From the NCBI GenBank assembly GCA_949358305.1, contig OX442319.1, positions 8,992,001 through 9,052,000 of the forward strand: DNA of 60,000 bases. The letters are read 5' to 3'. Origin of the DNA: Strigamia acuminata. Lineage: Eukaryota; Arthropoda; Chilopoda; Geophilomorpha; Linotaeniidae. The notes under the pieces are model-generated. The model was given only the letters and a program-made list of their open reading frames with translations. It was not told where the DNA came from and did not search any database. The stretch's first letter is position 1; every line of letters starts with the position of its first letter. The translations under genes and the position numbers were made by a program. Positions 1-60,000 of the stretch are shown here, piece by piece.

Positions 1-461
1 GACCTAGGCGATAACACAGTGAACGCACAACCCCTAGACAACCACAATAAAGATATTCAATCCAAACTGTGTTTTTTCTGTGTTGTACCTAATCGTGAAT
101 GGTGTCCAAGCGCCCCATGGTCCTCCGCTGGCCATGAGGCAACCAACCGCCACTCACACACGCATTAGTTGAGCTGGGACTTAATTTTTTTGATCACTGC
201 AAAAATGAAGGCCGGGAGCATGCGCAGAGCAGAGCAGACTACTTCAAGTCGCTCGTGGGTCTTGAATTTTTAATTTTATAAAATATTGATTGAATTCTAT
301 TTTATTATTCTTATTACATATAATATTACAATATTTTTAATTTTTATGTATACTGGTATGTAGAAGACTACAGTTTATGCATATTTTTAAACTTTAATTT
401 TCAAACTTCAAAAAGAATTACAGACAAGATTTTTATTTATTCATTCATTTAATATTTTCCT
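1..461. other. Non-coding flank, nothing recognised
   Basis: No open frame or repeat that I can name. It holds AT-rich sequence, with an AATAAA on the minus strand near 433-441 that probably serves the Gly/His-rich gene ending at 462. Confidence 0.4.
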
Positions 462-896
462 TTATTTGCCGCCCCTATATGGCTGATAATGATGCTGAGA
501 CGACCCTCCCCCTCCCCCTCCTCCACCTCCGCCTCCATATTGACCTCCACCTCCACCTCCACCTCCACCTCCCCCTCTGGGCTTCGGGTAGTACGGGTAA
601 TACGGGTGGGACTGCTGGTGCTGATGCCCCCCTCCCCCTCCCCCTCCTCCACCTCCGCCTCCAAATCGACCTCCACCTCCACCTCCACCTCCCCCGCCCC
701 CTCTGGGCTTCACTGGCCTGGGCACTCCAATGTCTGCTTCTTCATCTGTGCTATCGTGTGGACGAGAATGTCCATGGTGATGACCGTGATGACCACCATG
801 ATGTCCGTGATGCCCGTGTTCGCCACCAACGTTGTCAGGCAAAACGACCAACAGGACGAGAAAAGTAATGATTAAAATTCCCGTCCAATTCTTCAT
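462..896 (-). CDS. Secreted Gly/His-rich protein (hypothetical)
   Basis: The frame is 144 codons from the ATG at 896. It opens with a signal peptide (MKNW, then a hydrophobic run of Ile, Leu and Val ending near VGG). A His/Gly stretch of HGHH type follows (about residues 26-45), then an acidic linker (STDEEAD), then two copies of a module made of a K-P-R-G start, a long Gly run, one aromatic residue and a second Gly run. The modules are separated by a His/Gln/Tyr-rich spacer. A longer in-frame start eight codons upstream is rejected because it lies inside a likely 5'-UTR intron: minus-strand donor GTAAGA at 964, acceptor TTTGTAG ending at 901, 64 bases. Such compositions occur in arthropod cuticle, silk-like and antimicrobial glycine-rich peptides; which applies here cannot be told. 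The Pro/Leu/Ser frames on the opposite strand are shadows of the Gly codons. Confidence 0.72.
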   Translation of the reverse strand: MKNWTGILIITFLVLLVVLPDNVGGEHGHHGHHGGHHGHHHGHSRPHDSTDEEADIGVPRPVKPRGGGGGGGGGGGRFGGGGGGGGGGGGHQHQQSHPYYPYYPKPRGGGGGGGGGGGQYGGGGGGGGGGGSSQHHYQPYRGGK

Positions 897-900
897 ATTT

Positions 901-964
901 CTACAAATTATTTTATACAAAACTAAATTTCAGGTTTATTCAATTTGAAAGAAATATTTCTTAC
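901..964 (-). other. 5'-UTR intron of the Gly/His-rich gene
   Basis: On the minus strand the sequence reads CAAGG|GTAAGAAAT at the donor and AATTTGTAG|AAATATG at the acceptor, so the start codon lies five bases into the second exon. The first exon (above 964) contains no ATG in the part examined. This is inferred from splice consensus only. Confidence 0.5.
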
Positions 965-1767
965 CCTTGATACGGCAGTGATTTCGTAGTCGGTGTTTGT
1001 TACTGGAAGGTTGGAAACGAATGTTTGAAGCGGATTTACATATTTAATTTCTTTTGTTAACAAATTCATTACTTGTTTAGGAATGTGAAACCATTGTTTG
1101 AGCTTTGCAAAACGAGCAAGATCGAATTATTAAAGTTTTTGAATACTGAAATTAAATTTATAATTGCAGGACCAAGGGGGCAAATGCATTTTATAAATGC
1201 ATTTTTATTCACATTAAAATTCAGTATTATCATTTGATCAGTGGGTCATCTTTTTTTTTTTTTGTAAAAAAAGCATACAAAGCAAAAATCAAATCGTTAA
1301 GTTCATTTTGTAATTCTAAACATTTTACCGGTAATAATTCGATCTTCATTCCTACACAAGTAACGAATTTGATAACATAAGGAATTAAACATTGCTGCGA
1401 TCCGGGTAATTAAACGCAGTTGAAATGCCGTTTATAGGACTTAAACTCTAAAATAACTAAAGTGTTTAGGGGAAATAAATACATGTTGGTTAAATATGAA
1501 ATAGAACAATGTTTAATTTATTCACATTAAAATGCATTGAACCAAACGTTTATCGTTTTAGAAACCGACTTACCAAAATGTTTGTGATTGCAAGAAGAAG
1601 AGGCTGACATGTAGAAGGATGGAGATGAATTGGCGTTTGAAGAAAAAGACCGATGGCAGCAATGACGTTCTACTACCGCGGCGAAAAGGTCCTATGCAAT
1701 TTTTACGAAAATGTATAATAATAATAATTTGCCAGCTGAATTTGCTCATCCGTTCTGGCGTTTTTAC
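965..1767. other. Intergenic, with a relic of a zinc-finger gene 3' UTR
   Basis: No gene recognised. About 1252-1330 (poly-T, then AAAAAAAGCATACAA, then GTTAAGTTCA and TTTTGTAATT) resembles 29244-29312, the sequence just after the zinc-finger pseudogene. It is probably a partial duplicate of that 3' end. Confidence 0.4.
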
Positions 1768-2135
1768 GGCTGAATAATTTAACGAATTCTTATTTTATTT
1801 CCATGCAAGCAGACCACATTGAAAACAAATCTCGCAGCAATTTAATTCGGAATAATTTTCAGTCATCCCCCTCATCCAGCTACGTAATAAAGTGTTCAAA
1901 ATACATATTGGTAAGTACATTTTTCAAATATAACAAAATTTTAGGGTTTAATTTAATGAATTTGCAGTATTTTAAATTTTTAATGAAATAGATGTGAAAA
2001 CTGATTGAATTCAATCGAGGCAGTTAGGGTTAAAGTGCAAATAAATTTGGCAAAAATTCCGCCCCAAATTAAATATTAAAATAAAATATTACAATTTAAA
2101 AAGACATTTATTTTATTTTTCTAGCTTAATGTTAT
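1768..2135. repeat. Duplicated segment, copy A (uninterrupted)
   Basis: Sequence beginning CTGAATAATTTAACGAATTC recurs at 2475-2586. Sequence at 1950-2135 (GATGTGAAAACTGATTGAATT, then GGCAGTTAGG, then TTTAAAAAGACATTTATTT) recurs at 3476-3662, roughly 80% alike by eye. Copy B is therefore split by the insertion at 2579-3368. A short frame at 1803-1991 in copy A is not conserved in copy B, so I do not call a gene. Confidence 0.6.
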
Positions 2136-2219
2136 ATTGAACAAATGGGAGTTGGGGTTTATCATTCCATAAATATCAAACTAAACATCAAGCTAAGTAT
2201 CAAGCTAAATATCAATTTA

Positions 2220-2335
2220 AACATCTTCATCACACATGCGCAGTAAATGACTCGGTTCTAAGCCAATCACAGCTATGAGAACTAAGAATCAGATTGCATT
2301 GTGGGAACTGGAAAGAAGAGGAGGGTGATGTCTGA
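2220..2335 (-). repeat. Fragment of a dispersed repeat
   Basis: The reverse complement of the words ATGCGCAGT, AGCCAATCACAG and ATTGCATTGTGGGA recurs at about 21390-21460, 27340-27420, 27890-27950 and 28420-28450. It is one partial copy of the repeat family that fills 20.8-21.5 and 27-28.5 kb. Confidence 0.5.
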
Positions 2336-2578
2336 CGTCGGGTAACGATGTGTGACGCCGACAGTTGCAGAAATCAATGGTCGGTATTTTTCAAAAGGAA
2401 TCTTGGGCCATGGTAGGAAATTCAGTTTGTTTATTTTAAACTATACTATAAATGTTCCAAAATTGTTTATTTTACATCTGAATAATTTAATGAATTCTGG
2501 TATTTTTATTTTTATTTTTTACAAGCAAGCAGACCAGGCTGAAAACACATCTCGTCGCTATTGCAGCATTTGGAACAA

Positions 2579-3368
2579 TTTTACTTTACTGGCCACCTCT
2601 CAGATCATCTCCAAAATTTGGATATAGGGGTATTCTAGGGTGAAAAAACGAATGGCGTTGACGGTTTTTGGGGCAAACGGAAGCGGAAGCGGAAAACAGC
2701 AGATTAACGACCAGTGATGGCCATCAAATGTTTACTTTCTCATTTTTATAACCCTAATTTCATTGTTAGCTGTCAGTCAATCTCTCCCCAGCATTGTTAC
2801 GCACGTGCGCTCTTATTGTCAGCCATCTTTATTTTTATACCAGTTTTCCACCTGATTTTACACGATTTGTTCAGTTTCATCATCCATACACTTAAAAGAG
2901 GTTTCCATTTTATCCCAGGTTTGTACCCTCGTTTTTCTACCTTCGTTTTGGGGTCACCTAATCTACTAGAAACCACGCCCCTAGTTTTAACCTCACCTAA
3001 CCTAACCTCACCTAACCTAACCTCACCTAACCTAACCTCACCTAACCTAACCTCACCTCACCTCACCTAACCTAACCTCACCTCACCTAACCTAACCTCA
3101 CCTAACCTAACCTAACCTAACCTAACCTCACCTAACCTAACCTAACCCACGACACAACAACAACATAAAGGACAACAACAACAATGGGCCATATAATTCC
3201 AATGCTTAACCTAACCTCACCAGTATAAACAAACTACTAATAAACTCTTGATTTTCGCTTCCGCTTTCGTTTGCCCCAAAAACCGTCAACGCCATTTGTT
3301 TTTTCACCCTTCAATACCCCTAAATCCATATTTTGGGGATGATCTGAGAGGTGGCCAGTAAAGTAAAA
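2579..3368. mobile_element. Foldback element carrying a TTAGG-type array
   Basis: Terminal inverted repeats of about 115 bases: 2579-2693 (TTTTACTTTACTGGCCA at the outer end, GGCGTTGACGGTTTTTGGGG inside) match the reverse complement of 3257-3368 closely. No transposase frame is present, so it is non-autonomous. The interior holds non-coding sequence and the CCTAACCTCA array. The element sits inside copy B of a duplicated segment whose other copy lacks it. No convincing target-site duplication was seen. Confidence 0.75.
2984..3148. repeat. CCTAACCTCACCTAA array (telomere-like)
   Basis: Irregular runs of CCTAA and CCTCA pentamers, i.e. TTAGG and TGAGG on the other strand. TTAGG is the ancestral arthropod telomere repeat, but the mixed pentamers and the position inside a foldback argue for an interstitial satellite rather than a telomere. 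Confidence 0.85.
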
Positions 3369-3917
3369 TTATACCCAGCAGTTTCATTCTCGGCCATCCA
3401 CATTTATTAGGCAATTATTAGGTAATGAAGATTCCTGATGGTCAATATACATGTTGGTGCGTATATTTTAGGGTATGTTTTAATGAATCGCGGTATTTTC
3501 AATGTTTAATGAAAGTGATGTGAAAACTCGCTGAATTCAAACACGGCAGTTAGGCCTAAAGTGCAAATGCATTTGCCAAACATTCCGTCTCAAATTAAAT
3601 ATTAAAATAACATTAAAATTTAAAAAGACATTTATTTCACCTATCTGGCTTAATGCTATATTCATTAGGAAATAATGAAGATAAAAAATTTTGGACACGT
3701 CGTGGCTACCGCATTCACATTGCATTCTAGATATAACGAAAATATTACATTAGAAATTAATTTACGCCAGGGAAAAGTTGTAAATATGTGAACCAAGGCA
3801 AATGGAACAAAAAAAACACCGTATGGAAACCAATTAGCTACCTGGAAGTGTATATCAAACAAAAGGATAGAGTTAAAAAACATCTACAGTAATTCTCGAT
3901 TTTCTATTTTTAGGCTA

Positions 3918-4968
3918 AATTCTTATTCCCGCTCCCACACACTTGAAATTACTTGTGATGACGGTGAATGTCAAAAATAATAAAAGCTTTGTAAAACAGA
4001 AACTCAGTGAGTTGAATCAATCCACTGCCTAATGCAGCGGTCGGCAACTGGCGGACCGCGGTTCGGATACGGACCGCGGAAGGTCGAAACTTAGACCGCC
4101 AGATATTTTTTATTATATATTTTTTTGGTTTTTTTGGTGTTTTTTTTTGGTTTTTTTTGTGTTTTTTGTGTTTTATTTTGTTGTCTTTTTCTGGACCTTG
4201 ATAAAATTTTTCAATTTTTCCGGACCCCACTTAAAATTACTTGCCGACCCCTGGCCTAATGAATCAGTTTGATTTTACAGTAAAAGTATTAAAATATATA
4301 CACATAAATTAAAAATTTTAAAAAACGTTATTGTGTTAAGATTTTAGGAGTTTGGTTCGTATATATCCAGTACAGCAAGATTACGTACACATTGTGCTCA
4401 TATTTTAATATGAGCATAATCTATTTTTAAAAAGTGTCTTTTATTTATTGCTCGTTTTTTATGCAATAAACATTGCTACTGCATAAGTTGACGCGCTTTT
4501 AAACAGTTCTAGGTTCAGTAATCTTTAATGTTTTAGAAGGGTTTTGAAAATATGTGGTTTTCTAGATAATAAAAAAGTTTAAAAATTGTTCTCATTTCTG
4601 TGCAGCCTGTAGCTAGAAAACCACGTATTTGCTAAACCCTGCTAAAATATTCAAGATATTTACTGCATCTACAGCTATTTACAAGTATGTCAATTTATGC
4701 CAGTATAAATGTTTCCTGCATAAAAAAGTGGACAAAACAAAATACTTTTTTTCAAAAATCTCAAAACAGTAACGTGTTATCACAGTTTTTAAATTTTAGC
4801 AATATCTCTTAATTTTTTTTTTTACTGTAAAATCAAACTGATTCGTTCAGTAGTGGACTGATTCAACTCACCGAGTTTCTGTTTTACAATGCTTTTATTA
4901 ATTTTGACATTCACAATCATCACAAGTAATTTCACTATTGCAAGTCTGGGAATAAACATCAATTCACT
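3918..4968. mobile_element. Palindromic (foldback) element interrupted by a hAT MITE
   Basis: The left arm (AAATTACTTGTGATGA, GTAAAACAGAAACTC, AATCAGTTTGATTTTACAG) is mirrored at 4818-4968. An inner pair centred near 4590 (GTGGTTTTCTAGA against its complement at about 4610-4630) extends the palindrome. The arms are unequal only because a separate 219-base element is inserted in the left arm. No coding capacity. Confidence 0.7.
4035..4253. mobile_element. hAT-type MITE with 8-base target duplication
   Basis: Ends CAGCGGTCGGCAA and TTGCCGACCCCTG are near-perfect inverted repeats of the CAGGGGTCGGCAA kind seen in hAT elements. Both are flanked by the direct repeat GCCTAATG (4027-4034 and 4254-4261). 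The centre is T-rich and non-coding. The opposite palindrome arm at about 4840 gives an approximate empty site. Confidence 0.88.
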
Positions 4969-5533
4969 TATTATAAATAAAAGTTTTGATTGCACAAATT
5001 TATAAAAGTAAAACTATTTGCAACGAATTAATGTAATGATTTGAGATGCTCCTTGTTTTGTGGTGAATCCTGCACAGCCATACTTGATTCGAAAAAGTGC
5101 AGAATTGTTTAATATTAAATTGAAATAGTTGATTGGAGTATGAAAACTTTTTCAGTGCTAGTCACTATTTTTGTCAAATATTTTTATCATTAATAAAGTT
5201 TTTGTTGATTAGTTTTATTTTTTTCTCTTTGCAGACAGCATGCTAATGGAATGAAGCTACATCATGGATCAATGAAGCTATAAACCTTGGTTCCGAAAGA
5301 AGATGGACAACAGCAGCAACATTGGTAATTGGTAGCTAATTTTAGAACTGGACAAATGACCAAAATTATAATTTTGTGCAAAATTATTTAATTTAATTTA
5401 ATTTTTTTAAAAAAGGAATGCACTTGTAAAAAGTGAGTAATTAGCAGACGACGCTCGACAATAAGCCTCGATCGCAATTAGTTATTTGGAAAAGGCGAAG
5501 TCAGTTTCGGGGAACAGATAATAAAGTAAAGTA
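4969..5533. other. Intergenic; possible exon-like fragment near 5236
   Basis: A TTTCTCTTTGCAG acceptor-like site at 5222-5234 is followed by ACAGCATGCTAATGGAATG and a GTAATT. A similar acceptor plus ACAGCAATTGAATGGAATC occurs at about 12726-12760. The two may be relics of one exon. No protein is recognised. Confidence 0.25.
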
Positions 5534-5720
5534 CAGTGTAAGCTCTGTAAACCGGACATAGCACCGTCCGGACAGCTGTGTGGACCGGACAGTTTGGAGG
5601 TCCTGATTTGGTCCCAACATATACCCAGCAACAGTAAATCCCCTCTCCCATCCGGACAGCCTTTTAGTCCGGACAACTTTCTTGGACCCGTCCTATGTCC
5701 GGTCTACGGAGCTTACACTG
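5534..5720. mobile_element. TA-flanked MITE (Tc1/mariner or pogo-like)
   Basis: The 187-base element starts CAGTGTAAGCTC and ends GAGCTTACACTG. The inverted repeats contain ACCGGACATAG and CTATGTCCGGT and are flanked by TA on each side (5532-5533, 5721-5722). TA duplication and CAGTG ends fit the Tc1/mariner superfamily. No transposase. Confidence 0.82.
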
Positions 5721-5908
5721 TAGCGATTAATTTAAAGGTTTTCTATACCGTGGCTAAATAATTGTTTAGTTTGGAAGAATGACTATAAATATTGTAGTTC
5801 CAGATAAAACTCGGTAAGATGAAGAGTTTGTAGGACAAACGAAAACCATGCGACCACAAATCCTGATTGCAAATGGTCAAATGGCTGAATTCGAACAAAA
5901 GGCGGGTT

Positions 5909-6747
5909 GGGGTGGGGCGCATTTACAGTCGCGAAAAAATAAATCGCGAATCCAGAAATCGCGAAAAATATATCGCGAATCTAGAAATCGCGAAAAAAAC
6001 AATCGCGAATCCATAAAACGCGAATCTGTTATTCCGTTGGACCAAGTGTCGCGAATATGGGCTACCGCGAATTTGTGTACCGCGATTCGCGATTTAATTG
6101 CGTGTGCAATTAAATCGCGAATTAGAAATTGCTAAAAAATTTGGTAAATTCCGTATCCGAGACGAGACGTGATCCCGTGTCACGGCTCGCCGACGTGACC
6201 ACTGGCACTTTAGCAGTTGACGAACTCAGCAAATCGATCGCTTCGTGGCCCCATTTCTTGCCGGCCGCCAAATACCACGTGAACGTCAAAATGACCCACT
6301 ACACGCACGAGGCAAAATGTCCATCCAGACGTCGTGAGCGCACCGAGGCACGCACTTGACTCCCCCGGGCTTGTGCAGCAGATCGACGAGCAAGAATTGG
6401 TCCGGGCAGCCGGAGTACGCCTCGGTGTACGTCGGGACGGGTCCGTCGAAGCGCTGGTGGTGCGGGAACTAGTGCGGGAAGGACATGCCGACCGATCGCG
6501 GGCGCGCACCCGTCCGTTCGTCGGTGATGTTTGGGAATTCCATGCACATTTTCGCGTTTTCTTTTTTCGCGATTTCTTTTTTTCGCGTTTTCCTATTTTT
6601 GCGATATATTTTCTCGCGTTTTCCCATTTTCGCTATTTCTTTTTTCGCGATTTGATTATTCGCGATTACTTGTCCTTAATTTTGTAATCGCGAAAATCGC
6701 GTTTCCCATTTTCGCGATATATTTTTTCGCGACAGTAGCGCCACCCC
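5909..6747. mobile_element. Foldback element carrying a frizzled fragment
   Basis: Both ends are built of TCGCGAAAAAAT-type short repeats in opposite orientation: 5928-6125 on the left, and 6552-6735 on the right as its reverse complement. The outer ends read GGGGTGGGGCGC and GCGCCACCCC. Between them, 6140-6545 is far more GC-rich than its surroundings and encodes broken frizzled sequence on the minus strand. The target-site duplication is ambiguous because both flanks are G-rich. Confidence 0.75.
6236..6545 (-). pseudogene. Captured frizzled (Wnt receptor) gene fragment
   Basis: At 6298-6236 the minus strand encodes [13 protein letters not shown] followed directly by KKWGHEAI. This matches the third-transmembrane and intracellular-loop region that is nearly invariant in Frizzled proteins. 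Upstream, from a Met near 6542, another frame reads a Pro/His-rich linker and then CPDQFLLVDLL and CVPRCAHDVW, which resembles the Cys-containing stretch between the Frizzled ectodomain and its first membrane segment. That frame contains an in-frame TAG after SFPH and is out of frame with WVIL. The region between (TM1-TM2) is missing, so two pieces were joined or an internal deletion occurred. The similarity stops after HEAI. It is a non-functional fragment; the identity of the TM3 piece is firm, that of the linker piece is moderate. Confidence 0.78.
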
Positions 6748-7319
6748 GTTGGGGTTGGATGAGTCTGTTGATCGTCACACTTGTAAGTAATTCTTAGAAA
6801 ATGAAGGTAAATTCGGTTTTGAAATTAAACATGAATTAAGATGTGCTTACTGAATACTAAAATTTGAAAATAAATTTATTATGTTATATGTCATTAAGAA
6901 TTTCTTTTTTAAAAATGTGGCATTTAATGGTATTCAGGGGTTACAATACCTGGCGCGGAAAGAATGAGCGTGGAAAAAAATTCCGCGCTAATTCATACGC
7001 GCTTATTCAGTCCACGGCTGATCATTCCGCGCCTGTTCAGTTGTGGTAATGAGAATTCCGCGCTCAGGCAATTCCAGAACTGACTAAGCGCGGAATTCTA
7101 TACAGCACACCATTCCGCACTTAATCAGTCCTTGAATTGCCTGAGCGCGGAAAGGTGTACTGTGAGAATTCCGCGCTCAGGCAATTCAAGAACAGACTAA
7201 GCGCGGAATGGTAATCTGTAGATAATTCACCGGGCTGAAGTTGGCACCACATTCACATTCGCCTGAAACTACAGATAGAACAAATCCCAATTTTTTTTTT
7301 TACCACGGATTTCAATGAT

Positions 7320-7918
7320 TTTTACACCAAAAAATAGAGGACTTTCTCCTTAACAAACCCTGAAAAGCACAACTCTCTACCCCTCTTGGTTATCGAGCGG
7401 CGACCGTTTCAATATGGCGCAAAAAAAGACTTGTCCTAAATTTCCGAATGTGGTGCCACAACTTCAAACTGGAATATTTCGAAAACCTGACGACGGATTT
7501 CTTTTTTTGAAAAACCAAATGAAAGAAGACATTCTCCTCTACAAACCCTGAAAAGCACAACACTGCAGCCCTCTTAGTTTTCGAGCGGTGACCGTTTCAA
7601 TATGGCGCCCCAAAAAAAGACTTGTCCTAAATTTTCGAATGTCGTGCCACAACTTCAAATTAAAATATTTCAAAAACGTGACGACGGATTTTTTTTCTTG
7701 AAAAAGCAAATGAAAGAGGACATTCTCCTCTACAAACCCTGAAAAGGACAACTATGCAGCCCTCTTAGTTTTCGAGCGGTGACCGTTTCAATATGGCGCC
7801 CCAAAAAAAGACTTGTCCTAAATTTTCGAATGTCGTGCCACAACTTCAAATTAAAATATTTCAAAAACGTGACGACGGATTTTTTTTCTTGAAAAAGCAA
7901 ATGAAAGAGGACATTCTC
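7320..7918 (-). repeat. Left-arm array of the ~189-base unit
   Basis: Unit landmarks CAAACCCTGAAAAG recur at about 7354, 7542 and 7732, i.e. 188-190 bases apart, each followed by CCGTTTCAATATGGCG. These are inverted copies of the right-arm array. Confidence 0.85.
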
Positions 7919-7949
7919 TTCGAAATATCTTAATTTGAAGTTGTGGCAC

Positions 7950-8405
7950 TGTTAGGAAATGCCCAACTGTTTGAGATTTATTAGTTGCATATTTATGGCT
8001 AAATGCAACGTGCATGTCTTTACTTTGCTGTGACTTAGTTAAACTAGTTGATCCCGATTTTTACCCTGCTTGTTATGTGCCGCAACTAGTTTATTTACTC
8101 GTAAAGATGTGCCTTCTCGTCGTCCGCTCAAATGAGCAATATTCGTTTAGTTATTCCATTGCTTTTAAGTTGTTTATCGATTATTTGCTCCTCCTTTATT
8201 GTTTATCATGTAAAGGACAAATCATTGCTTGTTAACAATGATTTGTTCTACTTTAAGCTTTGTAGCCTCGAAAGAGGTGCGCTTTTATGTTTCTCTCTTC
8301 TCATCACGATGAATAAAGATGGCGGTCGCATGATGCGAGTTCCCGCACCGTTTAAATCGAGTGTCAGCTCCTTTTCCTTGATGTCCGGCGCCTCCAAGCC
8401 TATCA
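7950..8405 (+). mobile_element. Solo LTR with 5-base target duplication
   Basis: 456 bases starting TGTTAGGAAATG and ending CCTATCA, flanked by GGCAC (7945-7949 and 8406-8410). Removing it restores an intact array unit reading GTTGTGGCACGACATTC. It contains an AATAAA near 8311. No internal retroelement genes are present, so this is a recombined solo LTR; the family is not determined. The orientation is assumed from the position of the AATAAA. Confidence 0.85.
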
Positions 8406-10480
8406 GGCACGACATTCAAAAATTAAGGACAAGTCTTTTTTTGCGCCATATTGAAACGGTCACCACTCGAAAACTAAGAGGGCTGCATAGTTGTCCTTTT
8501 CAGGGTTAGTAGAGGAGAATGTCCTCTTTCATTTGCTTTTTCAAGAAAAAAAATCCGTCGTCACGTTTTCGAAATATTTTAATTTGAAGTTGTGGCACGA
8601 CATTCGAAAATTTAGGACAAGTCTTTTTTTGGGGCGCCATATTGAAACGGTCACCGCTCGAAAACTAAGAGGGCTGCATAGTTGTCCTTTTCAGGGTTTG
8701 TAAAGGAGAATGTCTTCTTTAATTTGGTTTTTCAAAAAAAGAAATCCGTCGTCAGGTTTTCGAAATATCTTAATTTGAAGTTGTGGCACGACATTCAAAA
8801 ATTAAGGACAAGTCTTTTTTTGCGCCATATTGAAACGGTCACCACTCGAAAGCTAAGAGGGCTGCATAGTTGTCCTTTTCAGGGTTTGTAGAGGAGAATG
8901 TCCTCTTTCATTTGCTTTTTCAAGAAAAAAAATCCGTCGTCACGTTTTCGAAATATTTTAATTTGAAGTTGTGGCACGACATTCGAAAATTTAGGACAAG
9001 TCTTTTTTTGGGGCGCCATATTGAAACGGTCACCGCTCGAAAACTAAGAGGGCTGCATAGTTGTCCTTTTCAGGGTTTGTAAAGGAGAATGTCTTCTTTA
9101 ATTTGGTTTTTCAAAAAAAGAAATCCGTCGTCAGGTTTTCGAAATATCTTAATTTGAAGTTGTGGCACGACATTCAAAAATTAAGGACAAGTCTTTTTTT
9201 GCGCCATATTGAAACGGTCACCACTCGAAAACTAAGAGGGCTGCATAGTTGTCCTTTTCAGGGTTTGTAAAGGAGAATGTCTTCTTTAATTTGGTTTTTC
9301 AAAAAAAGAAATCCGTCGTCAGGTTTTCGAAATATCTTAATTTGAAGTTGTGGCACGACATTCAAAAATTAAGGACAAGTCTTTTTTTGCGCCATATTGA
9401 AACGGTCACCACTCGAAAACTAAGAGGGCTGCATAGTTGTGCTTTTCAGGGTTTGTAGAGGAGAATGTCTTCTTTCATTTGGTTTTTTAAAAAAAGAAAT
9501 CTGTTGTCAGGTTTTCGAAATATTTTAATTTGAAGTTGTGGCACGACATTCAAAAATTAAGGACAAGTCTTTTTTTGCGCCATATTGAAACGGTCACCAC
9601 TCGAAAACTAAGAGGGCTGCATAGTTGTCCTTTTCAGGGTTTGTAAAGGAGAATGTCTTCTTTAATTTGGTTTTTCAAAAAAAGAAATCCGTCGTCAGGT
9701 TTTCGAAATATCTTAATTTGAAGTTGTGGCACGACATTCAAAAATTAAGGACAAGTCTTTTTTTGCGCCATATTGAAACGGTCACCACTCGAAAACTAAG
9801 AGGGCTGCATAGTTGTGCTTTTCAGGGTTTGTAGAGGAGAATGTCTTCTTTCATTTGGTTTTTTAAAAAAAGAAATCTGTTGTCAGGTTTTCGAAATATT
9901 TTAATTTGAAGTTGTGGCACGACATTCGAAAATTTAGGACAAGTCTTTTTTTGGGGCGCCATATTGAAACGGTCACCGCTCGAAAACTAAGAGGGCTGCA
10001 TAGTTGTCCTTTTCAGGGTTTGTAAAGGAGAATGTCTTCTTTAATTTGGTTTTTCAAAAAAAGAAATCCGTCGTCAGGTTTTCGAAATATCTTAATTTGA
10101 AGTTGTGGCACGACATTCAAAAATTAAGGACAAGTCTTTTTTTGCGCCATATTGAAACGGTCACCACTCGAAAACTAAGAGGGCTGCATAGTTGTGCTTT
10201 TCAGGGTTTGTAGAGGAGAATGTCTTCTTTCATTTGGTTTTTTAAAAAAAGAAATCTGTTGTCAGGTTTTCGAAATATTCCAGTTTGAAGTTGTGGCACC
10301 ACATTCGGAAATTTAGGACAAGTCTTTTTTTGCGCCATATTGAAACGGTCGCCGCTCGATAACCAAGAGGGGTAGAGAGTTGTGCTTTTCAGGGTTTGTT
10401 AAGGAGAAAGTCCTCTATTTTTTGGTGTAAAAATCATTGAAATCCGTGGTAAAAAAAAAATTGGGATTTGTTCTATCTGT
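8406..10480 (+). repeat. Right-arm array of ~188/191-base units
   Basis: The start of a 69-70-codon frame (MSFSG) recurs at 8491, 8682, 8870, 9061, 9249, 9625 and 10004, giving alternating unit lengths of 188 and 191. The difference is GCGCC against GGGGCGCC. Neither length is a multiple of three, so every frame ends after one unit. I read this as a satellite, not a repeat protein. Confidence 0.9.
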
Positions 10481-10589
10481 AGTTTGGGCGAATGTGAATG
10501 TGGTGCCAACTTCAGCCCGGTAGATAATTCCGCGCTTAGGCAGTTATTGAATTGTCTTAGCGCGGAATGGTAATCTGTTTCCTGTGTTA

Positions 10590-11250
10590 ACCCTTTTCAT
10601 CGTTTTCTTCGGATTCAAGTATGTTTTTCATCATTTTCTTCAAATTTAAGTGTTTTTCATCGTTTTCTTCAAATTTAAGTGTTTTTCATTGTTTTCTTCA
10701 AATTTAAGTGTTTTTCATCGTTTTCTTCAAATTTAAGTGTTTTTCATCGTTCTCTTCCATTTATTTCTTGCTTGATTTTCATCAATTTGTTCCATTTCTA
10801 GTTTGATTTTCATCATTTTGATTCATTTCTAGTTTGATTTTCATCCTCTTGTAGAATTAAATACAATGAAAACAATTTTTAATTGCACAAAAACGATGAA
10901 AATCAAACCTAGTAATGGAACAAATTGATGAAAATCAAACCTAGTAATGGAACAAATTGATGAAAATCAAACCTAGTAATGGAACAAATTGATGAAAATC
11001 AAACCTAGTAATGGAACAAATTGATGAAAATCAAACCTAGTAATGGAACAAATTGATGAAAATCAAGCAAGAAATGGAACAAAACGGTGAAAAACACTTG
11101 AATTTGAAGAAAACGATGAAAAATACACTTGAATTTGAAGAAAACGATGAAAAATGCACTTGAATTTGAAGAAAACGATGAAAAATACACTTGAATTTGA
11201 AGAAAACGATGAAAAATACACTTGAATTTGAAGAAAACGAAAAAAACCAA
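10590..11250. repeat. Inverted minisatellite blocks
   Basis: At 10600-10750 a unit of about 28 bases containing TTTTCATCGTTTTCTTC is repeated. Its reverse complement GAAGAAAACGATGAAAA is repeated at 11085-11240. Inside these, TGATTTTCATCAATTTGTTC (10775-10850) pairs with GAACAAATTGATGAAAATCA-type units (10915-11070). The whole is a hairpin within the outer foldback. Confidence 0.85.
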
Positions 11251-11994
11251 GTTGGCGCAAAGCTACGAACTATGAAAAAATGGTTCCATCGCCAATTTAT
11301 AACTGAACCCAAAAATGACTGAAAATGATCGGACTTGAACGAAAACTAACCAAAAATGACCAAAAAAACAACCTAAAATGGCCGTATACAAAACCCAAAA
11401 CGATGGTTTCTGTTCTGTTTCAATTTCTTCAAATTCCGTGGCTATTCAGTTATTCCAATTTAAAAATTTCAATTCAATTCAATGTCAGTTGCAATTTGTT
11501 GCAATTTGAATTCCGCGCTTCTTCAGTCTTGATTTCAATTCCGCGTTTATTCAGTTGCAATTTGAATTCCGCGCTTCTTCAGACTTGATTTCAATCCCGC
11601 GTTTATTCAGCTGCAATTTTTTGCAATTTGAATTCCGCGCTACGACAGTCTTGATTTCGACATTCCGCGCTTATTCAATTGTCGGTTGTGAAATTCCGCG
11701 CTCATTCATTCCGCGTTAATTCAGGCAACCAATTGTTGAATTTTTAAATTAATTTTTTTTCCGCGCTCATTCATTCCGCGCTCATTACGAATCCCCGGTA
11801 TTCAGATTGCATTATAAATTAATTTCATTTTTTTTTTCTTTTTAGTGAAATTCCAGTCGTTTGCATATCGATTTGTGTCTGGAAACCGGTAAAGAAGAGC
11901 GCGCGAATGAAAACCTTAAAAAAGCTTATTTTAAAAACATAGAAAACTTTAAAAACACCTAACATATTTTTTAAACACACCAAACACTTTAAAA

Positions 11995-12330
11995 ACATCA
12001 AAAACTTCGAATACAAACATTTCGAATACAAAAACTTCGAAAAGCGGTAAACACAAAAAACTTCGAATACAAAAACATCAAATACCGGTACACGCAAAAA
12101 AAACTTCGAATACCGGTACAAGCACAAATCTTCGAATACCGGTACACGCAAAAAAAACTTCGAATACAAAAACATCAAATACCGGTACACGCAAAAAAAA
12201 CTTCGAATACCGGTACAAGCACAAATCTTCGAATACCGGTACACGCAAAAAAAACTTCGAATACCGGTACACGCAAAAACCTTCGAATACTGGTACATAC
12301 AAAAAAACTTCGAATACCGGTACAGCACAA
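11995..12330. repeat. CTTCGAATACCGGTAC minisatellite
   Basis: About nine units of CTTCGAATACCGGTACACGC plus an A-run, with variable internal deletions. The Val/Phe-rich minus-strand frames across it are repeat artefacts. Confidence 0.8.
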
Positions 12331-12339
12331 AAAATGCAT

Positions 12340-12510
12340 TTTTTTTTCTCCCAAAAATGCATTATTCTTCCCAAGAATGCATGTTTCTTTCCCAAAAAGC
12401 ATGTTTCCCTCCCGTAAATGCATTTTTCTTTGTATTTTCCTTCTCAAAAATTTATTTTCCCTCCCAAAAATTTATTTTCCTTCCCAAAAATTCATTTTTA
12501 TCGCTTTAAG
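12340..12510. repeat. Degenerate CCCAAAAATGCATTTTT minisatellite
   Basis: Short imperfect units of TTCCCAAAAA followed by TGCATT or TTTATT, adjoining the preceding array. Confidence 0.55.
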
Positions 12511-12519
12511 AATCATTGA

Positions 12520-13239
12520 AAATAGTGGTCCGCGAACTTTAGTTGGATTGCGTATAACCGGAAGAAATAGACGGGACGTGGATACAGTTTGGATGGAAAA
12601 TGAGCTGTACCCTGTTTGAGAGTGGCGCTGGCAGAAAACAGGACGAGAGATAATGTTTGAAATTGCAGGTTTATTCAGGTAATTTGTGTTAATTATTGTT
12701 TTATTTCTTGGTTATTAATTATTTTTTCTTTCTTTCCAGACAGCAATTGAATGGAATCTGCATGAATGGGGAAACTCCGAATTTAAGGCTAGAAATAGTT
12801 ACTGGCAAAAGCAAGGAATAATCCTTTTTCTCAGTTGGCAAGTGGTTTCATCCCATTTCAATCGACCCACTGGGAAAAAGTGACCACACGCAATACAAGG
12901 CAAAAATTGAAGAGGTCCTACCAGCGTACCTCTGATATCGTTAGCACTACTGCTACCACAGCCAACTGGTGAGTGATTTTCATGTATTGGCGCTTGCATA
13001 GCTTGCATAGCTTGGGAAGCCATATCGTGGATCAAGATGTCATTCAAGTTGGATCGTTTGTTTGGATTTGCAGCGGAATTTGGACAATGGATGTTGGTCG
13101 CCAGCCTACCTTGAGCAGTGAGAATGTTGGTCGTCACTGAACATTGTAACATTGTTTGTTTATTGTATTTAAATTCATTGTGTAATTTTTGTTTTAAACT
13201 GTTTCTGATGTTTCATATGGCAAGAAAATTTCCCACGAA
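12520..13239. other. Unassigned stretch with exon-like splice sites
   Basis: A strong acceptor (TTTCTTTCTTTCCAG ending at about 12740) and a donor (AACTG|GTGAGTG at about 12968) bracket 228 bases. The longest plus-strand frame there (TAIEWNLHEW...) meets a stop inside the exon. On the minus strand, 13152-12799 is an open frame of 117 codons with possible donors. None of these is recognised; a decayed or non-coding transcript is possible. Confidence 0.2.
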
Positions 13240-13516
13240 CCTCAGCTGGGTTTTTCTTATATTTTCCCAGTCGGTAATGTGAATGCAAGGTTGGGTCCTC
13301 GTTAAAATTGTACCCACAGATTGCAAAAAAGAGGCCATATGGGGAGAGGATGAATGAAAACGAAAATGTTGCTTGGTGAAAAAAAATGCACTCGAGAGAT
13401 TTTTTCCCGCACAATTTACATACCAGAGCAATAAAACTAAAATTAGAAAGAAATAATATTAATGCAAGAAATTAATTTTTATTTACAATTGATGTTTTTC
13501 TTTTTGTTTTGCGCAG

Positions 13517-13669
13517 CTGGATCCGTTTTTGATGCAATTTTTGGTCGACGGACTCGTAGAAACTTCTCCAATAGCGAATTACGACCCGGTGGATGATAAT
13601 ACGCCGACCAAACGCGAATTTGGACAAAAAGGAGCGTGCTTCCGACCATATCACAAAAAGAAAAAATAG
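13517..13669 (+). pseudogene. Terminal-exon-like coding fragment, unrecognised
   Basis: A pyrimidine-rich acceptor (TTTTTGTTTTGCGCAG) is followed by 50 open codons and TAG. The peptide begins LDPFLMQFLVDGL, continues with an acidic stretch (NYDPVDDNTPTKR) and ends FRPYHKKKK. AATAAA follows at 13691 and 13701. The codons are richer in G and C at third positions than the surrounding DNA, as in the frizzled and caudal fragments. The dibasic KR before a Cys-containing tail could be read as a propeptide cleavage site, but that is speculation. Because it sits between inverted repeats with no convincing upstream exon, I favour a captured 3' exon; a genuine small gene is the alternative. Confidence 0.4.
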
Positions 13670-13749
13670 TTATTTTTATTTTTATTGAACAATAAAAGTG
13701 AATAAATAGCTCTGTTTTTGTACATAATGTGTATGAAAATTTAATTTAT

Positions 13750-14350
13750 CGCCGACGCACAAACACAAGCTGAAATTGCACTGAATATCTAAAAAAGTCA
13801 TCCGAACTTATCACCCACGCACAAATACAAGCTGAAATTTTACTGAATTCCTCAAAAAGTTATCCGAATTTATCACCCACGCCCAAATACAAGCTGAAAT
13901 TGCAGTGAATACCTAAAAAAGTCATCCGAATTTTTCGCCCACGCACAAACACAGGCTGAAATTGCACTGAATATCTGAAAATGTCATCCGAACTTATCAC
14001 CCACGCACAAATACAAGCTGTACTTGCAGTGAATATCTAAAAAAGTCATCCGAACTTATCGCCCACGCACAAACACAAGCTGAAATTACACTGAATATCT
14101 GAAAATGTCATCCGAACTTATCGCCCACGCACAAACACAAGCTGAAATTACACTGAATATCTGAAAAAGTCATCCAAATTTATCGCCCAGACACAAACAC
14201 AAACTTAAACTACAGACTGAATATCTAAATAACACATCCTATTTGCTACTGAACTGCGAGTCAAATAAACGACTTAAACGTATCCGAATTTATCGCCCAC
14301 CTTGTTGAAACTAAACTGTGCAAATCCAATAAACGTATCCGAATTTATCG
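13750..14350. repeat. ~60-62-base tandem repeat (TTATCGCCCACGCACAAA)
   Basis: About eight units marked by CATCCGAACTTATC, CCCACGCACAAA, ACAAGCTGAAATT and CACTGAATATCT. They decay toward 14350. Confidence 0.85.
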
Positions 14351-15394
14351 CTCCTAATCAAAACTGGCTTCAATCTGTACAATAAATTCGAAAAACACAT
14401 TTAATTGAGAGAAGGTGTGCCAAACCTGTTGAAACCGAGCTGTGTGTTAATATAACAATATCGTATTGCATTGCTTCCATGGGCGATAAATCAGGTACTT
14501 TCTAAAGCATAATCACCACTCACAAGTCAGAGGAATTTTAACTCTTAATTAATAGCAATTTGAAAACATAGATGGCGCCACTGTTTTCCGATCGCAAACT
14601 GTCTCTGGTCGCTCCTGCCATCTAGAGACGTCAGAGCGAAATAATACCGTATTGAATACCGCCCATAAATTGCTTATCATCAAACACAGGCGATTTACGC
14701 AAAACAATGTCTTCGTTTTTACTCGCCGAGAGATTAAGGACAATTTTAAGAACGATGTTTGAACATTTGGAGCAACTCACTTGAGTTTTTATTTTAACTG
14801 TATTCAATTTTTTTGTAAATTAAATTTTTGTTCTATTCTCTCGATTTTTGGTTTCGCCAGCTTGTGTGTTGCAGAATATTTGTACAAATTGTTTGTGTAT
14901 TCTTTAATTATCATTGAAATATTTTTTGTTCAAAATAAATAAAAGCAAAATCAAAAAAACTCGTTATGTTTATATTTTATTCAGCTCTTTAAGCATTTTC
15001 ATCTTCCTTTTAAAATATTCTTTGCTTCTTCCCCGCTCTTTTCCTTCTGTTTTGTGAACATATTCAACATTGTGTTCGTGATTCAATGATCCCGACTCAA
15101 ATATATTTATTTCACTTCTATGACAGCAATTTATTCAAAAACATTTAATTAACAATCAATTTTTCAATCGTATATCCATTTTTGTCTGTTTTGGCCAAAT
15201 TTAGCTTTAATCTAAAATCACCCATTGCAGAACTACACCTTTCATTTTATTTTAATGTTATTCTTTTTTCTTGCGTTTATTTTGTTATTCTTTTTTGTTG
15301 CTTTTATTTTGTTTCTTTTTTATTGCTTTTATTTTGTTATTCATTTTTCTTGTTCTTATTTTGTTATTTTTCTTCTTATCATCCGTTTGTTTTA
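14351..15394. other. AT-rich interior of the inverted-repeat element
   Basis: No gene recognised. A small hairpin-like stretch (ATAGATGGCGCCACTG against CTGCCATCTAG) lies at 14568-14625. 15240-15370 is a T-rich imperfect repeat of TTATTTTGTTATTCTTTTT. Confidence 0.35.
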
Positions 15395-15534
15395 CACCTC
15401 TTTTTGCAAACTGGGTTACAATTTTCACTAGAACCCAACCTCGCATTCGCATTACCAACTGGGAAAACTACAGAAAACCCAGTTGGTGACAACAATACAA
15501 TTTAAAAACGAAAATTACACAATCTCAAATCAAG

Positions 15535-15770
15535 TAAAATAAAACAAATAAAATATAACAAGAATAAAATGAAACAAATAAAATATAACAAGAATAAAAT
15601 GAAACAAATAAAATATAACAAGAATAAAATGAAACAAATAAAATATAACTAGAATAAAATGAAACAAATAAAATATAACAAGAATAAAATGAAACAAATA
15701 AAATATAACAAGAATAAAATGAAACAAATAAAATATAACAAGAATAAAATAAAACAAATAAAATAAAAAA
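15535..15770. repeat. 30-base minisatellite (AACAAGAATAAAATGAAACA)
   Basis: Seven to eight near-identical 30-base units. Because 30 is a multiple of three, the minus strand is open (FILVIFYLFH repeated), which is an artefact. Confidence 0.9.
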
Positions 15771-16009
15771 AAACAGCAAATGCTTCATTCTTGACGACAT
15801 CCACTGCTTCATTGACGGCTTCATTGATGACACATCCACTGCTTCATTGACAACCCTAAATACACAAGAACAAAATAAATTTAATAACCAACAATAAATA
15901 AAACATTAATTTAAATAAATTACCTGTAGAAATCTGCGTAGTGGTAAAATCCTTTTTCATCAGCAAACGCAAGCTAGTTTAACACAAATTAGCATTACTC
16001 GAGCTGAGT

Positions 16010-19000
16010 TCTTTTTTCGCCAATGTGTGAAGCCAAGTGTAATCACCTTTTCAACATTACTCTTCCATTTGGGTAATTCACAGCATGTCCCTCGTTTGAG
16101 TTCTTTTGCTGAAACCCGTGAAAATCACTTGACCGAGCACGCCACACGTGTTAGTTTGGCAGAAGTGGTAGCGCCTTTTACCGTAGGACCAACTACCAAC
16201 TTCTTCGGAAGCACCTTTTATCTTAGGATCAACTTCCCCGGAAGCACCTTTTATCGTAGGATCAACTTCCCCGGAAGCACCTTTTATCTTAGGATCAACT
16301 TCCCCGGAAGCACCTTTTATCTTAGGATCAACTTCCCCGGAAGCACCTTTTATCTTAGGATCAACTTCCCCGGAAGCACCTTTTATCTTAGGATCAACTT
16401 CCCCGGAAGCACCTTTTATCTTAGGATCAACTTCCCCGGAAGCACCTTTTATCTTAGGATCAACTTCCCCGGAAGCACCTTTTATCTTAGGATCAACTTC
16501 CCCGGAAGCACCTTTTATCTTAGGATCAACTTCCCCGGAAGCACCTTTTATCTTAGGATCAACTTCCCCGAAAGCATCTTTTATCTTAGGATCAACTTCC
16601 CCGGAAGCACCTTTTATCTTAGGATCAACTTCCTCCCAGACTCAATGCCAAACTGTGAAAAACATCATTACTTGCAATTTGTGGGATCCATCCATTGCTG
16701 TCAAAAGAAACCAAAGAATAAAATTAATAACCAACAATAAAAAAAACATTAATTTAAATAAATTACCTGTAGAAATCTGCGTAGTGGTAAAATCCTTTTT
16801 CATCAGCAAACGCAAGCTAGTTTAACACAAATTAGCATTACTCGAGCTGAGTTCTTTTTGCGCCACTGTGTGAAGCCAAGTGTAATCACCTTTTCAACAT
16901 TACTCTTCCATTTGGGTAATTCACAGCATGTCCCTCGTTTGAGTTCTATTGCTGAAACCCGTGAAAATCACTTGACCGAGCACGCCACACGTGTTAGTTT
17001 GGCAGAAGTGGTAGCGCCTTTTACCGTAGGACCAACTACCAACTTCTTCGGAAGCACCTTTTATCTTAGGATCAACTTCCCCGGAAGCACCTTTTATCTT
17101 AGGATCAACTTCCCCGGAAGCACCTTTTATCTTAGGATCAACTTCCCCGGAAGCACCTTTTATCTTAGGATCAACTTCCCCGGAAGCACCTTTTATCTTA
17201 GGATCAACTTCCCCGGAAGCACCTTTTATCTTAGGATCAACTTCCCCGAAAGCACCTTTTATCTTAGGATCAACTTCCCCGGAAGCACCTTTTATCTTAG
17301 GATCAACTTCCCCGGAAGCACCTTTTATCTTAGGATCAACTTCCTCCCAGACTCAATGCCAAACTGTGAAAAACATCATTACTTGCAATTTGTGGGATCC
17401 ATCCATTGCTGTCAAAAGAAACCAAAGAATAAAATTAATAACCAACAATAAAAAAAACATTAATTTAAATAAATTACCTGTAGAAATCTGCGTAGTGGTA
17501 AAATCCTTTTTCATCAGCAAACGCAAGCTAGTTTAACACAAATTAGCATTACTCGAGCTGAGTTCTTTTTGCGCCACTGTGTGAAGCCAAGTGTAATCAC
17601 CTTTTCAACATTACTCTTCCATTTGGGTAATTCACAGCATGTCCCTCGTTTGAGTTCTTTTGCTGAAACCCGTGAAAATCACTTGACCGAGCACGCCACA
17701 CGTGTTAGTTTGGCAGAAGTGGTAGCGCCTTTTACCGTAGGACCAACTACCAACTTCTTCGGAAGCACCTTTTATCTTAGGATCAACTTCCCCGGAAGCA
17801 CCTTTTATCTTAGGATCAACTTCCCCGGAAGCACCTTTTATCTTAGGATCAACTTCCCCGGAAGCACCTTTTATCTTAGGATCAACTTCCCCGGAAGCAC
17901 CTTTTATCTTAGGATCAACTTCCCCGGAAGCACCTTTTATCTTAGGATCAACTTCCTCCCAGACTCAATGCCAAACTGTGAAAAACATCATTACTTGCAA
18001 TTTGTGGGATCCATCCATTGCTGTCAAAAGAAACCAAAGAATAAAATTAATAACCAACACTAAATAAAACATTAATTTAAATAAATTACCTGTAGAAATC
18101 CCTGTAGTGATAAAATCCTTTTTCATCAGCAAACACAAGCTAGTTTAACACAAATTAGCATTACTCGAGCTGGGTTCTTTTTGCGCCACTGTGTGAAGCC
18201 AAGTGTAATCACCTTTTCAACATTACTCTTCCATTTGGGTAATTCACAGCATGTCCCTCGTTTGAGTTCTATTGCTGATATCCGTGAAAATCACTTGACC
18301 GCGCATAAAAGACGATAGTGAGTGGTGGCTAACAATGCTCGGCTGCATATAGCGAGGTATAGCGCCTTGGTCTTGCCTATCACATATCAATTTACGCGCA
18401 GCGGTAGCGCCTTTTACTGTAGGACCAACTACCAACTTCTTTGGAAGCGCCTTTTATCTTAGGACCAACTTCCCCGGAAGCACCTTTTATCTTAGGATCA
18501 ACTTCCCCGGAAGCACCTTTTATCTTAGGATCAACTTCCTCCCAGACTCAATGCCAAACTGTGAAAAACATCATTACTTGCAATTTGTGGGATCCATCCA
18601 TTGCTGTCAAAAGAAACAAAAAAATAAAATTAATAACCAACAATAAATAAAACATTAATTTAAATAAATTACCTGTAGAAATCTGCGTAGTGGTAAAATC
18701 CTTTTTCATCAGCAAACGCAAGCTAGTTTAACACAAATTAGCATTCCTCGAGCTGAGTTCTTTTTGCGCCAATGTGTGAAGCCAAGTGTAATCACCTTTT
18801 CAACATTACTCTTCCATTTGGGTAATTCACAGCATGTCCCTCGTTTGAGTTCTGTTGCTGAGACCCGTGAAAATCACTTGGCCGTGCACGCCACACTTGT
18901 AAGTTTGGCAAGCGGTAGCGCCTTTTACAGTAGGACCAACTACCAACTTCCAACTTCTTCGGAAGCGCCTTTTATCTTAGGACCAACTTCCAACTTCTTC

Positions 19001-20010
19001 GGAAGCGCCTTTTATCTTAGGACCAACTTCCAACTTCTTCGGAAGCGCCTTTTATCTTAGGACCAACTTCCCTGGAAGCACCTTTTATCTTAGGATCAAC
19101 TTCCTCCCAGACTCAATGCCAAAATGTAAAAAACGTTATTATTTGTTCCTTTTTCCTTAATGAGCGTAATGACCAAGACGGGTTCCGAAACCAAAGATAA
19201 TCACCTTTTTTGAACCACTTTGCCCATTGGTCAAATGCCAATTCGAGTTGCCAGTTCGTGTTGGTCAAATGCCAATTCGTGAAAATCATTGAAATTCATT
19301 TCCCGGTTGGCGTGTCCCCCCCCTGGGACGTGTCCCCCCCCTGGGACGACTTGACTTAGTCAAATGTGCCTGTAAGTGTGTGGTCACTTTTACCCGGTTT
19401 TTCCTAACATCTACGGAAGGTCCTTCTGGGCAGGACCGTCCTCCCAGTCTATTGATCACCAGCTCAAGCACAAACGCAAGCTAGTTTAACACACGTGTAA
19501 GTTTGGCAAGCGGAAGCGCCTTTTACTTTAGGACCAACTTCCCTGGAAGCGCCTTTTATCATAGGACCAACTTCCTCCCAGACTCAATGCCAAAATGTGA
19601 AAAACATCATTACTTGCAATTTGCGGGATCCATCCATTGCTTTTTACGCCAATGTTCGAAGCCAAGTGTAATCACCTTTTCAACATTACTCTTCCATTTG
19701 GGTAATTCACAGCATGTCCCTCGATTGAGTTCCATTGCTGAGATCCGTGAAAATCACTTGACCGTGCACGCCACACGTGTAAAGCGGTAGCGCCTTTTAC
19801 CGTAGGACCAACTACCAACTTCTTCGGAAGCGCCTTTTATCTTAGGACCAACTTCCCCGGAAGCACCTTTTATCTTAGGATCAACTTCCCCGGAAGCACC
19901 TTTTATCTTAGGATCAACTTCCTCCCAGACTCAATGCCAAAATGTGAAAAACATCTTTACTTGCAATTTGTGGGTTCCATCCATTGCTGTCGAAAGAAAC
20001 AAATAAAAAT
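16010..20010. repeat. Higher-order repeat with nested 33-base minisatellite
   Basis: Unit landmarks recur in order: AAGCCAAGTGTAATCACC, CAGCATGTCCCTCG, GTAGCGCCTTTTACCGTAGG, the 33-base block (TTTATCTTAGGATCAACTTC plus CCCGGAAGCACC), CAGACTCAATGCCAAA, ATCCATCCATTGCTGTC, AAATTACCTGTAGAAATC, CGCAAGCTAGTTTAACAC. Units begin near 16020, 16860, 17570, 18180 and 18765, with partial, rearranged units to 20010. The 33-base block occurs 13 times in unit 1, 9 in unit 2, 6 in unit 3 and about 3 in unit 4. Frames are open on both strands through the block (11 residues per unit: FYLRINFPGST on plus, GASGEVDPKIK on minus), but the flanks are broken differently on each strand, so I do not call a protein. 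Confidence 0.9.
19311..19348. repeat. GTGTCCCCCCCCTGGGAC duplication
   Basis: Two direct copies of an 18-base C-rich word between rearranged higher-order-repeat units; a minor local duplication. Confidence 0.6.
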
Positions 20011-20039
20011 AAACATTAAACAAATTACTTTTAGAAATC

Positions 20040-20340
20040 TGCGGCGTGTGGAACAGGCAGCAAGCGGTCGATCATTGGATTCATGCGCTTCTTTGCATAT
20101 TGCGGATCAAATTCGTGTTTCCAGATCGTCACCTGGAGACACGAATTCGATCAAAGACAATGCAAAACCTTTATTCTTGACACTTTTGCCGACATTCTTA
20201 CAACGACGTTATATACACAAATCGGTCTCCAAACGGCAGCAATTAATTTCCCTGAAAAGAGAAAAAAAAATAAAAACAAACAAAAACAACTTACTAATGG
20301 CAAAACATCCACCGACATAATGCCATGCAAATAACATTAC
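20040..20340. other. Unassigned fragment
   Basis: Sequence between the higher-order repeat and A-rich DNA, with two overlapping plus-strand frames (one containing FILDTFADILTTTLYTQIGL) and no start or splice context. Not recognised; it may be a further inserted fragment. Confidence 0.2.
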
Positions 20341-20859
20341 GTGTCCCAATTGTTTTTTTTTACGTACGCATGATATAACATTAAGCCAGTATGAAAAATA
20401 AACTTCTAAAATATTGCATCGACCTGCAAAAAGACAAAATCGTGACGCGCGCTTGAAAACATTCCATGCCCCAACCCCAACCCAACTATATTAAAATTCA
20501 ATTGAAAACAATTCTGCATTTCTTCCATCATTATATTGAGCCTGTAGGAAAAATTATTAAATTTCTTTTCAAATTTTAGTAATCAACAAGTATTTCTTAA
20601 TTCGTATTCACGAAATTTTTCTCAATTTACCAAATTGGTTGCCAATGGTTGCTGCTATTCTAGGCCGTCACGCTGCTACAATGCAGTCTCGTTCTTATTT
20701 CCTGTCTTACGATCGGACTTACAACCAAGTTACGTTACTTCTGGGTAACGAATCGGAATACCTCTGGAAAGAGAAAAAAAATAAAAATAAAAAAACCAAT
20801 AATTTATTAATGTCAAATTAAAAACAAGTATGGCCGTGCAGGAACTTTACATAAATAAA

Positions 20860-21480
20860 AGACGCCTCAAATCTGTAGAAAAAATAAATTTCTTTTGCAA
20901 TTTTAGTATTCATAAGCCTATCTTATTTTATTTCACATTTAATTCGAAGCGAAATTTATTTACCCAAGTGTGTGTGCTGATGAAAGCACTCAGCCACGAT
21001 TTGTTCGAATTACTAAGTTTCTTGAAAATTAAAAATTAAAAATGCCAAAATTCATTAAGGAATTTCCTAAAATATTGATAAATTTGAAAAGTGCACTTAC
21101 CAATCGACATTTTGAAGCTCAGGAAACTTAATTCCTCAGTAAGGTGAAGATTGAGTTGTTAATAATGGCGGGAGATTTGATTCCACCGTGGTCCGCCTTC
21201 TGTTAGAAAAAAAACTAAAAATGCCAAAAATCGTTAATTATATGTCGCTGTTTTTCAACAATTCTGGAACATTTACAATCTTAAATGTAATTTAAGATAA
21301 AGAAACTCACCGAGGAGATGGCTGAAGATAAATTCTAAATGTACCACCCAATGGTTGCCAGACGCGTCAGACTACATACTGTTCTACTTCCCACAATGCA
21401 ATCTGATTCTTACCTGCGGTCGCTGTGATTGGCTCAGAACTAAGCCACTTCTCTGCATGGGCATGATCTTTCCCATCAAA
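20860..21480. repeat. Dispersed repeat family, copy 1
   Basis: Landmarks TAAATTTCTTTTGCAATTTT, ATTCATAAG, then CACCCAATGGTTGC, GCGTCAGA, CTTCCCACAATGCA, GTGATTGGCTCAGAA. The same order recurs in 26.95-28.46 kb. No coding potential. Confidence 0.6.
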
Positions 21481-21564
21481 ACTAGGATATTATGAACTTG
21501 ATATTATTATTATTATTACAACCTCAACTGCCATGTTTGAATTCAGGGATCTTTTACTGTTGCT

Positions 21565-21790
21565 GTTCTAGGCATTCACGTCACGTCTCGCTGTTCTTCT
21601 TCCTAAAACGCAGTCTCGCTGCTCTTCTTCCTAAAACGCAGTCTCGCTGCTCTTCTTCCTAAAACGCAGTCTCGCTTTGTTCTTCCTAAAACGCAGTCTC
21701 GCTGCTCTTCTTCCTAAAACGCGGTCTCGCTGCTCTTCTTCCTACAATGTAGTCTCACCGTTCTTCTTCCTACAATGTAGTCTCACTTCT
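21565..21790. repeat. 28-base minisatellite (TCTCGCTGCTCTTCTTCCTA)
   Basis: About eight units of CAGTCTCGCTGCTCTTCTTC followed by CTAAAACG, the last ones degenerating to CTACAATGTAG. The motif resembles the TTCTTCCCACAATGCA word of the dispersed repeat, so it may have arisen by local amplification of it. Confidence 0.8.
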
Positions 21791-22029
21791 TCTCTTACTT
21801 CCTGTTGTACTACAGTGAGTAAACCACCAGTAGTTCCGTGACTCCGAGTGACAAATCGACATAAAAAAAATCTCGCTGGAGTACCGCTGGAAAGAGAAAA
21901 AATATAAAAAAAAAATAAACAAATAATTTATTAATGATAAAAACATTTGACAAAAATCTTGACGCACACTTGAAAACATTTGATGCCCCAAACCAACTAC
22001 GAGTATTACTATTCAATTGAAAACCTTTA

Positions 22030-22704
22030 TGCATTCCCTTCCAAGCAAGTATCGCCATGCAGAATCACTACATAAAGAAGGGGCGCATCAAATCTTTACA
22101 ATAAGCTTATAGAAAAAATAAATCTCTTTTAAAATTTTAATATTCAACCAGCTTATCTTAATTCGTATTGAATTTGAGACGGAATTTACCTCGATTTATA
22201 AAGTGATTAAGTTGTAAATAATGAATTTTTTAAGACTTACTTACACAAATGTGTGTTTGTGCATTTTGCTCGTCGAACTCGAACGTGATGTCGACGAAGG
22301 CCAATTGTGGTGTCGTTATTGTGACTGTATAATTGGATGTTTAATCTGAAATAAAGAGGTAAGCAAATTAAATGCACAATTTTCACAAAAATATTTTAAA
22401 AAATAAATTCTCAAAGAAAAATATATATTTTTATTAACATTTTTCTTGTTTTTCCTTTTCTCTATCATTATTCATGTAAAATTCCAAATTGTTCTTGCAA
22501 TTCTAATCGGGCTGAAAGTTTTAGGTGAATAAAATTTTAAAAAAAAATCAATATTTCAATTTTGTTCGTGCTTTTACAACTGTTTAACCTCAATAACACA
22601 CATTTTTAAACTTTTTACGTTTACAGATGGCAGCTGTCAGTTTACAATAGATGCTTCGCTGCATCACAAATTAGTAAATGTACGATGTTTCACTTTTTTT
22701 CGAA
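22030..22704. repeat. Segmental duplication, left copy
   Basis: From AAGTATCGCCATGCAG through ATCACTACATAAAGAAGGGG, CCAATTGTGGTGTC, TAATCTGAAATAAAGAGG to CATCACAAATTA, the sequence recurs in the same orientation at 25185-25830. It continues after the foldback at 24688. Confidence 0.8.
22245..22345 (-). other. Exon-like coding relic in the duplication (copy 1)
   Basis: On the minus strand the acceptor TTTATTTCAG|AT and the donor TGT|GTAAGTAAG bracket 101 bases. One frame reads TTPQLAFVDITFEF and then DEQNAQTHIC up to the donor, which looks coding, but a TAA lies three bases inside the exon in this frame. Not recognised as a known protein. Confidence 0.25.
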
Positions 22705-22712
22705 GGTTTACT

Positions 22713-24687
22713 ATGGTGGCCCAGAAGGGCCATCGTAATTTGTTTAAAAATAGAAAAATTTACACGTGGCCCAAGAGGGCCATCGGCCCAGGAGGGCCAA
22801 AAAAATAAAAAACTTCAAAAATGAAACAATTTCAAAATTTTGGAAAAGCCGTGGCCCAGGAGGGCCATCGACCCAGAAGGGCCACCCAAATTTTTTTCAT
22901 TTTTGATAAAATATCCACGTGGCCCAGGAGGGCCATCGGCCCAGAAGGGCCAAAAAAATAAAAAATTTCAAAAATAAAATTTTTTTGAAATTTTTGAAAA
23001 GCCGTGGCCCAGGAAGGCCATCGACCCAGAAGGGCCATCAAAATTTTTTCTATTTATTGGAAAAAAGTCCACGTGGCCCAAGAGGGCCATGGGACCAGGA
23101 GGGCCATCGGCCCAGGAGGGCCAAAAAAATAAAAAATTTCAGAAATGAAATTTTTTTGAAATTTTTCATTTTTTACTTTTTTGGCCCTCCTGGGCCGATG
23201 GCCCTCCTGGGCCACGTGTAAATTTTTCTATTTATTAGAAAAAAGTCCACGTGGCCCAGGAGGGCCATCGGACCAGAAGGGCCAAAGTCCCAAAACACCT
23301 CAAGATGATCCAAAAACTTCCCACAAACATAAAAACACCACCGAAATGGCTAAATCGCCGTGCACCGTGAGCCAGTTGGGCGGCGTGACAGAGCCCGGTG
23401 CGCCGCATCAAACGTCTTGGCCCGGCCAAGCGTCGAATTCGTCGTTTTGTTCGTCGCGGACTCCGGTTTTCGACGACTGGAGTTTCGGGAGTCCCGTGAA
23501 TTCCGTGAACGGGTCGGGTAACCCTGGTTTCGCGTTTGGCGGGGTCCACGAGTACTTTGCGCAGCCGCAATATCAACATTCGCCCGATTCGGGTGTGGAT
23601 GCGGGCAACAGTCGCCTGATTCGAGCGACGGGGTTTCGGGCTTGGCGTGTGCGGATCATCATCGAGTGTTGGCGGGGAGTCAGGATTGCGGCTCGGGGCT
23701 CGTGCAACACGGATTGAGGCCGCAGATGATGCGTGGTTCGTATGATTGGATGAAAAAAGCGTCGTATATGACACAATTGAGATTTTCAGTCGTTTGAAAT
23801 GCATTTTAAAACGTACAAAGTCACCTTTTTCTTGGGTTTTTATGTTTTAGACGTTTTATTTGATGTTTTAAGCCATTTTTCGTACTCTATTTTTACATTT
23901 TTTGAATGATTTAGCCATTTCGGTGGTGTTTTTATGTTTGTGGGAAGTTTTTGAATCATCTTGAGGTGTTTTGGGACTTTGGCCCTTCTGGTCCGATGGC
24001 CCTCCTGGGCCACGTGGACTTTTTTCCAATAATTAGAAAAATTTACACGTGGCCCAGGAGGGCCATCGGCCCAGGAGGGCCAAAAAAATAAAAAATGAAA
24101 AATTTTAAAAAAATTTCATTTCTGAATTTTTTTTTTTTTTTGGCCCTCCTGGGTCGATGGCCCTCCTGGTCCCATGGCCCTCCTGGGCCACGTGGACTTT
24201 TTTCCAATAAATAGAAAAAATTTCGATGGCCCTTCTGGGTCAATGGCCCTCCTGGGCCACGGCTTTTCAAAAATTTCAAAAAAATTTCATTTTTGAAATT
24301 TTTTATTTTTTTGGCCCTTCTGGGCCGATGGCCCTCCTGGGCCACGTGGATATTTTATCAAAAATGAAAAAAATTTGGGTGGCCCTTCTGGGTCGATGGC
24401 CCTCCTGGGCCACGGCTTTTCCAAAATTTTGAAATTGTTTCATTTTTGAAATTTTTTATTTTTTTGGCCCTTCTGGGCCGATGGCCCTCCTGGGCCACGT
24501 GGATATTTTATCAAAAATGAAAAAAATTTGGGTGGCCCTTCTGGGTCGACGGCCCTCCTGGGCCACGACTTTTCCAAAATTTTAAAATTGTTTAATTTTT
24601 GAAATTTTTTATTTTTTTGGCCCTCCTGGGCCACGTGTAAATTTTTCTATTTTTAAACAAATTACGATGGCCCTTCTGGGCCACCAT
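22713..24687. mobile_element. 2-kb foldback of TGGCCCAGGAGGGCCA units carrying a caudal exon fragment
   Basis: The ends ATGGTGGCCCAGAAGG and CCTTCTGGGCCACCAT are perfect inverted repeats. The arms consist of many GGCCCAGGAGGGCCATCGG motifs separated by AT-rich spacers, and are mirrored on the right. Flanking GGTTTACT (22705-22712) and AGTTTACT (24688-24695) form a 7-of-8 target duplication. The related segment at about 25860-25880 (AAGTTTACTTTAAAATAA) is an unoccupied site. Inner arms (AAAACACCTCAAGATGATC at 23290, mirrored at about 23950) enclose a unique GC-rich core, about 23358-23790, with a caudal-like frame. No transposase. Confidence 0.88.
23358..23790 (+). pseudogene. Captured caudal/Cdx homeobox gene fragment (exon before the homeodomain)
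   Basis: The core encodes, in one frame, a Ser/Gly-rich region with FDDWSFGSPVNS and PQYQHSPDSGVDAGN. A one-base loss near 23605 then moves the reading to the next frame, QSPDSSDGVSG through GLRPQMMRGS to YDWMKKASYMTQ (23741-23776). The Y-[D/E]-W-M-K-K-x-S-Y motif is the hexapeptide found just before the homeodomain in Caudal/Cdx proteins; other Hox classes have YPWM. Similarity stops exactly there and no homeodomain is present, as expected if one exon was captured. GC content is clearly above the surroundings. The frameshift and missing homeodomain make it non-functional as a transcription factor. Confidence 0.72.
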
Positions 24688-25184
24688 AGTTTACTTTAAA
24701 ATAAATTGATAATCTATTGTTAAAAGTATTTCAAAACTTTACAGAAATTTTTTTAACAACATATTGTAAAGACAGTATGTACTCATGTAAACATCGGATA
24801 AAATAATGTAAAAACGTCTAGAATCGGGTTCAAACCGTGTAAAATCGTGCTACATTGGGTTCAAACAGTATAAGAATGCGCAAAAACATGACAAAATGAT
24901 TAAAATCGAAAAAAGAATCGATAAAACTGTAAGCCGTATTAAAAACGAGAGGACACCACGTTAAACCAGTTGGAAAAAATAAATTTCTTTTAAAAATTTA
25001 TTATTCATAAGTAATATCTTAATTCACATTTAATTTGAAGCAAAATTTATTCACCCAAGTAAATGTGCTCATAAACAGACTCGTTCGAATTCAGCAAGTT
25101 TCGTAAAAATTACAAATACCGAAATTCATTCAATTATTTCCTAAAAATCTCAATAACACACGTTTTTAAATCTTTCTACAGTCC
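24688..25184. other. AT-rich continuation of the duplicated segment
   Basis: Follows the foldback with TTTACTTTAAAATAAA, matching 25868-25882. Later, ACAGTATAAGAATGCGC resembles 26033-26049, and the TTAAACCAGTTGGAAAAAAT stretch at 24962-24981 resembles 26123 with the MITE removed. No gene. Confidence 0.55.
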
Positions 25185-26129
25185 TTCCAACCAAGTATCG
25201 CCGTGCAGGATCACTACATAAAGAAGGGGCGCCTCAAATCTTTACAATAAGCTTTTAGAAAAAATAAATATCTTTTAAAATTTTAATATTCAACCAGCAT
25301 ATCTTAATTCGTATTGAATTTGAGACAGAATTTACCTCGATTTATAAAGTGATTAAGTTGTAAATAATGAATTTTTTAAGATTTACTTACACAAGTGTGT
25401 GTTTGTGCATTTCCTCGTCGAACTCGAACATGTCGACGAAGGCCAATTGTGGTGTCATTATTGCAGCTGTATAATTGGATATTTAATCTGAAATAAAGAG
25501 GAAAGCAAATTAAATACATAATTTACACAAAAATATTTTAAATAATAAATTTTCAAAGGGAAATATATATTTTTATTAATATTTTTCTTATTTTTCCTTT
25601 TCTCCCCCATTATTCATGTAAAATTCCAAATTGTTCTTGCAATTCTAATCGGGCTGGAAGTGTTACTTGTAGGTGAATAAAAGTTTTCAAAAAATCAATT
25701 TTTTAATTTTTTTCGTGCTTTTACAACTGTTTAACCTCAATAACACACGTTTTTAAACTTTTTACGTTGTCAGACGACAGCTGTCAGTCAACACTAGATG
25801 CTTCACTGCATCACAAATTAACAAATACCGCAAATGATGTTTTTTGGTTTAACTTTGAAAAAGTTTACTTTAAAATAATGTGAAACTATTGTTAAAAGGT
25901 ATTTCAATACTTTTCAAGAATTTTTTAATAAATTATTATAAAAACGTGTGAACTCATGTAAAATTCGGATAGAATAAAAATCGTGCTATACCAAGTTCAA
26001 ACAGTGTAAAATCGTGCTTTATCGGGTTCAAACAGTGTAAGAATGCTCACAAACATGACAAAATGATTAAAGTCGAAAGAAAAAAATCGAAAAAATTTAT
26101 TATAAATCGGAGGAAACCACATTAAACTA
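25185..26129. repeat. Segmental duplication, right copy
   Basis: Direct copy of 22030-22704 plus 24688-24960 without the foldback, about 85-90% alike by eye. Confidence 0.8.
25391..25487 (-). other. Exon-like coding relic in the duplication (copy 2)
   Basis: Same splice-like boundaries as copy 1 and an open frame from an ATG, MTPQLAFVDMFEF then DEEMHKHTL up to GTAAGT. Small indels relative to copy 1 change the frame near the donor. Unrecognised. Confidence 0.25.
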
Positions 26130-26437
26130 CAGTCCGCGCACGGTATCTTGATGCTAAATTCGTACTGCGCATCCCATTTTGCGCAGACGATTGTCTAATT
26201 CCATTGTCTAATATTAGGCCTAATAATGCGAAAATAAGGTAAATAAACAAAAATATTTTGGTACTGCTGTAAATTACTTTTAATTATGACTTTATTGTTG
26301 TTTATTTACTTTATTTTAGCATTATTAGGCCTAATATTAGGCTTAATACTGCTAAATAACAACTGGAATTAGAAAATCGTCTGCGCAGAATGGGATGCGC
26401 AGTACGAATTTAGCATCAAGATACCGTGCACGGACTA
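26130..26437. mobile_element. Palindromic MITE
   Basis: CAGTCCGCGCACGGTATC at the left end and GATACCGTGCACGGACTA at the right end. The inverted arms run through CTGCGCATCCCATTTTGCGC to the centre, where ATTAGGCCTAATA recurs. TA/TAG-like flanks suggest a Tc1/mariner relative. It interrupts a TTAAAC...GGAAAAAAT junction that is continuous at 24962. Confidence 0.82.
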
Positions 26438-26488
26438 TAGTAGGGGAAAAAAATTTATTTTGTAAATTTAATATTCATAAGCAATATC

Positions 26489-26941
26489 GGCTGTTGTTCA
26501 CTTCTGTCCCAATGTTTGCCATTGTTAGGTCAGGTTAGGTCAGGTCAGGTTAGGTCAGGTCAGGTTAGGTCAGGTTAGGTCAGGTTAGGTCAGGTTAGGT
26601 CAGGTTAGGTCAGGTTAGGTCAGGTCAGGTCAGGTCAGGTCAGGTCAGGTCAGGTCAAGTCAGGTCAGGTTAGGTCAGGTTAGGTCAGGTTAGGTCAGGT
26701 TAGGTCAGGTTAGGTCAGGTTAGGTCAGGTTAGGTCAGGTTAGGTCAGGTCAGGTCAGGTTAGGTCAGGTTAGGTCAGGTCAGGTCAGGTCAGGTCAGGT
26801 CAGGTCAGGTCAGGTCAGGTCAGGTTAGGTCAGGTTAGGTCAAGTTAGGTCAGGTCAGGTCAGGTTAGGTCAGGTTAGGTCAGGTTAGGTGCTGCAACAC
26901 AGTGAAAACACGAAACATTGGGGCAGAAGTGAACTACAACT
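26489..26941. mobile_element. TIR element carrying a TTAGG/TCAGG array, 8-base duplication
   Basis: The ends GTTGTTCACTTCTGTCCC and GGGCAGAAGTGAACTACAAC are inverted repeats. GCAATATC flanks both sides exactly (26481-26488, 26942-26949). The same host sequence is uninterrupted at about 25005 (CATAAGTAATATCTTAATTC), giving an empty site. The only cargo is the pentamer array. No transposase. Confidence 0.88.
26525..26889. repeat. TTAGGTCAGG array
   Basis: About 73 pentamers mixing TTAGG and TCAGG. It is TTAGG-like on the plus strand, the opposite orientation to the array at 2984-3148. Confidence 0.92.
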
Positions 26942-26949
26942 GCAATATC

Positions 26950-28470
26950 TTAATTCATATTTAATTTGAGGCAAAATTTATTCATCTAGTTTCGTAAAAA
27001 TTAAAAACACCAAAATGTTAAATTTTAAAACAGTACTTACCATTGTATGTACAATTTGAAATTCCCATCAGGGAGGAGTGGATGGCTCCGGATTCAGTTG
27101 CGAAAAAATGGCGGTGAGATTTGATTTCAGAATGGTTCGCCTTCTAAATCCTAAAAATATCAAAATTTGTTAAATTATTCTGCAGTTTTTCGACAATTCT
27201 TGAACATATACAATCTTAAATATAGTTTAAGATATACAAACTCAAATTTCCCTCCTCGAAACGAGTGGATGGCTGTGGATTAATTCTAAATACACCACCC
27301 AATGGTTGCTGTTGTCTAACCAGCGCGTCAGAATATGTTCTTTATCCCATAATGCACACTTGATTCTTACTTCCGGTTGCTGTGATTGGCTGAGAACCAA
27401 GCCACTAATGCGCATGCGCGTGACTGTCCCCATTACCACTAGTCCACTACCACCCACCGTGATGTTATTATTGTGAACCCCACAGAAATTTCTTTCAATT
27501 CAGCCATTTTGAAACAGTTTGTTTTTCAAAAATTAAAAATATCGCAATTCAATAAACCATTCCTTAAAATATTGTTAAATTTGAGAAATGTACTTACCAA
27601 ACCATATTATGAACATGAGCAAACTTCATTTTTCATCTGGATGTTATAGCGGGACTGAGGATTCAATTCTTCAAAATGGCGGTGCAATTTGATTTCAACG
27701 TGGTCTGCATTCTTCTAAAGAACAGTTTGTTAAATTATTCAGTTGCACACAGTTCATTCTGAAACATTTATAATCTTAACTATGGTTGAAAAGAAGCAAT
27801 TTGTATTTCCCACTTTGAAATCATTCTAAACATACTGACCAATGGTTGCTCATGTCGTGGCCATCGCGTCAGCTCACATCGCACTGTTCTTCTTCCCACA
27901 AGCGACTACTGCGCATGTGCGCGACTACTGCGCATGTGCGTGACTACCACGTACCGGTTTCAACGTGATGTTAATATTATGAACCCCAGAGAAATTTCTT
28001 TTAAATCAGTCATTTTGAAACAGTTTGTTTCTCAAAAATTAAAAAATATCGCGATTCAATAAGCCATTCCTTAAAATATTGTTAAATTTGGAAAATAAAC
28101 TTACAAATTTGTGTTTTGAACATCTAGGAACTTCATTTTTCATCATGGAGTGGTGGATGGCTGAAAATCAAATCTCTGATAATGGCGGCGAGGTGTGTGA
28201 TTCGCCTTCTGTTTAAAAAAAAACTGAAAATACCAAAATTGGTTTAAATATTCCGCTGTTTTTCAACAATTCTGGAACATTTACAATCTTAAATATAGTT
28301 TAAGATAAACAAAGTCAAATTCCCACCTCGAAACGATTGGATGGCTGAAGATTGATTCTAAATATACAGGCCAATGGTTGCTGCTGTCGTAGTACATCGT
28401 CAGATCACCTCCTGCCAGATCTTGTTCTTCTTCCCATAATGCATTGCGCGATCTGTACTGTGGCTCTAGT
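26950..28470. repeat. Dispersed repeat family, three further copies in tandem
   Basis: Copies at about 26990-27470, 27520-27980 and 28020-28460 share AAATTTGAAAAT-like leaders, TTCATTTTTCATC, ATGGCGG, CATTTACAATCTTAA, CCAATGGTTGCT, CGTCAGA and CTTCCCATAATGCA. Words containing TGCGCATGCGCG / ACTGCGCATGTGCG are repeated at 27409 and 27905. No coding frame is conserved between copies. Confidence 0.65.
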
Positions 28471-28857
28471 TACTATACACTACGGTAGTTAACCAGTTTC
28501 TATGGCAACCGCCGTTTAATTTTGTTGTATCGCATTTCTGTTGCGTTTAAAAGGTGTTAAACTTTCTCAACACTACAAAAGTGGTAGCAGGTGATTTTTA
28601 AAGGTAAAGGAATGTCCATTAATTACGTGTTTTCTTTGTACTAATGTAATTTTTTTCCCATTTATAGTTCTGCGCAAACGTATAACGAAAGTTAGGCCTA
28701 ACTGATCGAATGACATTCTTGATCACCAGGACTCCTTTGGACTGGATTCTTTTTGATAAGGAATCCCAACTAACGTTAGAAAATATTTTTTAAAAAGTTA
28801 AAATCAATTGAAATTTTGTAAATTAATTAAATATTGTTAATTTGAGTGCTGGGTGAA

Positions 28858-29262
28858 ATGATTAGAGTAAGGATTGATGAGGATGTGAAAATAGACAATA
28901 GTGGCGTATTAATTTCTCGAAATGATGTGATAAGCTTGCCTGGCAACACAATAAACAATAGTTCAGTCGTACAATTTGAAAGTGCATTTATTAACCCATA
29001 CTAGAGAAAAACCAAAACTATTCAAGTGCCATTTATGTGCTCATTTCTGTACACACAGTTGGGATTTAAAAGCGCATTTATTAACCCATACTGGAGAAAA
29101 ACCATTCTTGTGTCATGTGTGTGCTTATTCTTGTAGTCAGAAAGGGAATTTAGAGAGACATATTGCAACCCATACTGGATAAAAAATATTCGTGTCATTT
29201 TTGTGCTTTATCTTTTGAACGAAATGATAATTTGCAAACAAAGTTAAAAAAAAGCATACAAT
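28858..29262 (+). pseudogene. Decayed C2H2 zinc-finger gene
   Basis: From the ATG at 28858 a frame of 48 codons (MIRVRIDEDVKID...) runs to a TAG at 29002. In another frame, 28979-29182 encodes the end of one finger (KVHLLTHTREKP), two full C2H2 fingers (CHLCAHFCTHSWDLKAH..H and CHVCAYSCSQKGNLERH..H) joined by HTGEKP, and a stop where GEKP should follow. One base out of frame, CHFCALSFERNDNLQ shows the start of another finger. So there are at least two frameshifts and a stop. An upstream leader (28441-28590), possibly spliced to CATTTATAG|TTCTG at about 28669, may be its 5' UTR. DNA-binding family by structure; not functional as it stands. Confidence 0.75.
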
Positions 29263-29506
29263 GCAAAAATTACATTGTTAAGTTCACATTTTGTAATTGT
29301 TAACATTTTAGTTTTGCACTTATTTAAGCCTGCTGTTTGTATAATTTTCTAACTTTATTTCCATTTTGTTCATGCATTGTTACAACTCAATTTAATATAT
29401 TAATAAAATACGAATTTATTCAATGATAATAATAATTTTGAATTCAATGGCACGAGATACATGACGTGTAAGTATGGATAAAGTAAAATTAAATAAGAAT
29501 TTCAGT

Positions 29507-29631
29507 TCAGCTGACCCCTTGGCTTTCCTGCATTGCCTGAGACTTGACTTCACAATCACCATCATAAAATTTTTCTAAAATAGACTTCAAAAACTCACTT
29601 GCTAGTTTGTTTCTACATTTAAAATAATTAT
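29507..29631 (-). other. Possible terminal exon, unrecognised
   Basis: On the minus strand the acceptor CACACACAG at 29632 opens 41 codons ending in TGA at 29507: NYFKCRNKLASEFLKSILEK followed by FYDGDCEVKSQAMQ and SQGVS. The composition looks coding. The last ~45 bases recur near 34975-35025 downstream of the second tandem paralogue, on the same strand, in altered frame. It could be the end of a lost gene. No upstream exon found. Confidence 0.3.
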
Positions 29632-29914
29632 CTGTGTGTGTTGATGTATACGTAGAATAATAAATACATATTATTTATCCTGCTTTTCAATATATCTTTA
29701 GTATTTAATAACTACAAAATTGTAATTCTAGGACAATTTCCTAAGAACGAGAAGCGCATTTTCGTTGCCGTGACTTAATTCCGTTAAAACAAAACGTAAA
29801 AGTAGCGAAAATACACGTTTATATGACGTTGTTCTAAAATTAAGACTTATATTTAACCACTTTTTGTCAGTCAGCCACACCATACCAACACGTTAATTCC
29901 ATAAGTTTGTCGTC

Positions 29915-30554
29915 ATGCCGTGCAGAAAATTACCAGAAAGTCTTGAAAATTTATGTATAAATACGGTAATCAGTAATCTCGATACGATGCAAGATAAACT
30001 AGAGAACCAACCTTCCGCAATAGTCGATAACATACGTAGTCGACTAGATGAAATGCAACGTACCCGTTCCAATCCACCGCTGAATCCAAACATTTTTATA
30101 CGTGAAAGCACCAGATCATTACGCCGTTTGAGCCAATTTGGTCTCAACGTGATTCCTGTGCTGGACAAAATAACCCGGGTTTGTAGGAACCTTCAATATT
30201 TAAGCTTACAACGATTTTCGAAAGAACCAGACATTCCTCCCATAAGTCTAATCCAACTACTAAAAAACTTGCCACAAATTCGATACTTAAACTTAAAGGA
30301 TAGAAAAGAAATCACGGATCGAGTTGTAGCTACAATCGGTGAAAATTCATTCCATTAATGTAAGCTCGATCATTGCGTTGTTGGAAATGCAAAATCCGTT
30401 CAAAGAGTTGTTCTGCTTTTATTGTGATAATATCGATTCTAATATTCCTGAAATTCAGAAGTACGTGAAGAGCAAGAACTTGGATGTGCATATTACAGAC
30501 TATTATGACAGCATGTGTCGTATCAGTCTAGCAGACTTTTTTGATGACTGGTAA
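29915..30554 (+). pseudogene. LRR-like gene with a frameshift
   Basis: From the ATG at 29915, 147 codons include Leu-rich motifs (LCRNLQYLSLQRF-like and LLKNLPQIRYLNLKD spacing), ending at a stop at 30356-30358. An overlapping frame one base out takes over at 30339 (HSINVSSIIALLEM) and runs to 30554 (ISLADFFDDW). Together they make one continuous ~210-residue protein with a single extra base near 30335. AATAAA lies at 30615 and 30625. The spacing resembles the C-terminal LRR part of F-box/LRR proteins, but no F-box is seen. Either a recent pseudogene or a sequencing error. A GTAAGC at the stop could alternatively be a splice donor, but the second frame needs no intron. Confidence 0.6.
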
Positions 30555-30852
30555 GGATGAGTTCATTTCAATTACTGCTTATCGCAAGAGCGACGTTAGC
30601 ACAACATGTATTAAAATAAAGTGAAATAAAAGTTACGTTATTGTGGCAGATAGTAAAAAAAAAACCTAAGAACACGCAGTAGATCATCAAAGCATTATAT
30701 TTTTTTCCATACCATCATTACAGATAACCAGCCCACTGCCATTGCTATTGGTTGGTACAAAATCGTACAAAACGACATTTGTGGAAGCCACGATACCCAG
30801 TCGCTTGAATTTTGCTTTTCGTAACATCTGTTTAACAAGAGAATCTTAAGTG

Positions 30853-30934
30853 GTAAATATATTTGATTTATAAAACAAAGTTTTTTATGCTTTTATTTAA
30901 AAATGTTTTTTTCTTTCTTTCGATTTCTTCATAG
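30853..30934 (+). other. 5'-UTR intron of tandem paralogue 1
   Basis: Donor AAGTG|GTAAATATA and acceptor GATTTCTTCATAG|CGG. The same 80-odd-base intron precedes paralogues 2 (about 33250-33330), 3 (about 35540-35620) and 5 (about 39350-39430), so the leader arrangement was copied with the genes. Confidence 0.6.
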
Positions 30935-31081
30935 CGGTGTATTTTTTTGTTTTCGTACCATACTACGGCATTGATTCGTCGGCGTTTTACAATATACGTT
31001 ATTGCAACGTACGAAACAATAACGTTCTCATATATAACAGACACAGCTGTGAATTCAAAGCAATTTCAAATTCGGCTAGAA

Positions 31082-32527
31082 ATGTCTGAATTAGGCGAAT
31101 GCTGTTCCGTCAAAAAGCAGACGCTCGACGATAACCTTGGGCCAAATAACATCCGATATTCATTCACGCCGGCAACACTTCAACAAATTTCTCTGGTGAA
31201 GGTTGTAACTAACGCTTGGTGCACGAATGTCATCGACCAGATGAAAGATTTTTTCATATCTGACTACTATATACAACACTACGATGACGAAGATGACATC
31301 GACTGCGAGAGCCTAGAATGGAAAAAAGTTGAAAACGCCTTGCTGGAAAGTGTGTTGAAATTACCACTACCGAAAATATTCAAAACTAGTTTAGTCGAAC
31401 TTGTTACACCAACGAGCGAACAAATAGTGAAATGGATAAACTATCGAATCCAGCAGAATTTATTCAAATGTTCCATAAGCGACTTAATTTGGACGCCGGG
31501 TGCAACGATAGACGAAAAGTCAACGGCGATCAAATTATTATCCGACAGTCGCGTTGATGTTTACGAAAAGTACGAACTTGCTTGCACTTTTTGTTTAGAG
31601 GAACATCTCGCCACTTTCACCCCGAATTTCTTTTTTGCTGAATACGTGTTTTTCCTCGACTTACATCGAAATCCGATGGTGTATTATTGGACGTGGCAAA
31701 TTATCAAGGACGAGAAATTGGAGGAAGCTTATTTCAATGAAAGCTTCAACGAGTATGTGTTTCAATATGTTGCACACCGTTCTGGATCTGATGCAGCGGT
31801 CAGATACATGTGGAACCAATTGAGCGATGAGGAGAAAGAAGTGAATTTAATTGATGCTGTTATGTGGTCGAGGGATGCTAATAGTGTTTCTTTTTTCTTA
31901 TCCCTGATGAATGAGAATCAGTGGAGAGAAGTATTCGAACAACCAGATTGTGATCGAGTGTTAGTGAAGCTTTTGTTAAGTTGGCGATGGCGGGATTATT
32001 TGTTGCCCACGATGCAAAGAGTTTGGGGGATTATACACGGAGATGTTTTAGTTTCGGTGTTGGATAAAGTGGCAAAAAGTGAGATTAGTGTTTTGATTAG
32101 GGCTGCTTTTGCGGAAATGTGGAAAAGAGCACCTACTCACTTGAAACAATATGTTTTTGAAAGTTTTAGAACTTTCAGCGGTATATTGTCTGGATTATTT
32201 CGTATGGAAGCTGGAGATTTAGTTGTTTTGATGCTTCATTCTGCGAGTGTTGTGCAGAAGAAAGAATTGATTCATTCGAAGTACGGAATGAACCAATGTG
32301 CCGAGTTGTTGATGGTAAAGCAATGGGATTTGTTTGATGTTTTTGTTAAACATAGTGTTTTGTGCGAGAAGGATGTTGGGGAGTTTATGGAGAGATTTGC
32401 GAGGGAAAAAGGAACGGATGTTTGTAATTACTTGATTGAGAATAATGAATTGGGCGAGGTGGACAAATTCATGAATCGGTGTTTGAAATCGGAAGATGAA
32501 ATATCTCGTTTCAAGCAGCAATTGTGA
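31082..32527 (+). CDS. Tandem paralogue 1, uncharacterised helical protein (~480 aa)
   Basis: 481 codons from the MSELGE start; the frame continues 45 codons upstream but that extension is interrupted in paralogues 2 and 5, so I prefer this start. Conserved blocks, in order: SFTPATLQQISLVKVVTNAW, an acidic variable loop (YYIQHYDDEDDIDCES), WTPGATIDEK, YELACTFCLEEHL, SDAAVRYMWNQLSDEEK, SWRWRDYLLPTMQRVWGI, an AAFAEMWKRAP block, and a C-terminus with CAELLMVKQWDLFDVFVKH and KSEDEISRF. The Trp/Leu/Phe spacing suggests stacked helices as in an ankyrin- or HEAT-like solenoid. No signal peptide, membrane span or catalytic motif is visible. AATAAA at 32599. I do not recognise the family. Confidence 0.85.
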   Translation: MSELGECCSVKKQTLDDNLGPNNIRYSFTPATLQQISLVKVVTNAWCTNVIDQMKDFFISDYYIQHYDDEDDIDCESLEWKKVENALLESVLKLPLPKIFKTSLVELVTPTSEQIVKWINYRIQQNLFKCSISDLIWTPGATIDEKSTAIKLLSDSRVDVYEKYELACTFCLEEHLATFTPNFFFAEYVFFLDLHRNPMVYYWTWQIIKDEKLEEAYFNESFNEYVFQYVAHRSGSDAAVRYMWNQLSDEEKEVNLIDAVMWSRDANSVSFFLSLMNENQWREVFEQPDCDRVLVKLLLSWRWRDYLLPTMQRVWGIIHGDVLVSVLDKVAKSEISVLIRAAFAEMWKRAPTHLKQYVFESFRTFSGILSGLFRMEAGDLVVLMLHSASVVQKKELIHSKYGMNQCAELLMVKQWDLFDVFVKHSVLCEKDVGEFMERFAREKGTDVCNYLIENNELGEVDKFMNRCLKSEDEISRFKQQL

Positions 32528-33482
32528 TTGATTTGATACTTTGATACTTAATCCAAATACGATTTTTAGTTTTTAGTGTGAATTATTATTGTCGTTGAAT
32601 AAAATGTAGCCACTTTTAATTTTTTAAAGCCAATCTGTCTCTCACTTCCTACGATCCTGTCATAAAGCACAAATAAACTAAAATAAATAGACAACAAACT
32701 ATCAGGTGGATCAAATAAAACTGGCCCGACAATAGTAACCTCCTTGCTTTGTCCGGGTTTATGTGAAACACACAGTAGTTTATCGATAATTGACATCTAC
32801 CAGTTCCATCAATTTCTTATACAAGTCAACCAATTTTAATAAAATATTTTAACATTTTATTTATTTAATTTATTTGTTATTGTTACCGGTATATAAAAAG
32901 CAGAATTCACCGCAGCTCACTTGTCAGTGCGGTCATGATGGATGTTATGAACAGTTATTTTTACTCTGAATAAAATGTGGTCACTTTGTTTTGTTTTTAG
33001 TGGATTCAGAAGATTGAAAAAAGGAGAAATTAAAATATGAGTGCATTTATTGTATAAAATGCATAGATGGCGCCACAAGAAAAGCACGTCATAAATTGAC
33101 ACAATGGTATTTAAAATTTGATTGCTATTGGTTGGTACAAAATCGTAGAAAACGACATTTGTGGAAGCCACGATACCCAGTCGCTTGAATTTTGCTTTTC
33201 AAATTCATCGTAACATCTAGAAATCAGCGAACAAGAGAATCGTAAGTGGTAAATATATTTGATTTATAAAACAAAGTTCTTTATGCTTTTATTTAAAAAT
33301 GTTTTTTTCTTTCTTTCCATTTCTTCATAGCCGTGTATTTTTTTGTTTTCGTACAATACTACGGCATTGATTCGTCGGCGTTTTACAATATACGTCATTG
33401 CAACGCACAAAACAATAGCGTTCTCATATACTGTATAATAGACACAGCTGTGAATTCAAAGTAATTTCAAATTCGGCTAGAA

Positions 33483-34925
33483 ATGTCTGAATTAGGCGAA
33501 TGCAGTTCCGTCAAAAAGCAGACGCTCGACAATAACCGTGGACCAAATAACATCCGATATTCATTCACGCCGGCAACACTTCAACAAATTTCTCTGGTGA
33601 AAGTTGTAACTAACGCCTGGTGTACGAACGTCATCATGGCAGATTTTTTAAAATCTGACTACTATGAAGACCACCAGTTTAAGGAAGATGACATCTACTG
33701 CGAGAGCCAAGAATGGAAAAAAGTTGAAAACGCCTTGCTGGAAAGTGTGTTGGACTTACCAATACCGAAAATATTCAAAACTAGTTTAGTCGAACTTGTA
33801 AAACCAACGAGCGAAGAAATAGTGAAATGGATAAACTATCGAATCCAGCAGAATTTATTCAATTGTTCCATAAGCGACTTAATTTGGACGCCGGGTGCAA
33901 CGATAGACGAGAAGGCAACGGCGATCAAATTGTTATCCGATAGTCGCGTGAATGCTTGCGAAAAATACGAACTTGCTTGCACTTTTTGTTTAGAGGAAGA
34001 TCTCGCCACCATCGCCCCGAATATCTTTTTGGCTCATTACTTGAATTACCTCAACTTAGATCGAGAACCGATGCTATGTTATTGGACGTGGAAAATAACC
34101 AAGAAATTGCCGAAAGTTTATTTCAATCAAAGCATCAACGAGTATGTGTTTCAAATTGTCTTATACGATTCTCGATCTGATGCAGCGGTCAGATACATGT
34201 GGAACCAACTGAGCGACGACGAGAAAGCAATGAATTTAACTAAATCTGTTTTTGAGTCGAGGGATGCTGATAGTATGTGCTTTTTCTTATCTCAGTGGGA
34301 TGAGAAGCAGTGGAGAGGAGTATTCGGACAACCAGGTTGTTATCGATTGTTACTGAAACTTTTATTCAGTTGGCGATGGCGGGATTACTTGTTGCCCACT
34401 TTGCAAAGAGTTTGGGGAATTATACACGGAGATGTTTTTGTTTCGTTGTTGGATAAAGTGGCAACAACTGATGATAGTGTTTTTCCCAGGGCTGCTTTTA
34501 CGGAAATGTGGAAAAAAGCACCTAATCACTTGAAAGAATATGTTTTTGAAAGTTTTAGAGCTTTCAGCGGTATATTGTCTGGATTATTTCGTAGGGAAGC
34601 TGTAGATTTAATTGTTTTGATGCTGGATTCCGCGAGTGTTGTGCAGAAGAAAGAATTTATTCATTCGAAGTACGGTATGAACCAATGTGCCGAGTTGTTG
34701 ATGGCAAAGCAATGGGATTTGTTTGATGTTTTTGTTAAACATAGTGTTTTGTGCGAGAAGGATGTTGAGGAGTTTATGGAGAGATTTGCGAGGGAAAAAG
34801 GAAGGGATGTTTGTGATCATTTCGTAGGGAAGAATGAATTTGGCGAGGTGGACAAATTCATAAATCGGTGTTTGAAATCGGAAGATGAAATATCTCGCTT
34901 CAAGCGCCAATTTAATATTTGTTAA
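33483..34925 (+). CDS. Tandem paralogue 2 of the ~480-aa family
   Basis: 480 codons from MSELGECSS. The same block order as paralogue 1, but the variable loop after VVTNAWCTNVI reads MADFLKSDYYEDHQ rather than DQMKDFFISDYYIQH. The middle has EPMLCYWTWKITKKLPKVYF and QWDEKQWRGVF, and the C-terminus GRDVCDHFVGKNE. It therefore resembles paralogue 5 at the N-terminus but paralogue 3 elsewhere. The 5'-UTR intron is retained. AATAAA at 35097. The upstream block 32930-33200 (GGATGTTATGAACAG, AGATGGCGCCACAAGAAAAG) is repeated before paralogues 3, 4 and 5. Confidence 0.85.
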   Translation: MSELGECSSVKKQTLDNNRGPNNIRYSFTPATLQQISLVKVVTNAWCTNVIMADFLKSDYYEDHQFKEDDIYCESQEWKKVENALLESVLDLPIPKIFKTSLVELVKPTSEEIVKWINYRIQQNLFNCSISDLIWTPGATIDEKATAIKLLSDSRVNACEKYELACTFCLEEDLATIAPNIFLAHYLNYLNLDREPMLCYWTWKITKKLPKVYFNQSINEYVFQIVLYDSRSDAAVRYMWNQLSDDEKAMNLTKSVFESRDADSMCFFLSQWDEKQWRGVFGQPGCYRLLLKLLFSWRWRDYLLPTLQRVWGIIHGDVFVSLLDKVATTDDSVFPRAAFTEMWKKAPNHLKEYVFESFRAFSGILSGLFRREAVDLIVLMLDSASVVQKKEFIHSKYGMNQCAELLMAKQWDLFDVFVKHSVLCEKDVEEFMERFAREKGRDVCDHFVGKNEFGEVDKFINRCLKSEDEISRFKRQFNIC

Positions 34926-35776
34926 TGTAAAGTGTTTCAAGCATGAAAAAAAGGAAGCAAAAGAGTTATAAAAACAAGAATTTCTGTTCAGCTGGCCCCT
35001 TGGATTTCTTGCACTGCTTTGTCTCCATTGAAATACATTCTTCACAGATGAAAACTTTTACTTTTGCGAAATATGTCTTTGCAAGTTACAATATTAATAA
35101 AATTCACATACCATAAATCTGCGGAATTGTCTATATTTTCTTGCTTAATTTCCAATTTTATAACACAAAACAAACTCAACCAATTTTAATAAAATATTTT
35201 AACATTTTATTTATTTAATTTATTTGTTATTGTTATATAAAAAGCAGAATTCACCGCAGCTCAGCGCGGTCACGATGGATGTTATGGACAGTTATTTTTA
35301 CTCTGAATAAAATATGGTCACTTTGTTTTCACTTTTGAGTGGATTCAGAAGATTGAAAAAAGAAGAAATTAAAATACGAGTGCATAGATGGCGCCACAAG
35401 AAAAGCACGTCATAAATTGACACAATGGTATTTAAAGTTTGATTGGTTGGTACAAAACGACATTTGTGAAAGCCACGATACCCAGTCGCTTGAATTTTGC
35501 TTTTCAAATTCATCGTAACATCTAGAAATCAGTAAACAAGTGGTAAATATATTTGATTTATAAAACAAAGTTTTTTATGCTTTATTTAAAAATGTTTTTT
35601 TCTTTCTTTCGATTTCTTCATAGCCGTGTATTTTTTTGTTTCCGCACCATACTACCGCATTGATTCATCGGCGTTTTAAAATATACGTTATTACAACGTA
35701 CAAAACAATAACATTCTCATACATAATACGCTTAGATACAACTATGAATTCACAGCAATTTCAAATTCGACTAGAA

Positions 35777-37225
35777 ATGTCTGAATTAGCCGAATGCATT
35801 TCCATCAAAAAGCTGAAGTTGACGCTCGACGATAACCTTGGACCAAATAACATCCGATATTCATTCACGCCGGCAACACTTCAACAAATTTCTCTGGTGA
35901 AGGTTGTAACTAACGCCTGGTGCACGAATGTCATCGACCAGATGGAAGATTTTTACATGTCTGACTACTATATACAACACTACGATGACGAAGATGACAT
36001 CGACTGCGAGAGTCAAGAATGGAATAAAGTTGAAAACGCCTTGCTGGAAAGTGTGTTGAACTTACCAATACCGAAAATATTAAAAACTAGTTTAGTCGAG
36101 CTTGTTGAACCAACGAGCGAAGAAATAGTGAAATGGATAAACTATCGAACCGTGCAGAAATTATTCAAATGTTCCATAAGCGACTTAATTTGGACGCCAG
36201 GTGCAACGATAGACGAGAAGGCAACGGCGATCAAATTGTTATCCGATAGTCGCGTGAATGTTTACGAAAAGTACGAACTTGCTTGCACTTTTTGTTTAGA
36301 GGAACATCTCGCCACCATCACCCCGAAATTCTTTGATTGTGATTACTTGCATTTCCTCAACTTAAGTCGAGAACCGATGATATATTATTGGTCGTGGAAA
36401 ATTAGCAAGAAATTGCCGAAAGTTTATCGCAATCAAAGCTTCAACGAGAAGGTGTTTCAATCTGTCTTATATAATGGATCTGATGCAGCGGTCAGATACA
36501 TGTGGAACCAACTGAGCGACGACGAGAAAGAAATGAATTTAATTAATGCTGTTTTTGGGTCGAGGCATGCTGATAGTGTGTGTTTTTTCTTATCTCAGTG
36601 GGATGAGACGCAGTGGAGAGGAGTATTCGGACAACTACGTTGTTATCGAGTGTTACTGCAACTTTTATTCAGTTGGCGATGGCGGGATTACTTGTTGCCC
36701 ACTTTGCAAAGAGTTTGGGGGATTATACACGGAGATGTTTTAGTTTTGGTGTTGGATAAAGTGGCAACAACTGGTGTTAGTGTTTTTCCCAGGGCTGCTT
36801 TTACGGAAATGTGGAAAAGAGCACCTAATCACTTAAAACAATATGTTTTTGAAAGTTTTGGCGCTTTCAGTGGTATATTGTCTGGATTATTTCGTAGGGA
36901 AGCTGTAGATTTAGTTGTTTTGATGCTGGATTCCGCGAGTGTTGTGCAGAAGAAAGAATTTATTCATTCGAAGTACGGTATGAACCTATGTGCCGAGTTG
37001 TTGCTGGCAAAGCAATGGGATTTTTTTGATGTTTTTGTTGAACGTAGTGTTTTGGGCGAAAAGGATGTTGGGGAGTTTATGGAGAGGTTTGCGAGGGAAA
37101 AGGGAAGGGATGTTTGTGATCATTTCGTAGGGAAGAATGAAAAGGGCGAGGTGGACAAATTCATGAATCGGTGTTTGAAATCGGAGGACGAAATATCTCG
37201 CTTCAAGCGCCAATTTAATATTTGA
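35777..37225 (+). CDS. Tandem paralogue 3 of the ~480-aa family
   Basis: 482 codons from MSELAECIS. Two in-frame upstream Mets exist, at 35636 and before NSQQFQ, but conservation favours the MSELAE start. The N-terminal loop (DQMEDFYMSDYYIQHYDDED) is of the paralogue 1 type; the middle (EPMIYYWSWKISKKLPKVY, QWDETQWRGVF) and end (GRDVCDHFVGKNE) are of the paralogue 2 type. AATAAA at 37319. Confidence 0.85.
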   Translation: MSELAECISIKKLKLTLDDNLGPNNIRYSFTPATLQQISLVKVVTNAWCTNVIDQMEDFYMSDYYIQHYDDEDDIDCESQEWNKVENALLESVLNLPIPKILKTSLVELVEPTSEEIVKWINYRTVQKLFKCSISDLIWTPGATIDEKATAIKLLSDSRVNVYEKYELACTFCLEEHLATITPKFFDCDYLHFLNLSREPMIYYWSWKISKKLPKVYRNQSFNEKVFQSVLYNGSDAAVRYMWNQLSDDEKEMNLINAVFGSRHADSVCFFLSQWDETQWRGVFGQLRCYRVLLQLLFSWRWRDYLLPTLQRVWGIIHGDVLVLVLDKVATTGVSVFPRAAFTEMWKRAPNHLKQYVFESFGAFSGILSGLFRREAVDLVVLMLDSASVVQKKEFIHSKYGMNLCAELLLAKQWDFFDVFVERSVLGEKDVGEFMERFAREKGRDVCDHFVGKNEKGEVDKFMNRCLKSEDEISRFKRQFNI

Positions 37226-37877
37226 TAATGCAAATTGCTTTGTCTCCATTGAGTTTTCATTCTTCACAGATGAAAACTTCTACATTTTTCGATGTATACC
37301 TTCGCAAATTACAGTATTAATAAAAATCACATACCATAAATCTGCGAAATTGTCTATATTTTCTTGCTTAATTTCCAATTTTATAACACAAAACAAATTC
37401 AACCAATTTAAATTAAATATTTCAACATTTTATTTATTTGTTACCGTTATATCAAATGGAGAATTTACTGCAGCATGTCATGATGGATGTTAAGAAAATT
37501 ATTTTTACTCCGAATAAAATGTGGTCACTTTGTTTTGTTTTGAGTGGATCCAGAAGATTGAAAAAAGGAGAAATAAAAATAAAAATACGAGTGCTTTTAT
37601 TGTATAAAATACATAGATGGCGCCACAAGAAAAGTGCGTCATAAATTGACACAATGGTATTTAAAGTTTGATTGCTATTGGTTGGTACAAAACGACATTT
37701 GTGGAAGCCACGATACGCTTGAATTTTGATTTTCAAATCCATCGTAACATCTAGAAATCAGTAAACAAGCGTAAACAAGTGGTAATTATATTTGATTTAT
37801 TAGTTTTTTGTATAGGTTTATTTATTTAAACTTTAATTTGGCTCTAATTCCAGACTAGTTCTAAATTTTTCGGCGAA

Positions 37878-38414
37878 ATGAGCGAAGGAGGTGGATGCAG
37901 TCCAGTAAAAAAGCTGAAAACGACGCCGGAAACAAGTTTTATTCGATATACATTCACGCCAGAAACACTACAAGATATTTCGATGATCAAGGTTGTAACC
38001 AACTTGTGGGACACGGTTGATGACGATCAGATGAAAGATTGTTGTGTAACTACTTACGACAGTTTAATACCGTGGACTTTTGTTAACATTCAGTCCGACA
38101 GCGCAGAATGGAAAAAAGTTGAAGACACCATTTTGGATAATGTGTCTAACTTGGATCTACCAAAATCACTCACAGCTAGATTATTACAATTTGTTAAACC
38201 AACTAGTAGAGAAATAGTGAACTGGATAAACTTTCTGCATCAAAAGCATTCGATTATTTGTTATGTGCCATCTAAAAAAAACAAAGAAAACGTTCCTAAA
38301 AGTCTTGAAATAAATTCATCCCGACATTGGAATGTTTTCATGATGGATGTTATGAAAAGTTTGTCATTATTGAACAGTTATTTTTTACTCTCTTCATTGT
38401 TTTGTTTTGTGTGA
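37878..38414 (+). pseudogene. Tandem paralogue 4, diverged and truncated
   Basis: From MSEGGGCSPVKKLK the frame follows the family's N-terminus at moderate identity (FTPETLQDISMIKVVTNLW, WKKVEDTILDNV, FVKPTSREIVNWINF) for about 130 residues. After PSKKNKENVPK it runs into sequence shared with intergenic DNA (ATGATGGATGTTATGAAAAG) and stops at 38414. The WTPGATIDEK and all later blocks are absent. The leader has its own UTR intron (GGTAATTATA to TCTAATTCCAG). It is the most divergent copy, probably an older paralogue cut by unequal exchange. A short N-terminal protein could still be made. Confidence 0.65.
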
Positions 38415-38475
38415 TTCAGAAGATTGTAAATTTGGAAATGGTTATTACCCTTAATAAAATTTTTATACATTAAAA

Positions 38476-38780
38476 AAATGATTTTTTAATCAAAAAATCA
38501 ATTTTTTAACCACAAAATTAATTTTTTAACCAAAAAAATCAATTTTTTAACCAACAAATCAATTTTTTAACCAACAAAATCAATTTTTTAACAAAAAAAA
38601 TCAATTTTTTAACAAAAAAATCAATTTTTTAACCAACAAAATCAATTTTTTAACAAAAAAAATCAATTTTTTAACAAAAAAATCAATTTTTTAACAAAAA
38701 AATCAATTTTTTAACAAAAAAATCAATTTTTTAACCAACAAATCAATTTTTTAACAAAAAAATCAATTTTTTAACCAAAA
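38476..38780. repeat. AATCAATTTTTTAACAAAAA minisatellite
   Basis: About fifteen units of 19-21 bases directly after the truncated paralogue. The same array type appears at 41339-41600. Confidence 0.9.
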
Positions 38781-38930
38781 AGAAATAAAAATGGACTGTC
38801 ATGGTAGTCATGGTGGTCAAATGGTAGAGAATCCATAGTTTTCGTTTCATTGGCACTAAACGATAAAAAACACAAATGTTTGGTTGTTTTTTCATAAACA
38901 TCAAACTTTATTGGCATTTTACTCTTGTTT
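38781..38930. repeat. Duplicate of the NRBF2 3' flank
   Basis: GAAATAAAAATGGACTGTCA, ATGGTAGAGAATCCATA, GGCACTAAACGATAAAAA and CATCAAACTTTATTGGCATT recur at 41600-41740, where they lie immediately downstream of the NRBF2 gene and include its poly(A) signal. So the truncated-paralogue tail, minisatellite and NRBF2 flank were duplicated as a block. Confidence 0.75.
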
Positions 38931-39588
38931 CACTTTGACCATGCCTCAGGCGTACTGCTGTCACCCCTCTTGGTGACCCACTTTAGAAGGAGTGCCTTCT
39001 GCACACTCCTCCTCAGTTTACATCTCCACTTCCAGAGCGCTTGCAATGCAGCCTCTGATAGCCCCTTAATAATACTTAATATTAGTTCCTCATTTTCCCA
39101 CCGTCACAAAATGTGGCCACTTTATTTTGTTTTGAGTGAATTCAAAAGATTGAAAAAAGGAGAAAAAAAAATATGGTTGCTTTTATTGTATAAAATGCAT
39201 AGATGGCGCCACAAGAAAAGCGCGTCAGAAATTGACACAACTGTATTTAAAGTTTGATTGGTACAAAACGACATTTGTGAAAGCCACGATACCCAGTCGC
39301 TTGAATTTTGCTTTTAAAATTCATCGTAACATCTAGAAATCAGTAAACAAGTGGTAAATATATTTGATTTATAAAACAAAGTTTTTTATGCTTTTATTTA
39401 AAAATGTTTTTTTCTTTCTTTTGATTTCTTCATAGCCGTGTATTTTTTTGTTTTCGTACCATACTACGGGATTGATTCGTCGGCGTTTTAAAATATATGT
39501 TATTGCAACGTACAAAACAATCACATTCTCGTATGTAATAAGCTTAAATACAACTGCGAATTCATAGCAATTTCAAATTCGACTAGAA

Positions 39589-41034
39589 ATGTCTGAATTA
39601 GGCGAATGCAGTTCCGTTAAAAAGCAGACGCTCGACGATAACCTTGGACTAAATAACATCCGATATTCATTCACGCCGGCATCACTTCAACAAATTTCTC
39701 TGGTGAAAGTTGTAACTAACGCCTGGTGTACGAACGTCATCATGGCAGATTTTTTCAAATCTGACTACTATAAAGACCACAACCATAGCGAAGGTTACAT
39801 CGACTGCGAGAGCCAAGAATGGAAAAAAGTTGAAAACGCCTGGCTGGAAAGTGTGTTGAACTTACAAATACCGAAAATATTAAAAACTAGTTTACTCGAA
39901 CTTGTTAAACCGACGAGCGAACAAATAGTGAAATGGATAAACTATCGAATCCAGCAGAATTTATTCAAATGTTCCATAAGCGACTTAATTTGGACGCCGG
40001 GTGCAACGATAGACGAGAAGGCAACGGCGATCAAATTGTTGTCCGATAGTCGAGTGGATTTTTACGAAAAGTACGAACTTGCTTGCACGTTTTGTTTAGA
40101 GGAACATCTCGCCACCATCACCCCGAAATTCTTTGCTAATTACTCGTATTTCCTCGGCTGTCGTCTAAATCCGATGGTATATTATTGGACGTGGCAATTT
40201 ACCAAAAACGAGAGATGGAAGAGAATTTATTCCACGGAAAACTTCGACGAGTTGTATGTGTTTCGATATGTTGTTTACAGTTCTGGATCTGATGCAGCGG
40301 TCAGATACCTGTGGAACCAACTGAGGGACTGGGAGAAAGAAATGTATTTAATTGATGCTATGATGGAATTGACGGATGCGGATAGTGTGTCTTTTTTGTT
40401 ATCTCGGATGAATGAGAATCAGTGGAGAAAAGTATTCGAACAACGAGATTGTTATCGAGTGTTGCTGAAACTTTTATTCAGTTGGCGATGGCGGGATTAC
40501 TTGTTGCCAACGATGCAAAGAGTTTGGGGGATTATACACGGAGAAGTTTTAGTTTTGGTGTTGAATAAAGTGGCAACAACTGATGTTAGTGTTTTTCCCA
40601 GGGCTGCTTTTACGGAATTGTGGAAAAGTGCACCTAATCACTTGAAAGAATATCTTTTTGAAGGTTTTAGAGATTTCAGTCGTATATTGTCTGCATTATT
40701 TCGTAGGGAAGCTGTAGATTTAGTTGTTTTGATGCTGGATTCCGCGAGTGTTGTGCAGAAGAAAGAATTGATTCATTCGAATTACGGAATGAACCAATGT
40801 GCCGAGTTGTTGATGGCGAAGCAATGGGATTTGTTTGATGTTTTTGTTAAACTAACTCTTTTGTGCGAGAAGGATGTTGGGGAGTTTATGGAGAGATTTG
40901 CGAGGGAAAAAGGAACGGGTGTTTGTAATTACTTGATTGAGAATAATGAATGCGGCGAGGTGGACAAATTCATGAATCGGTGTTTGAAATCGGAAGATGA
41001 AATATCTCGCTTTAAGCGCCAATTTAATATTTGA
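39589..41034 (+). CDS. Tandem paralogue 5 of the ~480-aa family
   Basis: 481 codons from MSELGECSS. The loop MADFFKSDYYKDHNH is of the paralogue 2 type; the middle (NPMVYYWTWQFTKNE, MNENQWRKVFEQ) and C-terminus (GTGVCNYLIENNECGEVDKF) match paralogue 1. The leader and UTR intron are conserved. It carries more private substitutions than the others in the central third (for example RDWEKEMYLIDAMMELTD). Confidence 0.85.
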   Translation: MSELGECSSVKKQTLDDNLGLNNIRYSFTPASLQQISLVKVVTNAWCTNVIMADFFKSDYYKDHNHSEGYIDCESQEWKKVENAWLESVLNLQIPKILKTSLLELVKPTSEQIVKWINYRIQQNLFKCSISDLIWTPGATIDEKATAIKLLSDSRVDFYEKYELACTFCLEEHLATITPKFFANYSYFLGCRLNPMVYYWTWQFTKNERWKRIYSTENFDELYVFRYVVYSSGSDAAVRYLWNQLRDWEKEMYLIDAMMELTDADSVSFLLSRMNENQWRKVFEQRDCYRVLLKLLFSWRWRDYLLPTMQRVWGIIHGEVLVLVLNKVATTDVSVFPRAAFTELWKSAPNHLKEYLFEGFRDFSRILSALFRREAVDLVVLMLDSASVVQKKELIHSNYGMNQCAELLMAKQWDLFDVFVKLTLLCEKDVGEFMERFAREKGTGVCNYLIENNECGEVDKFMNRCLKSEDEISRFKRQFNI

Positions 41035-41088
41035 TAATGTAGATTGTTTCAAGCATAAAAACAAGAAGTATTGCTGACATATGAAGTA

Positions 41089-41170
41089 TTGCTGACACTT
41101 TTATTCAGTGGACGATGGCGGAACGTTTTCTTGCCCACTATGAAAAGAGTTTTGGGGATTATAAACAAAG
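41089..41170 (+). pseudogene. Remnant of a further paralogue
   Basis: About 80 bases matching the FSWRWRDYLLPTMQRVWGII coding block (CTTTTATTCAGTGGACGATGG, TTTTGGGGATTATA) with several changes, followed by sequence shared with the tail of paralogue 4 (38315-38450). Confidence 0.65.
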
Positions 41171-41338
41171 ATTATAAACAAAAAATTTATCCCGACATTG
41201 CTGGAATGTCTTCAGTTATTTTTTACTCTCTTGTCTCTTCATTGTTTTGTTTTGTGTGATTCGGTAGATTGTAAATTAGGAGAAATAAAAATGGACTGTC
41301 ATGGTGGTCAAATGGTAGAGAATCCATTAAAAAACATA

Positions 41339-41600
41339 AATCAATTTTTTAACCAAAAAATCAATTTTTTAACCAAAAAATCAATTTTTTAACCAAAAAA
41401 TCAATTTTTTAACCAAAAAATCAATTTTTTAACCAAAACATCAATTTTTTAACCAAAAAATCAATTTTTTAACCAAAAAATCAATTTTTTAACCAAAAAA
41501 TCAATTTTTTAACAAAAAAAATCAATTTTTTAACAAAAAAATCAATTTTTTAACTAAAAAACCAATTTTTTAACCAAAAAATCAATTTTTTAACCAAAAA
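41339..41600. repeat. AATCAATTTTTTAACCAAAA minisatellite
   Basis: About thirteen 20-base units, the second copy of the array seen after paralogue 4. Confidence 0.9.
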
Positions 41601-41747
41601 GAAATAAAAACGGACTGTCATGGTGGTCATGGTGTTCAAATGGTAGAGAATCCATATTTTCCGTTTCATTGGCACTAAACGATAAAAAGCACAAATGTTT
41701 GGTTATTTTTTCATAAACATCAAACTTTATTGGCATTTTAATTAAAA

Positions 41748-43501
41748 TCACTCATTTTTCGACTCCAGCAAGCCGAAATCAAAATTGGGCATCTCCAACG
41801 GCACAAGAGGGGGCAAGTCCACGGGAGTAAGGTCAGAAGAATCGGCAGAGACCAGCAAAAGCGCCGTTTCATCGGTGTCGGACGAAGACATGTTGTTGCG
41901 CATGTTGGCCAACAACTCCTGCAAGTGTTGTTTTTCTTCGTTGCACTTATCCAACTCGCCCACGAGTTGCCGGACCATGCGTTTGAGGTCTTCGTTGTTC
42001 GTTAGCAATTCCTCCATTAGTGTTTTGTCGTCTTTCGGCATTTTGCGGCTGCAATGGATGTGTTTTTCGTCGTTCGTTGGTCGTTCTTTCGAGATTTGTG
42101 GGGTTTTCGGTTGCGGAATGGTTTTGGTTTGGATTAGAAATGCGAGGACGGAGTCGGATTCCTCTAATGTTCTGTAAATTGCGTGTTGCAAGTCTGCGTT
42201 TGAAGGTTCGGGTGAGGCTGATGTGGTCTGTTGAGAATTCCCTCGAGCTTTGTGGGTTCGTTCTTCGGGTTTTTGGTGCTTGATTCTGGTAAGGAAGATG
42301 GAATTTGTGATTAAGTTTGATGTTGGTGCGAGTTGTTGAGGTTGGGGTCAGTGAGAAAAGTAGGAAATGGTTACCCTTTAAAAAAAATTTTATATTTTAT
42401 AAAAAAATGATTTTTGGACCCAAATAAATCAATTTTTTTACCGAAAAAATCAAATTTGTAACGAAGAAACCAAATTTTTAACGAAAAAATCAAATTTTTA
42501 ACGAAAAATCCAATTTTGCATCAAAAACATTAAAATTTAACACAAAAATTCCAATTTTGCATTAAAAACATTAAAATTTAACAAAAAATCCAATTTTGCA
42601 TCAAAAACATTAAAATTTAACACAAAAATTCCAATTTTGCATTAAAAACATTAAAATTTAACAAAAATTCCAATTTTGCATCAAAAACATTAAAATTTAA
42701 CACAAAAAATCCAATTTTGCATTAAAAACATTAAAATTTAACAAAAATTCCAATTTTGCATCAAAAACATTAAAATTTAACACAAAAAAATCCAATTTTG
42801 TATCAAAAACATTAAAATTTTCCACTTCAGCAATTAAATTTTTACAAAAAAAATCCAATTTTGTGTGCAAAATAGTTTTTCACATTTTTTTCAAAATAAA
42901 ATATCAATTTTGACCAACAAATCAAATTTTGATTTTAAAAAAATTCAATTTTTACCGGAACAAATCCATAATAGCCCAAAAGAAATTCACTTTCTTTCCC
43001 AAAAAAAAAATCCGAACTTCTCTTTCAGCAGTCAATCAATTATTTTTCATTAACAGAACATAAACATGCCAAAACATGCCAGTACAAGTTAACAGCAGGA
43101 AGAAACCACCTTGCAATGGCAAGCTGATTCACATTATGACGACATCTTGTCGCACGTGATAATCACGTTGCAATCGAATCGATTTCAACGCCTTATCAAA
43201 TTTCGTCACCTGCATAACATCCTTAAACAACTCTACAAAACAATAAAAACACCTTTTAAATATTTTATCTTTTTACTTTTAAAACTTTAACCGTTACCAA
43301 TCGCCGTCTGGTGGTGAAAAATAGCTTCATCAAGTATATCCAACCGCGAGTAATTCCTCACTTTCCTACATCGGTAATGTTGCGAATAGGAAATTTTCCT
43401 AAAAGTTTCACATAAAAAAAATAATAAAACCATAAATTTTAACGATAAACTATTAAACTCATACAGCATTTAACGCGATTTAACGCCAACGCCGATTCCA
43501 T
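41748..43501 (-). CDS. Nrbf2: NRBF2 orthologue (autophagy PI3K-complex subunit)
   Basis: Four exons on the minus strand: 43501-43485, 43398-43298, 43232-43133, 42285-41748 (251 aa). Junction phases agree throughout. Recognition rests on the C-terminus, PKDDKTLMEELLTNNEDLKR then a coiled coil (LVGELDKCNEEKQHLQELL), matching NRBF2's PKDDKTIIEE...DLKR coiled coil. The N-terminal MIT-like helices match too (RCRKVRNYSRLDILDEAIFH for NRBF2's R-R-A...Y-EEAI-x-H, and IRLQRDYHVRQ for LQRDSHMKQ). In other animals NRBF2 binds the ATG14-Beclin 1-VPS34 lipid-kinase complex and tunes autophagy. The donors of exon 1 (GTTAAA) and exon 3 (GTGAAT) are weak; exon 1 is the least certain. Intron 3 holds a minisatellite. 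AATAAA on the minus strand at 41731-41726. Head-to-head with the PEBP gene. Confidence 0.8.
42420..42850. repeat. Minisatellite in NRBF2 intron 3
   Basis: Units of about 60 bases combining CCAATTTTGCATCAAAAACA and TTAAAATTTAACA, about six to seven copies, preceded by shorter CAAATTTTTAACGAAAAA units. Confidence 0.85.
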
Positions 43502-43701
43502 CTCAAATTCCACGTCCTTCCTTTTGAATTACAAATCCCGCAGTTATAGACCAAACTCAAAAATCTCCTCTTACCTAACCCCTTTAAAAATAATTCATCA
43601 AAAATCAACGAAATAAAATTTCAATTTCAATTTCAATTTCACATTTTATTCACTCGATTATCATACATTTGTTTTGATTCTGCGAAGCTACAAATAACAA
43701 C
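43502..43701. promoter_or_regulatory. Shared promoter region between NRBF2 and the PEBP gene
   Basis: Only 200 bases separate the divergent start codons. The interval contains three to four tandem TTTCAA units (43618-43640) and no TATA box. A bidirectional promoter is inferred from position only. Confidence 0.45.
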
Positions 43702-45518
43702 ATGGCGGAAGGTTTGGTTTTCGTGCGTTTCTCTTCGACTCTCGCGGTTCTGTTTACATGTCTGTTGGTGGCGTCTTGCCACCCCATGTCCGATGCTTGC
43801 GCCCAAATGACGCCGCAAATGCTGACTAACCCGTGCTACCATCAGGAACTGGAAATGTCGACGTTTGATAAGCCCAAAGTGATATGCGGCGCCGAAATTC
43901 CGATCACGGTTTTCGCAACGCACACCCCGCCGAGAATTATCATGGAAACGGCGAAAGCGGTAGCGGAGTAAAAATTAGAAATTAAAATTGCGTTTGGTTT
44001 ACATGCCGCAATTTTTAAGGATAAATACTACACCCTTATTATGGTGGACCCGGATGCGCCCAATCATAAAGTTCCAAAGTATTGGCTTCATTGGATTTGT
44101 TTAAATATTAAGGTTGTTTTGTTTTAGTTTATTTTTGTTTTGTTTATTTTTTTAATTTTGGTGTTGAAATGTTGTTTTAGGGAAAAGATTTGCAGTTAAG
44201 TAGCAAAACGTTCTGTGGGGCCGCTCCAGCAGGTAGAGTTGTTGTTGTTGTTTTTGTGTTGTTTTGTTTTGTTTGTATTTTGGTGAGGAAATTCCGGGAG
44301 TTTTATTTTTATTCCCTCACCTTTTTCCGCTGTGAGGCAAATGTCATAAATTACAAAAGTTTCATAAGTTTGTAATAGGGAATTTTTGTCAAAAAATTTT
44401 TTTTTTTATTAATTTTTACTAATTTTGGAAAATGTTGATCAAATTTATGTGAAATTTATGTTTGTTCAATTTTTTTTTATTTTTTGTCCAATTTTTGACC
44501 AATTTTTGACCAATTTTTGACCAATTTTTGACCAATTTTTGTCTAATTTTTTTTCCACTTTTTTGTCCAATTTTTTTTCAAATTTTTGTCTAATTTTTGA
44601 CCAATTTTTGACCAATTGTTGACCAATTTCTGTCCAATTTCTGTCCAATTTCTGTCCAATTTCTGTCCAATTTCTGTCCAATTTTTGTCCAATTTTTGTC
44701 AAATTTTTGTCAAATTTATGTCAATTTTTTTTCAAATTTTTGACCAATTGTTGACCAATTTCTGTCCAATTTCTGTCCAATTTCTGTCCAATTTCTGTCC
44801 AATTTTTGTCCAATTTTTGTCCAATTTTTGTCCAATTTTTTTCCAATTTATGTTTGTCCAATTTTTTTCCAATTTTTTTCCAATTTATGTTTGTTCAATT
44901 TTTTTTCCAATTTATGTTTGTCCAATTTTTTTTCCAATTTATGTTTGTCCAATTTATTTCCACTTTTTGTCAATTTTTTTTCCACTTTTTGTCAAATTTT
45001 TTTCCACTTTTTGTCAAATTTTTTTCCACTTTTTGTCAAATTTTTTTCCACTTTTTGTCAAATTTGTGTCTAATTTGTGTCCAATTTGTGTCCAATTTTT
45101 GTCAAATTTTTGTCAAATTTTTGACCAATTTTTCTCTAATTTTTCTCTAATTTTTCTCCAATTTTTCTCCAATTTTTCTCCAATTTTTCTCTAATTTTTC
45201 TCCAATTTTTCTCCAATTTTTCTCCACTATTTTGTCCCACTTTTTGTTAAAACTTTGTCAACTTTTGTTAATTTTTGTCAACTTTTATTCAATTTTCTAT
45301 TTCAAAACGTAACAGGTTACACACCACCGACGCCTCCACATGGCACGGGTGTCCATCGGTACCAGTTCTACGTCTTTGAACAAAAAAGCAACTTAGCAAA
45401 TGCCAAAGCGCCTCCCACACGAGCACAGTTTGAGTTGATAAGGTTTGTCAACGAATTGGGTCTCTGTGCACCTCCAGCAGCATCATTTGAGTTTAAAACT
45501 CAAGCGCCTAAAAAGTAA
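43702..45518 (+). CDS. Secreted phosphatidylethanolamine-binding protein (PEBP family)
   Basis: Four exons: 43702-43959, 44020-44112, 44181-44232, 45316-45518 (201 aa); phases agree. The N-terminus has a hydrophobic signal sequence (STLAVLFTCLLVASC), so it is probably exported, unlike cytosolic PEBP1/RKIP. The PEBP signature YTLIMVDPDAPN is in exon 2. The second pocket motif, GYTPPTPPHGTGVHRYQFYV, spans exon 4, followed by FVNELGL and a C-terminal FKTQAPKK. Between the motifs the usual KYREWxHW is shortened to KYWLHW, a two-residue deletion beside the ligand pocket. Family members bind anionic phospholipid heads or inhibit kinases or proteases; the substrate here is unknown. Intron 1 is 60 bases with a weak GTAGCG donor; reading through it would end at a stop at 43969. 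AATAAA at 45625. Confidence 0.85.
44470..45250. repeat. TGTCCAATTTC / TGACCAATTTTT minisatellite in PEBP intron 3
   Basis: Dozens of 11-14-base units built on CCAATTT, in blocks (GACCAATTTTT, GTCCAATTTCT, GTCAAATTTTT, CTCCAATTTTT). The Cys/Phe-rich frames on both strands are artefacts. Confidence 0.92.
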
Positions 45519-45849
45519 TTGAAACCACTCAAATTTATTCCACATTGTCTTTACTTGATGCCTGTCACACGACACATTTTTATATGCTTGCTTCGGATTG
45601 CGGTCAAATTGACGAAAGTGATGAAATAAACGCACAAAAAATTTGTTGAGTTAAACAATTGTTGTTTCTCTAAAAAAAAAAATTATAATTTGTTCACACA
45701 GCAAAATATCAAAGTAATCAAAAAAATAAAATGTCGGTTCATTTTGTCGCTGATCATTTTGTTGCCTCCGTACAGTCTGGCTTCTAACGTAACTCAATTT
45801 CGTTATTTATATTGTATGTAGCAAAAACATTACACTTAAAATTTGTATC

Positions 45850-46450
45850 GAACTTAAAAATGTGTTTTCAGGCTTAAATTTGCAATTTTCGGCCTACGAA
45901 AAGCGTTTTCGGACCTGAAAAATATGTTTTTGAACCTGAAAAATATGTTTTTGGACCTGAAAAATATGTTTTCAGACGTAAACAATGTTTTTTTGGAATT
46001 AACAATGTATTTTCGGACCTAAATTTGCATTTTTCGAACGTAAATTTGCATTTTTCTGACCTAAATTTGCATTTTTCTGACCTAAATTTGCAATTTTCTG
46101 CCTAAGAAATGCGTTTTCGGACCTGAAAAATGTTTTTGGACTTGAAAATATGTTTTCACACGTTTAAAAAATGTATTTTCGGACTTAAATTTGCATTTTT
46201 CGGACCTAAATTTGCATTTTTCGGACCTAAATTTGCATTTTTCGGACCTAAATTTGCATTTTTCGGACTTAAATTTGCATTTTTCGAACCTAAATTTGCA
46301 ATTTTCTGCCTAAGAAATGCGTTTTTGGACCTAAAATATGTTTTTGGACCTGAAAATATGTTTTCACACGTTTAAACAAGTATTTTCGGACCTAAATTTC
46401 CATTTTTCGGACCTAAATTTGCATTTTTCGGACCTAAATTTCCATTTTCT
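45850..46450. repeat. 21-base minisatellite (CTAAATTTGCATTTTTCGGA)
   Basis: At least a dozen 21-base units, some with TGAAAAATATGTTTTTGGAC variants. Frame length divisible by three gives the repeated FAFFGPK frame at 46130-46375, which I treat as an artefact. Confidence 0.9.
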
Positions 46451-49400
46451 GATAAAAATTGTGAATTTTTTTCTGGAACCAGACCCTTTTCAAGTTTTTT
46501 TTTTTTTCAAATTATAAAATTGTAAAATGCATCGATAATGTAACGGTAATGATAACTAGACTCACTAACAAGTAAGAAGTAATCGCAACGGTTGGTAACT
46601 AGTTACTTTTTTGGCTAAATAACTGTAACGGTAACTAGTTACCAAATTACAGCAACAAAATAGCGACTAAATGATCGGACCACCAAAAAACTGCTTTTAG
46701 TGTTTCCGTTACTCGAAAGCCGAATCCTCTATTGATTTACACAGAAAGACTTGTTTAAACAACTGACAGTGACCTCAAACAAGTTTGAAGACCCCATTTC
46801 AGACAACTTTTCACTATCCATAAAAGTATTGAAGCCCAGTGATCATACCAACTGCTCCCACAAATTTCTCAGAAGGATTTTATTAGGGAAGCCTGTTGGG
46901 ATTCCTTTCAGTCTTCTCCCACCACCCACTGCACTGACCTCATTCCTATCACAGCACATCTATAACAAATCGTGTCATTTAAGAAATCTCTCACAAGAAA
47001 TTTCGATTCTTCGGCAAAAATAAAAATAACAATTCTATTTTAAGTGTATTTTAAGTTTTAACATGGGTTTTTAACAGGAAATGATGTCATTTTTGGTTTA
47101 AAATTGAAGTAAAACACAAAATATTTTAGTTTTTGAATGCGGCTAGATTTTACGCGACTATTGCGTAAAACACTATAAATGCAACAAAATCTGCAAAATA
47201 AGATTTCAAATCTTACGACAGATTTAATTGCAATAATATTTTTGCCGATTTTAAATTTTCTGAGACTTGCATGTGACCTAAATTCTAATTAAACTTAAAT
47301 ATACAATAAAGATGTATAAAACTACAAAAAAGAAAGAATAGTGCATATAGAACTTTAATCTAAATTAATGCATCCTAATTAGAACACAAAGTTGCAACAA
47401 ATAACAATGATTATGTAAGGTCATGTGCAGCAATCATAACTTATAATGGGAGTGAGATGTGGCAATCTTCACTGCAAAACATTACTGCAAAAACAATGGA
47501 ATTTACAAGTTTTTATTTGTGGCAAAGTGGGTGTGCTACAAGTTATTTATACACAACATGGTAAGTTATGGCTACGGTACATAATAGGACTTAAAATGTA
47601 AATAGTAAAATAGTAACATGTTTAAACTCGATTTCTTGATCTTCAAACCTCAAAAATGGTGGCAAATTCACTCTACTTTCAGTCTCAAACTACAAAACAA
47701 GTTTAACTGCAATTTAAATATGTGAAAACAACTTTCTGGGTTGTTTAAACTCAAAATGTAATCAATCCAACTATTGCACAAGATAAAAATCTCCAGAAGT
47801 CAACAAAAAGTAGACAATTAAATTCTATTTTTTACTTCAGCAACTTAGGAGGAAGAAACCTTGAAATTTTTTTTTATTTTAAATCACTTAGAATGAGTTA
47901 ATTACTATTTAAACTGATCTGTGAGGAGATTCCACTAAACTGCAGTTGACCTATCTACTTGATCTACTTTGTTAATATATGTATAGTAAACAATCCAGTA
48001 CACTTGAGCGATTCCATTTATAAATTGAAGATAATGTTTTGACATTTATAGAGTTGTTCTGCATTTTTTAAAAAGTTGTTCGGCGATATTTAAATGCAGG
48101 ACTTTCACCGTGGTTTGTGTGTATTTGAAAATAAATTAAAAAGTATATGCATATGTTTTTGTGTGTTGAAATATTCATGTTTTATCAATATCCAATTCCC
48201 CATCCATTGTGTTACCTGTAACCACGACTGTGTAAGATTGACATGGGAATAAACGGTTAATAATCATGGGATTTATTTTCATGGGATTTATTTTCATGGG
48301 ATTTATTTTTTACGTGTATACAGAAAATTTTGTTTTAAGTAATAAATTTACAAGCACGTTTTTAAAATTTTTAATTTTTAAATTTGTCAGTTTTAACAAA
48401 TTAAATTTATCGTTAAATTTAAAACCGACAAATTTTCAAAATTTTAAAGTTATTGCGAGTGTTTAATGCAAAATGTGGTTTTACTCTTGTAAATTTACTA
48501 TTTAAAAGAAAATTTTACAATCTTTGTAAATGTCACTTTACAAAGCTAAAAGTTCAAATTTACATTAACTTATTTTTTACAGCGTAATAATAATAATTTT
48601 ACGCTACATTTTGGTATTAAATAACCACAATATGCAATAATTTAAACGTGTTACACATTACGGCGATGCAGTAATGGCCGCTGGACAGAAAAATGGTAGC
48701 TCCATCTATTAGTAATATAAATGAGGAAAAAATATACACTAAAAGTTTATTGAGCACCTTTACAACCATGTTAACTCACTTTTAATTGCTCGGAAGCATA
48801 AATTTGAGTTCATCATTTTTATAACTGCTATATTTATTTCCTGCTTTTTTATGTTTCCAATACATTAAGAGGAAAATTAAAATTCCTGCACTAAACTTAA
48901 GTGGTTATTTTATCGGACACTGGCCTAAGTTCACACAAATGAAAACGGAAGTAAGTACCGTAGTTCCACAAACCTGTTTTACTTCATAAATCCACAATAA
49001 ATGTCAACACTTTTCATAATAATAATAAAATTTCGATTTCATTCCACATTTTAGACATTTTGTGCTCACAGTAAATACAATCTTTACATCATATTTACTT
49101 GACTTTCTGGTAACGTACAATGCGCCATCTTTGTACCCCAAACACGAACTAGGTCTCAGTACCCCTACTTCGGTTTTATGCAGCAGAATAAAAGAGTAGT
49201 TGAAGGGGAAAATAGTTAAGTTAGGACTATTATATACGACCTCAATAAATCTTTATTCAATTGACAGAAAAGGACTGGAATTTCTCTTTCCTGTAAAATT
49301 CTGTCTTGAGCTGTCTCTGTAAATGCTTCTTTGTTGTTGTTGTTGGTGAATTTCCTTGAAGAGACACTTCTTGAAGTGAAACAAAACATATAGTTAGGGT

Positions 49401-50490
49401 TAATAGGTCACGTGCACCAATCATGAGTGTGTGACAACCTTCACCTTTAAATGCAATTAACTAGAACACACCATTGACACCACACCTGTTTTATTGATAT
49501 TGGTATAGGTGAAAGGCTTATGAACCTGGTGGCTGACAAAATAAAAGTATCTGACACAAAGTCACAGATAAACAACACGAAATAAATAAACAAAACATTT
49601 TTCATGTCCAATGCTTTGTTCCAATTACCTAGTTCCAAATAATTTTTTTTTTCTTTTTAATTTGTTTTAATTTTTTGTGTTTTAAATTTCATCATTTCTT
49701 CAAAATATTAAAATAACTGATATTAACCTGCCATGTGTTATTGCAAGCACTCACAATTATCATTTCTCATACATTTCACAACTCCAGACAGAAGAAAAAG
49801 TAAAAAAAAATTGTTTTAAAAATTTTTAAAATTCCAAAAAACATCTGGTTCATATTTTATGCAAAAATCCTTTAGTGATCCTGTTCACCCATATTTATTT
49901 CATTAACCCCCTCCCCTACATGGCATATGCATACCTAAAAATCCAGTTTAATTTTTTTTTTTAATATGTAAAACTTAAAAAAAAATGAAAATAGGCTAAG
50001 TATTGTCATATTTGTCCACCATTTAACAAGAAAGTGAAAAGAATAAATAAAAAATTTTATAAAAAAAAACAAAAAAAAAAATTTTTTCTGGGTTGCATAA
50101 ACCCAAAACATGTCAACTTATGCATAAGACCCCCATCTGCATACAAACAAAAAAAATAAACCAAAAGTCAGTGAACCATCCCACCCCCTACCACATGTAG
50201 AGAACAATACCAAACCCCCTGTTGCTAAACTAATGACAATAAAACAATATGAATGTAATCATTGACCCCAACTCATCATTAAACATCAACCAGATGTCCA
50301 TTTTTGGGGGGAAATTTAACCCTGAATTGAAAATGAGTTCTTGGAGAACTACAGCATGTCTTTGATTGGCTTCCGGATGCTGGAGGGCAATTTCAGCTGG
50401 TCTGTGCGGATCCCGAGTGACCTATTTTGTATTCCACCAGTCGGAGGAAAAGTTGTCCACAAAGGAAGCAAAACCACGCCCGCCCTCTAA
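46451..50490. other. Gene-poor AT-rich interval
   Basis: No gene recognised. 46540-46640 holds repeated GTAACGGTAACTAGTTAC words, probably a MITE relic. 46751-47023 is an open frame of 90 codons without splice or start support. 48267-48310 has three copies of ATGGGATTTATTTTC. The region from 49970 to 50100 is strongly A-rich. Confidence 0.5.
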
Positions 50491-50497
50491 GTGATCT

Positions 50498-50505
50498 TAT
50501 ATAAG
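50498..50505 (+). promoter_or_regulatory. TATA box of the chitin-binding protein gene
   Basis: TATATAAG lies about 30 bases before a likely start site in the CCAGCAACAGTTAG stretch (50519-50533) and about 130 bases before the ATG. TATA promoters are common in arthropod cuticle genes. Confidence 0.55.
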
Positions 50506-50632
50506 AAAGGCGGAGAGTCCAGCAACAGTTAGTTGACATTTCTTCTTCACTGGATTAGAACGGAGTGAGTCTTTGGTGCACCGCAGGAGTTTTCATTTCA
50601 TTTTCAGGTGGGATACATTCCACACATCGGCC

Positions 50633-53600
50633 ATGAAAGTTATAGTCTGGTTCGTCGTTTTAGGTAAAGTTGCATTGAAAATTTGCATATATATATACGG
50701 GTTTTTTTATTTTTGTGGAATTTAATTGTGTTACACATTTTACTAGGTTTGGCGTGTGAAAGCTGTGTTGCCAAGGTAAATATGCCACTTTTTTAAGCTG
50801 TTTGTAATTATTGTAGCAGTTCATTGCCATTGATTGATTTTTTTGTTGGTAAATTGGTAATTTGCATAAAATAATGGCATGTAAACGACTTATTGAGAAC
50901 ACCTTTTTAGGTGTGATAAATGGTTGAATGCATTTTTTGTATTTAATTACACCGGTGCATCATTGGGAGAAAGGTTACTCCTTGGTGGTATTTAAATCAA
51001 AGAGTTAAACTGTATGATACCATAGATATTGTACTGTATAAGCACAGTGTAAATGTACTTGTGATAAACAATTATCCCAAGTAAATGACACTAAATCATC
51101 GACATAAACAAGCAATATCCGTAATATTATATCGGTAAACACCATTGGAATGCCTCTCTCAAAAAGTGTCATATGCTTTACATCTTATTTTTGATCCCAT
51201 ACTATGGTATTTTTTATTCATTTTGCAGTCGTCTGATAATGTTAAATTGCAAGGTGAAAAGCTAGAGGACGTCATTGAAACATTAGAAGTAGCTGCTTCA
51301 TCTAAATCAACGAGGTCTTCGTATCCGGGTGACGAAGATGATGGTTCTCGTCCAGCTTATAATCCCCCACCAGCACATACCAGACCTGTTGTGCATCAAC
51401 CTGTTGAAGATTATAAACCTGCATTTGATGATGGTTATTCAAATCTCCCTCCTTCATACCATGAGTCACAACCCAGCTACTCGGCTTTACGACCAAAGCC
51501 GTCGATAATCATTTATTCACAGCCAACGCAAAGACCGGCACACGCTGAATCACAATCAAATTTGCATTCAGATTATCCCAGGCCCCACTCTGCTTATCCT
51601 AGACCAGAAGAATATCCAAGGCCTACATATCCTAAACCAGCACCAGCCTATCAAGAACCATCTTACCCAAAACATGCCCCTACATACCAAGAAACATCTT
51701 ATCCAAAACCTGGACCTTCATACCAAGAAACATCTTATCCAAAACCTGGACCTTCATACCAAGAGCCATCTTATCCAAAACCTGGATCTTCATACCAAGA
51801 GCCATCTTATTCAACGCCTGGACCTTCATACCAAGAACCATCCTATCCAACACCAACAACTGCTTATCCAAGCCCATCATATCCAAAACCAGCACCAGCT
51901 TACCAAGAACCATCTTACCCAAAACCTGCTCCTACATATCAAGAACCATCTTACCCAAAACCTGCTCCTACATATCAAGAACCATCTTACCCAAGACCTG
52001 GACCTTCATACCAAGAACCTTCTTATCAAAAACCTGCTCCTACATACCAAAAGCCATCTTATCCAAAGCCTGGACCTTCATACCAAGAATCATCTTATCC
52101 AACGGCAACAACTGCTTATCCTAGACCATCACATCCAAAACCAGCACCAGCTTATCAAGAACCATCTTATCCAAAACCTGCTCCTACATATCAAGAACCA
52201 TCTTATCCAAAACCTGGACCTTCATATCAAGAGCCATCTTATCAGAAACCGATACAAATCCAATTTTATCCCAAACCTGCACCTTCCTATTCATCAACAC
52301 CAAAACCAACCTATCCACAACCTGCTCCTTCCTATCCATCAACACAAAAACCAACATATCCAAAACCTTCTTCTTATCCACCTCCCTTGTATCAAGAACC
52401 ATCCTATCCAAAACCAACTCAGCGGCCTGTTTCTTATCAAAAACCAACCTCTAAATATCAAGAACCATCCTATCCAAAACCAACTCAGAGGCCTGTTTCT
52501 TATCCAAAATCAACCCCTAAATATCAAGAACCATCCTATCAAGAACCATCCTATCAAAACCCATCCTATCAAGAACCATCCTATCAAGAACCATCCTATC
52601 CAAAACCAACTCAGAGGCCTGTTTCTTATACAAAACAAACCCCTAAGTATCAAGAACCATCTTACCCAAAACCATCAACTCCTTATCCAGAGCCATACCA
52701 AAAACCTGCAACCTCTTATCCAGAACCATCTTACCCTAACCCTGCAACCTCTTATCCAGAACCATCTTACCTAAAACCTGCAACCTCTTATCCAGAACCA
52801 TCTTATCCTAAACCCGCAACCTCTTATCCAGAGCCATCTTATCCAAAACCTAATTATCCTGCCTCTAGTCCTGCACCTGAACCATTTTATAAACCAACTT
52901 CAGCACCTTCTTATTCTACAACTCGAAGGCCAAATTACAACGAACCATCATACCCAAAGCCGGCTCAACCATCTTACCAAAGGCCAGAACCACAACCAAC
53001 TTACCAAAGGCCTGACCCTCAACCAGCTTACCATAGGCCAGACCCTCAACCATCTTACCAAAGGCCTGACCCTCAACCCACTTACCAAAGGCCGGAACCT
53101 CTTCAATCATATCCGGAGCCTTCGTACCCCAAGCCAAAACCTGAACTCTCATATCCAGTAGCTGAACCAGAACATCTTTCTTCCTACCCTCAATCAATAC
53201 CTTCATACCAACGACCCAACTACCCAACTGCATACGAACGCAAGCGTTCTTTGAACATCAGAAGCCATTCCAAAAGTGCCAATTTGAAGAAACACGAAGC
53301 GTTAAAAGATGAAGAAAACCAAGAGTTTGATACTTGGAATGTTCCAGGAGAGCCAGGAAAAGATTATCCAATTTTTGAAGCCATTCCGGGTTCTGGATTC
53401 AGTTGCAATGGCAAACCTGCAGGTTTTTATGCCGATACAAATACCTATTGCCAGGTATTGTTGTTTGTATTTATTTATATGTAGGGTCATTTGTTCATTC
53501 AGGATGTTGTTTTTTCTCTTAGGTTTGGCATTACTGTGATCTTGACAGCCGAAGAGAGAGCTTTCTCTGCCCAAATGGTACCATTTACAATCAGATCTCC

Positions 53601-53738
53601 AGGGTCTGTGACTGGTGGTTCAACGTTGATTGCAGCACGGCTGCTGATTTTTACTCCGTCAACGATGACCTGTATAAAATCCCAATCAAAGTTGTCAAAG
53701 GTGATGACTTTCCCAGACAGCAGAAACAATTTTTTTAA
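50633..53738 (+). CDS. Proline/tyrosine-rich chitin-binding cuticle-type protein
   Basis: Four exons: 50633-50663, 50747-50775, 51229-53454, 53523-53738 (833 aa); all junctions have GT/AG and matching phase. Exons 1-2 encode a signal peptide (MKVIVWFVVLGLACESCVAK). Exon 3 begins with a short acidic stretch (KLEDVIETLEV), then about 600 residues of Pro/Tyr repeats of the type YPKPAPTYQEPS, with PQPTYQRPDPQ near the end, then a basic linker (ERKRSLNIRSHSKS). The C-terminus is a type 2 chitin-binding domain (CBM14) split by intron 3. It has the six Cys in FSCNGK, YCQVWHYCD, FLCPNGTIYNQ, VCDWWFNVDC order and is introduced by PGEPGKDYPIFEAIPG, as in arthropod extracellular-matrix proteins. Likely secreted and bound to chitin, with the repeat region as a flexible or cross-linkable spacer. 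AATAAA at 53891. Frames inside exon 3 on either strand are repeat shadows. Confidence 0.9.
51590..53130 (+). repeat. Coding repeat array (YPKPxPxYQEPS)
   Basis: In-frame units of 12-13 residues vary as PSYPKPGPSYQEPS, TQRPVSYPK, KPATSYPEPSYP and RPDPQPTYQ. Nearly identical neighbouring blocks (for example 51894-51980 and 52470-52630) indicate recent local duplication. Confidence 0.9.
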
Positions 53739-53896
53739 CTGTGTATATCCAATTCCAAACCATTTGTAATTAATTGTCATATTAAAAATGTATACAACAT
53801 TGTTTTGCCATGTAAATTGTACTATTCTATTGTAAGTTATCTTAACAAAAGATTTTCAACTTGTGGGATACTGTATCCATCCACAAGATAAATAAA

Positions 53897-55480
53897 AACA
53901 GTTGTTCGCTTTGATTCAAACACGAAGATTTAAATTTTTCCTCTTAAGTAGCAAAGTAGCATGAAACTTGATTGTTGTCATACACTCCGACATTTGTCGT
54001 AAACATTGACCCATTGGGTGCATTCAAAGTGAAATGAATTATTTGACTTATCATAATCTGAATTATCAGCAATTAATGCAAGTCATTGGCTGATGTGGCT
54101 GAAATGTTTTACCAGCCACAGGAAATGATGTAATTTACATCACTGAAATGATAATTTAATTCCAATAAGTGGCTTATTCCAATTCCAATGGCGAGATCAC
54201 ACTCTTGCCATTAGAAATGTTCAGTGGCTAGTTACAAAGGCGAATTTGCACCAATTCGCCATTGGAAACGTCCAAATGCACTTCCAATGTCGAATTAGTG
54301 CAAATTTGCCATTGAAAGTAAATTTGGATAAATTATAAAACTTTGCCATTATGATTAATGACATGATTCGCCGTTGGTACGCCACCCCCAACTGAGGTAT
54401 GGAAAATATGTTGGGAACATTGACCCCTAAACAAACATATAGAAAAGACTGAAACAACCATGAATTTTTCCATTTGTGTTGTGTGACCAGCAGACCAACA
54501 CCACATTGGCACGTCATGACTACAGTAGTGGATTTCTGACAACACTCAAAACAAGCATCTTCCATTCCGTTCCTTCTGATTCTGATGCAACACTTGCATA
54601 GTGCATTGTGGGCTAGGTATAGTTTTGTGTAATATAGCGACATCTGTCGCCACACGTTGAAAATATCCCATTAAATGTAAAATTATAAAAAAAATAATAA
54701 TTTGCACCCAATCTATTTTTAAAATAATGCCACAGTAAATTATTTTACAGTTGTGAGGTAGAGAAAAGGTAGAGAAAAACCAAAACCACATCTAGAACTA
54801 ACATAATGAATTTTTGAAATATTTTATTGAGCAATATAGCTAATTATTTCATATTATTCTTTTCTTTCAATGATGCAGAAGACAATCGCAGCATCTGATT
54901 CTGAAGATGATAGAGAAAGTCCTAAATCTACACGACCTTGAGAGGTTTGCAATTGTTGCAATGGTGCATTGTGGTGGTTGGGGGCCCACCAAATGGGGCC
55001 CCACCAATTTATGTTCATAAAATAAAATTAAAATGAACATAGGAATATTTTATTTGTTTATTTATTTATTTTTTGAAAAACTGATTAACTGAAATGGGGC
55101 TCCCGGAAATCTGGGGGCCCAAATAACAATAAAATGAAAAGCATTTAAATGTGTTTCTGCAAATTATTTTATGGCTAGAAAAAAAGATAATTGGACTTTT
55201 CTTTCCATAGAGTTCCGCCAATTGCTTTCATGAATGAATGAATACTTAAAAATGAAAAGTCTGCAACTTCAAAGCGTTGTTTCTGCATGATTCACAATTT
55301 TCAGTCTCAGATACCTAATTTTGTCCACAAACTACGGAAGGTTCCAGAACCCATCCGAATTTAACAGAAATTTATTAATTAAGGAGTAAACAATTTTTAA
55401 ATTACCGATAGTAACTAATTTATGTTAATAATAATAATAAATTTACTAAAAATCCGTATTAATTTTCAAAATCTTTACGA
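53897..55480. other. Intergenic between the cuticle gene and Lasp
   Basis: No gene recognised. 54180-54330 has hairpin-prone words (AAATTTGCACCAATTCGCCA, GTGCAAATTTGCCATTG). 54960-55125 has GGGGGCCCACC / TGGGGCCCCACC and GGGGGCCCAAAT palindromes. A 144-codon minus-strand frame at 54655-54221 lacks support. Confidence 0.4.
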
Positions 55481-55696
55481 TTTTAAGATAACATTTCTAT
55501 TTAGGTTGTATCGAGCCGACTTCCGTAGATCAGAAGGCGTGTCCACCATTTTGAGGTTTTCGTCGAGTTTGCTGTTCACACGGGTCACAAGTGTTATCTC
55601 TTTGGAGGATTTAGTCGCAAATACAGTCGGGTTGGTGTTATAATCCGCATCTCCAATTATTGCGGACGTTTGCAGTGATTTTAACCGCTGTCGAAA
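55480..55696 (+). promoter_or_regulatory. Lasp: Lasp 5' UTR / promoter-proximal region
   Basis: Less AT-rich sequence immediately before the ATG (CGAGCCGACTTCCGTAG, GGCGTGTCCACCATTTTGAG), no TATA box. ATG context CGAAAATGAGC. Confidence 0.4.
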
Positions 55697-58600
55697 ATGA
55701 GCAAAAAGTGTGCTCGTTGCGACAAGACTGTCTACCCATTGGAAGAGCTAAAATGTCTTGACAAGGTGGCGCCTACTTATTTCTCTTATTACAAAAAAAT
55801 GAACTAAATTCTTCGTGTTGTAACGACTAATCAAAAACTAATCAAAAAATGCATTCACACTTTTCCGCTTTCCGAGTTTGCAACGAGTTTAATTAACTTT
55901 TATTTTGTTTTTTTATTTTTGCATTTAGGTTTGGCATAAAACCTGTTTCAAGTGTCAAGAATGTGGAATGGCGCTCAATATGAGGACTTATAAAGGATTC
56001 AATAGACTGCCATACTGTAATGCGTACGTTTGCACATTTTGATGTTTTTTAAATTATTTTTTTTTTCATTTTAAAATTTAATTTAATTTAATTGAATTTT
56101 TTTTTTAATTTTTTTTTCTTATATAAACTTTCTCTAAAGTGTTATTTTTAGACGTTTTATTTCCTGCAACCAGGATTCGAGGATTTGACGTAAAACGTCT
56201 TAAATTTTAAGTTCTCCACACCCACCACTTCCTCTGAGAATAAATTTAATTGGACATGAAATGTGATTATAAAACTATTTAAAACTATTTCCAGTCACTG
56301 CCCACAAGCGAAACATACTACGGTAGCCGATACTCCGGAAATAAGAAGAATTCAAGAGAACACGAAGATCCAAAGCACAGTTAATACAATTTTATATTTA
56401 AAATAGAGAAATTATTTACCGAAAACAGTAAGCAGTGGAGGGTACAAGCATTGCTTCGGCTTTGTGCAGGTTGAATATTCACGGGAATTTTAGGGCATGT
56501 CACTACGAATAAGTGCAAATTTAGCATTTTTTTTAAAATGATACAAATTTCAAATGAGAGCATGGCCTTATTTTTGAAAATTGAATCAATTTTAGGTGGC
56601 TTGCGACATGTATCGAGGGATTGCTGTTTATCCACAGTGGTCGGATTCAGCTGGTTTCGACCAGTTCGTTAGACTCAGTTGCTAAAAATTCCTGAGTTCT
56701 TCAAAACATCGCTAATCCTGGATTCTACCACTAGGTGTATTCGAAAAGTCATTAAAACGAATGTAAAAATTCGTGTAAATGTCGTGCAAATTGGTTAAAC
56801 GGAAACGACTTGCACGCCACGTTTTAATTTTCTGTACAGGAACATTGGCTACTATTTTGGTGCCATCTTGGATTATCGGTTCTATTTTTAATGTGAGTTT
56901 AACATGTGCAGAATCTAGTAATCGTATATAGAACAATCTGATTGTTACATATTTTTCAAGTGCTAATTTATTTACACTTGAATTTACACTGAGATTTACA
57001 CACATTTATTTTTACACTCGAAAATTGGGTCGTTTAACGTGACATTTACACTACCTGTTGCACTGGTCGTTTAGTGCAAATGACTTTTCGAACGAACCTA
57101 GTGTCTATCGATAAGCGACTAATCTGCGGGAATAAAAATGGGAGAGTCAGCCGATGGGAGAGGGGGTTATGGACACCTACATACAAGTTACTTCGTAACC
57201 GACACTTTTTTGACGTTTTTAGGTGAAATATCACGAGGATTTTGAAAAGCAGAAAGGAAAAGTGACTCAAATTGCAGATGACCCTGAAACCCTGCGTATT
57301 AAGCAGAATACACGCATCATCTCCAATGTTGCTTATCATGGAGACTTGGAAAAGAAAGCGATTATGGAACAACGAAGGCCAGCTGTGGCAGGTGAAAAGA
57401 ATGGAGATGATGATATGGATTTTCACATTGAAGGTAAGGGAATTTGTTGTATAAGCGCAGAGCTTAATTATACTAGCTGCATTCTTTGAAAGTGTTTGTG
57501 TTTTTTGAGATTACATTTTATCATGTCTTGTTTTCCGGTTGATTTTTGAGTGTAGGTGTTTTATATTTGTGTTTATACAATTTTGTTTTAGTGCGGTTGA
57601 ATTCAAAATCATTCTACTTGCATTAAAACTTGAAGAGAGAATAAAACAACCATTTTTGTCCTGCTGGTTCAGCGGCAACATAATGGATGCCTTCAAAATG
57701 CTTTCAAAACGTACAATCTCCTAAATCACCCGCGGTTGTTTACTATGTTCTACTATTTTCATGTTAAACCTAGTATAAGCCTTGAAATGTTTGTTTTGGC
57801 AAGTTTTAACGCCACAAACACCAAACACGACTTTTCGAATGCAGCTACCGCTTTGTCCAATTATTTTGATTTGTTTGTGTCTTAACATGATAGACAACTA
57901 AATGTCAATAATTTGGGACATATTTGCACGCTTTGTCCCACATTTCGGCTAACTTCTAACAATTGTTTAGGTAAAGATGAACCGTCGCCCATCCAAACTC
58001 CATTAATCATAGAGAAAACTCCCGAACCAGTTGAACCAGCTTCTAACAACCAAGGTCAGTAGGATAATAGGCAGCAATAATAGCGCAGAGCCGAGAGAAA
58101 TTTGTCTTAATTTCCTCCTTTTTGATTAGCTGCATCCAATCACGCTAGGGTTTCGGTACCGGGAAACCGGGGTTCCGATTTCCCCGGAAACCCGGTGAAA
58201 AATCAAGGTACCGGGAACCGGGAATTTTCAAAATAACCGGTTCCGTCAAAAAACGTCGTTAAAACGTCATTTTTGTCATTGTAACGTTACAACTTGTAAT
58301 GTTTCAATGATGAAAATGGCTATTTTTACCATAAAAAATGGCTAAAATTGGCCATTTTTGACGAAAAATGGCTAAAATTGGCCATTTTTTACGAAAAACG
58401 GCCATTTTTAGCCATTTTTTGTCGCCTGATTTTAATTCCCGGAAGTACCGATTTCCCGGGAATACCCAGCCATTTTGGTACCGGGAACCGGGAATTGGAA
58501 AAGGGCGAGAAAACTGAAACCCTAAATCACGCAGTAATACGTAAAAACAATTATTTTCGTTTTTTTAGTTGCAGCAAATGTGCAGCCATCGCATTCTGGC

Positions 58601-58928
58601 AAATATAGTGAATTGGCGTCCCAAAATATCACAAAAGAATCCCCTTATTCTGCCCGACAATCCTCAACCCTCATTTATTCTTCTGAGCATGGTCCAGGTA
58701 GTGTAACACTTAATTCCCTTTTTGAGTTATTTCTTCCACTGGGGGAAGGGCCTTTACTTGTTTGTTTTTCGTTTTAATTTGATTAAACACACATGATAAA
58801 CAGTTTTACACTTTTTTTTGCCTGCAAGTCGGGGTTAACCCTTCAACTTTGTTTACTAGTCATGAAGAATCTTTCGTTTCTCGGAAATCTTGAGAGCAAC
58901 ACAATTTATTCTTGTGACGGTGCCAAAG
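55697..58928 (+). CDS. Lasp: Lasp (LIM and SH3 protein), 5' part; partial at the window edge
   Basis: Seven coding exons: 55697-55765, 55929-56023, 56295-56379, 57223-57433, 57971-58054, 58569-58697, 58860-58928 (247 codons plus one base). Exons 1-2 and the start of exon 3 encode one LIM domain, C5-x2-C8 ... H26-x2-C29-x2-C32-x2-C35, ending LPYCNAHCPQ. Two nebulin-type actin-binding repeats follow (VKYHEDFEKQKGKVTQIADD and the NVAYHGDLEKK block), each with the xxYxxD/E core. Exons 5-7 encode a low-complexity linker (TPLIIEKTPEPVEPAS, SARQSSTLIYSSEHGP), all phase 1 at both ends and so easy to splice alternatively. The SH3 domain is not found before 60000 and must lie downstream. Lasp binds actin filaments and links them to SH3 partners at the cell cortex and in muscle. 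The exon 3 donor GTTAAT is non-optimal. Confidence 0.92.
56730..57102. mobile_element. Palindromic MITE in Lasp intron 3
   Basis: The ends ACTAGGTGTATTCGAAAAGT and ACTTTTCGAACGAACCTAGT are inverted repeats over about 23 bases. The inner arms share GTGTAAATGTCGTGCAAATT with GACATTTACACTACCTG. Non-coding. Confidence 0.75.
58146..58524. mobile_element. hAT-type MITE in Lasp intron 5
   Basis: The 379-base element starts TAGGGTTTCGGTACCGG and ends CTGAAACCCTA, flanked by an exact 8-base duplication AATCACGC (58138-58145, 58525-58532). The inner part holds GGTACCGGGAACCGGGAATT inverted copies and AAAATGGCTAAAATTGGCCA repeats. Confidence 0.9.
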
Positions 58929-59040
58929 GTAAAGCTAAAAGTTAAATTAACAGCATGTCTGTGAACGATTAATATCTTTGTTTATTAATCATTAGGCAAA
59001 AAAATATTGAAAATTACAGTGTGAGCTGTGTGCGGTCATA

Positions 59041-59310
59041 GTCATTTTAGCGACGCTCATTTTAGCGATTTTTACCAAAAAAGTCCCATTTTAGCGAACA
59101 TGTCATTTTAGCGACACAAAAACCTAGGTTTTAGCGACAATCCGGCTCAAAAAAGTGGTTTTCATAAAAAAACCAGTAAGGTTAGGTTCGTGGGGGGTCA
59201 AGACGCTCTTCTTAGGAATTAAACCTAGGTTTTTGTGTCGCTAAAATGACGTGTTCGCTAAAATGATGTGTCGCTAAAATGAAATCGCTAAAATGAAATC
59301 GCTAAAATGA
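59041..59310. mobile_element. Palindromic MITE (CATTTTAGCGAC)
   Basis: CATTTTAGCGACGCTCATTT at 59043 and its complement units CGCTAAAATG at 59240-59305 form arms meeting at the AAAACCTAGGTTTT words (59119-59134 and 59223-59236). The limits are approximate. Confidence 0.65.
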
Positions 59311-59429
59311 AGTACTTCCGCTGTGTGGGCTGGACATAGGATTGGTCCCAGAAATGTGTCCGTTCCAGTTACTGTCTGTAACTGTGGGAATAGTATCTTA
59401 GTGATTTGATTGACAGACGATTTGTCACG

Positions 59430-59640
59430 TACAGTCGTGGACAAAAAAACTTTCCTTCAGTTTAGCTGTTTTAAGTTTATCTATCATTATTTGCCCGCTC
59501 TATCTGTTGTTAGGGCAAGACGAGAGACCCGGTCAAGATTGATGTCATTGAATCTCAATGGATTTTTATGCCATCTGGTAGATAAACGTAAAACAGCTAA
59601 ACCGAAGAGAAGTTTTTTTTGCCATGGTTATAAAAATCTT
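59430..59640. mobile_element. Palindromic mariner-like MITE
   Basis: CGTGGACAAAAAAACTTTCC and CAGTTTAGCTGTTTTAAG at 59435-59480 are mirrored at 59580-59632 (CGTAAAACAGCTAAACCGAA, AAGTTTTTTTTGCCATGG). The left end ACAGTCGTGGACAAAA resembles Tc1/mariner termini. The frame over it (59410-59718) is not coding. Confidence 0.65.
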
Positions 59641-60000
59641 CCCTGCCAGCTGAATAATCTAATATGTTATGGATTGAGGTGGTTCTACGACATTAAAATG
59701 CCAAGTTGTTGCAAATAATCAATGAGTTTACGCACACTTATTGTGCGGGTGATCTTGAAGCTAAGTAGGGAAGATTTTTATGATCGGATTTTGGCAAAAT
59801 TGGGTCATTTTTTCGAGAAATGCCAGGCTGATATTCCTTGTCAATTTGTGATTGATTGCGTTTAGGCTCTACCGTCTTATCCTGAATCGACTTTACTAAA
59901 TCTGCAGTCGAAAGAAGGAAAACTAAACATATTGATGTCCGTTATCATTTTATTAAAAATGGCATTGTCTTCTTGTGAGGTGGCGTTCTAATCGAATTTT
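59641..60000. other. Lasp intron sequence to the window end
   Basis: No exon recognised. Presumed intron before the SH3-coding exons. Confidence 0.4.

Follow-up and report, generated by a model that had tools for sequence, protein, structure and literature searches.

Structure of the foldback element in the window

The stretch of DNA analysed here (the window; 60,000 nucleotides, C8:8992001-9052000 of the 237.5-Mb assembly of Strigamia acuminata) contains a foldback element with a GC-rich core located between inverted, modular arms rich in GGCCC. Sequence of a caudal-type homeobox gene, termed cad-2, is contained in this element. Two primer sequences of Tribolium castaneum, one for GAPDH (up to 1 mismatch allowed) and one for a microsatellite (up to 2 mismatches allowed), gave no match in the assembly, an outcome that argues, though not conclusively, against T. 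castaneum as its source. The following features were assigned in window coordinates:

22712..24688, no strand: whole foldback element, 1,977 bp, TATGGTGG...CCACCATA
22706..22711, no strand: left target site duplication, GTTTAC
24689..24694, no strand: right target site duplication, GTTTAC
22712..23281, no strand: left arm, GGCCC-rich modules with periods of 153 bp and 171 bp
23282..23356, minus strand: innermost part of the left arm, where the tail of the captured cad-2 intron recurs in inverted orientation, 75 bp, 92%
23356..23778, plus strand: captured cad-2 exon 1, 92% identity to the gene, frame-breaking 4-bp gap at 23595/23596
23777..23778, plus strand: site of a 28-bp deletion by which the exon 1 splice donor was lost, TT at both deletion edges in cad-2
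23779..23982, plus strand: captured cad-2 intron 1, 84% across 214 columns
23983..24688, no strand: right arm
25865..25870 (approximate), plus strand: unoccupied paralogous site, GTTTAC

The element starts with TATGGTGG at 22712 and stops with CCACCATA at 24688. Its termini are TA..TA and the end sequence of the family is TATGGTGGCCC. Comparison of the arms revealed 97% complementarity over 602 nt between 22755-23356 and 23908-24509, and 92% complementarity between the outer parts (22695-22782 and 24618-24705). The first-pass annotation had described perfect outer inverted repeats; the extreme ends are indeed identical, but the arm as a whole is imperfect, in its inner as well as in its outer part. 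Its reading of the locus as a foldback element with captured caudal sequence is borne out by these arms and by the cad-2 alignment given below. The unoccupied paralogous site placed at about 25865 is real as well, reading AAAAAGTTTACTTTAAAATAA where both flanks recur as a diverged direct repeat. Both peptides reported for the core, SPDSGVDAGN and YDWMKKASYMTQ, are encoded there, in two separate frames because a 4-bp gap relative to cad-2 lies between 23595 and 23596.

Elsewhere in the window, another inverted-repeat element (26126-26441) has 78-nt arms that are 95% complementary and separated by 160 nt. At 26524-26890 lies a tandem GTTAGGTCAG array with a period of 10, presumably TTAGG mixed with TCAGG, both telomere units of insects. 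Five long frames with similar starts (MSELGECSSVKK... and variants) form an apparent tandem gene family at 30935-41031; two tested frames of this family gave no Pfam match. A 33-bp unit occurs in three arrays (98% matches) within a larger repeated frame at 16197-17956, and 8406-10416 is occupied by a satellite-like array with a 188/379-bp period (97% matches at 379).

Source and extent of the captured sequence

Querying the genome with a homeodomain yielded 29 matches, of which the two best, both of caudal type, were cad-1 on C5 and cad-2 on C8. The cad-2 gene is located at about 14.11 Mb, on the same contig as the window and 5.1 Mb from it. Its exon 1 is open from the ATG to the GT donor, a further open exon is VKIWFQNRRAKERKQ, and the homeodomain exon is present 1.5 kb downstream of the core's best non-element match. 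With the first two exons joined, the best PDB structure matches were CDX-2 and CDX-1. Alignment of the core to cad-2 gave 92% identity across 442 columns of exon 1 (E = 7e-176) and 84% across 214 columns of intron 1, and identity to the cad-1 exon was only about 63%. The best non-element match of the core within its own assembly is, as anticipated, a gene with a caudal-type homeodomain. Judged by these alignments, the resemblance of the core to cad-2 is not due to chance, and the source of the captured core is this second caudal paralogue rather than cad-1. Pfam scans of the two core frames returned no caudal family, and the Caudal_act domain was reported for neither the cad-1 nor the cad-2 exon; a Caudal_act search gave no match here nor in 14 control genomes and is therefore uninformative. 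The dN/dS values of the copies against cad-2, which mix the branch of the gene with those of the copies, ranged from 0.17 to 0.57 (window copy and L013-L018; L020, a 10-codon piece, was left out).

The limits of the capture were determined on the reverse complement of L012, where cad-2 has its ATG at 1902 and its donor GT at 2449. In L013 and L014 the captured sequence starts at 1927, the 26th coding base of cad-2. On the right, the window copy and L014, L015, L016 and L017 have a common limit against the foldback arm at 2669, the last few bases of which are ambiguous with the arm. At its fullest, then, the capture spans exon 1 for 522 of its 547 coding bases and continues for up to 221 bp into intron 1. 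With this right limit in intron 1, the captured interval stops upstream of the cad-2 homeodomain exon, in agreement with the earlier proposal that the capture had halted before the homeodomain. According to the same proposal, one exon had been copied or excised. The fragment was copied rather than excised, because cad-2 remains in the genome and its exons are open; it is not one exon but part of exon 1 with part of intron 1. The copied piece is genomic DNA and disregards exon boundaries. In L013 and L014, about 210 bp of non-cad-2 sequence lie to the left of the captured piece and include a dispersed repeat with 15 further matches of 55-93 bp; this stretch gave no Pfam match. The original cargo was therefore a mosaic.

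A partial second cad-2 5' region (L019, C8:14246309-14246960) was observed 0.13 Mb from cad-2, matching it at about 90%, with gaps, across cad-2 1518-2283. It has no foldback arms.

Copies, insertion sites and superfamily

Searching the genome for the element end with up to 2 mismatches yielded 64 ends (32 forward, 32 reverse), and the reversed-pattern control yielded 0. These ends form 16 inward-facing pairs, every one under 2 kb, ten of them with the cad-2 core; of the six without it, sequences were taken for four (L034, L035, L037, L038). The captured intron piece, used as a query, matched 21 times in the genome; these matches fall at 14 loci, namely cad-2 and 13 others, all of the latter inside or near foldback arms (about 0.25 kb away in L040).

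The 433-bp cores of four copies (two on C8, one each on C6 and C3) are 100% identical, as would be expected had these elements transposed four times recently. Their flanks are shared too: the window copy, L009, L010 and L011 align over about 4.4 kb, comprising the element with about 1.3 kb to the left and about 1.1 kb to the right (some 2.4 kb of flank), at 98.1-99.6% identity. Four recent transpositions were rejected, their probability being negligible, and these copies are segmental duplicates. Of the 16 complete elements, 10 are of the cad-2-carrying form (7 of 13 without the three segmental duplicates); the cargo has therefore been no hindrance to spread. The search for cores flanked by the same arms, which the first-pass annotation had suggested, gave ten insertion sites, seven with complete elements (the window copy and L013-L018) and three partial (L020, L036, L040). 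By eye, the 40-bp flanks of the seven complete elements all differ.

In all eight independent copies that reach the donor (window copy, L013-L018, L020), an identical stretch of 28 bp with the splice donor is missing, and the same 10-bp deletion in the intron was found in 8/8. Since a working gene needs its donor, this loss arose in the element lineage. L016 and L017 have a further 9-bp loss in common, and in L015 the sequence adjoining the donor deletion is rearranged further. The left limits of the captured piece vary by copy (1927, 1999, 2085, 2103, 2107, 2134), which could mean that cad-2 was captured several times independently, by different foldbacks. Inner deletions account for this variation, however, and both the two deletions common to all eight copies and the right junction common to the window copy and L014-L017 argue against repeated capture, which we regard as very unlikely. 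From the shared sequence features, a single capture followed by transposition is the likely history. The indels are not nested, as L018 has the 4-bp gap without a 15-bp indel and L015 shows the reverse, so that either copies recombined or an indel recurred. L018 (C1:5422815-5424631) was also seen to contain a second left end internally, and its flanks are mutually inverted across at least 40 bp.

Target site duplications were assessed in 11 complete elements (window copy, L013-L018, L034, L035, L037, L038). A perfect 6-bp duplication was present in 7/11 and in none of 110 mismatched flank pairs used as controls, and perfect duplications of 3-5 or 7-10 bp occurred in none of the 11. The other four were imperfect, with one mismatch each in L015 and L034, a shifted duplication in L038 and the inverted flanks in L018. 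The duplication around the window copy is accordingly 6 bp (GTTTAC) rather than the 8 bases previously reported, a length that had included the terminal A/T of the element.

A DDE_Tnp_1_7 transposase fragment, which we take to be of piggyBac type, was noted no more than 2.8 kb from a foldback end (L041, C1:37890000-37892800). It is probably an unrelated neighbour, because its group makes 4-bp duplications (PMC10045372). A transposase-sized partner element was sought, and among the 64 ends no inward-facing pair longer than 2 kb and shorter than 20 kb was found. The frames of seven single-ended copies, judged by eye, contained no matching transposase. For PF13683, 150 of 2,555 candidates were scored, mostly frames of at least about 900 residues; none lay by eye within 20 kb of an end, and the matches in long frames were taken for retroelements.

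The IS3EU (GingerRoot) group, of which IS3EU-1_TC has been named in Tribolium castaneum (PMC5844308), is described as having TA..TA termini, with duplications that usually measure 6 bp (PMC10045372), as found here. Foldback arms, present in our elements, go unmentioned for IS3EU in the sections of these two papers that were drawn on. Membership in IS3EU is put forward as a proposal: the TA..TA ends and 6-bp duplications probably fit IS3EU rather than Mutator. A Mutator-type foldback resembling the FB4 Pack-MULE would share the long, modular arms and the captured host gene, both reported for Ssk-FB4 (PMC8277862), and since the duplications given for IS256/MuDR span 4-10 bp (PMC10045372), a Mutator origin is still compatible with 6 bp. 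Nevertheless, FB4 duplications are stated to be 9-10 bp (PMC8277862), and perfect duplications of this length, as in Drosophila FB and Mutator foldbacks, were present in 0/11 elements. With these differences, a Mutator-type origin is unlikely.

Arm extension, the parent gene and significance of the capture

Very probably, the observations reflect a foldback DNA transposon of the non-autonomous kind, which took a copy of part of cad-2 and subsequently transposed, carrying the cad-2 piece with it. The right junction reads TTTTGGGACTTTGG, and the corresponding cad-2 sequence is TTTTGGGATTTCGG. Inner arms not joined to cad-2 read AAAGTCCCATTTTGAT or a near variant (L018, L035, L039, L040, L041). 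By eye, the 5-bp motif TGGGA is common to arm and cad-2, and it occurs exactly or nearly so in these five loci. This one junction hints that TGGGA may have been the point at which the inner arm and cad-2 intron 1 were joined by template switching during the capture. The elements may then have been mobilised in trans by an IS3EU-type transposase.

In several copies the captured sequence has become part of the inverted arms. The inverted piece measures 75 bp in the window copy, 126 bp in L015 and 356 bp in L017, where it reaches into exon 1; each of the three starts from the foldback junction, and their reach varies. L018 contains a 49-bp inverted piece in a more complicated arrangement, and no inverted captured piece was found in L013, L014, L016 or L020. 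The simplest reading of the three graded copies is that one arm was repaired from the opposite arm beyond the junction, by which captured sequence would have joined the arms.

The consequences for a transcript were assessed by counting 21-mers. For cad-2 exon 1, the count in the window copy was 139 sense and 0 antisense 21-mers, and the exon sits in the loop. The earlier suggestion that a transcript across this palindrome would form a hairpin containing caudal sequence does not hold for this layout: the hairpin would not be caudal double-stranded RNA, and silencing by the window copy was rejected. L017 (C3:5118629-5119975) alone differs among the eight independent copies tested: its 21-mers identical to cad-2 exon 1 occur in both orientations, 85 in sense and 39 in antisense, and all of the antisense ones lie in the predicted stem. 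If transcribed, L017 would yield caudal double-stranded RNA, unlike the window copy. No 21-mer of the 9.9-kb cad-1 locus occurs in 6 of 7 copies tested; L018 shares 3 with it. It is conceivable, though highly improbable, that arms creep into captured exons to form palindromes and that L017 produces cad-2 double-stranded RNA regulating the parent gene. The more general view that the amplified cargo acts on its parent gene, with hairpin transcripts like that of L017 giving rise to small RNAs against cad-2, draws on the stem placement of the antisense 21-mers and is weakened by their occurrence in a single copy; we consider it extremely unlikely. Most likely, the cargo is a passenger without developmental function.

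Capture of host genes by transposons has been documented in animals: Tan et al. (2021) listed 370 Pack-TIRs in 100 animal genomes and described the Ssk-FB4 family (PMC8277862). The elements described here show the features of a Pack-TIR, with terminal inverted repeats and target duplications, an extant source gene (cad-2) and distinct insertion sites. The first-pass annotation had regarded gene capture as little described for animal foldbacks, which overstates the case in view of Ssk-FB4, a multicopy foldback Pack-TIR of Drosophila melanogaster (PMC8277862). As here, Ssk-FB4 is described as having long repetitive arms, copying a host gene including introns, moving it to several sites, showing microhomology at a breakpoint, for which template switching was proposed, and transposing repeatedly after a single capture (PMC8277862). 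It differs in its duplications of 9-10 bp and in carrying nearly the whole of Ssk, whereas our elements have 6-bp duplications and contain only part of a homeobox gene, lacking its donor and homeodomain. Tm1, a Mutator/foldback family of root-knot nematodes, also has foldback arms, and one subtype has been suggested to have acquired host sequence; Tm1 is described with a Phantom/Mutator-type transposase, and what the subtype would have taken up is a histone-hairpin motif instead of cad-2 (PMC3169594). Plant Pack-MULEs similarly carry host gene fragments between inverted repeats, but belong to the Mutator superfamily and to the plant kingdom (PMC8277862, PMC3169594), in contrast to the animal element studied here.

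Host gene capture by an animal foldback is rare, yet already described. Searches of the open-licence literature revealed no account of a transposon that had captured caudal. New here are the homeobox cargo, probably a different superfamily, and arms with graded extension into the captured sequence. A single animal genome displays the source gene, the limits of the capture, an inactivating deletion common to the copies and ten insertion sites, with a body-patterning homeobox gene as the cargo. Moreover, the graded arm extension suggests a route by which foldbacks may turn gene fragments into hairpins, a possible source of small RNAs.
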